Below are positions 1 to 32,787 of a DNA stretch of 32,787 bases, piece by piece. The translations under genes and the position numbers were made by a program. Below the pieces are notes generated by a model. It was not told the origin of the DNA and ran no database searches. It saw only the letters and a list, made by a program, of their open reading frames with translations. The stretch's first letter is position 1. The number at the start of each line of letters is the position of its first letter. The stretch is from Lachnospiraceae bacterium (GTDB taxonomy: Bacteria; Bacillota; Clostridia; Lachnospirales; Lachnospiraceae): contig JAJBTQ010000013.1 in assembly GCA_020860755.1 (NCBI GenBank), positions 6,702 to 39,488 of the forward strand, given 5' to 3'.

Positions 1-375
1 GATGCGGATACGCACACCGTGGTATGGAACATTGAGGCGGAGGCTTACGAGGAGGGCAGCGTGCAGCTGACTGTGAAGGTCAACGAATCTGCCGCGGGAT
101 CTGTGGTAGACAATACGGCGTCCGTACAGATCGGCAATTCTGATTCCGTGGACACCAACACAGTAGAGATTCCTGTTAAGTCTGAGAATGAGGGTAAATC
201 GAATCCGACCAAACCGAATACAGTCAATCCGGACAATTCAAATCCGAATACGACTGGCGGGACCAAGACCGGTGACGTCGATATGACTTACTTCTGGATC
301 CTTCTGATGGTCGCAGCTGCGGCGGTGGTTGTGGCAGGAGTTACCCGGAGGACAAAATCAAGGATAAATAAGTAA
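1..375 (+). CDS. C-terminus of a cell-wall-anchored surface protein (5' end outside window)
   Basis: The frame is open from the first base, so only the last 124 residues are seen. The visible part starts with a beta-rich stretch in the style of DUF11/isopeptide-forming surface repeats (an NTASVQIG-like strand and a late TNTVEIPV strand). A Pro/Asn/Thr spacer follows, then a sortase-type C-terminus: TKTGD, a hydrophobic segment of about 20 residues and a basic tail (RRTKSRINK). The sorting motif lacks the Leu-Pro of classical LPXTG but resembles the PKTGD form of the CAP protein at 23372. The likely role is a surface adhesin or pilin-like protein fixed to peptidoglycan. Ligand and full length are unknown. 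The frame closes at TAA 373-375 and a hairpin follows 25 bases on. Confidence 0.75.
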   Translation, partial: DADTHTVVWNIEAEAYEEGSVQLTVKVNESAAGSVVDNTASVQIGNSDSVDTNTVEIPVKSENEGKSNPTKPNTVNPDNSNPNTTGGTKTGDVDMTYFWILLMVAAAAVVVAGVTRRTKSRINK

Positions 376-399
376 TACAATTAGAAGTAGGACAGCTTA

Positions 400-431
400 G
401 GCATCCGGCAGAGGCAGCCGGGTGCCTCATG
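400..431 (+). terminator. Hairpin after the surface-protein gene
   Basis: GGCATCCGGC (400-409) pairs with GCCGGGTGCC (417-426) across a 7-base loop, with one G-T pair. The following bases (TCATGCTTTAG) are only weakly T-rich, so termination may be partial. The position just after the stop codon fits a terminator. Confidence 0.5.
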
Positions 432-456
432 CTTTAGTTGGAAGCAGTGTGTATAT

Positions 457-1290
457 ATGAGAACGACAGCTATGAAACAGAGGGCCGGACTTGCCCTTTC
501 GGACGCTTCGGTGACGATGTCGTCTATGCTCATGGAGCAGTATCTAAACTCGCTTCAATCCGGAGGCAGGCAGAAGCAGACTATACGTACGTACAGGCGT
601 AGCCTGGAAGCACTCTATGACTTTCTCCCGCCGGACAAAGAGATAAATAGAGGTACTTTAAAAGAGTGGAAAGAGCACAATAAGGCTTGCGGATACTCGG
701 ACAGTACGGTAAATATCCGTCTTACCGCGGCAAACGGATTCTTACGCTTCTGCGGGAGGGAGGAACTGGCCATCGTACACGAGCGGATCGCGACGGATGA
801 GCCCATGCCGGAGATGACAAGGGAAGAGTACCTTCAGTTCCTCTCCAAAGTCAGGAAACTTGGGTCAGAGAAGTATTATTTTATGATCAAGGTATTTGCC
901 TCGATCGATATCGGGATCAGCGAACTGGAGTGCCTGACGGTGGAGGCGTGCAGGGAAGGAGCCATTTGCCTTTCGAATGATAAAACGGCATCTATCCCGA
1001 GATGTCTGAGGGAAGAACTTTTGCAGTACGCAGATCGTCATGGGATAACGGAGGGTCCGGTCTTTGTAACCCGAAACGGCGGCTGTTTGAACCACTCCAA
1101 TATCGCGCATTCCATCCACCGGCTGGCCGAACGGGCCGACATAGAACCGGAAAAGTGTTGCCCGAGCGCTTTGCACCGGCTCTATCTGACAACGAAGAAG
1201 GAACTGATGGAAAGGCTTATGCCAGCGTACCAGCAGTCTTATGAGAACCTCCTTGATACCGAGCAGATGGTGGTGGGCTGGGACAAATAG
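457..1290 (+). CDS. Tyrosine-recombinase-like protein with degenerate active site
   Basis: The 277-residue protein has the N-terminal SAM-like core-binding domain of tyrosine recombinases (about residues 24-115, with TIRTYRRSLEALYDFLP). A C-terminal half then follows the catalytic fold in outline. The catalytic residues look lost. In box I the usual G-L-R-x-S-E-L appears as D-I-G-I-S-E-L, so the Arg is Gly153. In box II the usual H-x-L-R-H reads S-A-L-H-R around residues 237-241. No Tyr sits in the expected C-terminal position before the end (MVVGWDK). It may therefore bind DNA without cutting it. The start is uncertain: no clear ribosome site precedes 457, and in-frame ATGs lie at 472, 517, 526 and 532. 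From memory of the family, such integrase-like genes often stand upstream of surface-polysaccharide operons in gut Clostridia. No such operon follows here. Confidence 0.7.
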   Translation: MRTTAMKQRAGLALSDASVTMSSMLMEQYLNSLQSGGRQKQTIRTYRRSLEALYDFLPPDKEINRGTLKEWKEHNKACGYSDSTVNIRLTAANGFLRFCGREELAIVHERIATDEPMPEMTREEYLQFLSKVRKLGSEKYYFMIKVFASIDIGISELECLTVEACREGAICLSNDKTASIPRCLREELLQYADRHGITEGPVFVTRNGGCLNHSNIAHSIHRLAERADIEPEKCCPSALHRLYLTTKKELMERLMPAYQQSYENLLDTEQMVVGWDK

Positions 1291-1394
1291 AACAGAACTT
1301 TCACCAACTGTAAACAATAATTTATTTGGAAGGGCTTTTCTATTTATGAATCTTTTGAAAAATTTTCGCAATTTTTTTGCATGCTAATACATGG

Positions 1395-1423
1395 TTAATT
1401 TCTTTGAGATGATTGCATATAAT
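1395..1423 (+). promoter_or_regulatory. Candidate promoter for a short RNA
   Basis: A perfect TATAAT (1418-1423) lies 17 bases after TTAATT (1395-1400), which is a poor match to TTGACA. No convincing reading frame follows, but a strong hairpin at 1541-1570 does. Confidence 0.4.
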
Positions 1424-1429
1424 AAGGAT

Positions 1430-1576
1430 GAGCACTGGGTGTATCTCAACTCTAAATGAGAAATTTATTAAGTTGGTTTCTCTTGGCCCATTCAAGAAAG
1501 TTAAGAGCGAGTGTTTCGCTACTCTGAGTGCGAGTTTAACAGCGGAGACAGGGCTAGCCCGTCTCCGCTTGTTTTC
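1430..1576 (+). ncRNA. Possible small RNA or relict leader RNA
   Basis: The gap 1291-1696 holds no convincing gene. Within it, a TATAAT promoter-like site at 1418 and a terminator-like hairpin ending near 1576 bracket about 145 bases, a size typical of a small RNA or operon leader. Short paired elements are visible inside, such as the near-complementary GAGTGTTTCGCTACTC. No match to a known RNA family was recognised. One reading is the leader/attenuator of a lost operon downstream of the integrase-like gene. Confidence 0.3.
1541..1576 (+). terminator. Strong intrinsic-terminator-like hairpin
   Basis: AGCGGAGAC (1541-1549) pairs perfectly with GTCTCCGCT (1561-1569). An inner GGGC/GCCC stem lies at 1551-1560, and TTGTTTTC follows. 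The structure is strong and the tail moderately T-rich. It could end the candidate RNA or act as an attenuator. Confidence 0.6.
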
Positions 1577-1696
1577 AGGAAATTTTAAGTTCGTCCGCTT
1601 GATTCCGTGTATAATTAGCATCAAATAAAATTTGATTTCGTGTAAATTGCGCATAAGAGAACTTTGACCTCCAATTTTCACGGAAAGGATGAACCA

Positions 1697-1759
1697 GTGA
1701 TAAAGCGGAAATTGTATGCTGATTTACTCAAGTGGAAAGCAGAGCACGCGCCGCCATAA
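1697..1759 (+). pseudogene. 5' remnant of an AAA-family ATPase-like gene
   Basis: A well-formed ribosome site (AAAGGA, 7 bases before the start) precedes a GTG codon, and only 20 codons follow before TAA. The peptide begins VIKRKLYADLLKWKAEH. This resembles the first residues of clostridial AAA ATPases of the DUF4143-linked type (M-I-x-R-K-L-Y-x-D-L-x-x-W-K), in which the Walker A region follows directly. Here that region is missing and sequence belonging to the neighbouring LacI remnant begins within about 10 bases. The recognition rests on a short N-terminus, so the family is tentative. The good start signal with no body suggests a gene cut by deletion or recombination. Confidence 0.45.
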
Positions 1760-1768
1760 AGTATCTTG

Positions 1769-2257
1769 TCACAGACGGAACCGTTCACTGCCCTTCCGGT
1801 CGGAATTGACCGTCACAACCGGAATTCCGTTTTCTTTGCACAGCTTCATCTGCTCCTCGATCTGATCGGAGTTGGACGGGCTTAAGATGATCCCGTCCAC
1901 CCGATCTTTTCTGCATTGTTCCAGAAGCCGGACCTGCGACCGGATATCGGTATAGGGTGTGGAAAAATAGTCTGTCTGAATCTGAAAAGATTCATATTGC
2001 CGCAATTCGTCCCCGATTCCCTGTTTCAGACTGGTCTGTGCATCCACTTCCAGCAGCAGGACAGCGATCCGCAGCAGACGGCCCTGCATCTGCAGGGCTT
2101 TCCCGATGGGATTGATCTGATAATTACACTGATCAATGATCATCTGCACACGTTTTCTGACCGGATCGCTGACTCCCGGGCGGTCATGCAGTACCTTATC
2201 TACCGTGGAGCGGTGGACGCCTGCCATATCCGCAATCTCTTTTATTGTAACAGACAT
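1769..2257 (-). pseudogene. Truncated LacI-family transcription regulator
   Basis: The 162 residues begin with a clear LacI helix-turn-helix (TIKEIADMAGVHRSTVDKVL, residues 4-23) and hinge region (near NPIGKAL). The first half of a periplasmic-binding-like sensor domain follows, up to the VDGIILSPS and GIPVVTVNSD strands. Family members run to about 330 residues, so the second sensor lobe is missing. Foreign codons (KGSERFRL) close the frame. The start is ATG at 2257 with GAGGAAAA upstream on the minus strand. Only about 35 bases of its promoter region remain before integrase sequence begins. The fragment could still bind DNA, but sugar sensing is probably lost. Confidence 0.8.
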
Positions 2258-2293
2258 TGGTGATTTTCCTCGTTTCTGACTATTGACTGATGG

Positions 2294-3049
2294 TTGCCCT
2301 CAGCGCCTCAAGAGAAGCCTAACGAGCGTGTCGTGCTTACGGTTGAGGAACAGGAAGACTTCTTAACCTGTTCGGCAGGAACGTTTTACGACAACTTCTT
2401 TAATGTAGCTTTAAACACCGGACTTCGTCCCGGCGAGATGCGCGCGCTTATGGAAGAGGATATCGACTTTGACAAAAAGACGATATCCGTCACGAAGACG
2501 CTGATCTACCAGAAGCTGGAAGGGGACGACAAGAAGGAGTTTCATTTAGGGCCGCCGAAGACCGAGTCCAGCGTACGGACCGTTCCGATGAACAGGATCG
2601 CAGAGAAGGCATTGCGCAGACAAATTGCTTTAAAGAAGCTTCTCGTGCGAAAAAATCCCAAGGAAGGTGAGTTTGCCGACCTACTTTTCGTGACGCAGAA
2701 CAACACGCCGATCTGCTCGCAAATTCTTTGCGACGCAATCAAGCGCATCACGGACGAGATCAACCTGCAGCGCGACCCGACGAACCGGTTCCCGGAGTTC
2801 TCCGGGCATACTTTCCGGCACACGTTCGCAACGCGCTGGATCGAGAACGATCAGTCAGGTGAAGGATCACAGTCCCCCAAGGTGTTGCAGAAGATCCTCG
2901 GACACGCCACGCTGCAGATGACCATGGACCTGTATGTGCATGTCACCGGCTCGTTTGAGCAAGGTGAGATGGCGCGGCTGGAGGAAAAGATGCCGGAGCC
3001 GAACATCCTGTCGATGGAAGTAAAGGCCAAGGGACTCAAGATTGTATGA
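2294..3049 (+). pseudogene. Integrase catalytic domain lacking its N-terminus
   Basis: About 250 residues carry a complete tyrosine-recombinase catalytic domain of the type found in Tn916-like elements and ICEs. The active-site pieces are Arg in NTGLRPGEM, Lys in KTESSVRTVPM, His-x-x-Arg in GHTFRHTFAT, and His and Tyr in LGHATLQMTMDLYVHV. The arm-binding and core-binding domains (about 100-150 residues) are absent. In this frame a TGA at 2288-2290 blocks upstream reading. The only start is TTG at 2294 with no ribosome site, and LacI-gene sequence lies immediately upstream. It is best read as the surviving 3' end of an integrated element. It may be untranslated despite an intact active site. 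Confidence 0.8.
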
Positions 3050-3120
3050 AAATGCCAAAATGGTGTAAAATTGGTGTACGAGTACGATGCTGGGAACCGA
3101 GAAACCGCCTGTATGCGCGC

Positions 3121-3160
3121 TTTCCCTCTCTGTAATACTTTTTCCCTCTTTGTAATAATT
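3121..3160 (+). repeat. Two tandem 20-base copies
   Basis: Positions 3121-3140 and 3141-3160 are the same 20-base unit (TTTCCCTCTyTGTAATAmTT) with two differences. They lie between the integrase remnant and the promoter of the hydrolase gene. They may be an old attachment-site duplication or a regulator site. Confidence 0.6.
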
Positions 3161-3163
3161 CCC

Positions 3164-3192
3164 TTGTCTTTCAAAGCCTGTAATGATAAAAT
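3164..3192 (+). promoter_or_regulatory. Promoter of the lactonase-like gene
   Basis: TTGTCT (3164-3169) and TAAAAT (3187-3192) are separated by 17 bases, with the start codon 46 bases further on. Both hexamers resemble the housekeeping consensus. Confidence 0.55.
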
Positions 3193-3238
3193 CTCCTTGT
3201 GCAACTATTCTTATAGTCGAGAAAGGAGTTTTTTAAGT

Positions 3239-4039
3239 ATGAGATTTTGGATTTTAGATCTGGGTCATCTGGAAAGTGACTTTAATATGATCGTTGCCCT
3301 GGCGACATGCGGAACAAGGAGCAATCCCCACGTGGAAAATAAGTGGATAAACGTCCCTGTCATCGGCGTATTGATCGACACGGGAGACGAGTACATTCTG
3401 TATGATACGGGATGTCATCCGGATGCAATGAAAGGCTATTGGTCAGAAATGATGCAGGAGATCTCTCCCGCCTATATGACAGAGGAGCAGTATCTGGAGA
3501 ACCAGCTGGCACTGTGCGGCGTAAAGCCGACAGACATTAAGACCGTCGTTTTGTCCCATCTTCATATGGATCACGCGGGCGGCCTTCATCTGTTTAATCA
3601 CGCAGACGTCTATGTACCGCGCAAAGACTGGATGAATGCTCTGGTGTCCGTCCATCAGACACCGGACAAAGAAAAGCATCTCGCCTATGCCATTGGTGAC
3701 CTGATGGCACCGTGCGTCTTCCATCCGGTCGACGATTATCTGGAGCTTAGGCCGGGCATTGAACTGTTTGATCTGCCCGGACACGTCGCGGGTCTTCTCG
3801 GCATGATGCTGCAGCTTAAGGGCGGCAACTACTTCTTCCCCGCTGACTGCCTGTACCGGCATGAGAGCTACAGCAACCCGCCCAGACTGGTCGGTGAGCC
3901 GTATGACACCATGACCTGGTATCACTCCATCGACAGAGTCAGGGAGCTGGAGGCGAAGTACAACGCCACGATCATGTACGGACATGACTGGGATTTCCAG
4001 CAGGAGTCGATGAAGCTCGCCCCTGAATACTACGAATAA
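3239..4039 (+). CDS. Metallo-beta-lactamase-fold hydrolase, N-acyl homoserine lactonase-like
   Basis: This 266-residue enzyme has the dinuclear metal signature H-x-H-x-D-H (HLHMDH, residues 107-112). The remaining ligands are His182 (LPGHVAG), Asp203 (FPADC) and His249 (YGHDWDF). Length and motif spacing fit the AHL-lactonase (AiiA/AttM-like) branch, which opens lactone rings using two metal ions, usually zinc. The real substrate is unknown; AHL quenching is only one possibility in a gut Firmicute. There is no signal peptide, so it is probably cytoplasmic. The start at 3239 is chosen because GAAAGGAG lies about 10 bases upstream, although the frame is open back to 3071. It has its own promoter and ends 5 bases from the convergent glycosylase gene. 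Confidence 0.85.
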   Translation: MRFWILDLGHLESDFNMIVALATCGTRSNPHVENKWINVPVIGVLIDTGDEYILYDTGCHPDAMKGYWSEMMQEISPAYMTEEQYLENQLALCGVKPTDIKTVVLSHLHMDHAGGLHLFNHADVYVPRKDWMNALVSVHQTPDKEKHLAYAIGDLMAPCVFHPVDDYLELRPGIELFDLPGHVAGLLGMMLQLKGGNYFFPADCLYRHESYSNPPRLVGEPYDTMTWYHSIDRVRELEAKYNATIMYGHDWDFQQESMKLAPEYYE

Positions 4040-4044
4040 CTCTT

Positions 4045-4686
4045 TTAATCTTTCTTTGGGCGCGCGGGGTCAGTAAGACCTTCGACCGCGCCGCCTGCCA
4101 CGGCCCACAGATAAAGGCTTGCGACACTGCCGTAGGGAGAATATCTGCGCCGGTATTTTTCAAAGAGTTCCCGGCTGATGCTGCGGTGATGATACACCAT
4201 GCGCAGTCCCCGCCGGATCGCCAGATCGTTGAAGCTTAAGATATCGGGGCGTTCCAAACAAAAAAGCAGGATCATTTCCGCCGTCCACACGCCGACCCCG
4301 CGAAGCGAGGTCAGCCGGGCGGCGGCTTCTTTGTCCGGAAGGTTCCGGATCTCATTCAGGTCAAACGATCCGTCCGATACTTTTCCGGCAAACTCACGGA
4401 TATACTCCGTCTTGCGAAACGTCATGCCGAAACTCTGCAGAAGGTCGGTGTCCGCGGCGGCGATCACCTCAGGATTCACTTCACCGAACGCATCCTGCAT
4501 CCGGTTCCAGATCGTGGTCTGTGCCTTTGTGGAGATCTGTTGCCCGATGATCTGGTGCACAACGGAAGAAAAAAGGTCAGGGTCGATAGACCGGTCGATG
4601 TGCCCGACCTTGTCGATCACGGCTCCGAGCGCGGGATCTTTTGCTCTCAGATAATCGGTTTCTTTTTCTCCATAGTGAAAGTACAA
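4045..4686 (-). CDS. DNA-3-methyladenine glycosylase, AlkA/HhH-GPD family
   Basis: The 213-residue protein removes alkylated bases such as 3-methyladenine from DNA, starting base-excision repair. It shows the helix-hairpin-helix LTSLRGVGVWTA (about 125-136) and the catalytic Asp of the HhH-GPD motif in FNDLAIRRG (Asp154). No C-terminal Cys cluster is present, so it is not an endonuclease III with an iron-sulfur cluster. It lacks the N-terminal beta domain of full AlkA and matches the short AlkA-type proteins. The start is TTG at 4686, supported by a perfect AGGAGG about 9 bases upstream; no in-frame ATG fits as well. It is divergent from the TetR gene and convergent with the hydrolase. Confidence 0.88.
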   Translation of the reverse strand: MYFHYGEKETDYLRAKDPALGAVIDKVGHIDRSIDPDLFSSVVHQIIGQQISTKAQTTIWNRMQDAFGEVNPEVIAAADTDLLQSFGMTFRKTEYIREFAGKVSDGSFDLNEIRNLPDKEAAARLTSLRGVGVWTAEMILLFCLERPDILSFNDLAIRRGLRMVYHHRSISRELFEKYRRRYSPYGSVASLYLWAVAGGAVEGLTDPARPKKD

Positions 4687-4781
4687 AGGCAGCCGCCTCC
4701 TTCCCTGAAGAGTTGTTTTATGTAGAATATGATTATAGCACGCGGCGCCTGAAAATCCTATCAGAATATCTCTGAAACTCC

Positions 4782-4844
4782 TTGTGTCCAGCGAATAAAA
4801 ATGATAAAATGGTTTAAACTAAAATAAAGAAAATCGTTTCAACC
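4782..4844 (+). promoter_or_regulatory. Promoter and operator-like inverted repeat of the TetR gene
   Basis: TTGTGT (4782-4787), 17 bases and TAAAAT (4805-4810) form a promoter. Just after the -10 box, GGTTTAAAC (4811-4819) and GTTTCAACC (4836-4844) form a 9-base inverted repeat with one mismatch and a 16-base spacer. This is a natural place for TetR autorepression, which is an inference. Confidence 0.5.
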
Positions 4845-4856
4845 GGAGAAGATCAT

Positions 4857-5533
4857 ATGCCTCAGCCGATCAAAGAAGAGGATCTGAAAAACATCACAAA
4901 AAAAGTATATGCACTCTATGCGAAGCACGGGTTTGACGGGATCTCCATGGATGAAGTGTGTGCTCAGACGAACATCAGCAAAGCGACGCTCTACCGCTAC
5001 TTTACGAGCAAGGAAGACATTGTGAGGAGTATGGTGGATGTCCTGATCTCTCACCTTAATACCCTGCAGTTTGACGCCATAGACGGCATTGGGAACGTTT
5101 TGGATGGATTTCAGAAGGTTTATATAAAATCCACTATTATCGCGGCGCTCACCGGATCAGAGTTTCTCACGGCTCTGGAAAAAAGCTCCCGGATACGTAT
5201 GAAACGTACCATACGGCGTTCCTTGCCATGCAGGAGCGTTCCGCCGCATTTTTCCGGCAGACAGTAGAGAAGGGTTACTGCAGGCAGATGCCGTTTCCCC
5301 TTGTCAGCAAACAGTTCCAGAACATGCTTCCCCTGGTCATAAATATGGATTTCCTGGAGAGAAATCAGATGACTTTAACAGAGGCGCTTAAGGACTATTA
5401 CCGGATGTTCCTCTATCAGATCCTCCGGCCGGAGTACCAGGGCATGGCAGACGCGGAGGAGACCTATGACTTTGTCGGCGAACTGGCCGATGCCCTGCAG
5501 AGCGACTGTTACATTGACAGCATCCGCCGCTAA
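4857..5533 (+). pseudogene. TetR/AcrR-family regulator interrupted by a frameshift
   Basis: The first part (from ATG 4857, with GGAGAA 6 bases upstream) carries a clear TetR helix-turn-helix (MDEVCAQTNISKATLYRYFT, residues 31-50). The sensing domain begins, then the frame turns into a nonsense tail ending at 5267. The correct continuation lies in the -1 frame: reading resumes as PDTYETYHTAFLAMQERSAAFF from about 5189 and runs to 5533. Joined, they give a normal-length regulator of about 225 residues. The shift lies near AAAAAAGCTCCC (5179-5190), where one extra A or C would restore the frame. The heptamer AAAAAAG is present, but its phase is wrong for classical -1 slippage, so a one-base deletion or sequencing error is more likely. 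The gene ends 98 bases before the sirtuin operon, which it may control. Confidence 0.75.
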
Positions 5534-5631
5534 AGACAGGCAGACTATATTTTAAAAATACAAAAATCGGACTGCTGTAGCAAGGAACTATAAATACTAC
5601 CACTTTAATAATACGAGGAAAACAAGAGGCA

Positions 5632-6387
5632 ATGGATAAACAGATAGAAACACTTAAGGAATATGTAGATGCGAGCAGCAGCGCTGTGGCGATCACGGGA
5701 GCGGGGATCTCCTTTTCAGCCGGAGGGCTTAGCTTTGACCACACAGACCAGGAAGGAATGCGGGAGCTTATGATCCTGGGCTCCGAGGAGGCGCTTCGCA
5801 ATGAACCGGAACGGTATTATGCAGCACTGGACAAAGCATTTTTGCATTCCATGCTTGTGATCGGTCCCAGCCCGGCACACCGGGCGCTGGCGCAGCTGGA
5901 GTCCGAGGGAAAGCTCCGCGGCATCATCACGACAAACGTGGACTGTCTGCACACGATAGCCGGCTCGGTCAACGTGCTGGAGATCCAGGGAAGCCTGCAG
6001 GTCAACAAATGCGTTGACTGCGGAAAACATTATGACGATTACATGATCTGGTCTCACGGTACGGTGCCGGAGTGCCCGGAATGCGGAGGAAAGATATGGA
6101 CGTTTCCTTTTTACAGCGGCATTGGCTTAAATGACCCGGTTGTAAAACAAGCGAGAAGGCTGATTTCAAAGGCGGACTTGATCCTCATCATCGGAGCCAA
6201 CGGGAACTATGGCAACGCATATTGGCCGTTCCGGAACCGGAGGGCCACGATCGTGCAGATCAACCCCGGGAGTACGGGATTTGACCGGGCAGCGGATTTA
6301 AACATCCGCCGGGACGCGGATTCGGTATTTGCCGAGCTGATGGAAGCGAGGGAAGCGGAAAGGAACTCCGGATCGCAGGAATCTTAA
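5632..6387 (+). CDS. Class M-like sirtuin 1 (probable protein ADP-ribosyltransferase)
   Basis: The 251-residue protein has the sirtuin Rossmann core: GAGIS (23-27) for NAD binding, TTNVD (100-104) with the conserved Asn and Asp, and a four-Cys zinc site (C127, C130, C148, C151). A late IIGANGNYG loop and VQINPGS strand complete the core. The catalytic His of deacetylase sirtuins (HGS) is Gln119 (EIQGS). This is the feature of SirTM enzymes, which transfer ADP-ribose from NAD to proteins. The usual P-x-F-R stretch after GAGIS is also missing. It is the first gene of a seven-gene run and is followed after 20 bases by the hydrolase gene. GAGGAA lies about 11 bases before the start. Its target is unknown, since no GcvH-L gene is present. 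Confidence 0.85.
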   Translation: MDKQIETLKEYVDASSSAVAITGAGISFSAGGLSFDHTDQEGMRELMILGSEEALRNEPERYYAALDKAFLHSMLVIGPSPAHRALAQLESEGKLRGIITTNVDCLHTIAGSVNVLEIQGSLQVNKCVDCGKHYDDYMIWSHGTVPECPECGGKIWTFPFYSGIGLNDPVVKQARRLISKADLILIIGANGNYGNAYWPFRNRRATIVQINPGSTGFDRAADLNIRRDADSVFAELMEAREAERNSGSQES

Positions 6388-6407
6388 GGGGTCTTATAAG
6401 GAAGCGA

Positions 6408-7142
6408 ATGGGAAAGAAGAGGAGACTTAAAATGATCATTGGGCTGACCATCCTGGCAGTGTTTATCGTATTCATTCTGGTCGTTTTGCTCTATCACAAC
6501 AATGCCTATCCGGAGTCGCAGGAGATTGCCGATGAGATGGAGATGGAGGGCAGGGATTACTGGTTTTACGGTGACACCGGCGTCGGATTTATCATCTTTA
6601 CCGGAGCGAAAGTGGATGAGCCGGGCTATGCCTACATTGCCGGGCTGCTCCACGAGGAGGGCCACACGGTGGTAATCCCGAGTCAGATCTTTACGATGAG
6701 CGCGCTCGGAACGAATCACGCGATCGAGATCATGAAGAAACACACGGAGGTCAATAAATGGATTCTGGTCGGGCATTCCCTCGGCGGGGTGCAGGTCAGC
6801 CGGGTCGCCGAGCAGGCGCCGGAATATCTGACAGGTATCGTATATCTCGCGAGCTATGCTTCTTCAGACCTGACCGGTCTTGATTTTCCCGCTCTTCGGA
6901 TCACGGCGGACCACGACGGGGTCATGAACAACGAGCGGATGGAGAACTATGCGAACAATCTGCCTGCCGGATCCGAGACCGTCGAACTGGAGGGAGCCAA
7001 TCACAGGGGATTCGGCGGATATCTGTCCCGGTTCAGCCGGGAGGAGGATGTTGCGCTGACCTGGCAGGAACAGAATACGATCTGTGTGAATCTGATCCTC
7101 GATTTTTACGCGGATCAGATCAGGAAAGCCGAAAACCAATGA
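6408..7142 (+). CDS. Membrane-anchored alpha/beta hydrolase
   Basis: An N-terminal basic stretch (GKKRRLK) and one hydrophobic segment (about residues 9-28) predict a signal anchor. The catalytic domain is therefore likely outside the membrane. The nucleophile elbow is GHSLGG (Ser124). Asp168 or Asp170 (TADHDG) and His199 (GANHRG) complete the triad. The 244-residue length and the order of motifs fit the abhydrolase_5 type, a broad group of esterases and lipases. The substrate cannot be told. ATG 6432 is an alternative start with a better ribosome site (AGAGGAG, 7 bases upstream). Starting at 6408 keeps the positive residues before the anchor. It lies 20 bases after sirtuin 1 and 45 bases before the DUF2156 gene, as part of the same transcript. 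Confidence 0.8.
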   Translation: MGKKRRLKMIIGLTILAVFIVFILVVLLYHNNAYPESQEIADEMEMEGRDYWFYGDTGVGFIIFTGAKVDEPGYAYIAGLLHEEGHTVVIPSQIFTMSALGTNHAIEIMKKHTEVNKWILVGHSLGGVQVSRVAEQAPEYLTGIVYLASYASSDLTGLDFPALRITADHDGVMNNERMENYANNLPAGSETVELEGANHRGFGGYLSRFSREEDVALTWQEQNTICVNLILDFYADQIRKAENQ

Positions 7143-7150
7143 GCGCAAGA

Positions 7151-7168
7151 CAGCCTTTTTAAAGGCTG
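7151..7168 (+). promoter_or_regulatory. Hairpin inside the sirtuin operon
   Basis: CAGCCTTT (7151-7158) and AAAGGCTG (7161-7168) form a perfect 8-base stem between the hydrolase stop and the DUF2156 ribosome site. No T-run follows on the plus strand, so it is more likely an mRNA-stability or processing element than a terminator. Confidence 0.45.
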
Positions 7169-7187
7169 CCTTACACAGGAGGGCGAG

Positions 7188-8282
7188 ATGGCGACAGTAA
7201 GACAAAAGGACAAAGACCGGGCCGAGCAGATGGTCCGAAGCCTGGGGATGGATCCCCTGCAGCTTTTGTCCCTGGACAACCTGGATAATGGGTATTTTTT
7301 CGGACCGGATGATAGCGGTGTGATCTTTTATACGCTTGCGGGCAAGCGGGCGCTCTCCCTGGGTGATCCTGTCTGCAGGGAAGAGGATTTAGACCGGTTG
7401 ATCCGGGCCTATATAGACTTTTGTGAACGCAGGGAATACCGCTGCGTCTTTAACTCGGTAGAGCAATCGGTCGCTGAAGCTCTTAAATCCGTAGGATTTC
7501 TTGTTGCGAAATATGGCGAGGAGGGGATCCTTTTCTTGTCAGAGTACGATCTCTCCGGAGGGAAAAAAGGCGCGCTTCGCCGGAACGTGGCAAAGTTGGA
7601 TAAATGGGGCTGTACCTGTGAGGAATATGATCCGGAACAGCAGCGCAATCCGGATCTGGAACGTGAGATCGGCGAATTGCAGAAGGAATGGCTGGAGGAT
7701 AAAAAGCTGAGTCTGACCTATTCGGTCGGAGATCTGCAGTTTGCTCACCCCTGCGGCAGACGCTATTTTGTCACGCGTGATAAAGAGGGAGATCTGCTGA
7801 CTGTAGTCTCTTTTCTTCCTTACCGGCAGGAAAAGGGCTGGTGCATCGATGTCATGTACCGGAAGCCGGGCGGGCTGACCGGCGCCATGGAGCATACGAT
7901 CATCTCCGCTGCATGGAAACTAAAGGAGGAAGGGGCCGAGGAGCTCAGTTTAAATATCGCGCCGCTGGCCGGGATCGACCCGTCCTCTCCGGATGCCAAC
8001 CGTGAGGAAAAGCTGATGCATGCGGCTTTTGATTCGCTGGATTACGGCTACGATTTTAAAGGGCTTTATCGCTTCAAGGAAAAATTTTCGCCGTCGGAGT
8101 GGAAACCCCGGTTTTTGGTTTTCGATCACCGGATCTCCATGGTCCAGCTGGCAAGGTCCATCGCAGATGTAAAAGGAGCGTCCGACCCGGAACTTTGGAT
8201 GAAGTATGGAAAATTTTTCCTTTCCTATACACTGACACCACGAAGATATCAGAATGAACAAAAAAAGGAGGATACAATATGA
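7188..8282 (+). CDS. Soluble DUF2156 (LPG_synthase_C-like) protein
   Basis: The 364 residues resemble the cytoplasmic catalytic half of MprF, the GNAT-type domain that passes amino acids from aminoacyl-tRNA to phosphatidylglycerol. The DUF2156 pattern is visible in YFFGPDDSGVIFYTLAGKRALSLGDPVC, quoted here only in part as GKRALSLGDPVC, and in an RRNVAKL stretch. A late LSLNIAPLAG strand and GLYRFKEKFSPSEWKPRF also match. There is no membrane flippase domain, so it is a stand-alone soluble form as found in many Clostridia. Its donor and acceptor are unknown. The ribosome site AGGAGGG lies 7-10 bases before ATG 7188. Its stop overlaps the start of the flavodoxin gene (ATGA), indicating translational coupling. 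Confidence 0.8.
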   Translation: MATVRQKDKDRAEQMVRSLGMDPLQLLSLDNLDNGYFFGPDDSGVIFYTLAGKRALSLGDPVCREEDLDRLIRAYIDFCERREYRCVFNSVEQSVAEALKSVGFLVAKYGEEGILFLSEYDLSGGKKGALRRNVAKLDKWGCTCEEYDPEQQRNPDLEREIGELQKEWLEDKKLSLTYSVGDLQFAHPCGRRYFVTRDKEGDLLTVVSFLPYRQEKGWCIDVMYRKPGGLTGAMEHTIISAAWKLKEEGAEELSLNIAPLAGIDPSSPDANREEKLMHAAFDSLDYGYDFKGLYRFKEKFSPSEWKPRFLVFDHRISMVQLARSIADVKGASDPELWMKYGKFFLSYTLTPRRYQNEQKKEDTI

Positions 8283-8728
8283 AAACACTGATCATCTATT
8301 ATTCCAGAGCAGGCCATACGGCCGCAGTGGCAAAAAAAATTCAGGCCATTGTGGGAGGCGATTTGTTTGAGATCAAAGGGACTAAGAACTACGGGAGCTA
8401 TGCCCGCGCTATCATGATCGCCCGCAGGGAGTTTTCCAGCGGAGAAATGCTGGAATTCGTGGGAGATGTCGACGATTTTGATTCGTATGACCGCATTTTG
8501 GTCGGATTTCCGGTCTGGTACGGCAAGGCTCCGCAGTTAGTAATCTCGTTTTTGGTTTCCCACAATTTCAAGGGGAAGGATGTCTATCCGTTTTGCACAA
8601 GCGGCTCAAGCGGCCCTGAAGGAGCACAGCAGCAGCTGCAGAACGCTTGCGGCAAAGCGACTGTGCATCCGGGGATCCGCTTCAAAGAGGTGAATAAGGC
8701 AGACGTTGAAGCATGGCTTGAAGGCTGA
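8279..8728 (+). CDS. Flavodoxin-family protein
   Basis: The 149 residues begin MKTLIIYYSRAGHTAAVAKK, the phosphate-binding loop of flavodoxin folds (Y-S-x-x-G-x-T), which holds FMN. FPVWYGKAP supplies the loop that stacks on the flavin ring, and FCTSGSSGPEG matches the third loop typical of flavodoxin_4-like proteins. It is cytoplasmic and probably transfers electrons or reduces a small substrate. The gene overlaps the DUF2156 gene by 4 bases and precedes sirtuin 2 by 45 bases. Other SirTM loci carry flavin-linked oxidoreductases, so a redox partner here fits that theme. The link in this operon is an inference. Confidence 0.85.
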   Translation: MKTLIIYYSRAGHTAAVAKKIQAIVGGDLFEIKGTKNYGSYARAIMIARREFSSGEMLEFVGDVDDFDSYDRILVGFPVWYGKAPQLVISFLVSHNFKGKDVYPFCTSGSSGPEGAQQQLQNACGKATVHPGIRFKEVNKADVEAWLEG

Positions 8729-8773
8729 ATCTTAAAAACAATTGACAGATATGCAGCAGAAAGGTAAAAAACG

Positions 8774-9502
8774 ATGGACGAACAAATCACACAGTTAAAA
8801 GAATACATGGATCAAAGCAGTAATACGGTCGCGATCACCGGATCCGGCATCTCCTATCTTTACGGGATGAGCCGGTTAAAACAGATGTCCAATCGGATGG
8901 ATCTGATGCGGAAACTATCTCCGAAGTATGTGCAGAAGAATCCGGAGGATTTCTACAAGGTCATGAGAGAAGCTTTTTTGGACGCGACCTTTAAGCTGGG
9001 GCCGAGCCCGGTGCACAAACAGCTGGCCGAGTTTGAAAAGAGAGGAATGCTCTCAGGTATCGTCACGCAGAACTTTGACTGCCTGCATCAGGAAGCCGGT
9101 TCGACCAACGTGGTAGAGTTCCAGGGCAGCTTTGATGACAATATCTGCGTGGGGTGCGGGGCCCGTTATCACGACTATAAGGTCTGGGATGAGGGGAAGG
9201 CTCCGCGCTGTGAAAAGTGTGGTGCTCCGCTGATGCCGGCATCCTTTGACCGCAATTTCCCGGGCCATGACAGTGAATATAATGCGCGCATGAATCAGGC
9301 GGCCGATATGATCGCCGCGGCGGATCTCGCACTGATCATGGGAACGACAGGGTTCATGAGTGAAAACTATATGGCTAAGGTGACACCGAAGACCACTTTG
9401 GTGCAGATCAACCCGTCGCCGACCAGATTCGATTCTATGACGAAGCTGAATATCCGCCGGGATGCCGAAGAGGTATTTAACGAGATACTGAGCGCGGAAT
9501 AG
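8774..9502 (+). CDS. Class M-like sirtuin 2 (most diverged copy)
   Basis: The 242 residues show GSGIS (23-27) in place of GAGIS. TQNFD (98-102) keeps the canonical Gln that the other two copies lack. The zinc cysteines are C125, C128, C146 and C149, with a late QINPSP strand. Gln117 (EFQGS) again replaces the catalytic His. After the NAD loop the sequence (YLYGMSRLKQMSN) shares little with copies 1 and 3, and the GTTGF loop replaces GANG. These changes suggest a different acceptor or altered NAD use. A ribosome site (AGAAAGG) lies about 9 bases before ATG 8774. The gene precedes the macrodomain gene by 34 bases. Confidence 0.85.
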   Translation: MDEQITQLKEYMDQSSNTVAITGSGISYLYGMSRLKQMSNRMDLMRKLSPKYVQKNPEDFYKVMREAFLDATFKLGPSPVHKQLAEFEKRGMLSGIVTQNFDCLHQEAGSTNVVEFQGSFDDNICVGCGARYHDYKVWDEGKAPRCEKCGAPLMPASFDRNFPGHDSEYNARMNQAADMIAAADLALIMGTTGFMSENYMAKVTPKTTLVQINPSPTRFDSMTKLNIRRDAEEVFNEILSAE

Positions 9503-9536
9503 AGATCATTATTGCATACGGAATAAGGAGAATACT

Positions 9537-10502
9537 ATGCCGGATATGGAAAATATGAGCCCGGAAGAATTAAAGAAACTGATGGCCCAGATGCAGCAAA
9601 AAGAATACGAGGGTCTTACTCCCGAAGAGATTGAAGAGAAGAAAAAGGAGAAGGAGATGCGCAAGCGTAAAAACATAGCCCTTCTTGACGAGACCATAGA
9701 GCTCTGTCAAAAAGGGTGCTATGAGCGGGACGGGAAGACGGTTGAGATCGGATTGTCCGAAGAGGAGATGCGTGAGATCTGCGTGTTTCTCCCGGATGAG
9801 ATCGCGGCACTGCCTGCGAAAGCAGAATCAGAAGGGCAGCAAAAGGCAGCGTTTCGCTGTGAGAACAAGGATGCGCTGTCTCTTGCACAGGAGGATCGTG
9901 AGGATCCGTCTTACCAAAGCGGAAACAGTGGAGCCAACGTGCTCGTCTTAAATCTCGCCAGCGCTACCCGTCCGGGCGGGGCTTCTCGCGATGGCGCAAA
10001 CGGGCAGGAGGAAGACCTCTGCCGCAAGAGCACACTTCTTCTTTCCTTGGAAACGGAGGAAGCCAGGCGCTACTATGACTACAACAATGATCTGCACACA
10101 CGTCTCGGCTCCGACGGAGTCCTGATCTCACCCCATGTGGCTGTGATCCGGGATGCAAAGGGAGAGCTTTTAGCGCAGCCCTTTGAGATCTCCGTGATGT
10201 CCTGTTCCGCTCCGATGGTACGCCTTGGGCTGGAAGGGAAATCGGAGGAAGAGTACAAGGAGATGCTGCTTGGCCGGATTCGCGGGATGCTGCGCTGTGC
10301 CGGCAGTTTGGGTTATAAAAATCTGGTGCTCGGAGCATTCGGGTGCGGCGTGTTCGGAAATGATGCCGCGGTCGTCTCGGACGCATTTAAAAAAGCCCTG
10401 GACGGGACGGACGGATGCGGTTTTGAGCACGTGGATTTTGCGGTGCTGTGCACGGAAGGAAAAGAGTACAACTATCAGGAATTTTGTCGAAACTTTGGGT
10501 AA
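9537..10502 (+). CDS. PARG-type macrodomain protein (TIGR02452-like), probable ADP-ribose glycohydrolase
   Basis: The 321 residues begin with a charged helical lead (SPEELKKLMAQMQ). The PARG-type N-terminal region follows, with DETIELCQKGCYERDGK (about 51-67). In the macrodomain, NLASATRPGGAS (139-150) and GQEED (156-160) together resemble the bacterial PARG signature G-G-G-x(6-8)-Q-E-E; the third Gly is Ala. Two adjacent Glu (158-159) are the expected catalytic residues. GAFGCGVFGN (266-275) is the phosphate-binding loop. The predicted role is removal of ADP-ribose added by the flanking sirtuins. The ribosome site AAGGAG is well spaced. The gene lies between sirtuins 2 and 3, with only 6 bases before the latter. 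Other SirTM loci usually carry a zinc-containing or MacroD-like macrodomain. Confidence 0.85.
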   Translation: MPDMENMSPEELKKLMAQMQQKEYEGLTPEEIEEKKKEKEMRKRKNIALLDETIELCQKGCYERDGKTVEIGLSEEEMREICVFLPDEIAALPAKAESEGQQKAAFRCENKDALSLAQEDREDPSYQSGNSGANVLVLNLASATRPGGASRDGANGQEEDLCRKSTLLLSLETEEARRYYDYNNDLHTRLGSDGVLISPHVAVIRDAKGELLAQPFEISVMSCSAPMVRLGLEGKSEEEYKEMLLGRIRGMLRCAGSLGYKNLVLGAFGCGVFGNDAAVVSDAFKKALDGTDGCGFEHVDFAVLCTEGKEYNYQEFCRNFG

Positions 10503-10508
10503 TAATCT

Positions 10509-11213
10509 ATGAATGATGAACAGATCAAAGAACTTTATCAGGCTTTGGAGGACAGCAGTTTTACCGTCACGATCACCGGCGCAGGGATCTCTATCGCGGC
10601 CGGCGGCGTGACCTATTCGGGAATGCGTTCCCGCGGTGCCCGTCGGGGCATGAGGTCCGACGATCCGGAAGCTATGTACCAATATTTTTATCAGGCTTTT
10701 TTAAGCTCCATGTTTGAGCATGGTCCGACCTATGCGCACAAAGCGCTGGCCAGATTGGAAGAGATGGGGAAGATGCAGGGTATCATCACCACAAACGTAG
10801 ACTGCCTGCATACGATGGGAGGGTCGAAAAACGTGGCGGAGATCCAGGGCAGTTTCCAGACCAATGTCTGCACCGGCTGCGGAGCGTGGACTTACGGCTA
10901 TGAGATCTGGAATCACGGAAAGATGCCGACCTGTGAAAAGTGCGGGAGCACCCTGCTCCCCTACAACATTTACAGCCATGCCGGACTGCTGACATCTCAG
11001 CTTCAAAAGGCACAGAAGTGGATACAGCAGGCAGACCTCATCCTGATCATCGGGGCCAACGGAAGTTACACCCACATGTACTGGGATTACAAAAAACCGG
11101 ACGCCGGGATCATTCAGATCAACCCCGGGAGCACCTATTTTGACCGGGTGGCTGACTTAAATATCCGGGAAGAGTCAGACCCCGTATTTGAGGCATTGAT
11201 GAAAATGGAATAA
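10509..11213 (+). CDS. Class M-like sirtuin 3
   Basis: The 234 residues have GAGIS (24-28), TTNVD (94-98), zinc cysteines C121, C124, C142 and C145, and a late IIGANGSY loop with QINPGS. Gln113 (EIQGS) stands where deacetylases have His. It is closer to sirtuin 1 than to sirtuin 2: both share AGG-rich sequence after the NAD loop, the ITTNVDCLH segment and the GANG loop. The start follows the macrodomain stop by 6 bases and has almost no ribosome site, so it is probably translated by coupling to the macrodomain gene. This would tie this writer to the eraser in amount. It ends 4 bases before the convergent antiporter gene, with no terminator between. Confidence 0.85.
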   Translation: MNDEQIKELYQALEDSSFTVTITGAGISIAAGGVTYSGMRSRGARRGMRSDDPEAMYQYFYQAFLSSMFEHGPTYAHKALARLEEMGKMQGIITTNVDCLHTMGGSKNVAEIQGSFQTNVCTGCGAWTYGYEIWNHGKMPTCEKCGSTLLPYNIYSHAGLLTSQLQKAQKWIQQADLILIIGANGSYTHMYWDYKKPDAGIIQINPGSTYFDRVADLNIREESDPVFEALMKME

Positions 11214-11217
11214 TCCA

Positions 11218-12852
11218 TCAGGCGCTTTCTTCTGTGTGGATCCGGTCTTTTGCTGTCACTCTTCGTATGATAAACAGTGTCGCCAGCATCAGGGCAACCC
11301 CGATCGGCAGGCAGATGAACGCGTTTTTCACGAACCCTGCAATGATATAAGTCACAAAGCTGACACAGGCCACTGTGATGGCATAGGGCAGCTGGGTGGA
11401 GACATGGTTCACGTGACTGCACTGAGCTCCGGCGGAGGACATGATCGTCGTATCCGAGATCGGAGAGCAGTGATCGCCGCACACGGCACCTGCCATGCAG
11501 GCAGAGATGGCGAGGACCAGCATGGTCTCGTCTGTTCCCGCGAATACGGCGACAACGATCGGGATCAGGATGCCGAATGTTCCCCAGGAAGTGCCTGTGG
11601 AGAACGCGAGGAAGCAGCCCACCACGAAGATGATCGCCGGCAGGAAGTTGAACAGATTGCCGCTCGCCGAGCCCACGGCATTGGCCACAAATTCGGAGGC
11701 ACCAAGGCTCACGGTCATCGCCTTTAATGTCCAGGCGAGGATTAAAATGATCATGGGAGGGATCATCGTCTTGGCTCCCTCCGGGATACAGCTGCCGATC
11801 GATTCCCGAAGTGTGAGTACCTTTCGGGCCGCGTAAAAGAGAATCGTAATGATGAGGGCGAGGAATGTGCCGAGCATCAGGCCAAAGGCGGCTTCACTCT
11901 CAGAGAATGCCCGGATAAAGGGCACTCCCTCGAACAGACCTCCGGTGTATACGATGCCGAGGATACAGCAGCCGATCAGCACAAGGATCGGAACGAGCAG
12001 ATCGACCACGCCGCCTTTTTTGTCCCCCTCTTCCTCCTTATCGCCGTACGGCCGGTCCGCGGTCGTAAACAGATCTCCGGCCAGAGCATTTTTCTCATGC
12101 TTTCTCATCGGGCCGTAATCCATCTTAAACAGAGTGAGGACGATCAACATCGTGATCGTCAAAAGAGCATAATAATTGTATGGGATCGCCCGGATAAACA
12201 GAGAGAATCCATCCTCCCCCGGCACGAATCCGGTCACCGCGGCAGCCCAGGATGAGATTGGCGCGATGATGCAGATCGGGGCGGCTGTGGAGTCAATGAT
12301 GTAGGCCAGCTTTGCCCGGGAGATCTTGTGCTCGTCAGTCACCGGGCGCATGACACTTCCCACGGTCAGGCAGTTAAAGCCGTCATCGATAAAGATGAGC
12401 AGGCCGAGGCAGACCGTGGCGAACTGCGCACCCACGCGGGTCTTGATATGCTCTCCCGCCCACCGTCCGAACGCAGCCGAGCCTCCGGCCCTGGTCATGA
12501 GACACACCATGATCCCGAGCAGTGTCACAAAGACCAGGATCGCAATGTTATCTGCGTCCGTGAGGACTCCGACGACGCCTTCTTTAAAAATCTGGGGGAT
12601 GAGCAGATCCCAATGTCCGATCGAATAAAAGATACCGCCGATGACGATACCGATAAACAGAGAACTGTAGACTTCTTTTGTGATCAGCGCGAGTACGATG
12701 GCCACGATCGGCGGCACGAGCGCCCAAAACGACGCGTACATGGATGGAACATACTCTGCCCCCTCTTCCGCGGCAAATGCAGTTACACCGCTGCACGCAA
12801 TCAGCACAAGCGCGATCAATATTCCGGAAATAATTTTTTTCTTACTCTTCAT
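11218..12852 (-). CDS. NhaC-family Na+/H+ antiporter
   Basis: The 544-residue protein has about 12 hydrophobic segments and the NhaC domain order: an N-terminal LVPPIVAIVLAL segment, FIDDGFNCLTVGSVMRPV, STAAPICIIAPISSWAA, and FSTGTSWGTFGILIPI with CGDHCSPISDTTIMSS. The last two are family hallmarks for ion passage. Such carriers exchange sodium, or organic substrates in some branches (for example malate-lactate), for protons. The first 28 residues look like an uncleaved or cleaved signal (TAFAAEE), and this longer form is common in Clostridia. The start at 12852 follows GGGAGA. It points away from the zinc-ribbon gene at 13034. Confidence 0.88.
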   Translation of the reverse strand: MKSKKKIISGILIALVLIACSGVTAFAAEEGAEYVPSMYASFWALVPPIVAIVLALITKEVYSSLFIGIVIGGIFYSIGHWDLLIPQIFKEGVVGVLTDADNIAILVFVTLLGIMVCLMTRAGGSAAFGRWAGEHIKTRVGAQFATVCLGLLIFIDDGFNCLTVGSVMRPVTDEHKISRAKLAYIIDSTAAPICIIAPISSWAAAVTGFVPGEDGFSLFIRAIPYNYYALLTITMLIVLTLFKMDYGPMRKHEKNALAGDLFTTADRPYGDKEEEGDKKGGVVDLLVPILVLIGCCILGIVYTGGLFEGVPFIRAFSESEAAFGLMLGTFLALIITILFYAARKVLTLRESIGSCIPEGAKTMIPPMIILILAWTLKAMTVSLGASEFVANAVGSASGNLFNFLPAIIFVVGCFLAFSTGTSWGTFGILIPIVVAVFAGTDETMLVLAISACMAGAVCGDHCSPISDTTIMSSAGAQCSHVNHVSTQLPYAITVACVSFVTYIIAGFVKNAFICLPIGVALMLATLFIIRRVTAKDRIHTEESA

Positions 12853-12873
12853 AAGTCTTGTCTCCCGTGCATT

Positions 12874-12902
12874 AAAATATCATAAACCACAGGTTGTTTC
12901 AA
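12874..12902 (-). promoter_or_regulatory. Promoter of the antiporter gene
   Basis: On the minus strand TTGAAA (12897-12902) and TATTTT (12874-12879) are separated by 17 bases, 22 bases before the start codon. Confidence 0.5.
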
Positions 12903-13033
12903 TACTTGCTTTGGGTAGACACATCTATAAAAAGCGTTGTCCCGGGGATAAAAAGAAAACTACGGTTCGCTTTTTTTCGCTGTTATGCTAGAATTAGAGA
13001 AATAAGAAAAAAACATACAAGAGAGGATAAACT

Positions 13034-13579
13034 ATGTATTGTCAAAATTGTGGAAATCAACTCCGGGAGGACGCAAAGTTCTGCCCGAAGTGCGGTGCGG
13101 CTGTCTATCCTGCCTCCGGGAGGGAGTCAAACACGCAGCAAACGCAGCGAACGCAGACAGAGCAAAAGGCGTCTCCCAATGCGGGTCAGCAGGCGACAAG
13201 CCAGGGATCTGATTCGAAGTCAAAGGTGGGACAGGTCTTTTCCCGTATGTGTGAGAAAGCAAAAAAGACCGTATGTCCGCCTTATGTAAGAGAAGATGCC
13301 CTGGAGTTTGCGGCCGCGGGCCTTGCCATTGCCGGCTTCATCGTCGCGCTGTGTTCCTTTAGCGCCTTTTTTGTGTACTATGTGCTGGTTTTGGCCATAA
13401 TCGCCTGTGCGCTGGCGGTCGCCGGAATTGTTCTGGCGGGTCTGCAGATCCGGAGGGACAGGCTGATCAGCTTCTTCTCCATCGCAGCGCTTGTGTTTGG
13501 CATTATCGCCGTCATTATCTGTATCCGTGAGTTTGTGCTTGTGATCCAATGGTTTCGCTGGGTGGGCTTTTACTATTAA
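13034..13579 (+). CDS. Zinc-ribbon membrane protein
   Basis: The 181 residues begin with a zinc ribbon (C3, C6, C17, C20; YCQNCGNQL and FCPKCG). A Gln/Thr/Ser-rich linker runs to about residue 70, followed by three hydrophobic segments (about 92-113, 115-137 and 143-170, the latter partly split). The zinc ribbon should face the cytoplasm. The ribbon has the same cysteine spacing as the next gene, suggesting common origin. Function is unknown; zinc_ribbon_2 membrane proteins of this kind are widespread in Firmicutes. The ribosome site GAGAGGA is well placed. A possible promoter has TAGAAT at 12989-12994 with a weak -35 (TTCGCT). It opens a five-to-seven gene signalling cluster. Confidence 0.75.
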   Translation: MYCQNCGNQLREDAKFCPKCGAAVYPASGRESNTQQTQRTQTEQKASPNAGQQATSQGSDSKSKVGQVFSRMCEKAKKTVCPPYVREDALEFAAAGLAIAGFIVALCSFSAFFVYYVLVLAIIACALAVAGIVLAGLQIRRDRLISFFSIAALVFGIIAVIICIREFVLVIQWFRWVGFYY

Positions 13580-13622
13580 AGCCCGTAACGGGGACAGCGG
13601 TGTACGTTTGTTTAGAAAGAAT

Positions 13623-13657
13623 TTGCATTTCGTTGGTGTGACACGTATAATGTAGTC
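13623..13657 (+). promoter_or_regulatory. Promoter of the zinc-ribbon/TPR gene, shared motif
   Basis: TTGCAT (13623-13628), 17 bases, TATAAT (13646-13651), then GTAGTC (13652-13657). The same -35, spacing and GTATAATGTAGTC string recur at 15196-15230 before the PP2C gene. The start codon lies 28 bases after the -10 box. Confidence 0.7.
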
Positions 13658-13679
13658 ACTTAAAGAGGAGCACGATGCG

Positions 13680-14975
13680 ATGAATTGTCCGAACTGCGGA
13701 GAAAAAATTCGAGAAAACGCAGACTTCTGCCATAAGTGCGGAACACCGCTTACAAAGGAAGTGCCGGCAAAAAAAGCAAAGGTTAGTCCGGTCCAAAAGA
13801 GGAATATGATCCTCACGGCAGCCTTAAGTGCCGCTGCCTGTGCGGTGGTCGTGGTGTCAATGGGAATCTATGCCCATCGGTCAGGGGAAGAGGAACAGCT
13901 GCAGACCTATCTGGCTGCGGGCAACACCTATATGGAAGAGGGAAATTACGAGGAGGCCGCGGCAGCGTTTAAGTCCGCGCTCCAGATCGATCCCAAAGCG
14001 ACGGAGCCCTACAATGGGCTGGTCCGGGCCTATACAGGGCTGGGTGATATGGAGCAGGCGCAAGCGGTCTACAACGATGCCTTAGATACGATCCAAGGAG
14101 AGGTGGACAGTTTAACGAGCCCGCAGGAGGCCAGTGAGATGCAGGTCGCATCAAACAGTTCCTCCTCAAACAGCAGTGCCGGCGGGGGCTCTTCCGGCTC
14201 GAACGGAACAACTGGCGGGAATGCTTCCGGATCGAACGGGACGCCTTCAACTACTGATTCGAATACAACTAACGGGAACGATCCCACAGAAGGCGGGAAC
14301 ACGGGTTCAAATACGACACCGGAGACATCCCCCGTGGATGAGAGCGCGGTTCAGGGACTCCTGCAGACGTTTTCCGTGCCGGTCGCGAGCGAATTGGAGA
14401 GTTGGTATGACGGTACCGGTCAGGGGAACTTTGAATATGAAAACTTTGATGCGGATCAGGTATACACCGTGGCTGCACTCTCTCTCGTCCAGACGCAGGG
14501 AGATGAGCTTTTTGATACAGATGAAATCTACTGCTTCCGGGACGGCACGATGACCCTGCCCGATGAGACGGAAGAAACATCATCGGAAGAGTATGGGGAA
14601 GATGCCTATATCGCACTGCCGGATGAGCTCTATGCACAGACGATCCAAAATATTTTTGGCGATGAGTACCCTCTGGAAGGATTTGTCGAATGTGAGAGCG
14701 AGTGGGGCGTTGTGGTCAGAAGAGATGATTCCGGACAGTTCTACCTGAAGCAGTGCGATCTTGATCCGCAGCTTTCCGTGACGATCGAAGAATGCGCCTC
14801 CTCTCCGGATGAGACCGGAGCGTATGATGTTCTTGCAAAGTACAGCGGCCATGGTCGACAGTACTATATGCGCTGTCAGGTCGTCTTAGATGATGCCTCT
14901 GAATACGGATGCATCATTTCCGGGATGACACCGGCGGGAGACGGCAAGGTGGACACAGCGGAATCTTCCCAATAG
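13680..14975 (+). CDS. Zinc-ribbon, single-pass membrane protein with TPR repeats
   Basis: The 431 residues show a zinc ribbon (C3, C6, C17, C20) and a basic linker, then one transmembrane helix (about 43-65). Tetratricopeptide-like repeats follow (about 73-140, YMEEGNYEEAAAAFKSAL and GLGDMEQAQAVYNDAL). A long Ser/Gly/Asn/Thr spacer (about 155-220) leads to an unrecognised acidic C-terminal domain with paired cysteines. Topology should place the ribbon inside and the TPR and C-terminal parts outside. This mirrors the kinase at 17009, which also has a cytoplasmic domain, one helix and an outer TPR region. An ATG at 13675 is followed at once by a stop, so 13680 is the start, with AAGAGGAG upstream. 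A terminator follows at 14997. Confidence 0.75.
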   Translation: MNCPNCGEKIRENADFCHKCGTPLTKEVPAKKAKVSPVQKRNMILTAALSAAACAVVVVSMGIYAHRSGEEEQLQTYLAAGNTYMEEGNYEEAAAAFKSALQIDPKATEPYNGLVRAYTGLGDMEQAQAVYNDALDTIQGEVDSLTSPQEASEMQVASNSSSSNSSAGGGSSGSNGTTGGNASGSNGTPSTTDSNTTNGNDPTEGGNTGSNTTPETSPVDESAVQGLLQTFSVPVASELESWYDGTGQGNFEYENFDADQVYTVAALSLVQTQGDELFDTDEIYCFRDGTMTLPDETEETSSEEYGEDAYIALPDELYAQTIQNIFGDEYPLEGFVECESEWGVVVRRDDSGQFYLKQCDLDPQLSVTIEECASSPDETGAYDVLAKYSGHGRQYYMRCQVVLDDASEYGCIISGMTPAGDGKVDTAESSQ

Positions 14976-14996
14976 ATGATGTGATCGAAAAAACAG

Positions 14997-15056
14997 GATC
15001 CCCTGCAAGCGGGACTCCGGCAACGAACCGGGACCGTCTGCGGGGGATCTTTTTTT
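14997..15056 (+). terminator. Intrinsic terminator after the zinc-ribbon/TPR gene
   Basis: GATCCCCTGC (14997-15006) pairs with GCGGGGGATC (15040-15049) with one G-T pair. An inner TCCGG/CCGGG stem lies within, and seven T (15050-15056) follow. Confidence 0.8.
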
Positions 15057-15156
15057 CCGGGATGTGACGCAAAAGCCTGCGTAAAACAGAAAATACAGAG
15101 CAGAGCACCCTTTCTTCTATACTGAAATGCAGGAGAAAAAAAGAGGGGGTATTCCT

Positions 15157-15228
15157 ATGATCATTACAGTCATTATTCTTTTCATGGTAAATACGTTGCA
15201 TTGCAGAAAACAAAAAAGTATAATGTAG
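15157..15228 (+). CDS. Possible 23-residue hydrophobic peptide
   Basis: An ATG with a strong ribosome site (GAGGGGG, 7 bases upstream) opens a 23-codon frame. Its first half is a hydrophobic helix (MIITVIILFMV) and its end is basic (CRKQKSIM). It could be a small membrane peptide or a leader peptide. The frame contains the PP2C promoter and stops within its GTAGTC element. A TATACT at 15118-15123 could drive it, but no good -35 is seen. Short frames arise by chance, so this remains a candidate that rests mainly on the ribosome site. Confidence 0.35.
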   Translation: MIITVIILFMVNTLHCRKQKSIM

Positions 15229-15230
15229 TC
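15196..15230 (+). promoter_or_regulatory. Promoter of the PP2C gene, shared motif
   Basis: TTGCAT (15196-15201), 17 bases, TATAAT (15219-15224), then GTAGTC (15225-15230). Architecture and the 13-base GTATAATGTAGTC string match the promoter at 13623-13657, while the spacers differ. The start codon is at 15263. Confidence 0.7.
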
Positions 15231-15262
15231 GTAAGGGAGCAGCTACAGGACAAAGAGGTGCT

Positions 15263-16117
15263 ATGAGTTACGCGATACCTTACACCTGCATCAGCCACAT
15301 CGGCCGCTGCAGGCGCATGAATCAGGACAATTTTATCTGCGACGGACAATATATGGACCTGGGGGATGAATATGGGCTTGCCACCTGGGATCCTGCATCG
15401 GACCCTCTGCCGGATCCATGCGTGGTCAAAAGCGGGCTGACTTCGGACGAGCCGGCGCTGCTCGGCATTTTTGACGGGATGGGCGGCGAAGAATGCGGCG
15501 AGATGGCAGCGCTCCTCGCAGCAAAAGAGGCGGCAGGGACGCCGCTTGGCGGCGACCTGGAGGAGACGCTTACCTCTCTCTGTCAGAGAGCGAATGTCCG
15601 GATCTGCCGTTTTGCCGATCAAAATGGGGTACAGGTCATGGGAACGACCGCCGCTATGCTGGCGTTTGGTCCCGGCGATATCGCGCTCTGCAACATCGGA
15701 GACAGCCGGATCTATTGTTTTTCAGATGACAAGTTGGTACGGCTTTCCACAGATCATGTATGTGCGGTCCCCTACGGGAAAAAACCGCCTCTGTCCCAGC
15801 ATCTGGGAATTCCGCCGACGGAAATGCTGATCGAGCCCTACACGTCGAAACAGGACTATCGCGAAGGGGATATCTATTTGATCTGCTCGGACGGACTGAC
15901 CGATATGGTGCCCCCGGAAGAGATCACGGAGATCCTTGGAAGTATCGTGTCCCAAGCAGACGGGTCTGAATTTAGAACGATGAGGCGTGCCGTAAAAGCT
16001 GCCGGCGACAGTTTGGAGGCAGCCGCGCGGCGGCTGCTGGAGCGGGCGCTCGCAAACGGGGGGAAGGATAATATCACGATCCTTGTCTGCCGGATTTTAT
16101 CCCCAAAAGCGTCATAA
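15263..16117 (+). CDS. PP2C-family serine/threonine phosphatase
   Basis: The 284-residue metal-dependent phosphatase removes phosphate from Ser and Thr. It is the natural antagonist of the kinase two genes downstream. The motifs are complete: RMNQDNF (18-24), FDGMGGEECGE (70-80) with the metal-binding Asp71, GTTAAML (127-133), NIGDSRIY (144-151), SDGLTDM (209-215) and KDNITI (268-273). It carries an insertion after the first motif (about 28-62), longer than in PrpC/Stp. No transmembrane helix is seen, so it is cytoplasmic. AAGAGGTG precedes the ATG. It is followed by the zinc-ribbon, kinase and accessory genes on the same strand, with gaps of 27-68 bases and no terminator, so one operon is likely. 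Confidence 0.92.
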   Translation: MSYAIPYTCISHIGRCRRMNQDNFICDGQYMDLGDEYGLATWDPASDPLPDPCVVKSGLTSDEPALLGIFDGMGGEECGEMAALLAAKEAAGTPLGGDLEETLTSLCQRANVRICRFADQNGVQVMGTTAAMLAFGPGDIALCNIGDSRIYCFSDDKLVRLSTDHVCAVPYGKKPPLSQHLGIPPTEMLIEPYTSKQDYREGDIYLICSDGLTDMVPPEEITEILGSIVSQADGSEFRTMRRAVKAAGDSLEAAARRLLERALANGGKDNITILVCRILSPKAS

Positions 16118-16185
16118 TGATGAGATGAACCGGCATCAGCCGGGATGAAACGACAAAGTAGGTTTGGAAGAAAAGGAGAACAGAT

Positions 16186-16977
16186 ATGGCATTGTTTAAC
16201 AAAAGCGACTATGATCAACAGGGACCGAACACAAGCAGAGAAGATAATGAGGAGATCTTTGAGTTTAAGCCCGCCTCGACGGAGGAGGAACGGTTAAACG
16301 TTAAGCTTGATCAGCTGGACGGGGAACTTACCTCGCTCTATGCGCAGGTCGGAAAAGACTACTATGAGCAGAACATTGACAATCCGCAGGACGAGGAAAT
16401 GACGTCTCTGTTTCAGGGAATAGCGGATAAAAAGGAAGAGGTTGAACGCTGTACCGGGCAGCTTCGTACCTTAAAAGGGATCACTACCTGCAAGCACTGC
16501 GGGGCGGATATACTGGTGACGGATATGTACTGTGCCAACTGTGGAGAGAGGAACCTCTCCGAGATCACGATCGCGCCTGACGGCGGGAAATGTCCGAACT
16601 GCGGAGATCAAGTGAGTCCGGGACAACAGTACTGCAGTACCTGCGGGGCAAAAGTAAACGTTTCGGAGACGGCTGCACCGGAAGAATCCGAACCGGAGAA
16701 TCCGGCTGCGGAAGAGACTGCGGCGCAATCACCGGAGATGGAAGACACTGACTTCGAGAAGACTATGGTGTGGACATCCTCGACAGAGGAGCCTGCGGTA
16801 GAGGAGCCTGCAGCAGAGGAGCCTGCGGCAGAACAGCCTGCGGCACAGGAGTCTGCTGCGTCAGGGACTTCTCAATCCGAACCGAACGAACCCACAGCGT
16901 TTTGTACAAATTGCGGATCCCCGCTGGAGCCCGGGGATATTTTCTGTATTAATTGCGGACATAAAGTGGGGGAATAG
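16186..16977 (+). CDS. Soluble protein with three zinc ribbons
   Basis: The 263 residues comprise an N-terminal coiled-coil-like region (about 32-95), two adjacent zinc ribbons (C102, C105, C116, C119 and C136, C139, C150, C153) and an acidic Glu/Pro/Ala spacer. A third ribbon closes the protein (C240, C243, C254, C257). No membrane segment is present. The spacer contains EKTMVW (191-196), a Thr followed by hydrophobic residues after an acidic run. This resembles threonine sites phosphorylated by bacterial Hanks-type kinases and read by FHA domains. It lies between phosphatase and kinase, so a role as their substrate or adaptor is plausible but inferred. The ribosome site AAAAGGAG is strong. 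Confidence 0.75.
   Translation: MALFNKSDYDQQGPNTSREDNEEIFEFKPASTEEERLNVKLDQLDGELTSLYAQVGKDYYEQNIDNPQDEEMTSLFQGIADKKEEVERCTGQLRTLKGITTCKHCGADILVTDMYCANCGERNLSEITIAPDGGKCPNCGDQVSPGQQYCSTCGAKVNVSETAAPEESEPENPAAEETAAQSPEMEDTDFEKTMVWTSSTEEPAVEEPAAEEPAAEQPAAQESAASGTSQSEPNEPTAFCTNCGSPLEPGDIFCINCGHKVGE
16786..16860 (+). repeat. Five tandem 15-base coding repeats
   Basis: Five units of GAGGAGCCTGCGGYA or close variants encode EEPAV, EEPAA, EEPAA, EQPAA and QESAA in the zinc-ribbon protein spacer. The first three are nearly identical, the last two drift. Copy number may vary between strains without breaking the frame. Confidence 0.85.
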
Positions 16978-17008
16978 AAACATACAACGGAGGTAGCGCG
17001 AGGCTGCT

Positions 17009-19333
17009 ATGATGGAGAACAACATGCCGGACTGTGTCTGGCCGGAGTGGAAATTTGTAAAGCAGATAGGCCGGGGAGCCTATGGGACGGTCTATGAGGC
17101 CGTCCGCCATGATGAGTTCAATGTCGAAAGCCGCGCCGCGATCAAGGTGATCTCCATTCCGCAGGATCCGTCGGAACTGGATACACTTCGCACAGAGGGC
17201 CTGGATCAGGAGGCCTCCAGAACATATATGAGGAAGGTGGTGGATGCCTTTGTAGGCGAGGTCAAGATGATGATCGCGTTCAAAGGCGCCCCGAACATCC
17301 TCACGGTCGAAGATTATAAAGTGGTTGAGAGAGAGCATGAGATCGGATGGGACATTCAGATCCGCATGGAACTCCTCACACCGCTTTATTCTTATTTGGC
17401 GGACAAGACCCTGACTGAGGCGGAGGTGGCAAAGCTCGGCTGCGACATCTGCTCCGCTCTGGAGGTCTGTGCCACGAAGCATGTGATCCACAGGGATATC
17501 AAACCGGGGAATATCTTCATCGATGACTTCGGCACCTATAAGCTGGGTGATTTCGGGATCGCCAGGCAGATGGAAGACCTGACGACGGAAATGTCCCGAA
17601 AAGGAACCGGAAGCTATATGGCTCCCGAGGTGGAAAAGGGATTAAAGTACAATGCTTCAGTGGATCTGTACTCGCTCGGGCTGGTTCTGTATCTTTTGAT
17701 GAACCAGAACCGTCTGCCGTTTCTCGATCCGAAGAAACAGATTTTAACGCCGAACGACCGTGAACAGGCGATCCGCCGCAGGCTGGATGGCGAAAAGCTC
17801 CCGCCGCCCTGTGACGCATCCCCGAAGATGACGCAGATCATCTTAAGCGCCTGCGAGTATGATCCGAGCAGGAGGTTTGCCTCCCCGACGGCCATGAAGA
17901 CTGCGCTGCAGACGATCGTGAATGAGTCGTCTCATGGCCGCGGCAGAGCCGTGAATACCGCTGCGACGGCTTCAGCGGCTATGGCTGCAGGTGCCGCTGC
18001 GGCGCCGAAAAAGCCCTCGGCTGCAAGTGCCTCCCCACCGTCGAAAAAGCCCTCGGCTGCAAGTACCGCTGCACAGTCGAAAAATGTCTCGGCGCAGCCC
18101 GCAAAACAAAAGAAGAAACGAAAGACTTCCTTTTGGGTGATCCTGATCTGTATCATAGCGGCAGCGGCCGTCTGTGCCTGGCTGGCGCTTAGAACCGTGC
18201 AGTCCTATCGAAACGATCAGTATGATTCTCTTGTGGAGCAGCAGGCCGAAGACCGCGAGGCAGGAGAGCTGTCTGCGGAAGAGGATGCGTATGAACAGGC
18301 AGTTAAAATGTTTCCTGCCCGTCTGGAAAGCTATTACCAGCACGCGAAGACACTGCACGATAAGCCCGGAACGGAAGGAGAACCGGACTACACGGCCTGT
18401 GTCGACTTTATCGATGAGAATATTCTGCAAAACGACCGGATCGATCAGGATCAGAGCGGCATGACGGATATCTGGTATTTGTATGCGGACAGCCTGTTCC
18501 AAGAGGGGAACTACGAAGGAGCCGTAGACGGATATCTCAACCTGTTTGAGATCGGCACGAACGAGCCGCTGTATTATCAGTCCTATTCCATCGCACTGGC
18601 CTACGACGGGTATTACACAAAGGCGGAATCGATATTGGAAGAGGCCGAGAGTCTCGGTTTGGGAAATGACGGCATATACTATACCGAGGGAGAAGTGGAA
18701 AAGGCACGGCAGGAGTATGACGAGGCACTCGAGGATTTTGACCGCTGTATCCGCGCTTCCGGGGATGAGGACCTGATCGGAAGAGCTTATCTGGCATGCG
18801 CAGAGATCTACAGGACTGAAAACGAACCGGAAAAGGAACGGGAAGCCCTAATGTCCGCGAAGGACTACGACACCACAAAGCTCCCTCAGATCCTGCAGGA
18901 TCTGATCCAGGTGGATATGGACTTAGCCGAGACGATGTCGGACAATTCCGACATGGCTTCTGCATATCGGCAGGAGGCCATTGATACGTTGAATCAGGTG
19001 GTCGCAAAAGGGTGGGATACGTTCGTAACATACAACAATCTTGCTTTTTTGTATCAGCAGGAGGGTAATATAAGCGGGGCCTCCAACATTCTTCAATCCG
19101 TGGCGGATCGTTACGGCTCGGATTACCGCTGGCACAAGCGGAGCGCGTTTCTTGAGATCGCAAAGCAGGAAGCCAAAAGCGCCTCAGACAGAGATTACTC
19201 TACTTTTGCGGGTTACTACAACAAAGCGGTTGAACTGTATCAGGACTATTTAAGCGATGGCGGCGCATCGGATAATGAGATGAGTGTACTGGATCAGCAG
19301 TACAAGGAAGTGAAAAACGAAGGTTGGCTGTAA
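17009..19333 (+). CDS. Transmembrane serine/threonine protein kinase with extracellular TPR region
   Basis: The 774-residue Hanks-type kinase has GRGAYGTVYEA (21-31) and Lys46 (AAIKVI), a probable helix C Glu84, HRDIKPGN (161-168), DFG (181-183), GTGSYMAPE (199-207) and Arg289, so it should be active. A low-complexity Ala/Ser/Lys/Pro linker (about 315-370), a basic stop and one transmembrane helix (about 374-395) follow. The outer half (about 400-774) is rich in TPR-like helical pairs such as YADSLFQEGNYEGAVDGYL. It lacks the PASTA repeats of PrkC/PknB, so it probably senses something other than muropeptides. Two ATGs stand side by side at 17009 and 17012; GAGG lies 5 bases before the first. 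Its neighbours are the zinc-ribbon protein (31 bases) and the accessory gene (27 bases). Confidence 0.9.
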   Translation: MMENNMPDCVWPEWKFVKQIGRGAYGTVYEAVRHDEFNVESRAAIKVISIPQDPSELDTLRTEGLDQEASRTYMRKVVDAFVGEVKMMIAFKGAPNILTVEDYKVVEREHEIGWDIQIRMELLTPLYSYLADKTLTEAEVAKLGCDICSALEVCATKHVIHRDIKPGNIFIDDFGTYKLGDFGIARQMEDLTTEMSRKGTGSYMAPEVEKGLKYNASVDLYSLGLVLYLLMNQNRLPFLDPKKQILTPNDREQAIRRRLDGEKLPPPCDASPKMTQIILSACEYDPSRRFASPTAMKTALQTIVNESSHGRGRAVNTAATASAAMAAGAAAAPKKPSAASASPPSKKPSAASTAAQSKNVSAQPAKQKKKRKTSFWVILICIIAAAAVCAWLALRTVQSYRNDQYDSLVEQQAEDREAGELSAEEDAYEQAVKMFPARLESYYQHAKTLHDKPGTEGEPDYTACVDFIDENILQNDRIDQDQSGMTDIWYLYADSLFQEGNYEGAVDGYLNLFEIGTNEPLYYQSYSIALAYDGYYTKAESILEEAESLGLGNDGIYYTEGEVEKARQEYDEALEDFDRCIRASGDEDLIGRAYLACAEIYRTENEPEKEREALMSAKDYDTTKLPQILQDLIQVDMDLAETMSDNSDMASAYRQEAIDTLNQVVAKGWDTFVTYNNLAFLYQQEGNISGASNILQSVADRYGSDYRWHKRSAFLEIAKQEAKSASDRDYSTFAGYYNKAVELYQDYLSDGGASDNEMSVLDQQYKEVKNEGWL
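18006..18064 (+). repeat. Direct repeat in the kinase linker
   Basis: A 23-base string coding for KKPSAAS recurs at 18006-18028 and 18042-18064 (36-base period). A weaker third copy follows. The repeat is in frame, so slippage would change linker length by 12 residues. Confidence 0.8.
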
Positions 19334-19360
19334 CATAACGTGTAACGGAAAGGATTCGGC

Positions 19361-20248
19361 ATGGTATTGGATGAGCAGAATGAACTGGAATTTACCGAGA
19401 ATGCATGGGAGGCTCTCTATGACGCCGTGGACAGCACCTATTTTCGGGAGCAGGATGCGGATCTGATTTATAAGACTCTGCAGGGACGCCTGCATGCAAT
19501 CTCATTCGGAGACTATCTGAAGCGTTATATCTATCAGAAGGCGGAGATGGAGGAGCCGTTTGACAGCATTGACGTCAAAACCTATCAAAAGATCATACAG
19601 GGCGCGTTTATGGACAACCACACGCCGCAGTCCTTTTCCCCCACAACTGCCAAGTTAAGCGCGCTTGCGAAAAACTGGCTGACACAGCGGACAGTGAAGC
19701 GGGAAGTGGTTTTTCTGCTCGGCTTCGGGCTTGCTATGAGCGTGGAGGATGTGAATCAGTTTCTCACAAAGGCTCTGCGTGAGCAGGGGATCAACGCGAA
19801 AAACCCGTTTGAGGTGGTCTGCTGGTATTGTTTTAAAAACGGATACAGCTATCTGAAGTTTGAAAAGCTTTGGCAGATTTATCAGGAAACACCGGTCGAC
19901 TCCCTGAATATGGGTCTTCTTTACAGCGAAGAGACGATCGGGGCCCGGAATACGATGTATAATATTCACGACGACGCGGCACTGCTCGCCTTTCTGTCAA
20001 AGTTAAAGACAAGTGATAATCAGGCCAAAGTGAGTGTGACGGCTCTCAGGCATTTTATGTCGCTGTACGATGAGGCACGGGATCAGATCGCGGATATGTA
20101 CAACCGCACAGAGGAAGAAAATTTAAGCGGAAGGCTCTCGGAATACCGCAGCAGGCTTTCGGCCAGCGACCGGCTCTATGACTATGAAAAACAACAGCTT
20201 CTGGAAAAAAGCGGGAGGAAAAAAAGACGTATACCCGGGAAGACATAA
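19361..20248 (+). CDS. Kinase-linked accessory protein of unknown function (possibly the 5' part of a longer gene)
   Basis: The 295 residues are helical. They contain TVKREVVFLLGFGLAMSVEDV followed by NPFEVVCWYCFKNGYSYLKFE, given here in parts. This pattern, a fold-regulator-like segment with an alternating LAMSVEDVN motif, occurs in uncharacterised clostridial regulatory proteins, but no named family was recognised. The end (KSGRKKRRIPGKT) is basic and poorly ordered. The -1 frame continues as KKTYTREDITESDIEHVI into the next gene without a break. A run of seven A (20219-20225) lies exactly at the switch. The two may thus be one protein of about 430 residues. A good ribosome site (GGAAAGGA) precedes ATG 19361, and the kinase stop is 27 bases upstream. 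Confidence 0.65.
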   Translation: MVLDEQNELEFTENAWEALYDAVDSTYFREQDADLIYKTLQGRLHAISFGDYLKRYIYQKAEMEEPFDSIDVKTYQKIIQGAFMDNHTPQSFSPTTAKLSALAKNWLTQRTVKREVVFLLGFGLAMSVEDVNQFLTKALREQGINAKNPFEVVCWYCFKNGYSYLKFEKLWQIYQETPVDSLNMGLLYSEETIGARNTMYNIHDDAALLAFLSKLKTSDNQAKVSVTALRHFMSLYDEARDQIADMYNRTEEENLSGRLSEYRSRLSASDRLYDYEKQQLLEKSGRKKRRIPGKT

Positions 20249-20268
20249 CGGAGAGCGACATTGAGCAT

Positions 20269-20652
20269 GTGATCTGCTCTGCCATTCCGGTGGATCGTCA
20301 TGGCAACCTCACGCCCGGAAAAGCGTCTGGGTTAAACGATCAATTTTCCGGCAAGCGGTTCAGCCGTCAGCATATCCACGATATCCTGACCGGAAAGGCC
20401 GAGATCAACCGATTTGACCTGATCACGCTGAACTTTTTCGTTTTTTCCCAGAAGACAGAGGAGTTTTCGAGCGCGGAACAGCGCTATGGAAGCTTTATCG
20501 ACTCGACCAACAATATCCTGGAGGAATGTTTCCTCGGGCCTCTCTATATTGCAAATCCATATGAATGTTTCGTTTTAATGTGCATCCTGTCGGATGACCC
20601 GCTGGGCACCTATGCCGATGTCTGGGAACTTTCCTACGAGGCGGAATCATAA
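20269..20652 (+). CDS. Helix-turn-helix-like accessory protein (possibly the 3' part of the preceding gene)
   Basis: From GTG 20269 there are 127 residues, but the frame is open upstream to 20188 and reads sensibly from about 20224. The segment FSRQHIHDILTGKAEINRFD then LITLNFFVFS looks like an XRE-type helix-turn-helix (S-x-x-x-I-x-x-I-L-x-G-K-x-x-x-x-R-x-x-L-I). GTG 20269 has no ribosome site within reach: GGAG at 20250 is 15 bases away. No ATG or TTG exists upstream in frame. So either a frameshift near 20219-20225 joins it to the preceding protein, or a weak coupled start is used. It closes the kinase operon. No clear terminator follows, but the next promoter begins within 40 bases. Confidence 0.55.
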   Translation: MICSAIPVDRHGNLTPGKASGLNDQFSGKRFSRQHIHDILTGKAEINRFDLITLNFFVFSQKTEEFSSAEQRYGSFIDSTNNILEECFLGPLYIANPYECFVLMCILSDDPLGTYADVWELSYEAES

Positions 20653-20682
20653 GAAAAAAAGACGCAAAACAGGGTTCTTCTA

Positions 20683-20719
20683 CGAAAAAAGTTGCATTTT
20701 TCGCTCAATCTGTTATAAT
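20683..20719 (+). promoter_or_regulatory. Promoter of coiled-coil/3D protein 1 with a palindrome over the -35 box
   Basis: TTGCAT (20692-20697), 16 bases, then TATAAT (20714-20719). CGAAAAA (20683-20689) and TTTTTCG (20697-20703) form a perfect 7-base inverted repeat whose loop holds most of the -35 box. A repressor bound there would block the promoter. A second hairpin, GAAACAC (20720-20726) with GTGTTTC (20744-20750), begins in the 5' untranslated region. Confidence 0.6.
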
Positions 20720-20805
20720 GAAACACACTCACTCTTTACAAAAGTGTTTCGAACAGATGATAAGAAAGGGCAAATTTGTAACATATTTGTAGAGGAGAAA
20801 CCGTC

Positions 20806-21894
20806 ATGAAATGGAAAAAAGTGGTATTGAGTTCCACTTTCATCGGTTGTATCGCATGTATCAGCCCGCTTCAGGCATGGGCAGCCTCCTCTTCTGAGAT
20901 TCAGGCACAGATCGAGTCCTATATGGAGGATCTGGAAGACTCCCAGAAGAAAAGTGAGGAGCTTGAGGCTGAGATTTCTTCCAAACAGGAGGAAGTGGGT
21001 GCGCTTTACACCGAAGTGGAAGCCTTAAATATCGAAAAAGAAGTCTACTTTCAGGAGATGAAGACGCGGATCGCGTACTTCTACGAGGAGTCGCAGGGGG
21101 CCACGCTTCTGAGCACACTTTTGGGCTCCAGGAACTTTGCCGAGCTGATCAGCCGGATCCAGTTCCAACAGTCACTCTATGAGTATGATTCCGCTCGTTT
21201 GGATGAGTATCGGGATCTTGTGGAGGATATAGAGGACAAGGAGGATGCTCTGGAGACGGAGATTGATGACCTGGGCGATATGGTCGAGGAGCAGGTCGTA
21301 TTGCAGGCTACGCTGAATGCGACGATCTCCGACAAAGAATCGGAACTCGCCGATGCAAAGGCAGAAGAAGCCGCGGCGGCAGCAGCTGCAGCAGCGGCTG
21401 AGGCTGCGGCGAAAGAAGCGGAGAAACGGGCCAGCACGGATGCCATGGCGTATGCGATGACATCGACCTCGGATTCTTCGGATGAGACAGAGACAGTTTC
21501 CGAATCGGAGCCGGAGTCCAAGGAAGAGGAGTCCGCGCCCGAGGCGGAAGAGTCCTCAAGCAGTCAGGAGGAGCAGTCCTCTCCCGATTCGTCCGGAGCG
21601 GTATCGGAGTCGGGCACGACCAGCGGAGGGCAGCTTACCCGGAGCAAAGGCGTGGTCTACTATAACGGTCACAAGGAGACCTGGTATTCGGAGCGGGTGC
21701 TTCCCGGCGGAGGGTTAAATATCCCGGGACGGCACACGGATGAGCAGGGCCTTGTGCGGGATGGGGACGGCTATATCTGTGTTGCGAGCAGCGATTATCC
21801 GAAGGGAACCATCGTGGAGACATCGCTCGGGACCGGCAAAGTCTATGACTGTGGATGTGCCAGCGGAACCATCGACATTTATACCAATTGGTAA
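20806..21894 (+). CDS. Secreted coiled-coil protein with a 3D-like C-terminal domain, copy 1
   Basis: The 362 residues begin with a signal peptide (cleavage near LQAWA, residue 26). A long coiled coil (about 30-200) resembles CwlO/PcsB N-termini, including FYEESQGATLLSTLLGS. It ends in an Ala-rich run, followed by a Ser/Glu spacer (about 215-275). The last 80 residues (about 280-362) resemble the 3D domain of cell-wall hydrolases: GYICVASSDYPKGTIVE, then GKVYDCGCASGTIDIY. In this copy Cys replaces the Thr of the usual D-T-G, which the second copy keeps. The role is probably peptidoglycan remodelling; the catalytic ability of 3D-like domains is not settled. GAGGAG precedes the ATG. A terminator at 21914 closes it, so it is transcribed singly. 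Confidence 0.8.
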   Translation: MKWKKVVLSSTFIGCIACISPLQAWAASSSEIQAQIESYMEDLEDSQKKSEELEAEISSKQEEVGALYTEVEALNIEKEVYFQEMKTRIAYFYEESQGATLLSTLLGSRNFAELISRIQFQQSLYEYDSARLDEYRDLVEDIEDKEDALETEIDDLGDMVEEQVVLQATLNATISDKESELADAKAEEAAAAAAAAAAEAAAKEAEKRASTDAMAYAMTSTSDSSDETETVSESEPESKEEESAPEAEESSSSQEEQSSPDSSGAVSESGTTSGGQLTRSKGVVYYNGHKETWYSERVLPGGGLNIPGRHTDEQGLVRDGDGYICVASSDYPKGTIVETSLGTGKVYDCGCASGTIDIYTNW

Positions 21895-21913
21895 CTGTAA
21901 AATTTGAATATTC

Positions 21914-21946
21914 AAGACCCGGCGATTTGTCCGGGTCTTCTTTTTC
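21914..21946 (+). terminator. Intrinsic terminator between the two paralogues
   Basis: AAGACCCGG (21914-21922) and CCGGGTCTT (21931-21939) form a perfect 9-base stem with an 8-base loop, followed by CTTTTTC. The -35 box of the next gene starts one base later. Confidence 0.85.
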
Positions 21947-21974
21947 TTGCATTTTTTCATAAAACTGGTATAAT
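21947..21974 (+). promoter_or_regulatory. Promoter of coiled-coil/3D protein 2
   Basis: TTGCAT (21947-21952), 16 bases, TATAAT (21969-21974). It has the same -35 and spacing as the promoter of copy 1. The start codon is 84 bases downstream, and the leader can fold just before the ribosome site (22021-22030 with 22034-22042, one bulge). Confidence 0.65.
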
Positions 21975-22058
21975 AGACATACTCTCCCCCTGTTTTTTGG
22001 GCATGAAACAGATGGGTTCACATCCTGTATTTTATACGGATGACGAGGTGAAACTGGT

Positions 22059-23162
22059 ATGAAACTGAAAAAATGGATCTTCAGCACGGCGGTGACCGGG
22101 TGTATCGTTTGCATCGGCCCGCTGCAGGCTTTTGCGGCCTCTTCCTCTGAGATTCAGGCACAGATCGAGTCCTACATGGAGGATCTGGAGGCCTCTCAGA
22201 AGAAAAGCGAGGAGCTTGAGGGTGAGATCTCTTCCAAACAGGAGGAAGTCGGGACACTCTATGCTGAGGTAGAATCTTTAAACATTGAACGAGAGTTCTA
22301 TTATCAGGAGATGAAGACGCGGATCGCGTACTTCTATGAGGAGTCACAGGGGACTACGCTTCTCGGCACACTGCTCGGCTCAAAGAACTTTGCCGAGCTG
22401 ATCAGCCGAATCCAGTTCCAACAGTCTCTCTATGAGTATGATTCCGCCCGCTTAGACGAGTATCGGGATCTGGTGGGAGATCTGGAGGACAAGAAGGAGG
22501 CTCTGGATGCTGAGTTGGATGATCTTGGAGATATGGTCGAAGAACAGGTCGTTTTGCAGGCCACACTGAATGCGACGATCTCCGATAAAGAATCCGAGCT
22601 CGCCGATGCGAAGGCAGCTGAAGCTGCGGCTGCTGCAGCGGCTGCTGAGGCGGCAGCAAAAGAGGCGGAAAAACGAGCCAGCACAGATGCGCTGGACTAT
22701 GCCATGACAGCGACGACGGATTCCTCGGATGAGACAGAGACAGCCGCCGAATCGGAATCCAAGGAAGAGGCATCTGCGCCTGAGGCCGAAGAGTCTTCGG
22801 GCAGTCAGGAGGAGCAGTCTTCCTCAAGTGAGCAGTCGTCACAGTCACCATCTTCTTCCGGAGCTGTGTCTGAGTCGGGTACGACCAGCGGCGGGCAGCT
22901 TACCCGGAGCAAAGGCGTGGTCTACTATAACGGCCATAGGGAGACTTGGTATTCGACGAGCGAAGGCTCTGCCGGCGTGGTTGTGGGCATCCCGGGCAGA
23001 TATACCGGATCGGACGGCATCATTCGTGATGGAGACGGCTACATCTGTGTGGCGAGCAGCGACTACCCGAAAGGGACTATTGTGGAGACATCCCTGGGTA
23101 CCGGCAAGGTCTATGACACCGGGTGCGCCAGCGGGACCATCGACATTTACACTGAGTGGTAA
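22059..23162 (+). CDS. Secreted coiled-coil protein with a 3D-like C-terminal domain, copy 2
   Basis: The 367 residues are a close paralogue of the preceding gene. They share a signal peptide (ending near LQAFA), a near-identical coiled coil, an Ala-rich run, a Ser/Glu spacer and the 3D-like end. Differences cluster in the spacer and around YSTSEGSAGVVVGIPGRYTG, while GKVYDTGCASGTIDIYTEW keeps the D-T-G typical of 3D domains. The copies probably arose by tandem duplication and are both kept under separate promoters. It is exported and likely acts at the cell wall. GAGGTG lies about 8 bases before the ATG. A strong terminator follows at 23193. Confidence 0.8.
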   Translation: MKLKKWIFSTAVTGCIVCIGPLQAFAASSSEIQAQIESYMEDLEASQKKSEELEGEISSKQEEVGTLYAEVESLNIEREFYYQEMKTRIAYFYEESQGTTLLGTLLGSKNFAELISRIQFQQSLYEYDSARLDEYRDLVGDLEDKKEALDAELDDLGDMVEEQVVLQATLNATISDKESELADAKAAEAAAAAAAAEAAAKEAEKRASTDALDYAMTATTDSSDETETAAESESKEEASAPEAEESSGSQEEQSSSSEQSSQSPSSSGAVSESGTTSGGQLTRSKGVVYYNGHRETWYSTSEGSAGVVVGIPGRYTGSDGIIRDGDGYICVASSDYPKGTIVETSLGTGKVYDTGCASGTIDIYTEW

Positions 23163-23192
23163 CGCGCACTTTAAAATAATACAGATTGACAC

Positions 23193-23222
23193 AGAACCCT
23201 GCGAAGGCAGGGTTCTTTTTTT
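23193..23222 (+). terminator. Intrinsic terminator after copy 2
   Basis: AGAACCCTGC (23193-23202) and GCAGGGTTCT (23207-23216) form a perfect 10-base stem with a GAAG loop, followed by TTTTTT. Confidence 0.9.
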
Positions 23223-23315
23223 GCGCGAACATTCCCCCTTTTCATTTGGTAAAACACAGATTACAGAGCAGGAGGGCTGCCGTTTACAATAGGAGAAAAG
23301 CAAGAAGAAAACCGG

Positions 23316-23344
23316 TTAAAAAACCGATCGTGCATGGATATAAT
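23316..23344 (+). promoter_or_regulatory. Promoter of the CAP-domain gene
   Basis: TTAAAA (23316-23321), 17 bases, TATAAT (23339-23344), 28 bases before the start codon. Confidence 0.5.
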
Positions 23345-23371
23345 AAATATCTGAATGAAAGGGGTACCGTT

Positions 23372-25216
23372 ATGAAAAAACTGTTTTATAAGATTACAAC
23401 GATTCTTTGCATCACACTGATGTGTGTCGGAATCTATCCGGCTACGACAACATTTGCTGCCGCGTCGGATACAGTGATGGTGACAGGGACATATAACTAT
23501 GGGCAGGCTTTTGAAGTGCTGGATATCGTGAACCAGGAACGGGAAGCTGCCGGACTGTCGGACCTGAGCATGGATCAGGGGCTGCTGGATGCGGCGATGC
23601 AGCGGGCGGCCGAGGTGAGTATCTATTTCAGTCATACACGCCCTTCGGGAGAACAGTGTTTTACGGTTTCCTCCCAGGCAAATGCGGAAAACATTGCAGC
23701 CGGAGAATCCAGCGCGTCGGCAGTGATGTCCGATTGGATGAATTCTGACGGACACAGGAATAACATCATGTCTGAGGGCGCACAGTCCATCGGAGTTGGT
23801 TGTTTTGTTCAGGGCGGCACGACTTACTGGGTACAGCTGTTTGGAACCGGAGGAGCTTCCGGGGCAGGGAATGCCGGCAGCTGGGAAGATACAGTCTCGA
23901 TCGCGATCGACCCCGGTCTTTTTAACGGGTGTTTGTCTTTACAGTTATCAGAATACGAACTTGAGACAGGCCAGTCCGCATCCTCCAGTGTGAGCCTGGC
24001 GAATCCGGAATTCTCCGGTGCATATGCAGCACTCGATCCGAGCCAGTTTGTCTGGAGCAGCAGTTCTTCCGATGTGACTGTGGACGCATACGGGACAGTG
24101 ACCGCCGTAAATGCCGGCAGCGCAGACATCACGGTGTCAACTGCCTCCGGCGGTCTATACGCGACTACATCCATCCAAGTCAATGGAACAGAGGCCCAGA
24201 CGGAAGTGATTCCGGAAGATGATCCATATCCGCAAGGCGAGCAGACGCCGGAAGATATACAGGAACCGACAGACGAACAGACACCGGGAGAAGTACAGGA
24301 ACCGACAGATGAACAGAACCCGGATGACGAACAGATTCCTGATGAGAACAATGTAGAGGAATACGGAGACGCCCCGAAAGAAGATGAGGGCCTTACAGAC
24401 GAAGAGATAGATGAGGACGATTCCGGAGTGGCGCGCATTGAAATGGATCCGGAGGAGGCAGTGATAAAAGAGGGTGAGGTGTACACCTTACAGCCCACGA
24501 TGAGCTGGTACAGCTCCGAGTATCCGAACGGTGTGGAAATGGACTTCAGCTTTCTGGAAGAGGAGTTCAATTATATTGAGGGATCCCTTGTCACAGCCGA
24601 TGGAGAGACGACTGCTATCGGAACGGACGAAATGGAGGACTTGCTCTCCTGTGAGTTCCTCTCGGACAAGGAATTTGCCATGACGGCAGGGACGCTTAAT
24701 GAAGAGTATGAAGGCGCTGTGATCACGCTTAATCTGGTGACAGAAGGGGACACTTCCTGGCTCGATGAGAACGGCACATGGACCTGGACCACACAGTTTC
24801 AGGTTACCCTGATACGTGAGGATGCTGAGGAAGGTGCGGAAGAAGGTATCGTTCCGGGAAACGGAGACGGAACGACCGGAGATGCCGGCACCACGGACAT
24901 CACCAACGTAACGAACAATACTACTAATAATATCAATAATAATATCAACAATACAGCAAATGTAACCGCGAATAATATTAACAACAGCAGGATCACCGTT
25001 TTTAAAAACGCGCCCTGGCACAGAGGTGGACCGGAGAAGATGTTCACTTCGACAAAACCGGTCAGGAAGGGAGATGGAAAAACAAATTCCGGGATTAGGG
25101 CAACGACAAGGCCGAAGACCGGAGACAACACCCTTATGGTGAGATATCTGCTGATCGCAGCTGCTGCGTGTGGAGGCATAGCCGGAGTCGTCGTGTACAG
25201 AAGAAGAAAAGCATGA
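23372..25216 (+). CDS. Wall-anchored CAP-domain (SCP/PR-1-like) protein
   Basis: The 614 residues start with a signal peptide (to about residue 30). A CAP domain follows (about 45-158), with His88 (FSHTRPSG), Glu106 (AENIAAG) and His128 (DGHRNNIM) of the usual cavity. A bacterial Ig-like (BIG2-style) domain spans about 180-275, with an acidic spacer containing repeated EPTDEQ units (about 290-335). Another beta-rich domain and a strikingly Asn-rich stretch (NNTTNNINNNINN, about 515-545) come next. The sorting signal is RPKTGD (580-585), a hydrophobic segment and RRRKA. Bacterial CAP proteins are secreted or surface factors whose activity is mostly unknown. The frame is open upstream to 23186, but ATG 23372 is preceded by GAAAGGGG and begins a proper signal peptide. 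Confidence 0.88.
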   Translation: MKKLFYKITTILCITLMCVGIYPATTTFAAASDTVMVTGTYNYGQAFEVLDIVNQEREAAGLSDLSMDQGLLDAAMQRAAEVSIYFSHTRPSGEQCFTVSSQANAENIAAGESSASAVMSDWMNSDGHRNNIMSEGAQSIGVGCFVQGGTTYWVQLFGTGGASGAGNAGSWEDTVSIAIDPGLFNGCLSLQLSEYELETGQSASSSVSLANPEFSGAYAALDPSQFVWSSSSSDVTVDAYGTVTAVNAGSADITVSTASGGLYATTSIQVNGTEAQTEVIPEDDPYPQGEQTPEDIQEPTDEQTPGEVQEPTDEQNPDDEQIPDENNVEEYGDAPKEDEGLTDEEIDEDDSGVARIEMDPEEAVIKEGEVYTLQPTMSWYSSEYPNGVEMDFSFLEEEFNYIEGSLVTADGETTAIGTDEMEDLLSCEFLSDKEFAMTAGTLNEEYEGAVITLNLVTEGDTSWLDENGTWTWTTQFQVTLIREDAEEGAEEGIVPGNGDGTTGDAGTTDITNVTNNTTNNINNNINNTANVTANNINNSRITVFKNAPWHRGGPEKMFTSTKPVRKGDGKTNSGIRATTRPKTGDNTLMVRYLLIAAAACGGIAGVVVYRRRKA

Positions 25217-25244
25217 ATGAATCAGAAAACAACCGCGCCGGCTT

Positions 25245-25739
25245 TCAGAACACGTAGAATCCGAGAATGCCGAGGCCTACGGCGATCAGGGCACCTGCGA
25301 CGACATCTCTTAAAAAGTGGACCCGGGCAATGACACGGGCCACGGCGAGAAACGCGCCTGCAGCCATCAGGACGATTCCTGCGGGGATATTGATCCAAAG
25401 CATGGCCATGGCGATCATAAAAGCAGAAAAGACATGACGGCTGGGAAACGATCTTCCGGCCGTCTCTTTTTCGATGAGAGGCTGCTCGCCCCACACTTCG
25501 TAGGGGCGTTTTGCGTTCACGATCCGCCGAAAGATGGTGACGAGTATAAATGAGATCACGGGGACCAGAAGTATCTGCGCAAAGCGCGGATCTCCCAGAA
25601 TGAGAAGAATGACGAGCATGGCGGGATAGATCACATAAAATGCAATGGTCACCACGCGGTTCGCCGCGAGAAGCACGTGCTTCCTTTTTTCATTTGTCTC
25701 AAAGGGACGCGCCAGCGCATCATAATACGATTTCTGCAT
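25245..25739 (-). CDS. PAP2-family membrane phosphatase
   Basis: The 164 residues have about five hydrophobic segments and the three PAP2 phosphatase motifs: NAKRPYE (motif 1, K-x-x-x-x-x-x-R-P), FPSRHVFS (motif 2, with Arg in place of the usual Gly of P-S-G-H), and ARVIARVHFLRDV (motif 3, with R-x-x-x-x-x-H-x-x-x-D). It should dephosphorylate lipid phosphates such as undecaprenyl diphosphate or phosphatidate near the membrane. The start at 25739 is an ATG; a GGGAAAGGAG-like site precedes it. It is convergent with the CAP gene with a 28-base gap. A strong inverted repeat separates it from the ferredoxin gene upstream. Confidence 0.85.
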   Translation of the reverse strand: MQKSYYDALARPFETNEKRKHVLLAANRVVTIAFYVIYPAMLVILLILGDPRFAQILLVPVISFILVTIFRRIVNAKRPYEVWGEQPLIEKETAGRSFPSRHVFSAFMIAMAMLWINIPAGIVLMAAGAFLAVARVIARVHFLRDVVAGALIAVGLGILGFYVF

Positions 25740-25771
25740 GGGTCGGCCGCTCCTTTCCCCTTAACGGCAGA

Positions 25772-25804
25772 GAACTGTTATTTTCGATGTGAAAATAACA
25801 GTTC
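25772..25804. repeat. Perfect 14-base inverted repeat
   Basis: GAACTGTTATTTTC (25772-25785) and GAAAATAACAGTTC (25791-25804) pair perfectly around a 5-base loop. It lies between the ferredoxin gene (ending at 25839 on the minus strand) and the PAP2 gene. It could terminate the ferredoxin transcript, although no separate T-run follows, or serve as an operator for the PAP2 gene. Confidence 0.7.
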
Positions 25805-25838
25805 CCGTGATGGTTTCCTAATTGTTGATAGCCTATAC

Positions 25839-26012
25839 TCAGTCTGCTGACTCGATGGCGCCTACCGGACATCCTTCCGCGCAGGAACCGCAGCTGATGC
25901 AGCTATCCGCATCAATCTGATAATGCTCATCGCCGGCAGAGATTGCGCCGATCGGGCATGAACCCTCGCAGGTTCCACAGGATATGCAAGTGTCATTAAT
26001 CACATATGCCAT
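25839..26012 (-). CDS. 2[4Fe-4S] ferredoxin
   Basis: The 57 residues start MAYVINDTCISCGTCEGSCP and hold two C-x-x-C-x-x-C-x-x-x-C-P clusters (C9, C12, C15, C19 and C38, C41, C44, C48). This is the classic clostridial ferredoxin that carries electrons for pyruvate:ferredoxin oxidoreductase, hydrogenase and Rnf. It is cytoplasmic. AAGGAGGA precedes the ATG at the right distance. It has its own promoter (26071-26099) and is probably transcribed singly. An inverted repeat lies 35 bases after the stop. Confidence 0.95.
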   Translation of the reverse strand: MAYVINDTCISCGTCEGSCPIGAISAGDEHYQIDADSCISCGSCAEGCPVGAIESAD

Positions 26013-26070
26013 GATAAATCCTCCTTATACAAAATAAATCTTCGCAAGCAACAGGTGCTTTGTACGATAC

Positions 26071-26099
26071 ATGATAATACAAAAATGCTCGGATTGCAA
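26071..26099 (-). promoter_or_regulatory. Promoter of the ferredoxin gene
   Basis: On the minus strand TTGCAA (26094-26099) and TATCAT (26071-26076) are 17 bases apart, with an overlapping TATTAT alternative. Confidence 0.5.
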
Positions 26100-26167
26100 G
26101 GGAAAAAAACGAAGAAAATCCTCGAAATTTCGCGGAAATAAAGGAAGTTTCGACTAACCTGCCGGAG

Positions 26168-27715
26168 TCACTGGCGATAGGTTCGAAGGAAATCTTCTAA
26201 TTTTGTAGCAGCATCCTGAAGCAATTCGACCCGGGGAAGGTAGACGATGCGGAAGTGATCCGGTTTTTTCCAGTTGAACCCGCTTCCCTGCACGATGAGC
26301 ACCCGCTTTTCCCGGAGAAAATCCAGAGCAAACTGTTCGTCGTCGTGGATGTGGAATTTTTTTACGTCCAGCTTCGGGAAGATGTAGAATCCCGCCTTGG
26401 GTTTTACCGCCGTGATCCCGGGAATGTCAATCAAAGCCTTGTAGATAAATTCCCGCTGCTCATATACCCGGCCGCCGGGCACGATGTATTCGTTGACGCT
26501 CTGATAACCCCCGAGGGCGGTCTGCACAATGGACTGGCCCGGCACATTGGAGCACAGCCGCATATTGGAGAGCATATTGAGACCTTCGATGTAGTCTCTT
26601 GCGATCTTCTTGTTCCCGCTTAAGATCATCCATCCGATCCGGAAGCCTGCGATCATGTGTGACTTTGACAGTCCGGAAAACGTGACACAGAACAGATCCG
26701 GCGCGAGGGATGCGATGGAAATGTGCTCCCCGCCGTCCATGACGAGCCGGTCATACATCTCATCGGAGAAGATGATCAGCTGGTGGCGCCGTGCCAGTTC
26801 CACGATCTGCTCCAGGATCTCCCGCGGGTATAGTGCGCCGGTGGGATTATTCGGGTTGATAACGACGATGGCCTTTGTCCGGCTTGTGATCTTTCGCTCG
26901 ATATCTTTCAGATCCGGGCACCATTCCGCCTGTTCATCGCAGATGTAGTGGACCGGTTTGCCGCCAGCCAGTGTCGCGGTGGCGGTCCAGAGCGGGTAGT
27001 CGGGGGAGGGGATTAAGATCTCATCTCCGTCATTTAAGAGCGCCTGCATGGATAGGTTGATCAGTTCACTTGCGCCGTTTCCGGTATAAACGTCCTGAAT
27101 CTGGACATTCGGGATGCGCTTTATCTGGGCATACTGCATGATTGCCTTGCGCGTGGCGAACAGGCCCTTTGAGTCGGAGTAGCCCTCGCAGTTTGAGGCC
27201 TGCCTGCGAAAGTCCAAAAGGACTTCATCCGGTGCACGGAATCCGAAGGGAGCCGGATTGCCGATGTTTAATTTCAGGATGTCGATCCCGGCATCGCTCA
27301 TTAAATTGGCCGCATCGACGACAGGGCCGCGGACGTCATAGAGGACATCATCTAATTTGGTTGATTTTTTTATTTCTTTCATCGCTGTTTCTTCTTCGTC
27401 GTCAGAATAGTCTGTTGACAGGCTGTTGCGCCCGGGATCTCCGGACACCGCTGTTTCGTCTACGGATATAGACGAAACTACATCCGTATCGGATTCTCCC
27501 ATAAGCCAGAGCGGATCAACGCCGAGTACCTCGGCCAGAACGCGGAGGATATCCGCGCGCGGCACGGTCTTGCCGCTGCAGTACTGGCTCATGTGGCTCT
27601 TGCCGATGTGGATGCCGTCAGGCTCGCCGGTCTCGTTTGCGAGGCGGATCACGTCGACCTGGCGGAAGTTCTTTGCCTTCATGGAGGCTTTTAAGCGTTC
27701 TGCAAACGTATTCAT
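26168..27715 (-). CDS. XRE-type DNA-binding domain fused to a class I aminotransferase
   Basis: The 515 residues join an N-terminal XRE helix-turn-helix (about 5-70, MNTFAERLKASMKAKNFRQV then SHMSQYCSGKTVPRADILRV) to a complete class I/II pyridoxal-phosphate aminotransferase (about 115-515). A Ser/Asp/Glu linker (about 75-112) separates them. The enzyme half has GNGASELIN (212-220), NPNNPTG (287-293) and SDEMYD (317-322). The Schiff-base Lys351 is in SGLSKS, and Arg359 is in FRIGW. It is most like AlaA alanine aminotransferases, so alanine-pyruvate or a related exchange is likely. An active enzyme coupled to a DNA-binding head recalls MocR regulators, which use a GntR head instead. The upstream gap carries repeated ATTGAAC motifs that it could bind. 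Confidence 0.88.
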   Translation of the reverse strand: MNTFAERLKASMKAKNFRQVDVIRLANETGEPDGIHIGKSHMSQYCSGKTVPRADILRVLAEVLGVDPLWLMGESDTDVVSSISVDETAVSGDPGRNSLSTDYSDDEEETAMKEIKKSTKLDDVLYDVRGPVVDAANLMSDAGIDILKLNIGNPAPFGFRAPDEVLLDFRRQASNCEGYSDSKGLFATRKAIMQYAQIKRIPNVQIQDVYTGNGASELINLSMQALLNDGDEILIPSPDYPLWTATATLAGGKPVHYICDEQAEWCPDLKDIERKITSRTKAIVVINPNNPTGALYPREILEQIVELARRHQLIIFSDEMYDRLVMDGGEHISIASLAPDLFCVTFSGLSKSHMIAGFRIGWMILSGNKKIARDYIEGLNMLSNMRLCSNVPGQSIVQTALGGYQSVNEYIVPGGRVYEQREFIYKALIDIPGITAVKPKAGFYIFPKLDVKKFHIHDDEQFALDFLREKRVLIVQGSGFNWKKPDHFRIVYLPRVELLQDAATKLEDFLRTYRQ

Positions 27716-27735
27716 TTATAATCCTTTCTTAAATA

Positions 27736-27963
27736 GTTGCGCGAACAAATGCATTTCTCCCCGACACAATGCAGTGTTGTCAAGGAATCATTTTCTACGC
27801 GCAACGTCACATAATTAAACTATGCTCTTGTTAAAATTGAACTTATGTGTAATTGAATCAGATTATATAGAAAGTTCAAGAAAATGTCAAGAAAAAAGTT
27901 AAAAAGTTCAATATAATAAGGAGAAAACTGGGAAAATCGGGGCATAGCAGAGTTAAATTGAAC
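27736..27963. promoter_or_regulatory. Operator-rich gap between the aminotransferase fusion and proS
   Basis: The 375-base AT-rich gap 27716-28090 holds no gene. It contains an 8-base inverted repeat (GTTGCGCG 27736-27743, CGCGCAAC 27798-27805) around AAATGCATTT. Repeated ATTGAAC/GTTCAAT strings occur at 27836-27842, 27906-27912 and 27957-27963, with variants at 27852-27858 and 27874-27880. Two of them extend to GTTA(A)AATTGAAC, nearly a palindrome. These are candidate sites for the XRE head of the fusion protein. For proS, TATACT stands in GTTATACTACC near 28003 with a poor -35. No T-box features were found. Confidence 0.5.
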
Positions 27964-28090
27964 TGCGATCGGCTCTTTTCCAACCGCACCAATTGTGTTA
28001 TACTACCCGTGGTCACGTTTGTTTTCAAGATCGGACAGGTCTTGTCAGAACATAACAGCTACAGATGAGATAGTAAAGGAGATGTCAGTT

Positions 28091-29533
28091 ATGGCGAAGG
28101 ATGAGAAGAAGCTGGTAGAGGCCATCACCTCCAGAGATGTTGATTTTGCGCAGTGGTACACCGACGTGGTAAAAAAAGCTGGCCTGATGGAGTATTCCAG
28201 CATGAGGGGCTGCATGATCTACAAGCCGCTCGGATACGCACTCTGGGAGAACATCCAACAGGAGTTGGACCGGCGGTTTAAGGAGACCGGTGTAGAGAAT
28301 GTCTATCTGCCGCTGTTTATTCCGGAAAGCCTTCTGGAGAAAGAAAAGGATCACGTGGAAGGGTTTGCGCCGGAGGTGGCGTGGGTCACCCACGGGGGTG
28401 AAAACAAACTCCAGGAGCGGATCTGTGTCCGGCCGACGTCCGAGACTATGTTCTGTGACTTCTATAAAAACGATATTGAATCTTACCGGGACCTTCCACG
28501 GCTCTACAACCAGTGGTGTTCCGTGGTTCGCTGGGAAAAGGAGACCCGGCCGTTTCTCCGCACAAGGGAGTTTTTGTGGCAGGAGGGGCATACGGCCCAT
28601 GCGACCGGCGAGGATGCCGAGGAGCGGACGCTTTTGATGCTCAAGGTTTACGGCGATTTTGTGGAGGATTTCCTTGCGATTCCCGTGATCCGCGGGAAAA
28701 AGACGGACAGGGAGAAGTTTGCCGGAGCTGAGGCCACCTACACGATCGAATCCATGATGTACGACGGCAAGGCGCTTCAGTCTGCCACAAGCCATTACTT
28801 TGGCGACGGGTTTGCCCGGGCATTCGGGATCCAGTATTCGGATAAGGATAACGAGCTCAAGTACGTACATCAGACCTCCTGGGGGATCTCGACCAGGGTT
28901 ATCGGCGCGATCATCATGGTGCACGGCGACGACGACGGACTCGTGCTTCCGCCGGCTGTGGCACCGACTCAGGTCATGGTGATCCCGATCCAGCAGAGGA
29001 AAGAGGGTATTCTTCCGGCGGCTGAGGAGTTAAAGGAGCGGCTCGGTAAGGTCTGCCGCGTGAAGCTTGATGACACGGACAAGAGTCCGGGCTGGAAGTT
29101 CTCCGAGCAGGAGATGCGCGGGATTCCGGTCCGTGTAGAGCTGGGGCCGAAGGATCTGGCCGCATGTCAGTGCGTGCTGGTCCGCCGCGATACGAGGGAA
29201 AAGACGATTGTCTCCTTAGATGACGTGGAGACGGAAGTTACAGCCCTTTTGGATACGATCCAAAAAGACATGTATGACCGGGCGAAAGACTTTATGGATT
29301 CCCATATCAGTGACGCCCACGATTATCAGGAGTTTTGTGAGAACATAAACACGAAGCCGGGCTATATCCGCGGGATGTGGTGCGGTGACCCGGCCTGCGA
29401 AGAGCGGATCAAGGATGAGACGGGAGCGACATCCCGCTGCATGCCGTTTGACGATCAGGAGCGGATCGCTGAGACCTGTGTCTGCTGCGGCAAGCCGGCG
29501 AAGAGCCTCGTCTATTGGGGGCGGGCATATTAA
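28091..29533 (+). CDS. proS: Prolyl-tRNA synthetase, type 3 (archaeal/eukaryotic form)
   Basis: The 480-residue class II enzyme attaches proline to tRNA-Pro. Residues 114-120 read RPTSETM, and motif 2 appears at 152-170 ([19 protein letters not shown]). The C-terminus has the zinc-binding cysteines ([16 protein letters not shown]) and ends in Tyr, as in the type 3 family, which lacks the editing insertion of the bacterial form. Length is normal. The frame is open back to 27995, but ATG 28091 is best: AAAGGAG (28075-28081) lies 9 bases upstream, whereas it abuts ATG 28082. Its TAA overlaps the ATG of cca. Confidence 0.95.
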
Positions 29534-30891
29534 TGAGGATTGAACTGCCGGATAAGGTTTCTTATCTGATCTCGGAACTGAATAAAGCCGGCTTTGACGC
29601 CTATGCCGTCGGCGGCTGTGTCCGCGACGCGATCCTTGGGCGCACTCCGGAGGACTGGGATGTCACAACTCCTGCGACGCCAAAACAGGTGAAAAACGTG
29701 TTTCGCGGTCCCGGCATCTTTACGGTCGATACCGGCATTGAGCACGGAACCGTGACCGTCATGATGGACGGAGAAGGATTTGAAGTGACCACGTACCGTC
29801 TGGACGGGCACTACGATGATGCCCGCCATCCAAGCGAGGTAACTTATACCGATGTGCTGACGGAGGACTTAAAGCGACGGGACTTCACGATCAATGCCAT
29901 GGCATACAACGAGGACGCCGGTCTTGTGGACGCATTTGACGGGCTCGACGACTTAAATCGGGGCGTGATCCGCTGTGTGGGGAACCCCGAAGAGCGCTTC
30001 GGCGAGGATGCCCTGCGCATGATGCGGGCGGTGCGCTTTGCGGCGCAGCTCGGCTTTGCGATCGATGCGGATACCCGGGCTGCCATCCCGAAGCTGGCAG
30101 ACAACTTAAGCCTGATCAGCGCGGAGCGGATCCGGACAGAGCTCGTGAAGCTTTTGATCTCCCCCCATCCCGATGCGATGCGGGAGGTCTGGGAGACCGG
30201 CATGGCTGATGTGTTTTTGCCGGAGTTTTCCCGGCTTATGGAGACTGAGCAGAACAATCCGCACCACTGCGGGACCGTCGGGGAACACACCATCCGTTCC
30301 CTCATGGAAGTGGATCCGGATCCGGTGCTTCGGCTGACCATGCTGTTTCACGATATAGCCAAACCGTACTGTGTCAAAAAGGGCGAGGACGGCTTCGACC
30401 ATTTTCACGGGCATCCGAGGCTCGGTGCCGAGATGACACGGGAGATCATGCGCCGGTTGAAATTTGACAATGATACGATCGCGCGGGTCTGTGCGCTTGT
30501 GGCGGCCCATGACGACCGGCCGTATCCGCCGACCAAGCAGGCAGTGAGGAGATCCATCTATCGGAACGGAGTGGAACAGTATCCGGCCCTGTTTGCGGTA
30601 AAGCGGGCAGACATTCTGGCGCAGAGTGACTACCTTCAAAAAGAAAAACTGGAATATATGGACGAATATGAAGCCGTGTATGATCAGATCATGGAGGCGC
30701 ACGACTGCCTCTCCCGCAAAGATCTGGCCGTGACAGGATCTGATCTCATCGAGGCCGGCATAAAGCCGGGAAAAGAGATGGGTCAGATCCTGTCACGCAT
30801 GCTGGAGGACGTCATCGATGAGCCCTCCCTGAATGAAAAACAGATCCTGCTTGCACGGCTGGCGGATGGGAAATATGCTGACCCGGATTAA
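29533..30891 (+). CDS. cca: CCA tRNA nucleotidyltransferase
   Basis: The 452-residue class II enzyme adds or repairs the CCA end of tRNAs. It has GGCVRD (27-32) and the catalytic DWD (41-43), the RRDFTINAM motif (115-123), the RNA-binding head region near ERFGEDALRMMR, and an HD domain (HD at 273-274, LFHDIAKP). The HD domain gives the longer form of the family phosphohydrolase activity in some members. The start ATG overlaps the proS stop (TAATG), indicating translational coupling, so the two tRNA-maturation genes are co-expressed. An ATG-like start at 29515 lies inside proS and is less likely. It is convergent with the mutase gene. Confidence 0.93.
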   Translation: MRIELPDKVSYLISELNKAGFDAYAVGGCVRDAILGRTPEDWDVTTPATPKQVKNVFRGPGIFTVDTGIEHGTVTVMMDGEGFEVTTYRLDGHYDDARHPSEVTYTDVLTEDLKRRDFTINAMAYNEDAGLVDAFDGLDDLNRGVIRCVGNPEERFGEDALRMMRAVRFAAQLGFAIDADTRAAIPKLADNLSLISAERIRTELVKLLISPHPDAMREVWETGMADVFLPEFSRLMETEQNNPHHCGTVGEHTIRSLMEVDPDPVLRLTMLFHDIAKPYCVKKGEDGFDHFHGHPRLGAEMTREIMRRLKFDNDTIARVCALVAAHDDRPYPPTKQAVRRSIYRNGVEQYPALFAVKRADILAQSDYLQKEKLEYMDEYEAVYDQIMEAHDCLSRKDLAVTGSDLIEAGIKPGKEMGQILSRMLEDVIDEPSLNEKQILLARLADGKYADPD

Positions 30892-30917
30892 CACCCGCCA
30901 TGCAAAAGCAGTGGACC

Positions 30918-32600
30918 TTATTTAAGCAGAGGCTTAAGGGCCTCTGTTAAGTCCTCTCTCTCGGCCTTCGCCTCTTCGAGGTCCTTTCCGAGGGTCGTGA
31001 AATATGTCTTGATCTTCGGCTCCGTGCCGGAGGGGCGCACTACAATGGAGGCGCCGTCGTCCAGCTTATAGATCAACACGTTTGCACTGGGAAGACCGGT
31101 CTTATCCGGCTCTTCGTAGTCGATGGCACGGGAAACCTTATGTCCTGCGAACTCCGTCGGCGCGTCATCCCGCAGTCCCTGCATGATGTCGTTCATCTTG
31201 TCCATACCGGAAAGTCCCGGGAACTCATAGCTGTCCACTACATTTAAGTAGCGCCCATACTGGGCATAGATCTCCTCCAGGCGCTGTTTTATGGAGCTTC
31301 CGATGCTCCGGTAGTAGGCCGCCATCTCGCAGATCAGCATCGAGGTGACTACGGCGTCCTTGTCGCGGACATAGGCGCCGGCCAGATAGCCGTAACTCTC
31401 CTCAAACCCAAAGATAAAGCGGTCCTCCTCTCCTGCCTCCTCCAGTTGAAGGATCTGGTCGCCGATCCACTTAAACCCGGTCAGCACGCTTCGCATTTCA
31501 ACGCCGTAATGCTCTGCCACGGCATCCGCGAGCGGAGTAGAGACGATGGATTTAACAGCGATCGGTCGGTCGGGCATCGTGCCCTTTTCGATCCGGCCCG
31601 CGCAGATATAGTCTAAGAGAAGCACACCCATTTCATTCCCGTTGACCAGCTCGTACGTGCCGTCCGGGCACTTCATGGCGATTCCGACACGGTCCGCATC
31701 CGGGTCGGTGGCCAGCATCAGATCCGCGCCGGACTCCTCCGCAAGTGTCAGGCCCAACTTGAGGGCATCCAGAATCTCCGGATTCGGATAGGAACAGGTC
31801 GTGAAATAGCCGTTTGGATACTCCTGTTCCGGAACGATCGTGATATCGGTGATCCCGATGTCATGTAAAACTGTCGTGACAGGGATAAGACCGGTGCCGT
31901 TTAAGGGGCTGTATACCAGCTTTAAACCGGCCGTTTTACAGAGACCGGGACGAACCTGACACGCCTCGATCGCAGCGAAGAACGCAGCTTTGCAGTCATC
32001 TCCGACGAAGCGGATCAGACCCTGCTCCACGCCCTCCGAAAAAGACATGTATTCTGCACCGTCTAAGATATCGGTCTTTAAGATCTCATTGTAAACAACA
32101 GCGGCAGCGTCATCCGTCATCTGGCATCCATCCGGGCCGTATGCCTTGTAGCCGTTGTATTTGGAAGGATTGTGGGATGCGGTGACCATGATGCCGGCAT
32201 TGCATTTGTAATAACGGGTCGCAAATGACAGAGCAGGTACCGGATTTAAAGAGTCATAGATCCGCACCTGAATGCCGTTCGCAGCCAGCACTCCTGCCGC
32301 AGTTTTCGCGAACACATCACTCTTGATGCGGCTGTCGTAGCTGATGGCGACCGTCTGTGAGCCGCCCTGAGTCTTCACCCAGTTGGCCAGCCCCTGTGTG
32401 GCCTGCCTCACTACATAAATATTCATCCGGTTCGTGCCGGCGCCGAGCACGCCGCGCAGGCCTGCCGTGCCAAATTTAAGTTCTACCGCGAAGCGGTCCT
32501 TTATCTCGTCATCATTTCCCTGGATCCGGAGCAGTTCCGTTGTCAGATCCAGGTCATCCAGATCAGCTGCGAGCCATCTTTGATAATCGTCCTGATACAT
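30918..32600 (-). CDS. pgcA: Phosphohexomutase (phosphoglucomutase/phosphomannomutase family)
   Basis: The 560-residue enzyme moves phosphate between C1 and C6 of glucose, mannose or related sugars. It shows the phosphoserine loop TASHNP (140-145), the magnesium site DPDADR (299-304), the sugar-binding FEESYGY and the phosphate-binding RPSGTEPKIKTY near the end. Length fits the long PgcA-type group of Firmicutes that makes glucose-1-phosphate for cell-wall teichoic acid and glycolipid synthesis. The exact sugar cannot be proved. AGGAGG lies 7 bases before ATG 32600. The promoter is probably at 32644-32672 on the minus strand. Confidence 0.92.
   Translation of the reverse strand: MYQDDYQRWLAADLDDLDLTTELLRIQGNDDEIKDRFAVELKFGTAGLRGVLGAGTNRMNIYVVRQATQGLANWVKTQGGSQTVAISYDSRIKSDVFAKTAAGVLAANGIQVRIYDSLNPVPALSFATRYYKCNAGIMVTASHNPSKYNGYKAYGPDGCQMTDDAAAVVYNEILKTDILDGAEYMSFSEGVEQGLIRFVGDDCKAAFFAAIEACQVRPGLCKTAGLKLVYSPLNGTGLIPVTTVLHDIGITDITIVPEQEYPNGYFTTCSYPNPEILDALKLGLTLAEESGADLMLATDPDADRVGIAMKCPDGTYELVNGNEMGVLLLDYICAGRIEKGTMPDRPIAVKSIVSTPLADAVAEHYGVEMRSVLTGFKWIGDQILQLEEAGEEDRFIFGFEESYGYLAGAYVRDKDAVVTSMLICEMAAYYRSIGSSIKQRLEEIYAQYGRYLNVVDSYEFPGLSGMDKMNDIMQGLRDDAPTEFAGHKVSRAIDYEEPDKTGLPSANVLIYKLDDGASIVVRPSGTEPKIKTYFTTLGKDLEEAKAEREDLTEALKPLLK
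30927..30946. terminator. Weak hairpin between cca and the mutase gene
   Basis: CAGAGGC (30927-30933) and GCCTCTG (30940-30946) pair within the 3' end of the mutase gene. TTAAG strings flank it on both sides. No T-run is present. It may help end one of the convergent transcripts. Confidence 0.25.
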
Positions 32601-32613
32601 GAGAGCCTCCTTT

Positions 32614-32672
32614 TAAGTGTATATAATTCTAAGTGTATATAATATTAAAGAGTTATTAGAACTTTACAGTAA
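32614..32672 (-). promoter_or_regulatory. Promoter and direct repeat before the mutase gene
   Basis: On the minus strand TTACTG (32667-32672), 17 bases, TTTAAT (32644-32649) form a possible promoter. Downstream of it, TAAGTGTATATAAT (read on the plus strand) is repeated exactly at 32614-32627 and 32630-32643. The repeat covers the expected transcription start and leader, as a regulator site might. Confidence 0.45.
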
Positions 32673-32787
32673 TCTTACCATAGCAAAAATCGATTATCAA
32701 CCGGCTAAAACCCCTTCTTCCCCCCCCCTGCTGGCACTTCAATAAAAACAGGAATATCAAATATTTTTAAAAGATTGACTTGACAAG
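32673..32787. other. Gene-free end of the window
   Basis: No gene is visible in the last 115 bases. They hold a run of nine C (32720-32728) and, at the end, TTGACTTGACA, which could be the -35 region of a promoter for a plus-strand gene beyond the window. Confidence 0.4.

What the first reader, a model, noticed from the sequence alone, without database searches (positions are those of the whole stretch)
5632..11213. Seven-gene operon with three class M-like sirtuins and a PARG-type macrodomain
Seen: three paralogous sirtuins and one macrodomain protein with a QEE motif sit on one strand with a hydrolase, a DUF2156 protein and a flavodoxin. Gaps run from -4 to 45 bases and no terminator is visible. 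Known: SirTM enzymes ADP-ribosylate proteins and are operon-linked to de-ADP-ribosylating macrodomains in Staphylococcus and Streptococcus. Inferred: this is a reversible ADP-ribosylation system with three writers and one eraser. The gene set differs from the described SirTM loci and may be undescribed, with a stress, redox or defence role.
Basis: partly seen in the sequence, partly recalled or inferred. Interest (0 to 1): 0.87.

Follow-up and report, generated by a model that had tools for sequence, protein, structure and literature searches.

The report
Tandem sirtuins with an ADP-ribose eraser
Some clostridial bacteria carry a recurring, apparently undescribed gene cluster in which sister sirtuins with an altered active site sit beside an enzyme of the ADP-ribose-removing kind and redox proteins, which points to another on/off protein-tagging system; the chemistry has not been tested.

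Summary
In detail: seven same-strand genes at 5632-11213 include three sirtuins and one PARG-type macrodomain. The sirtuins have Q for the catalytic H, as class M sirtuins (SirTM) do, but do not fit class M. They form their own clade, score closer to ordinary sirtuins in 171 of 171 cases, and lack the GVGx[NT]TP motif and the conserved Arg. Their own signature is TxNxDC[LMI]H (169 of 171). They also lack the acyl-lysine-site motif of ordinary deacylases (0 of 171; 27 of 29 controls have it).

The neighbourhood is real. Among 80 loci, nearly all Bacillota, 56 carry the same PARG subfamily, 51 of these with 2-4 QG-sirtuin ORFs; nitroreductase, flavodoxin or an Rrf2 regulator are frequent. This PARG has a changed catalytic loop: PGG[Q/R/H/A/K] for PGGG in 52 of 55, against 1 of 44 PARGs with no QG sirtuin nearby. 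The reverse test agrees: 5 of 6 non-GGG PARGs, and 0 of 43 GGG ones, lie beside a QG sirtuin.

Best reading: a redox-linked, reversible ADP-ribosylation module that works like SirTM/Zn-Macro but is built from other families. Activity, substrate and trigger are inferred. Whether the H-to-Q change arose twice is unresolved (AU p = 0.38).

The parts
5632..6387 (+). SirA: QG sirtuin paralogue, clade A (TGAGIS, TTNVDCLH, EIQGS, four Zn-type Cys)
6408..7142 (+). alpha/beta hydrolase (Abhydrolase_5); occasional companion (matches in 6 of 80 loci)
7188..8282 (+). LPG_synthase_C / DUF2156 protein; occasional companion (4 of 80 loci; 4 adjacencies with the abh gene before it)
8279..8728 (+). Flavodoxin_4; recurrent companion directly upstream of sirB (19 adjacencies in the 80 loci)
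8774..9502 (+). SirB: QG sirtuin paralogue, clade B (GISYLYG, TQNFDCLH, EFQGS)
9537..10502 (+). PARG-type macrodomain (PF10021/TIGR02452), cassette subfamily with loop PGGASRDGANGQEED; about 47 N-terminal residues, mostly helical in the model, precede the part that aligns to TcPARG
10509..11213 (+). SirC: QG sirtuin paralogue, clade C (TGAGIS, TTNVDCLH, EIQGS)

Best explanation
This is a reversible ADP-ribosylation module found mainly in Clostridia. Three old paralogous sirtuins whose catalytic His is Gln use NAD+ to put single ADP-ribose units on one or more partner proteins, probably flavin/redox proteins encoded beside them (flavodoxin here; nitroreductase plus flavodoxin in relatives). A PARG-type macrodomain with an altered catalytic loop removes the mark. 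In relatives expression is probably set by an Rrf2 regulator with one conserved cysteine, so the module would respond to oxidant or electrophile stress. Shown here: gene content, conservation of the cassette, the Q, the loss of the acyl-lysine motif, the PARG catalytic QEE, purifying selection. Inferred: ADP-ribose transfer, mono- rather than poly-ADP-ribose, the substrate, the redox trigger, and a division of labour among the paralogues.
For: Q at the catalytic position in 169 of 171 family members (2 have E; the genome's own CobB has H), four Zn-type Cys in 170 of 171 and the NAD-site Asn in 171 of 171. In SpySirTM the same H-to-Q goes with ADP-ribose transfer and no appreciable deacylation (PMC4518038, sections read). 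The acyl-lysine-site motif is present in 27 of 29 ordinary sirtuins and in 0 of 171 family members (also 0 of 24 SirTM). 56 of 80 QG-sirtuin loci hold the same PARG subfamily, 51 of those 56 with 2-4 QG-sirtuin ORFs over 90 residues. Reverse test over the 49 PF10021 matches in 250 family genomes: third loop Gly absent in 6, of which 5 lie beside a QG sirtuin; Gly present in 43, of which 0 do (Fisher p 3e-6). PARG relatives of this branch: one (L034/L176) is fused to an ADP-ribosylglycohydrolase domain (Pfam); a second (L177) has a like length and score but was not run against Pfam. Model of the PARG: pLDDT 86.9, closest solved structure TcPARG. Redox neighbours in 80 loci: nitroreductase 42, Rrf2 27, flavodoxin 25.
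Against: No activity, substrate or trigger was or could be tested. PARG enzymes can act on RNA ADP-ribose (PMC11833690, passages and one section), so the target may not be a protein. 24 of 80 loci lack the PARG on the stretch held (some contigs are short); of the 12 of these 24 whose genomes I searched, 6 have a cassette PARG elsewhere and 6 do not, among them five with a lone ABC-transporter-linked QG sirtuin, so a QG sirtuin can apparently do without this eraser. Nitroreductase and Rrf2 are not next to the window copy. The Rrf2 link to redox sensing is weak: the best equivalog, HypR, scores 48 bits against a cut-off of 180, hardly above RirA. The downstream trio in relatives (stand-alone NRPS-type adenylation enzyme, GNAT, esterase) has no obvious place in a redox-signalling model.
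Confidence: 0.58

Rival explanations
1. Small-molecule chemistry: the sirtuins attach ADP-ribose to, or use NAD to build or mask, a small aminoacyl or aromatic compound, with adenylation enzyme, GNAT, esterase, nitroreductase and DUF2156 protein as tailoring enzymes and PARG as the unmasking enzyme.
For: A stand-alone amino-acid adenylation enzyme (TIGR01733 354 bits over cut-off 317), GNAT and esterase occur in 19, 17 and 23 of 80 loci, the adenylation enzyme directly after the PARG in 14 adjacencies; all three sit beside the fourth QG sirtuin of this genome on C17, with a protein that resembles PhlG (76 bits, cut-off 600); nitroreductases and LPG_synthase_C nearby.
Against: The adenylation trio is absent from most of the stretches held (adenylation enzyme in 19 of 80); multiplicity and conservation of the sirtuins with a dedicated PARG fit signalling better. 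I did not search the cassettes for carrier or condensation domains; none of the recurrent neighbours that I ran against Pfam or NCBIfam was one.
Confidence: 0.13
2. Toxin-antitoxin or defence: the QG sirtuins are ADP-ribosylating (or NAD-consuming) effectors and the PARG is the antidote, as in DarTG.
For: Writer/eraser pairing; patchy distribution (4 of 250 family genomes, the window's own included, by the PF10021 route); bacterial PARGs can protect against an RNA-modifying toxin (PMC11833690).
Against: 6 of 12 genomes searched that have a PARG-less QG locus show no cassette PARG; PADLOC gives only matches of 28-31 residues at 17-21 bits to two models of one candidate system, PDC-S65; SirB relatives were not found in viral contigs and phage records give only sirtuins under 60% identity, at most 37% in the 20 of 35 listed; steady company of metabolic and redox genes.
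Confidence: 0.1
3. True class M sirtuins (SirTM) that swapped a Zn-Macro for a PARG.
For: Shared Q; the data do not reject a tree joining the two groups (AU p 0.381); a SirTM C-terminal fragment lies just 3' of the cassette PARG in L083, L086 and L213.
Against: Best score against SirTM median 38.5 bits, against ordinary sirtuins 112 bits, 171 of 171 closer to the latter; GVGx[NT]TP 0 of 171 versus 20 of 24; neither of the two Arg columns conserved in SirTM is commonly Arg in the family; separate clades 99/100 and 100/100.
Confidence: 0.06
4. Ordinary NAD-dependent deacylases of the CobB kind with a neutral H-to-Q change.
For: Closest by sequence and fold to ordinary sirtuins.
Against: H-to-Q in 169 of 171 and no acyl-lysine-site motif in 171 of 171; in other sirtuins the His is the general base (PMC4518038).
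Confidence: 0.06
5. The sirtuins are NAD/ADP-ribose-binding regulators without catalysis, and the PARG acts on ADP-ribosylation made by another enzyme.
For: The substitution removes the general base; paralogues may have shared out functions.
Against: The NAD-site Asn and the following Asp are invariant in the 50 clade B and the other 121 sequences, and omega is 0.04-0.08 for the sirtuins.
Confidence: 0.07

Closest known systems
SirTM / Zn-Macro operons (class M sirtuin with zinc macrodomain; PMC4518038, PMC11490716)
   Same: Sirtuin with Q for the catalytic H in a tight operon with a macrodomain-fold ADP-ribosyl hydrolase and, in extended operons, flavin-type redox genes.
   Different: Different sirtuin clade and motifs; commonly 2-4 paralogues instead of one; PARG-type instead of zinc MacroD-type eraser; no GcvH-L/LplA among the window's seven genes and no GcvH found in this 79% complete genome.
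Bacterial PARG (PF10021 / TIGR02452; TcPARG 3sih, DrPARG 5zdb)
   Same: Fold, QEE, GAFGCG...ND loop, 31-33% identity to the solved structures (alignments).
   Different: Third Gly of the GGG loop replaced in 52 of 55, helical N-terminal part ahead of the TcPARG-like region, sirtuin neighbours.
Ordinary Sir2 deacylases (Sir2-Af1, Sir2Tm, CobB)
   Same: Nearest in sequence and fold.
   Different: No catalytic His, no acyl-lysine-site motif, Cys after the NxD motif in 171 of 171.
DarT/DarG toxin-antitoxin
   Same: ADP-ribosyl writer paired with a macrodomain eraser (recalled; DarG passage).
   Different: Writer is a sirtuin (DarT fold is from recall); several writers; eraser is PARG-type.

Membership tests
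SirTM (class M sirtuin) | QG in place of the catalytic HG | tested here: met
   169 of 171 family members, all three in the window
[quoted passage not shown]
   0 of 171; 20 of 24 SirTM references, with a slightly wider pattern
SirTM (class M sirtuin) | conserved Arg192 that contacts the Gln | tested here: not met
   no numbered SpySirTM row was in the alignment; of the two columns with Arg in over 90% of 24 SirTM, the family has L/F/I/V in 170 of 171 at one and mostly W/M/L at the other; NLR motif in 1 of 171 versus 14 of 24
SirTM (class M sirtuin) | falls in the class M clade | tested here: inconclusive
   separate clades 99/100 and 100/100 (bootstrap not settled), but joining the two is not rejected (AU p 0.381)
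SirTM (class M sirtuin) | next to a zinc-binding MacroD-type macrodomain | tested here: not met
   neighbour is PF10021/TIGR02452; the only PF01661 match in the genome lies on another contig
SirTM (class M sirtuin) | ADP-ribosyl transfer without deacylation | not testable with these tools
   needs enzyme assay
Ordinary Sir2 deacylase | catalytic His (HG) | tested here: not met
   0 of 171 family members
Ordinary Sir2 deacylase | acyl-lysine-site V-V-x-F-G-E/D type motif (role recalled) | tested here: not met
   0 of 171; 27 of 29 references, with a pattern widened after a first try
Sir2 superfamily | Pfam SIR2 over cut-off, Sir2 fold, four Zn Cys | tested here: met
   77-83 bits, cut-off 24; SirB model pLDDT 88.5, best match Sir2Tm; CCCC in 170 of 171
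Bacterial PARG | PF10021 and TIGR02452 over cut-off, PARG fold | tested here: met
Bacterial PARG | GGG-X(6-8)-QEE catalytic loop | tested here: inconclusive
   QEE kept, third Gly replaced in the window and in 52 of 55 cassette PARGs in all
Bacterial PARG | hydrolysis of poly(ADP-ribose) | not testable with these tools
   needs enzyme assay
Known anti-phage defence system | match to a described defence protein family | tested here: not met
   PADLOC, seven proteins: only matches of 28-31 residues at 17-21 bits to two PDC-S65 models

The most novel reading that the evidence does not exclude
A second sirtuin-based reversible ADP-ribosylation system, assembled separately from SirTM/Zn-Macro: a sirtuin class with its own QG + TxNxDC[LMI]H active site, working as several dedicated (possibly heteromeric) paralogues on redox carrier proteins, reversed by a PARG whose altered loop turned a poly(ADP-ribose) glycohydrolase into a mono-ADP-ribosyl hydrolase. 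The Cys that directly follows the NxD motif in 171 of 171 could make the writers redox-sensitive.
Probability: 0.35. Interest if true: 0.82.

Novelty: new variant of a known kind. Interest (0 to 1): 0.66.

Why it matters
SirTM is described as the only sirtuin class with transferase activity alone, and GcvH-L as its only known protein target (PMC11490716, passages). If confirmed, this cassette would be a second and more elaborate solution, and it would give at least one branch of bacterial PARGs a dedicated partner enzyme; [quoted passage not shown] The conserved neighbours give a short list of candidate substrates, so the question becomes directly testable.

Tried and rejected
Class M membership: rejected on motifs, scores and clade, but a common origin of the Q is not excluded. 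Convergent origin of the Q: wanted, not shown, for the same reason; in the tree the ordinary group is paraphyletic, one long ordinary branch (L163) meets the family, and the bootstrap had not settled (0.972).

Acyl-lysine-site motif with a first, too narrow pattern: 3 of 29 controls matched, so it was replaced by a wider one (27 of 29). The wider pattern was written after seeing control sequences, so it is fitted to them; the family gave 0 of 171 with both.

Residue calls by pattern ('IG', 'TG', 'EG') were unreliable readings of the pattern; the alignment replaced them. Cluster c12 looks like antisense ORFs (judged from coordinates) and was dropped. Paralogue types come from motifs, not from the tree; the non-B types may mix clades A and C. 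Mobile-element or phage origin: no support (PARG against plasmids and phages; SirB against phages and viral contigs; SirB was not searched in plasmids; one search gave PARG relatives of at most 38% identity in viral contigs, whose loci I did not read). Defence. GcvH as substrate: none found in this incomplete genome. Literature on a sirtuin-PARG cassette: no paper found with the terms; the library lacks most subscription papers, and I did not see the supplement of PMC4518038, which names Lachnospiraceae among SirTM carriers, so an earlier description cannot be excluded.

Limits of the counts: the 79 loci are the best of 272 candidates and were chosen by similarity to the window sirtuins, so they over-sample this family; they bear 72 different titles, 77 of 79 Bacillota. 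Gut origin is my guess from names and is not claimed. The profiles were built from these loci; the third-Gly test is the less circular check. Counts of neighbour families are matches anywhere on the stretch, not only next to the sirtuins. Rows left out: one search used 79 of 171 family rows (near copies dropped); one search used 28 of 171 family, 14 of 24 SirTM and 28 of 29 ordinary rows. In some searches, 12 of the 24 PARG-less loci were followed to their genomes; completeness of these is not given.


Full report
Observation. The genome is a 1.72 Mb, 79% complete assembly. It has five SIR2 matches: a CobB-like one with the normal catalytic His (L001), the three of the window, and a fourth QG sirtuin on contig C17 (L005); it has one PF10021 match and one ordinary macrodomain match on another contig.

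A family of its own. With the three window sirtuins and L005 as query, 79 further loci were fetched from a collection with one genome per species. Of the 171 relatives of 205-330 residues collected from these loci, the window and L005, 169 have Q at the catalytic His and 2 have E; the CobB control has H. Four zinc-type Cys are kept in 170. A Cys follows the NxD motif in 171 of 171, against H in 21 of 24 SirTM and G in 22 of 29 ordinary sirtuins. SirTM references came from 30 Zn-Macro loci of the same bacterial family, of which 24 gave a SirTM of 240-340 residues. Ordinary references were 29 sirtuins: 28 from genomes of the same phylum and the own CobB.

Not class M. By BLAST the family scores a median 112 bits against ordinary sirtuins and 38.5 against SirTM, and 171 of 171 are closer to the former. 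Two class M features named by Rack et al. (PMC4518038; four sections read) are missing: GVGx[NT]TP (0 of 171; 20 of 24 SirTM) and the Arg that contacts the Gln (neither Arg column of the 24 SirTM is commonly Arg in the family; which of the two is Arg192 is my inference). In a 132-row tree the family is one clade (99/100) and SirTM another (100/100), with ordinary sirtuins between; the bootstrap had not settled. Against my own reading: holding the two QG groups together is not rejected (AU p = 0.381, 70 rows, catalytic column left out). So 'not class M' rests on motifs and distance, and one or two origins of the Q remain open.

Not an ordinary deacylase either. A motif that I take for the acyl-lysine site is in 27 of 29 ordinary sirtuins and in none of 171 family members or 24 SirTM (pattern widened after a first, too narrow one). 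The SirB model (pLDDT 88.5) is closest to Sir2Tm and archaeal Sir2 among the 50 matches shown; sequence search of solved structures agrees, with the best 60 shown of 77 and of 102.

Three old paralogues. Within the family the window's SirB, SirA and SirC fall into three clades (99/99, 95/86, 100/99). The cassette order is conserved (types by motif, non-B types not split by tree): SirB then a C-type sirtuin in 38 adjacencies, that type then a second C-type in 26, C-type then PARG in 47 (33 + 14), flavodoxin then SirB in 19, nitroreductase then flavodoxin in 16.

The cassette. Over 80 loci (the window and 79), matches on the stretch held were: cassette PARG 56, 176-residue nitroreductase 42, Rrf2 regulator 27, flavodoxin 25, second nitroreductase type 16, esterase 23, stand-alone adenylation enzyme 19, GNAT 17, alpha/beta hydrolase 6, LPG_synthase_C 4, ABC transporter 28, TetR 17 (names). 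Of the 56 with PARG, 51 have two to four QG-sirtuin ORFs over 90 residues. The eight Rrf2 proteins that I printed (of 23 in the cluster) share one conserved Cys, three of them with one or two more elsewhere, not a common set of three. NCBIfam gives HypR as the best equivalog for one of them, but at 48 bits against a cut-off of 180 and close to RirA, so redox sensing is a guess. In the window's own genome the esterase, adenylation enzyme and GNAT sit beside the fourth QG sirtuin on C17, so the set is split over two loci there.

The PARG. It matches TcPARG and DrPARG at 31-33% identity over the model alignments (sequence alignments) and keeps QEE and the GAFGCG...ND loop. The ordinary loop PGGG becomes PGG[Q/R/H/A/K] in 52 of 55 cassette PARGs; the three exceptions are in L058, L051 and L040. 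Over the 49 PF10021 matches in 250 family genomes (39 genomes with a match), 6 lack the third Gly, 5 of them beside a QG sirtuin (the sixth, L184, is not); of 43 with the Gly none is (Fisher p 3e-6). One PARG of the cassette branch is fused to an ADP-ribosylglycohydrolase (Pfam on L034) and a second, L177, has a like length and score. What the loop change does is inference: in DrPARG these residues belong to the catalytic loop, not well defined in the apo form (PMC6445106, passages).

How it probably works. In SirTM the same Gln replaces the general base, deacylation is lost and ADP-ribose goes to a lipoyl carrier protein encoded next door, with a macrodomain as eraser and flavin-type oxidoreductases in the operon (PMC4518038). 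The present cassette repeats that logic with other parts: QG sirtuins of another group, PARG for Zn-Macro, flavodoxin and nitroreductase where SirTM operons have GcvH-L, OYE and LLM, and an Rrf2 regulator in relatives. I therefore take it as reversible ADP-ribosylation tied to redox state. The transfer, the substrate, the trigger and the reason for several writers are inferred.

Evidence against. 24 of 80 loci lack the PARG on the stretch held. Of 12 of these followed to their genomes, six have a cassette PARG elsewhere; six do not, five of them with a lone QG sirtuin next to ABC transporters. At least one branch of the family thus appears to work without this eraser. The adenylation trio suggests a metabolic role that my model does not explain. 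No phage, plasmid or defence link was found with the searches made.

Novelty. No paper that I found describes it (search listings; of six papers I read outlines, passages or single sections). As a writer/eraser pair it is a new variant of a known kind; membership in SirTM is not claimed.

Noticed in passing
window 4857-5533 (+): A TetR-type regulator just upstream of the operon appears broken: the N-terminal part (4857-5267, TetR_N) and a following ORF in another frame (5228-5533) overlap. Frame error, assembly error or real decay not decided; not joined.
   Followed up: no
L176 (same gene as L034), L177: PARG of the cassette branch in proteins of about 700 residues; for L034 Pfam shows a C-terminal ADP_ribosyl_GH (ARH) domain: two ADP-ribose hydrolase folds in one chain, no sirtuin match on the stretch.
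   Followed up: partly
L083 3339-3587, L086 9743-9991, L213 2324-2572: A short ORF matching the C-terminus of class M sirtuins directly 3' of the cassette PARG, as if a SirTM locus had been displaced or recombined there.
   Followed up: partly
L079, L085, L093, L100, L103 (among them Parablautia intestinalis and Acetatifactor muris): Lone QG sirtuins beside ABC transporter genes in genomes where no cassette PARG was found; a branch of the family with another context, present in named strains.
   Followed up: partly
L194 4120-8424 (own genome, contig C17): A protein resembling PhlG, a QG sirtuin, esterase, stand-alone adenylation enzyme and GNAT in a row: the second half of the cassette at a separate locus.
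   Followed up: partly
L044, L045, L048, L053, L074, L096, L105, L112: A small cysteine-rich protein, YcgN-like by NCBIfam for L096 (below cut-off), near the cassettes in eight loci.
   Followed up: no
window 7143-7176: Near-palindromic hairpin in the abh-lpg gap, terminator-like only on the minus strand, z-score -1.7 on the plus strand.
   Followed up: partly
L038 2744-4423: The close relative has about 1.7 kb between the LPG_synthase_C and flavodoxin genes where the window has an overlap of four bases.
   Followed up: no
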